Shown here: piece after piece, positions 1-10,111 of the stretch
Numbering within the stretch: the stretch's first letter is position 1
Layout: every line of letters begins with the position of its first letter
Assembly: GCA_028708195.1 (NCBI GenBank)
Contig: JAQVZK010000060.1
Span: 1 to 10,111, forward strand
Source: Desulfovibrio sp.
Lineage (GTDB): Bacteria > Desulfobacterota > Desulfovibrionia > Desulfovibrionales > Desulfovibrionaceae
Length of the DNA stretch: 10,111 nt
Direction: 5' to 3'
Notes under the pieces: generated by a model
Told to the model about the DNA's origin: nothing
The model's database searches: none
Seen by the model: only the letters and a program-made list of their open reading frames with translations
Program-made: the position numbers and the translations under genes

Positions 1-743
1 AGCTTGCGTTCTTTGATGGCGTGTACCTTGACCTTCATGGTCACGGTTTTGCCTGCCAGGTCCTTGGCAAGAAAGTCCTCGGGAAAGCGGATTTCGCCTT
101 CGCCTTCTTCACCGTATTTCACGGTCTTGACCAGGGCTTCAAAGTCTTCAAGGGCCTGACGCTCACCAAGGGCCAGGTCAAAGCTTTCAGCCTTGACGCC
201 TTCAATGGGCTCGCCGTTTTCATAGGCAGCAAAGTCAACGGTGGCTATCTGGCCGTCCACGGCAGGGCCTGAGCCGTCCACAGGCACAAGCTGGGCGCGG
301 TCACGCAGGATGCGGTCGATCACGTCCTGCACTTCTTTGTGGTCCACCACGACCTTTTCCTGCTCCACGTCCATGCCTTCATAGGGGGGCAGGTCAAAAG
401 TGGGCAGCACTTCAAACTGAATGGTATAGGCAAAGCCCTTGCCACGCTCAAAGGCGTCCGGGGTGTCCACATCAAGGCCGGAAAGCGGCGTGACGTTGAG
501 CTTCTGCATCACGTCGTTGATGTGCACATTGATGAGGTCCTGACGGGCTTCATCATAAATTTTGTCGCGGAAGCGCTGCTCGATGACCGAGGCCGGCACC
601 TTGCCCTTGCGGAAACCGTCAACCTGCACGGACGACTTGTACAGGGCCACAGCGCCCATAATGGCGGCTTCGACTTCCTGAGGTTCCGTGGTGATGACGA
701 CCTTTTTTCTGACCGGCGAAATGTCTTCAGCGCTATATTCCAC
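1..743 (-). CDS. tig: Trigger factor, N-terminal 247 residues (3' end outside window)
   Basis: Ribosome-bound chaperone and peptidyl-prolyl isomerase that meets nascent chains at the exit tunnel. The frame is open from a GTG at 743-741 to the window edge (last full codon begins at 3), giving 247 of roughly 430 expected residues. Residues 1 to about 115 form the ribosome-binding domain, with the signature loop GFRKGKVP at residues 43-50, the position it has in E. coli. Residues from about 150 to 245 match the FKBP-like isomerase domain (for example [19 protein letters not shown]). The C-terminal chaperone domain is not in the window. The GTG start is chosen because AAGGAGT lies at 755-749, 5 nt upstream, and the protein then begins in register with the family. 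It starts only 27 nt after the CCA end of the tRNA-Leu gene, with no terminator between, so co-transcription is likely. I saw no frameshift. Confidence 0.96.
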
Positions 744-770
744 GAGGGACTCCTTTTCTGGTGGACGTGA

Positions 771-854
771 TGGTGCGAGAGGGGGGAGTTGAACCCCCAT
801 ACCTATGGTGCTGGATTCTAAGTCCAGTGCGTCTACCAATTCCGCCACTCTCGC
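771..854 (-). tRNA. tRNA-Leu, anticodon UAG, CCA encoded
   Basis: The minus strand folds as a class II tRNA of 84 nt including the encoded CCA at 773-771. The acceptor stem is GCGAGAG paired with CTCTCGC. The D arm contains the leucine-type GGTAGACGC. The anticodon arm is CTGGA, loop CTTAGAA, TCCAG, with anticodon TAG reading CUN codons. A long variable arm follows, then a T arm GGGGG, loop TTCAACT, CCCCC. It resembles E. coli tRNA-Leu(UAG) in layout. tig starts 27 nt downstream of the CCA in the same direction. Confidence 0.97.
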
Positions 855-864
855 AAAGCGTGTT

Positions 865-893
865 TCCATAGCACACTTGCGCTCGGCCCGCAA
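865..893 (-). promoter_or_regulatory. Candidate sigma-70 promoter of tRNA-Leu/tig
   Basis: On the minus strand, TTGCGG (893-888) and TATGGA (870-865) are separated by 17 nt. Transcription would start about 4 nt before the tRNA 5' end. The -35 matches consensus at 3 positions and the -10 at 3 positions, so the call rests mainly on spacing and on lying directly before the tRNA. Confidence 0.4.
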
Positions 894-1019
894 GCCAGTA
901 CATGGTCAGCCCCACATGCTCACTGCGCGATGGCGAAAACAGAACAGGTAAAAAAACCGCACCTCTCCTTAACTAACATCTCAAATGCCAATGGCAACCA
1001 GCAAACCCAAAAAATAGTG

Positions 1020-1025
1020 ATTATA
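1020..1025 (-). promoter_or_regulatory. Possible upstream -10 element (TATAAT)
   Basis: The minus strand carries a perfect TATAAT preceded by GCGG. With 17-nt spacing the -35 would be TCAAGA, which is poor. If used, it would give a leader of about 160 nt before tRNA-Leu. Confidence 0.25.
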
Positions 1026-1094
1026 CCGCGAAAGCGGACTCCTCTTGAGGCAATGGTTTACCCCAAAGCGCTGCCCCAGAAAACACCGCTCCTG

Positions 1095-1115
1095 TTACAG
1101 CTCAGCGCTGTAACG
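1095..1115. repeat. Perfect 8-bp inverted repeat with 5-nt loop
   Basis: GTTACAGC, a 5-nt centre (TCAGC), then GCTGTAAC. Neither strand has a T tract after it, so it does not read as an intrinsic terminator. It could be an operator or an mRNA 3'-end hairpin of selD. Its function is unknown. Confidence 0.55.
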
Positions 1116-1248
1116 TACTGAAAAAACTGTTTGGAGGTATGGACGTTGCAGAGGATGCTTTTTGGTAAAAAGGCCCCTACCCTCCGCAGATAATTTTACG
1201 CACCGACGGCTTCGGTCAGTTCGCACCACTCCGGCTGGCAACTGGTTG

Positions 1249-2307
1249 CTAGCGCAAAATAAGCGCCTTGCCGTCTGTGCGGGCTTCAGTGACCTCACCA
1301 ATCAGACAGGCCAGGTCGCCGCCAGCCAGCAACAGTTGGCGCACGTCTTCTACCTGATGGGGGTAGACAGCCAAGAGCAGTCCACCTGAAGTCTGGGCGT
1401 CAAAAGCCAGGCTTTCCACGGCTTCGTCAACACCTTCTTCCACCAGGGTCGCGCAAGCGCAGTGCTTGCGGTTCAAATGACTGCCAGCGGGGATAAGGCC
1501 GTCACGCGCATACTCCAGTGCCAGGGGCATAAACGGCAAATCCTTTGCATGCAGAACCACGCAAACGCCTGAAGCCTGAGCCATTTCCAGCGCGTGGCCG
1601 CCGAGGCCAAAGCCAGTGATATCGGTGGCTGCCGAAATTTTAAAAGTTCTGATGGCTTCACCCCCCACACTGTTCAGGCGGGAGCACCAGCGGGTAATTT
1701 CAGCCTCGCTTTCTTCGGCTCCGTCCCAATGGGCTTTGACCGCCGTTGCCAGAACCCCGGTCCCCAAAGGCTTGGTCAGCAGGAGTCGCTGCCCTGGTAC
1801 AAGGCCATCATTGCGCGCCATGTGGGTGGGATCAATGATGCCCGTGACGGCAAGTCCGTACTTGAGTTCGTCGTCCTGCACGGTGTGGCCGCCAGCCAGC
1901 ACAGCACCCGCCTCATTCATGGCATCAAGCCCGCCACGCAATATGGCTGCAAGAATGCCTTGCGGGTCGTCGTCGGCCAAAGCCTGTGGGAAAAAAGCCA
2001 CGTTCATGGCGCTCCACGGTTCCCCACCCATAGCATAGACGTCAGAAAGGGCATTGGCGGCGGCAATGCGGCCAAAGCTGAAGGCGTCGTTGACTATGGG
2101 CGCAAGAATATCCACTGTCTGCACAAGAGCGCGCCCAGGCGGCACAGTGACGACCACGGCATCTTCATTACGGGCGCGGCCAGCCAGCACACGGCCTTCA
2201 AGGTCTGGCCGGGTATCAGAGGGCAGACCGCGCAAAAGACGCTCCAGGGCCCCTGGAGCAAGCTTTGCGGCTCAGCCTGCGGCGCGGGCTTTTTCTAAAA
2301 GCTTCAT
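1249..2307 (-). CDS. selD: Selenophosphate synthetase (selenide, water dikinase), itself a selenoprotein: in-frame UGA = Sec12
   Basis: Makes selenophosphate from selenide and ATP, the selenium donor for tRNA-Sec charging. A plain ORF call begins at 2235 and loses the N-terminus. Reading from ATG 2307 gives 352 residues beginning MKLLEKARAAG-U-AAKLAPG, where U is TGA at 2274-2272. It aligns with E. coli SelD GCGCK, so Sec12 takes the place of catalytic Cys17 and Lys15 that of Lys20; the second cysteine (Cys19) is Ala14. Family motifs follow: NEDAVV (Asp49), QTVD (Asp66), GRIAAANALSD (Asp89), AGGH (His141), TKPLGTGVL, TDITGFGLGGH and DAQTSGGL. GAGGAG at 2319-2314 sits 6 nt before ATG 2307. An in-frame ATG at 2328 has no Shine-Dalgarno sequence and would add 7 residues. 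The gene is monocistronic by spacing. Since the product is a selenoprotein, its synthesis should depend on selenium. Confidence 0.93.
2231..2269 (-). promoter_or_regulatory. Bacterial SECIS-like hairpin directing Sec insertion in selD
   Basis: Two nucleotides after the UGA, the minus strand can form a 39-nt hairpin. The lower stem is CGCAAAG with TTTTGCG (six Watson-Crick pairs and one G-U). A 3x3 internal loop CTT/GTC follows, then an upper stem GCTCCAGG with CCTGGAGC (8 perfect pairs), closed by the 3-nt loop GGC. The loop begins 20 nt after the UGA and has G in its first positions, as in known bacterial SECIS elements bound by SelB. It lies inside the coding sequence, as expected in bacteria. 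Confidence 0.85.
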
Positions 2308-2678
2308 GCGCGTCTCCTCGTCAAGCATTGTGGTGGATTAAAAACTCTTCAAAGTATGCGCTCATAGGGAGCAAAGGTCAAAACAAGACAGACTGCGGCA
2401 GTATACCACGCATAAGCGTTACCAGTCCCGTGCATACAACGGATACAGCTTAAGCAAATACCCTTGTGGCAACGGCATGCCTGAATGGACTGCCGCTGGA
2501 GCCAAGCGTTTAGGCAGGAGACTTTTTGTAACACGCGGAAGCAGAATAAAAGTTTTAGAGGGAGGGGGAGGAGGCTCTTTTTCAGAAGGGTCCCTTCCCC
2601 ACAAAGCATTTTAAACTGAGACACTCTGAGCCTCTACCCTACAACGTACTGTAAGCTATCATGATCTTTGGCATGCCC
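2308..2678. other. Intergenic region between the rplQ terminator and selD
   Basis: It holds the candidate selD promoters at its selD end. It also has an 18-nt pure G/A tract on the plus strand at 2557-2574 with runs of 3 and 5 G. A minus-strand frame at 2624-2349 (91 codons, GTG start) is cysteine-rich, has no family resemblance and no good ribosome binding site, so I do not call it a gene. Confidence 0.6.
2353..2381 (-). promoter_or_regulatory. Candidate sigma-70 promoter of selD
   Basis: The minus strand has TTGACC (2381-2376), a 17-nt spacer and CATACT (2358-2353), 5 of 6 and 4 of 6 matches to consensus. A start about 7 nt downstream would give a leader of about 40 nt to ATG 2307. An alternative extended -10, TGGTATACT, lies some 45 nt further upstream near 2400. 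Confidence 0.55.
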
Positions 2679-2710
2679 AAAAGCAAAGGGGGCGAAAAAC
2701 GCCCCCTTTG
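2679..2710 (-). terminator. Intrinsic terminator of the alpha operon (after rplQ)
   Basis: Perfect 11-bp stem CAAAGGGGGCG / CGCCCCCTTTG (2710-2684) with a TTTTT loop on the minus strand, followed by CTTTT. It begins 30 nt after the rplQ stop codon. The T tract is short but the stem is very strong. Confidence 0.85.
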
Positions 2711-2740
2711 AATATAAGCATAACCCCAGAAAAAGCTTGC

Positions 2741-3265
2741 CTAGTTGGCTTCGCCTTCTTCCTTGGCGGGTGCAGCCGTGGCTTCTTCAGCCTTCGGTTT
2801 GCGAGCGCGCTTGGGCTTGGCGGCAGATTCATCTGCGGCGGCCTTGGCTTCCTTGACAGGAACGGCCTTGGCAGCCTTTTGAGGAGCGTCAGCCACAGCG
2901 GCGTCGCTGCTGTGGGTCAGTTCAATAATAGCCATAGGGGCGTTGTCGCCTTTGCGGGGCATGGCCATTTTGAGAATACGGGTGTAACCGCCGGGCACGC
3001 CAGCGAAGACAGGGCCGATTTCATCAAACAGACGCTTGACCAGGGCATGATCATTGAGCACACGGTAGGCCTGACGGCGGGCGTGCAGGTCATTGCGTTT
3101 TGCAAGGGTAATGAGGGGCTCCACAACGCGGCGAAGCTCCTTGGCCTTGATTTCCGTGGTGCAGATTTTGCCGTGGATCAGCAGCGCCTTGGCGAGATTG
3201 TGCAACAACGCCTTACGGTGTGCAGGAGTCCGCGAAAATTTCCTGCCGGAATTGCTATGCCTCAT
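2741..3265 (-). CDS. rplQ: 50S ribosomal protein L17 with long C-terminal tail
   Basis: Large-subunit protein near the exit side of the ribosome. It has 174 residues. Residues 1-117 are the conserved L17 core, beginning [20 protein letters not shown] and including LFDEIGP and GGYTRILKM, and ending IIELT. Residues 118-174 are a low-complexity tail rich in Ala, Lys and Glu (such as [20 protein letters not shown]), about 55 residues longer than the usual protein of roughly 120. The ATG overlaps the last 11 nt of rpoA in another frame, so the two genes are translationally coupled; AGGAAG lies 8 nt before it. It is the last gene of the alpha operon, just before a strong terminator. The tail is open and in frame with no sign of a frameshift, and its codon use looks like the rest of the gene. 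Confidence 0.97.
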
Positions 3266-4298
3266 TTTGCTGCTTCCTTTTCCATTCCTGATATTTCTTG
3301 TCGAAAGAGTCGACCTTGATGCCGAAGTCGAGTCCCATACTCAAAAGCATGCTCTTGATTTCGTCCAGCGATTTGCGGCCGAAATTCTTGGTCTTGAGCA
3401 TTTCAGCTTCGGTACGCTGCACCAGTTCACCCACAAGCGCAATATTGGCGCTACGCAGGCAGTTGGTGGCACGAACAGAAAGCTCAAGATCGTCGATGCT
3501 TTTGAAGAGGTGCTCATTGATTTCGCCGCTTTCGCCACTGCCATTGCGCATGTCGCCGGATACACGTTCATCAAAGTTGATGAAGACGGATATCTGATCT
3601 TTTATGATCTTGGCGCTGTAAGCAATAGCATCTTCAGGCGTAAGGGAGCCATCAGTCCACACTTCCAACAGAAGACGGTCATAGTTGGTCATCTGGCCAA
3701 CGCGGGCCTGCTCCACCGTGTACGCAACCTTGCGAACAGGGGAGAAGCTGGAATCCAGCTTGATGAGTCCGATTTCTTCGTTCAGGCCTTCGTGCATGTC
3801 CGCGGGCTCGTAGCCCTTGCCCATGCGGGCCTCCAACTCCATCTCCAGCACTACGTCCTCGGTGAGGGTCGCAATGTGCAAATCAGGGTTGAGTACTTCA
3901 ACGTGCTGGTTGGCCGTAATGTCGGCAGCCGTCACCGCGCCCTTGCGCTCGACCCGGAGGGTCAGGCGCTGGGGCTCTTCAGTGTCCATGCGCAGACGCA
4001 CCTGCTTGAGGTTCAGGATGACATCAGTGATATCTTCCTGAACGCCATGAATGCTGGTGAACTCGTGCTGGACACCGATGATTTTTACCGACACAAAGGC
4101 CGCCCCCTGAAGGGAGGCCAGAAGGACGCGCCGCATGGCATTACCGATGGTGGTGCCGTAGCCCCGTTCCAATGGCTCGCAGACAAACTTGCCGTGCGTA
4201 CCGCTGGCGGTCTCTTCTTCGCGCATAATCTGATCGGGCTTGACAAGCTCTGACCAGTTGCGCGCATTGATAAGGCGTTCGCCCTGTTTAATAAGCAT
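3255..4298 (-). CDS. rpoA: DNA-directed RNA polymerase subunit alpha
   Basis: Alpha subunit, whose dimer nucleates assembly of core RNA polymerase and whose C-terminal domain contacts UP elements and activators. It has 347 residues, somewhat longer than E. coli (329). The N-terminal domain (about 1-240) contains the dimer motif [20 protein letters not shown] at residues 45-64. A flexible linker (about 245-262, [12 protein letters not shown]) leads to the C-terminal domain with [16 protein letters not shown] (271-286). Arg276 there corresponds to the DNA-contacting Arg265 of E. coli, and [11 protein letters not shown] (305-315) forms the helix-hairpin-helix part. It ends in a short basic tail. 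The start is ATG, 12 nt after rpsD, with a weak GGGGGT as ribosome binding site. Its 3' end overlaps rplQ by 11 nt. Confidence 0.99.
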
Positions 4299-4310
4299 GC
4301 GAACCCCCGG

Positions 4311-4937
4311 TTATTTCGAGTAAAGTTCGACGATGAGCTGCTCGTTGACGGGGAACTGGATGTCGTCACGCTGCGGCATGGCCTTTACAGTGCCCTTGAA
4401 GGCAGCACCATCGGCTTCAAGCCAAGCAGGGCAGCCACGGCGGGCAATGACTTCCTGAGCTTCAGCAAGCACGGGTATCTTACGATTCTTTTCGGGCACC
4501 TCAATGCTGTCGCCCACACGCACCTGCAAGGAAGGAATGTCTACCTTGCGGCCATTGAGGGTGAACACGCCGTGACGCACGAGCTGACGAGCCTGGTTAC
4601 GCGAATTGGCGAAGCCAAGGCGAAAAACCACGTTGTCCAGACGGCGTTCAAGAATCACCAGCAGGTTGGTACCGGTAACACCCCTCTGCATATCGGCTTT
4701 GACAAAGTACCCGTGGAACTGACGCTCCAGGATACCGTAAATACGACGCGTCTTCTGCTTTTCACGCAGCTGCACGGCGTATTCGCTCACCTTCTTGCGG
4801 GCACGGCCATGCTGGCCGGGAGCGTAGGGGCGGCGATCATATGCGCATTTGTCGGTGAAGCAGCGGTCGCCCTTCAGAAAGAGCTTGCAGCCTTCGCGGC
4901 GACACATGCGGCACTTTGCTTCAGTATATTTGGCCAT
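4311..4937 (-). CDS. rpsD: 30S ribosomal protein S4 (zinc-binding form)
   Basis: Primary 16S rRNA binder that starts 30S assembly; in E. coli it also represses the alpha operon. It has 208 residues. The N-terminus carries four cysteines at residues 9, 12, 26 and 31, the spacing of the zinc site seen in zinc-containing S4 such as that of Thermus, with a fifth Cys at 17. The S4 RNA-binding domain spans about residues 96-160, with [18 protein letters not shown] at 96-113 and [17 protein letters not shown] near 120-136. The C-terminus ends [12 protein letters not shown], typical of the family. AGAGGA lies 8 nt before the ATG. The gene is 33 nt after rpsK and 12 nt before rpoA. Confidence 0.99.
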
Positions 4938-4970
4938 TTATAAATCCTCTTACGTTACAGGCAGTACCGA

Positions 4971-5360
4971 CTAGACGCGGCGGCGCTTGGGCGGCCGGCA
5001 GCCATTGTGCGGAATGGGCGTGACATCACGAATGAAGGCGACCTTGAGACCAGCGGCCGAGATGGCGCGCATGGCTGCTTCACGGCCGGAGCCGGGGCCT
5101 TTCACATAGATGCCAACTGTACGCATGCCGTTGTCCTGCGCCTTGCGGGCGGCCGTTTCGGCAGCCACCTGAGCTGCGAAAGGCGTGGACTTACGGGAGC
5201 CCTTAAAGCCGCTTTGGCCCGAAGAGGCCCAGGAAACGGCGTTTCCGCGGGTATCCGTAAAAGTAATAATGGTATTATTAAACGAAGCCTGAATGTGGGC
5301 GATGCCCACCGGCACGTTTTTCTTTTCCTTTTTCTTGACCGCTTTCTTGGGTCTGGCCAT
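4971..5360 (-). CDS. rpsK: 30S ribosomal protein S11
   Basis: Part of the 30S platform near the mRNA exit, working with S6, S18 and S21. It has 129 residues with a lysine-rich N-terminus. The family core includes [20 protein letters not shown] (19-38), [19 protein letters not shown], and the C-terminal [18 protein letters not shown]. The ATG at 5360 is preceded by GAGGG. It lies 124 nt after rpsM, a long gap for this operon, and that gap contains a perfect hairpin (5431-5446). It is 33 nt before rpsD. Confidence 0.99.
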
Positions 5361-5430
5361 ATCTATCCCTCTGGATGGAGCTTGTCAGATTTATGCTCCG
5401 CGCGCGGCGGAAAATCCGTTCGTCCTCACG

Positions 5431-5446
5431 GCAGCACGAGTGCTGC
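5431..5446 (-). promoter_or_regulatory. Hairpin in the 124-nt rpsM-rpsK spacer
   Basis: The minus strand reads GCAGCA-CTCG-TGCTGC, a perfect 6-bp stem with a 4-nt loop (7 bp if the loop is 2 nt). No T tract follows, so it is not an intrinsic terminator. It could be a processing or translational control site. I found no convincing promoter in the spacer. Confidence 0.4.
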
Positions 5447-5484
5447 GTCCGCTTTACAAACTGCGACAAGCGCAGCCCGCACGC

Positions 5485-5853
5485 CTACTTCTTTTTGCCC
5501 ACGGCACCACGACGGGGTCCCTTACGGGTACGCGCGTTGGTGTGTGTGCGCTGGCCGTGCACGGGCAGGCCGCGACGGTGACGAAGGCCACGATAGCAGC
5601 CAATGTCCATAAGTCTTTTGATGTTACCGGATATTTCGCGACGGAGGTCGCCTTCCACCTTGTAGTGCTGTTCGAGTTCCTTACGGATCTCGTTCACTTC
5701 GTCAGCGGAGAGGTCATCGATACCACGCTCCCAGTTGACTCCGGTGGTATCCAGAATTTTCATGGCCGTGGTACGGCCAATGCCATAAATATAGGTGAGC
5801 GCAATGTCCACCCTTTTGCCTCGCGGCAAATCAACACCTGCTATTCTAGCCAC
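5485..5853 (-). CDS. rpsM: 30S ribosomal protein S13
   Basis: Head protein of the 30S subunit that contacts the P-site tRNA and the bridges to the 50S subunit. It has 122 residues. It begins [15 protein letters not shown] and contains YGIGRTTA (23-30) of the helix-two-turn-helix region. The signature [18 protein letters not shown] lies at 95-112 and the tail is basic (RRGAVGKKK). The start codon is GTG at 5853, set by AGGAGA 6 nt upstream and by the family N-terminus. It is 15 nt after rpmJ. Confidence 0.99.
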
Positions 5854-5868
5854 AATACGTCTCCTGCC

Positions 5869-5982
5869 CTAGCCCTGGCGCTGTTTGTGCCGGGGGTTTT
5901 CGCAGATAACTCGAAGCACTCCCTTGCGCCGGATAACCTTACACTTGGGGCATATTTTCTTGACGGAAGGTCTTACTTTCAT
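5869..5982 (-). CDS. rpmJ: 50S ribosomal protein L36 (zinc ribbon form)
   Basis: Smallest 50S protein, of 37 residues, with a zinc ribbon of Cys11, Cys14, Cys27 and His32 ([13 protein letters not shown] and VICENPRH). It begins MKVRPSVKK and ends KQRQG. GGAG lies 8 nt before the ATG. It is the first gene of the alpha part of the cluster, 135 nt after map and 15 nt before rpsM. Keeping the full CCCH set marks it as the zinc-dependent paralogue rather than the zinc-free one that bacteria express under zinc limitation. Confidence 0.98.
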
Positions 5983-6025
5983 TCCATTTCTCCAATAAGA
6001 GCCTTAGCATTGACAAATAACGTCT

Positions 6026-6082
6026 CCGGCAACCGGCACAAACCGCACAAGCGGCTGACCGACGTCCCCATAATCAAGGACG
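6026..6082 (-). promoter_or_regulatory. Structured leader before rpmJ: three short hairpins
   Basis: In transcript order: CGTCC/GGACG with a 10-nt loop (6082-6063), CCGC-TTGT-GCGG (6054-6043) and CCGG-TTG-CCGG (6036-6026). No T tract follows. The place fits a ribosomal-protein feedback site such as the S4 site in the E. coli alpha operon leader, but I cannot show the same fold. Confidence 0.4.
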
Positions 6083-6092
6083 CGAACGGAAA

Positions 6093-6121
6093 TGTTTATC
6101 TGGCTTTATATGTTCTGTCAA
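6093..6121 (-). promoter_or_regulatory. Candidate promoter of rpmJ-rplQ, overlapping the map stop codon
   Basis: Consensus TTGACA (6121-6116) contains the map stop TGA. A 17-nt spacer is followed by TAAACA (6098-6093), 3 of 6 matches. The region is A/T-rich compared with its surroundings. A start near 6086 would give a leader of about 100 nt. Confidence 0.4.
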
Positions 6122-6912
6122 CCTTCAATGGTGTGCCGGTTGAGTCCACGGTCCGAGATACTGAGAATTTGTGGCCCGGCCGGTGTAATGGCCACACTGT
6201 GTTCAAAATGCGCGGCCCATTGGCCGTCCCTTGTCACCGCCGTCCACTGGTCGTCAAGAATGTCGACTTCGTAGGTTCCTATGGTAACCATAGGTTCAAT
6301 AGCGATGACCATACCGTTTTGCAGGGTCAGGCCGCGCATGCCAGGCCGAAAGTTTGGCACTTCAGGCTTTTCATGCATCTTGGCGCCAACGCCGTGCCCC
6401 ACAAAACGCCGAACCACGCTGAATCCGGCAGCTTCTACGTAATCCTGCACAGCGGCGCCGATGTTATACACATCATTGCCTGCCCGTGCCTGCTCGATGC
6501 CGACATAGAGGCTTTCTTCGGTAACCCGCATGAGCCTGCGGGATTCGTCGCTCACATCTCCCACCGGGAAGGTGCGTGCGGCGTCCCCTACAAAGCCTTC
6601 AAAGACTACGCCCATATCCACACTGACGATATCCCCTTCCTGAAGCAGCCGCTGGGAAGGAAAACCGTGCACTACCTGTTCGTTAACCGAGCAGCACAGG
6701 GCAAATGGATAGCCGCAATAGCCCATAAAGGCTGGTTTGACCTTGTAATCGGCACACATATCGCGCGCCAACTCTTCAAGGCGCATGGTGGGAAGGTCTG
6801 GTGCCACCATGTCGCCCACGGCATCAAGAACATTGGCAACCATGCGGTTGGCTTCACGCAGGCAGCCTATCTCTCGATCATTCTTGATATACGCGCCCTG
6901 ATATTTCTTCAT
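6118..6912 (-). CDS. map: Methionine aminopeptidase, type I
   Basis: Removes the initiator methionine from new proteins in the cytoplasm, using a two-metal site. It has 264 residues from ATG 6912. The metal ligands are all present: Asp99 (SVDMG), Asp110 (VGDAART), His173 (FVGHGVG), Glu206 (AIEPM) and Glu237 (HFEHS). His82 (VVHGFP) matches the substrate-side histidine. It has no N-terminal zinc-finger or SH3 extension, so it is the short bacterial class. A TTG two codons upstream (6918) is in frame, but AGGTGA lies 7 nt before the ATG and only 1 nt before the TTG, so the ATG is preferred. It follows secY by 19 nt and is probably co-transcribed with it, a common bacterial pairing. The gene ends at a TGA that overlaps a TTGACA element. 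Confidence 0.98.
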   Translation of the reverse strand: MKKYQGAYIKNDREIGCLREANRMVANVLDAVGDMVAPDLPTMRLEELARDMCADYKVKPAFMGYCGYPFALCCSVNEQVVHGFPSQRLLQEGDIVSVDMGVVFEGFVGDAARTFPVGDVSDESRRLMRVTEESLYVGIEQARAGNDVYNIGAAVQDYVEAAGFSVVRRFVGHGVGAKMHEKPEVPNFRPGMRGLTLQNGMVIAIEPMVTIGTYEVDILDDQWTAVTRDGQWAAHFEHSVAITPAGPQILSISDRGLNRHTIEG

Positions 6913-6931
6913 AACCAAATCACCTGTCGGT

Positions 6932-8245
6932 CTACAGCCGGCCGCTTTTACGAGCCTTGGCCATAAGCCCCTGGTACTGACTCGAAATCATGTGGGATTC
7001 CACCTGATTCATAAAGTCCATCGCAACACCCACGAGAATCAGCAAACTCGTACCGCCAAAGAAGAACGGCACGTTGAAGTTACTGACAAGCAGCATGGGC
7101 AGAAGGCAGACCAATGAAATATAGGTGGCTCCCGAAAGGGTAAGGCGCGTGAGCACAGTATCAATGTACTCTTGCGTCTTGTCGCCAGGGCGTATTCCGG
7201 GAATAAACCCGCCGTTCTTCTTGAGGTTCTCAGCCATATCCTTGGGGTCAAAAATAATGGCAGTGTAGAAGTAGCAGAAGAAGAACATGAGGCCCACATA
7301 AAGCACGTTGTAGGCTAGGCCGTTGGGCGAGAAGAGTTCTGCCGCATGCTTCACATATTCATTGCTGGAGAACTGACCAATGGTGGCCGGAAAAAGCAGC
7401 AAGGAAGACGCGAAAATGGGGGGAATAACGCCCGCCGTATTGAGTCGCAAAGGCAGGTGAGAGTTTTGCCCACCGTACATTTTGCGGCCCACCTGGCGCT
7501 TGGCATAGCTTATGGGTATGCGGCGCTGCGCCCTTTCAACAAAAACGATGGCCACAAGCACGACAGCCATGAAAACAACGATGACGGCAGCCATGAAGAT
7601 GCTCATGTCACCAGCCTGGATAAGAGCCACAGACTGGATAATGCCACGCGGAATACCAACCACAATGCCGCAGAAAATGATCAGCGATATGCCGTTACCA
7701 ATGCCGCGTTCCGTAATCTGTTCACCGAGCCACATAACCAGTACCGAACCAGCAGTAAACGTGGCCATGGTGACCATGCGGAACTGCCAGCCGGGATTGA
7801 GCACAATGGACGTTCCCGCTGGGCTTGTCATGTTCTCAAGACCCACCGCGATTCCCAATCCCTGCACCAGTGCGATAAGCACGGTAAGATAGCGGGTGTA
7901 CTGGGTGAGCTTGCGACGACCGGCCTGCCCTTCTTCCTTGGCCAAGCGCTTCACGTCAGGGCTGATAACTTGGAGCAGCTGCATAATGATGCTACCCGAG
8001 ATATACGGCATGACGCCAAGAGCAAAGACAGAAACGTTGGAGAGGCCGCCCCCGGAAAACATGTCAAAAAGGCTGAACAGCGTCCCCTGCATACTTTGAA
8101 AAAAAGATGCGAGAGCGGCGGCGTCCACACCCGGAATGGGCACATGCACACCGATGCGGTAGCAGCACAAAATCAGGAAGGTCCAGCCAAGCCTTTTAAA
8201 AAGCGAAGGCTGACCCGCCGGTGTATTTGCCGTTCCTACTGCCAT
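6932..8245 (-). CDS. secY: Protein translocase subunit SecY
   Basis: Pore subunit of the SecYEG channel in the inner membrane, which moves proteins across or into it with SecA or the ribosome. It has 437 residues, the usual length, with ten hydrophobic segments. The first begins near residue 20 (WTFLILCCYRIGV). Signature 1, with the plug and TM2, is GGGLSNVSVFALGVMPYISG at 65-84. Signature 2 is MWLGEQITERGIGNGISLII at 171-190. The cytosolic loops that contact SecA and the ribosome are RRIPISYAKR (241-250) and GGFIPGIRPGDKT (345-357), where Arg352 matches the essential E. coli Arg357. The ATG has only a weak ribosome binding site (AAAGAG). It lies 223 nt after rplO, an unusually long gap, and 19 nt before map. 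Confidence 0.99.
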   Translation of the reverse strand: MAVGTANTPAGQPSLFKRLGWTFLILCCYRIGVHVPIPGVDAAALASFFQSMQGTLFSLFDMFSGGGLSNVSVFALGVMPYISGSIIMQLLQVISPDVKRLAKEEGQAGRRKLTQYTRYLTVLIALVQGLGIAVGLENMTSPAGTSIVLNPGWQFRMVTMATFTAGSVLVMWLGEQITERGIGNGISLIIFCGIVVGIPRGIIQSVALIQAGDMSIFMAAVIVVFMAVVLVAIVFVERAQRRIPISYAKRQVGRKMYGGQNSHLPLRLNTAGVIPPIFASSLLLFPATIGQFSSNEYVKHAAELFSPNGLAYNVLYVGLMFFFCYFYTAIIFDPKDMAENLKKNGGFIPGIRPGDKTQEYIDTVLTRLTLSGATYISLVCLLPMLLVSNFNVPFFFGGTSLLILVGVAMDFMNQVESHMISSQYQGLMAKARKSGRL

Positions 8246-8264
8246 GTAAGACTCTTTGCGTTTA

Positions 8265-8279
8265 TGCGCCTATGGCGCA
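8265..8279 (-). repeat. Short inverted repeat upstream of secY
   Basis: TGCGCC-ATA-GGCGCA on the minus strand, a perfect 6-bp stem 19 nt before the secY ATG. It could affect access to the weak ribosome binding site. A CATACT at 8284-8279 might be a -10, but the best -35 (TTGTGG) is 19 nt away, so I do not call a promoter. Confidence 0.35.
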
Positions 8280-8427
8280 GTATGTGCGCAACCACACCGT
8301 CCTCCACAAGGAGAAACAGTGCGGCATTGCCTGGCACTAACAGAAGCCCGCCCTGAAAGCGGTTGTGGAAGCCCGAGCTCCGCACCCCCCGCCCTCTCCG
8401 TCCGCCCGACGTTGCCGGGGGCTGAAG

Positions 8428-8457
8428 AAACCGGCTGGTGGTTAAACCAGCCGGTTT
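8428..8457 (-). terminator. Hairpin after rplO, probable intrinsic or partial terminator
   Basis: Perfect 12-bp stem AAACCGGCTGGT / ACCAGCCGGTTT with a 6-nt loop, starting 11 nt after the rplO stop. The stem's 3' end runs into TTTCTTC, a modest U-rich tract. It lies at the start of the 223-nt gap before secY. It may stop part of the transcription or protect the upstream mRNA 3' end. Confidence 0.55.
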
Positions 8458-8468
8458 GACGTCAACTG

Positions 8469-8930
8469 TTAGACCGAAGGAACTGCTTCAAGTTCGGTCA
8501 CGTCGCCACCAGCGTTACGGATTTTTTCCGCAGCGGACTGGCTGAACTTGTGAGCTTCGACCTTGAGAGCGCTTTTGACTTCGCCGCGCGAAAGAATCTT
8601 CACGGGGGCGCCCATGCGGGCCAGGCCGCGAGCGTAGATGTCGTCCAGCGTGATGCTGTCTTTGCCTTCAAAGGCTTCCAGCAGGCGGTCAAGATTGATC
8701 ACGTTGTAGGTAACCTTGAACGGAGCATTCTTGAAGCCGTGCTTGGGCAGACGACGCTGCAGGGGCATCTGACCGCCTTCGAAGCCGGGGGCTACACCGC
8801 CACCGGCACGGGCATTCTGACCTTTATGGCCCTTGCCCGCCGTGCAACCCAGGCCGGAACCAGAGCCACGGCCCACCCTGCGGCGGGTTTTGCGCTCTTC
8901 CGGAAAGGGAAAGAGATTGTGCAGTTGCAT
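8469..8930 (-). CDS. rplO: 50S ribosomal protein L15
   Basis: Late-assembly 50S protein that contacts many 23S rRNA helices. It has 153 residues. The N-terminal extension is Gly/Arg-rich (RRRVGRGSGSGLGCTAGKGH, 17-36), and the motif GGQMPLQRRLPKHGF lies at 52-66. The globular C-terminal half includes VNLDRL-like NVINLDRLLEAFEG and ends VTELEAVPSV. GGAGG lies just upstream of the ATG at 8930. It follows rpmD by 19 nt, and a perfect 9-bp inverted repeat spans the junction. It is followed by a strong hairpin. Confidence 0.98.
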   Translation of the reverse strand: MQLHNLFPFPEERKTRRRVGRGSGSGLGCTAGKGHKGQNARAGGGVAPGFEGGQMPLQRRLPKHGFKNAPFKVTYNVINLDRLLEAFEGKDSITLDDIYARGLARMGAPVKILSRGEVKSALKVEAHKFSQSAAEKIRNAGGDVTELEAVPSV

Positions 8931-8944
8931 GGTATATGTCCTCC

Positions 8945-8965
8945 GACCGTTATTCGATAACGGTC
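8945..8965 (-). repeat. Perfect 9-bp inverted repeat across the rpmD-rplO junction
   Basis: GACCGTTAT-CGA-ATAACGGTC on the minus strand. It covers the last codons and stop of rpmD and ends about 3 nt before the rplO ribosome binding site (GGAGG). The hairpin would have to be opened by ribosomes finishing rpmD, which suggests translational coupling. Confidence 0.5.
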
Positions 8966-9126
8966 ACCATATGCGTAACTTTGGCGATGATGCCCCGGAT
9001 AGCCGGGGTGTCCTTGAACGTCTTGACCATCTCGCGGCGCTTGAGGCCAAGGGAGTCCAGCAGCTTGCGCTGCGCGGGCGAGGAGCCGATACGCGAACGC
9101 ACGAGTTTAACCTTGATTTCTGCCAT
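8950..9126 (-). CDS. rpmD: 50S ribosomal protein L30
   Basis: Small 50S protein of 58 residues, the normal bacterial length: MAEIKVKLVRSRIGSSPAQR at the start, then LGLKRREMVKTFKDTPAIRG and a C-terminus KVTHMVTVIE. It is too short for many ORF filters. GAGGAAG at the end of rpsE serves as ribosome binding site. The ATG is 2 nt after the rpsE stop, which implies coupled translation. The order rpsE-rpmD-rplO is the classic spc arrangement. Confidence 0.98.
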   Translation of the reverse strand: MAEIKVKLVRSRIGSSPAQRKLLDSLGLKRREMVKTFKDTPAIRGIIAKVTHMVTVIE

Positions 9127-9128
9127 GA

Positions 9129-9641
9129 CTACTTCCTCGGGGCTTCGAGCTTCTTGCCGCGCAGAGCCGAAACATCGTCGGCGCTGCGCAGGGCAACAAG
9201 ACCCTGCATGGTGGCGCGAAGCACGTTGTGCGGATTGTTGGTGCCGATGGCCTTGGCAAGCACGTCGCGCACGCCAGCAGCTTCCATAATGGCGCGCACG
9301 GCACCACCAGCGATGATGCCAGTACCTTCAGAGGCCGGCTTGAGCATCACACGTCCTGCGCCAAAGCGGCCCAGAATTTCATAAGGAAGGGTGCCATCAA
9401 CAAGGGCAACCTGAACGCGGTTCTTACGAGCGCGCTCGGTCGCCTTACGCAGGGCTTCGGGCACTTCCTGGGCCTTGCCCAGGCCAAAGCCCACGCCGCC
9501 CTTGCCGTCGCCCACCACCACAAGGGCGCTGAAGCTGAACCGACGGCCACCCTTGACCACCTTGGCCACGCGGTTGAGGGAAACGATCTTTTCGATTTCG
9601 CCCAACTCGTTCTGCTGAGTTTCGGTATTTTCCTGACGCAT
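9129..9641 (-). CDS. rpsE: 30S ribosomal protein S5
   Basis: 30S protein near the decoding centre and mRNA entry, important for accuracy. It has 170 residues from ATG 9641. An upstream in-frame extension to 9674 runs into rplR and is not used. The double-stranded-RNA-binding-like domain is [20 protein letters not shown] followed by [20 protein letters not shown]. The C-terminal domain has [20 protein letters not shown] and [17 protein letters not shown] at the end of rplR lies 9 nt upstream. The gap to rplR is 1 nt and to rpmD 2 nt, so these genes are translated together. Confidence 0.99.
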
Positions 9642-9642
9642 A

Positions 9643-10002
9643 TTAGAACTCCAGGCCGCCTTCGCGGGCGCCATCGGCTACAGCTTTGACGCGACCGTGA
9701 TAAAGATACCCGTTGCGATCAAATACCACCTTGTCGATATTCTTTTCCTTGGCCATACGGGCGATCTCTTTGCCCACCTTTTCAGCACCGCTCAAATTGC
9801 AGTGCAGCCCCGCTTCGCCCTTAGCGAGCGAAAGGGTCGAGGTGGCCGCGAGAGTGGCACCGTCCAGATCGTTAACGATCTGGGCGTAGACATGCAGGTT
9901 GGACCTGTAAATAACCAGACGCGGGCGCTCAAAGGTGCCGCTGATCTTCTTGCGGATGCGAATCTTACGGCGCTGCCGCGATTCATTCTTGCTGTATTTC
10001 AT
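9643..10002 (-). CDS. rplR: 50S ribosomal protein L18
   Basis: Binds 5S rRNA together with L5 and L25 in the central protuberance. It has 119 residues from ATG 10002. The frame stays open to 10038 but that part overlaps the rplF stop, so the ATG giving [20 protein letters not shown] is preferred, with AGGGGG upstream. The basic N-terminus is followed by [20 protein letters not shown], then [20 protein letters not shown] and the C-terminal signature [20 protein letters not shown], which continues AREGGLEF. It lies 10 nt after rplF and 1 nt before rpsE. Confidence 0.99.
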
Positions 10003-10012
10003 GACGCGCCCC

Positions 10013-10111
10013 CTACTTCTTGCCGCCGGACTTACCAACCTTGCGGCGGATAGTCTCGGTAACGTACTTGATGCCCTTGCCCTTGTAGGGTTCAGGCTTA
10101 CGGATGCGGCG
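10013..10111 (-). CDS. rplF: 50S ribosomal protein L6, C-terminal 32 residues (start outside window)
   Basis: The frame is open from the window edge to TAG at 10015-10013. The last residues, [20 protein letters not shown] and then [12 protein letters not shown], match the conserved end of L6, which binds 23S rRNA near the sarcin-ricin loop. Its position before rplR is the standard spc order. Roughly 145 residues are missing upstream of the window. Confidence 0.96.

Follow-up and report, generated by a model that had tools for sequence, protein, structure and literature searches.

Selenide, water dikinase (SelD) is described as a selenoprotein in many organisms (PMC12013277). Mariotti et al. 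(2015; PMC4561486) reported Sec in 19% of the SelD genes of their reference prokaryotes and Cys in all the others, and they regard the enzymes with Cys as active. For the genus Desulfovibrio, Table 3 of Zhang et al. (2006; PMC1794560) lists SelD as a selenoprotein of D. vulgaris and D. desulfuricans. The gene described here comes from a 10,111-nucleotide stretch of Desulfovibrio sp. DNA (the window), and shares genus, enzyme and selenoprotein character with the entries in that table; as far as the comparison went, it differs in species alone. The first-pass annotation of the window had stated that selenoprotein SelD as a class is not new, and that table puts Desulfovibrio itself on record. A literature search for Sec in the protein listed no paper that deals with Desulfovibrio SelD, judging from titles and abstracts.

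Three further described systems are also among the closest to the window's SelD. The E. coli enzyme (3u0o) belongs to the same family, aligns over residues 2-349 and shares its Lys20, whereas its Cys17 and Cys19 correspond to Sec12 and Ala14 in the window's SelD. The chain crystallised in 2yye and 2zod ('Selenide, water dikinase'), which we take to be Aquifex aeolicus SelD, has the motif GCAAK, with Ala at the second position like the window's SelD but Cys at the site where the latter has Sec12; the native A. aeolicus residue at this site is presumably Sec. Finally, the orphan SelD of the selenium-cofactor trait, found with YqeB/YqeC, is of the same protein family (PMC4561486 and PMC9312934). 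Unlike the genomes with that orphan form, the window's genome has Sec machinery and no yqeB match.

The selD frame contains a single UGA at the catalytic position

On the minus strand of the window, the selD frame runs from ATG 2307-2305 to TAG 1251-1249 and is open save for one in-frame TGA, codon 12, at 2274-2272 (Table 1). The read-through protein scored 320.9 bits against the TIGR00476 selD model (cut-off 125), placing it in the SelD family, whereas its score of 275.1 bits against NF002098, another model for SelD, was below that model's cut-off of 299. Pfam matches included both of the AIR synthase-related domains. Aligned to E. coli SelD (193.9 bits), the protein has residues 12, 14 and 15 opposite Cys17, Cys19 and Lys20, respectively; the in-frame UGA is therefore opposite the Cys of homologues, and U12 is followed three residues on by K15, the arrangement of the catalytic position. 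The closest named relatives were those of Desulfovibrio sp. MES5 (L048; 92% identity) and D. intestinalis (P0003; 89% identity). It had been claimed from the window alone that the UGA is codon 12 opposite E. coli Cys17 and that the essential Lys keeps its +3 spacing, with alignment of the 352-residue translation to the SelD family as the proposed check. Frame and alignment agree with both claims, and orthology is plain from TIGR00476 and 3u0o.

Table 1. Positions of features in the window.
Feature	Position	Strand	Basis
tRNA-Leu, downstream of selD	771..854	-	RF00005, 62.7 bits
selD (selenide, water dikinase), 352 aa, predicted Sec at residue 12	1249..2307	-	translation; TIGR00476 320.9 bits; 3u0o 193.9 bits
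Weaker lower SECIS stem, 2271-2263 with 2237-2230	2230..2271	-	fold; longer than in synonymous recodings
TTG called as start (residue 25); GGAG 2245-2242 in the hairpin 3' arm resembles a ribosome binding site	2233..2235	-	
Bacterial SECIS hairpin, eight Watson-Crick pairs and a closing U-G, triloop GGC	2240..2260	-	fold; pairs and codon bias in relatives
SECIS apical loop GGC, 20 nt past the UGA	2249..2251	-	fold; G in the loop-heading columns
Lys15 codon, opposite E. coli Lys20	2263..2265	-	3u0o alignment; Lys in 86/86 relatives
Ala14 codon, opposite E. coli Cys19	2266..2268	-	3u0o alignment; Ala/Ser in 86 relatives
UGA codon, predicted Sec12, opposite E. coli Cys17	2272..2274	-	frame and 3u0o alignment; codons of relatives
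Shine-Dalgarno-like GAGGAG, 6 nt 5' of ATG 2307	2314..2319	-	read directly
rplQ (presumed), upstream of selD	2741..3265	-	ORF list

The ORF upstream of selD is presumably rplQ, judging from its sequence. Of the 98 selD loci, 28 had a same-strand rplQ on their upstream side, although the flanks of many loci were too short for it to be seen, and in those 28 the distance between the rplQ and selD matches ranged from ~140 to 1,680 bases. Between the two genes in the window, positions 2308-2740 form a stretch of ~430 bases without a clear gene.

The UGA and its motif are conserved among relatives

SelD loci were taken from 61 genomes and, as a further 50 loci, from genome contigs, the two sets overlapping; labels beginning with G, L and P denote genomes, loci and database proteins. 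The UGA site is reached in 97 of the 98 loci (L115, which ends at a contig end, was left out). These yielded 86 proteins, the window's own included, that were distinct within the first 200 residues compared; near copies remain among them, and they are mutually non-independent. At the Sec12 site, the 86 carried TGA in 81 cases, TGC in three and TGT in two, and neither TAA nor TAG in any. The motif was U/C-A-A-K in 71, U-A-S-K in 13 and U-G-A-K in two, and each of the 86 had Lys three residues past Sec/Cys (among the 98 loci, the motif with Lys was matched by 97, L115 being too short). Opposite E. coli Cys19, 73 relatives had Ala, 13 had Ser and none had Cys. In the E. coli enzyme, this second Cys is dispensable. 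The earlier observation that Ala replaces this Cys thus stands as regards Ala14, but it is no peculiarity of this gene.

The first-pass annotation had accepted that a TGC or TGT in place of the TGA would count against it. A Cys codon misread as TGA through sequencing or assembly error might be entertained for a draft as fragmented as this one (344 contigs, 78% complete). However, 81 of the 86 distinct proteins (the window's included) have TGA at this codon, and they come from many assemblies, among them those of named isolates, and the window's own hairpin and codon choice suit Sec decoding. Because of this recurrence, we consider the chance that an error lies behind the TGA to be negligible.

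The hairpin past the UGA bears marks of selection

The predicted RNA fold contains a SECIS hairpin that the first-pass annotation had not noted: positions 2260-2252 pair with 2248-2240 to form the upper stem, and a lower stem reaches back toward the UGA. The bacterial SECIS (bSECIS) model, as outlined in a 2026 review (PMC13188914), has an upper stem of 4-16 bp and a loop of 3-9 nt whose first two positions hold G; most elements lie 16-37 nt from the UGA. With 8-9 bp, a 3 nt loop, GG and 20 nt, the window's selD hairpin showed no departure from the model as outlined there; it is a bSECIS hairpin within 16-37 nt past the UGA with G heading a small loop. Taken alone, the window's hairpin was modestly unusual, with a z of -1.87 against dinucleotide shuffles (9 of 200 folded as well) and of -2.05 against synonymous recoding. 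The latter was used as the control because the hairpin stretch is also coding.

When the hairpin was scored across the 81 Sec relatives, standard pairs occupied 613 of 648 cells (94.6%), compared with 20-52% after one side had been shifted by 1-3 nt. In the five Cys forms, the count was 23 of 40 (57.5%), a level that one of the shifted pairings reached in these forms as well. Of the 81 Sec relatives, 59 had the complete set of eight pairs and 75 had six or more in succession, the exceptions being L034, L079, L091, L093, L097 and L106. Two-sided changes were seen in the pairs nt 16-34 (GC, CG, UA) and nt 23-27 (GC, AU), and every Sec relative (81/81, fixed columns) had G in one of the two loop-heading columns. 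Relative to synonymous recoding, folding had a mean z of -1.81 in the 81 Sec rows and -0.47 in the five Cys rows; z lay below -1 in 60 of the former (21 did not) and in three of the latter.

Codon choice within the hairpin is the clearest mark of SECIS selection. In counts that leave out two Fenollaria rows, the Ala codon of the hairpin was GCT in 54 of 54 cases, compared with 13% elsewhere in the same genes; the corresponding figures were 56/79 against 9% for CCA (Pro), 63/65 against 23% for GGG (Gly), 76/79 against 49% for CTG (Leu) and 69/73 against 48% for GAG (Glu). These comparisons show that the hairpin has been selected beyond the protein sequence.

Two further searches bear on the same positions. 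A pattern scan of 900-3300 proposed a terminator at 2260-2240; this candidate is the SECIS hairpin, and the scan gave four hits where shuffles gave a mean of 3.5 (sd 1.4), so it was rejected. At gathering thresholds, Rfam returned nothing at the hairpin site, the sole match listed for the window being a tRNA. Separately, the two Fenollaria loci (L091 and L093; Bacillota) carry a TGA-SelD without the Desulfovibrio hairpin, and their folding was weaker than that of recodings (z +2.4 and +1.6).

Translation start and mis-annotation of selD

A GGAG precedes the same ATG in 12 of 16 rows examined, the window among them (L026, L028, L029 and L036 are without it). Codon differences were counted in 12 near relatives (66 non-independent pairs), out of 30 rows with an ATG at the same place. 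Codons 2-11 showed 300 synonymous and no nonsynonymous differences, codons 13-24 showed 211 and 83, and the ten triplets preceding the ATG showed 35 and 570, respectively. The selD frame upstream of the UGA is evidently coding and under purifying selection. The first-pass annotation had described the codons before the UGA as a proper SelD N-terminus with a good ribosome binding site; the former is borne out by these counts, and the GAGGAG that lies six bases 5' of the ATG, at 2319-2314, could plausibly serve as a Shine-Dalgarno sequence.

In the table-11 ORF list, the selD frame starts at TTG 2235, giving 328 aa, in agreement with the prediction that standard calling would begin there and lose the catalytic residue. 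Database proteins follow the same pattern: among the best 120 of 7994, 118 start past the Sec position, at query residue 25 in 37 cases and at residue 16 in 30. Of the remaining two, P0047 has Cys at the site and P0098 is longer, with an unaligned N-terminus. One of the best 120, P0018, is named 'selenocysteine-containing' by one source; some annotators are therefore aware of the Sec. Selenoprotein genes are usually misannotated, as stated in the text of Mariotti et al. (2015; PMC4561486). Here, the GGAG in the 3' arm of the hairpin, six bases before the TTG, may favour start calls at residue 25. Surveys relying on predicted proteins would class these SelD enzymes as incomplete.

The same GGAG, six bases upstream, might act as a ribosome binding site if the UGA were a true stop and translation restarted at TTG 2235 (residue 25) to produce a SelD without its catalytic residue. 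TTG also accounts for 31 of 76 Leu codons (41%) at this site, compared with 13% elsewhere in the genes. However, just 33 of 79 relatives have a start-like codon there, and TTA is enriched too (11/76 compared with 4%). The TTG/TTA bias can be explained without a start because the U-rich 3' side makes the lower stem, which is long: its mean run was 5.18, compared with 4.30 in synonymous recodings (sd 0.12; maximum of 200, 4.67; 79 rows). Further arguments against a restart are the purifying selection on codons 2-11 (300 synonymous and no nonsynonymous differences in 66 pairs) and the codons at the UGA site, where the 86 relatives have no TAA or TAG and all non-TGA codons encode Cys. On the coding selection before the UGA and the codon evidence at the TTG, we rejected the internal start, which we regard as very improbable.

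Sec machinery in the window's genome and in 61 genomes

The draft genome to which the window belongs is 78% complete and comprises 344 contigs with a total of 2.30 Mb. A genome lacking selA, selB and selC had been named in advance as evidence against a selenoprotein gene; the search found all three. The matches were selA (577.8 bits; cut-off 267.9), selB (308.9 bits, 339 with a C-terminal piece; cut-off 242.25) and a tRNA-Sec, selC (78.6 bits; gathering score 47), called by ARAGORN as tRNA-SeC with anticodon tca. The genome also encodes a formate dehydrogenase alpha subunit (FdhA) with one in-frame TGA (1272.7 bits). A second, partial match to this subunit (G000:C245:7-570; L127) likewise has one in-frame TGA. 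One SelD match was found in this 78% complete draft. For MnmH (tRNA selenouridine), the genome had no match over the cut-off (best 20.8 bits), as against two of the 61 genomes over it, and for yqeB it had no match, 12 of the 61 being over the cut-off. In two related genomes (G019:C64 and G033:C27), a single cluster of ~5 kb holds selD, selB, tRNA-Sec and selA; in the window's genome they are on separate contigs.

SelD orthologues were found in 48 of the 61 genomes, 44 with TGA, three with Cys (G009, G018 and G035) and one cut (G055). A 25-bit match in a 49th genome, G001, was taken for a paralogue. Among the 44 genomes with TGA-SelD, selA was over the cut-off in 41, selB in 42, and a tRNA-Sec of at least 70 bits was present in 42; at least one of the three was found in all 44 and at least two in 42. 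Missing were selA in G014, G047 and G051, selB in G017 and G020, and selC in G020 and G051. G017 is 99% complete, and the other four are 74-94% complete, all under 95%. The 13 genomes that by these marks had none of selA, selB and selC comprised none with TGA-SelD, two with Cys-SelD and 11 in which no SelD was found. A recheck with the family model covered seven of these 11 (all except G003, G004, G030 and G032) as well as G024 and G052, and gave nothing over the cut-off.

The tRNA-Sec mark of 70 bits was our own choice, the matches being split into those of at least 72 bits (46 genomes) and those of at most 52 bits. At the gathering score of 47, tRNA-Sec would be counted in 52 of 61 genomes, the extra six being G001, G003, G010, G030, G035 and G051 (47-50 bits), all except G051 among the 13 lacking the machinery. 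We took these 47-50-bit matches for other tRNAs because weak matches of this kind also occur in genomes that have a strong one.

Two genomes, G024 and G052, have selA, selB and tRNA-Sec, yet no SelD over the cut-offs. In G024 (100% complete, 60 contigs), no selD was seen in the 1.5 kb that follow rplQ (L130), and an assembly gap may hide the gene. In G052 (490 contigs), rplQ was not found either, making an assembly gap likely.

Cys forms of SelD and the selenium-cofactor trait

A tree of the 86 SelD proteins, built by a quick method from residues past the start of the hairpin region and left unrooted, was used only for counting Sec/Cys changes. At least three changes of the label were required, two of them forced by the starred branches. 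The direction would be from Sec to Cys because the Cys forms lie among Sec forms on this unrooted tree. One pair of loci, L079/L099 (G027), carries a TGA-SelD that groups with the Cys forms and is without the usual hairpin, three of the eight pairs being present in a row; selA, selB and tRNA-Sec are present in its genome. Perhaps these loci use another SECIS shape or represent a return to Sec.

Two of the genomes with Cys-SelD, G009 (L030, L122) and G035 (L039, L121), have neither selA nor selB over the cut-off, and MnmH and a strong match to tRNA-Sec are likewise absent. In the third, G018 (L080, L102), SelD has Cys though selA, selB and tRNA-Sec are kept. yqeB was over the cut-off in both G009 and G035, compared with 10 of the 59 other genomes. 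In G035, yqeB and selD are 1.5 kb apart, and the interval contains, on the opposite strand, a MocA-like gene (136.7 bits, below the cut-off of 186.45) as well as yqeC (162.5 bits; cut-off 73.05). The joint presence of SelD, YqeB and YqeC is a reliable mark of the selenium-cofactor trait, according to the account of it in PMC9312934. G035 fits this trait because the three were found together, and G009, where SelD and yqeB were seen, may have it as well. Judging from gene content, both genomes seem to show this trait following a loss of Sec decoding.

In mammals, thiophosphate is known to allow Cys to be inserted at UGA. The UGA of selD might similarly be real but partly read as another residue (e.g., Cys via thiophosphate) under selenium shortage, leading to a mixture of enzymes. 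The five distinct relatives with Cys at the site are in keeping with this, as is the activity ascribed to Cys forms in the cited part of PMC4561486. Such partial reading would supplement Sec insertion instead of taking its place, and we consider it quite unlikely.

Proposed decoding and its meaning for Desulfovibrio

Taken together, the frame, the orthology, the conserved UGA, the selected hairpin, the presence of selA, selB and selC, and another UGA gene in the same genome leave us with very little doubt that selD of this Desulfovibrio encodes a selenoprotein, its UGA12 being read as Sec with SelB and the hairpin to give a catalytic Sec12. From the same sequence data, we infer the actual insertion of Sec, catalysis by SelD and the feedback described below. 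Ribosomes would begin at ATG 2307 and reach the UGA at codon 12, where SelB, on the hairpin just past it, would bring Sec-tRNA-Sec; Sec12 would be inserted and translation would go on to 352 residues. Beside Lys15, Sec12 would stand in for the catalytic Cys of the E. coli enzyme. SelD would make selenophosphate out of selenide and ATP, and SelA would take this selenophosphate to form Sec on tRNA-Sec. Since selenophosphate feeds Sec synthesis by SelA, SelD would depend on its own product. The resulting feedback loop, in which the selenium-donor enzyme would need selenium for its own synthesis, is soundly reasoned.

A stronger form of this dependence would make selenium use a self-sustaining switch, in which cells that have run out of Sec-SelD could restart solely by priming, e.g., through low-level Cys insertion. 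The idea arises because the sole SelD found in the genome (a 78% complete draft) needs Sec in its own active site; we regard it as rather unlikely. If true, SelD proteins with Cys in this genus would be escapes from Sec dependence; two of them belong to genomes (G009 and G035) that have retained SelD without any sign of Sec decoding.

A Sec-containing SelD is thus well supported as true, ordinary for Desulfovibrio and already known. Biased codon choice within the hairpin provides a simple quantitative indication that a SECIS is functional. With both Sec and Cys forms, and with members that have Sec decoding and members that do not, the genus would be a good setting in which to study what keeps Sec in SelD.
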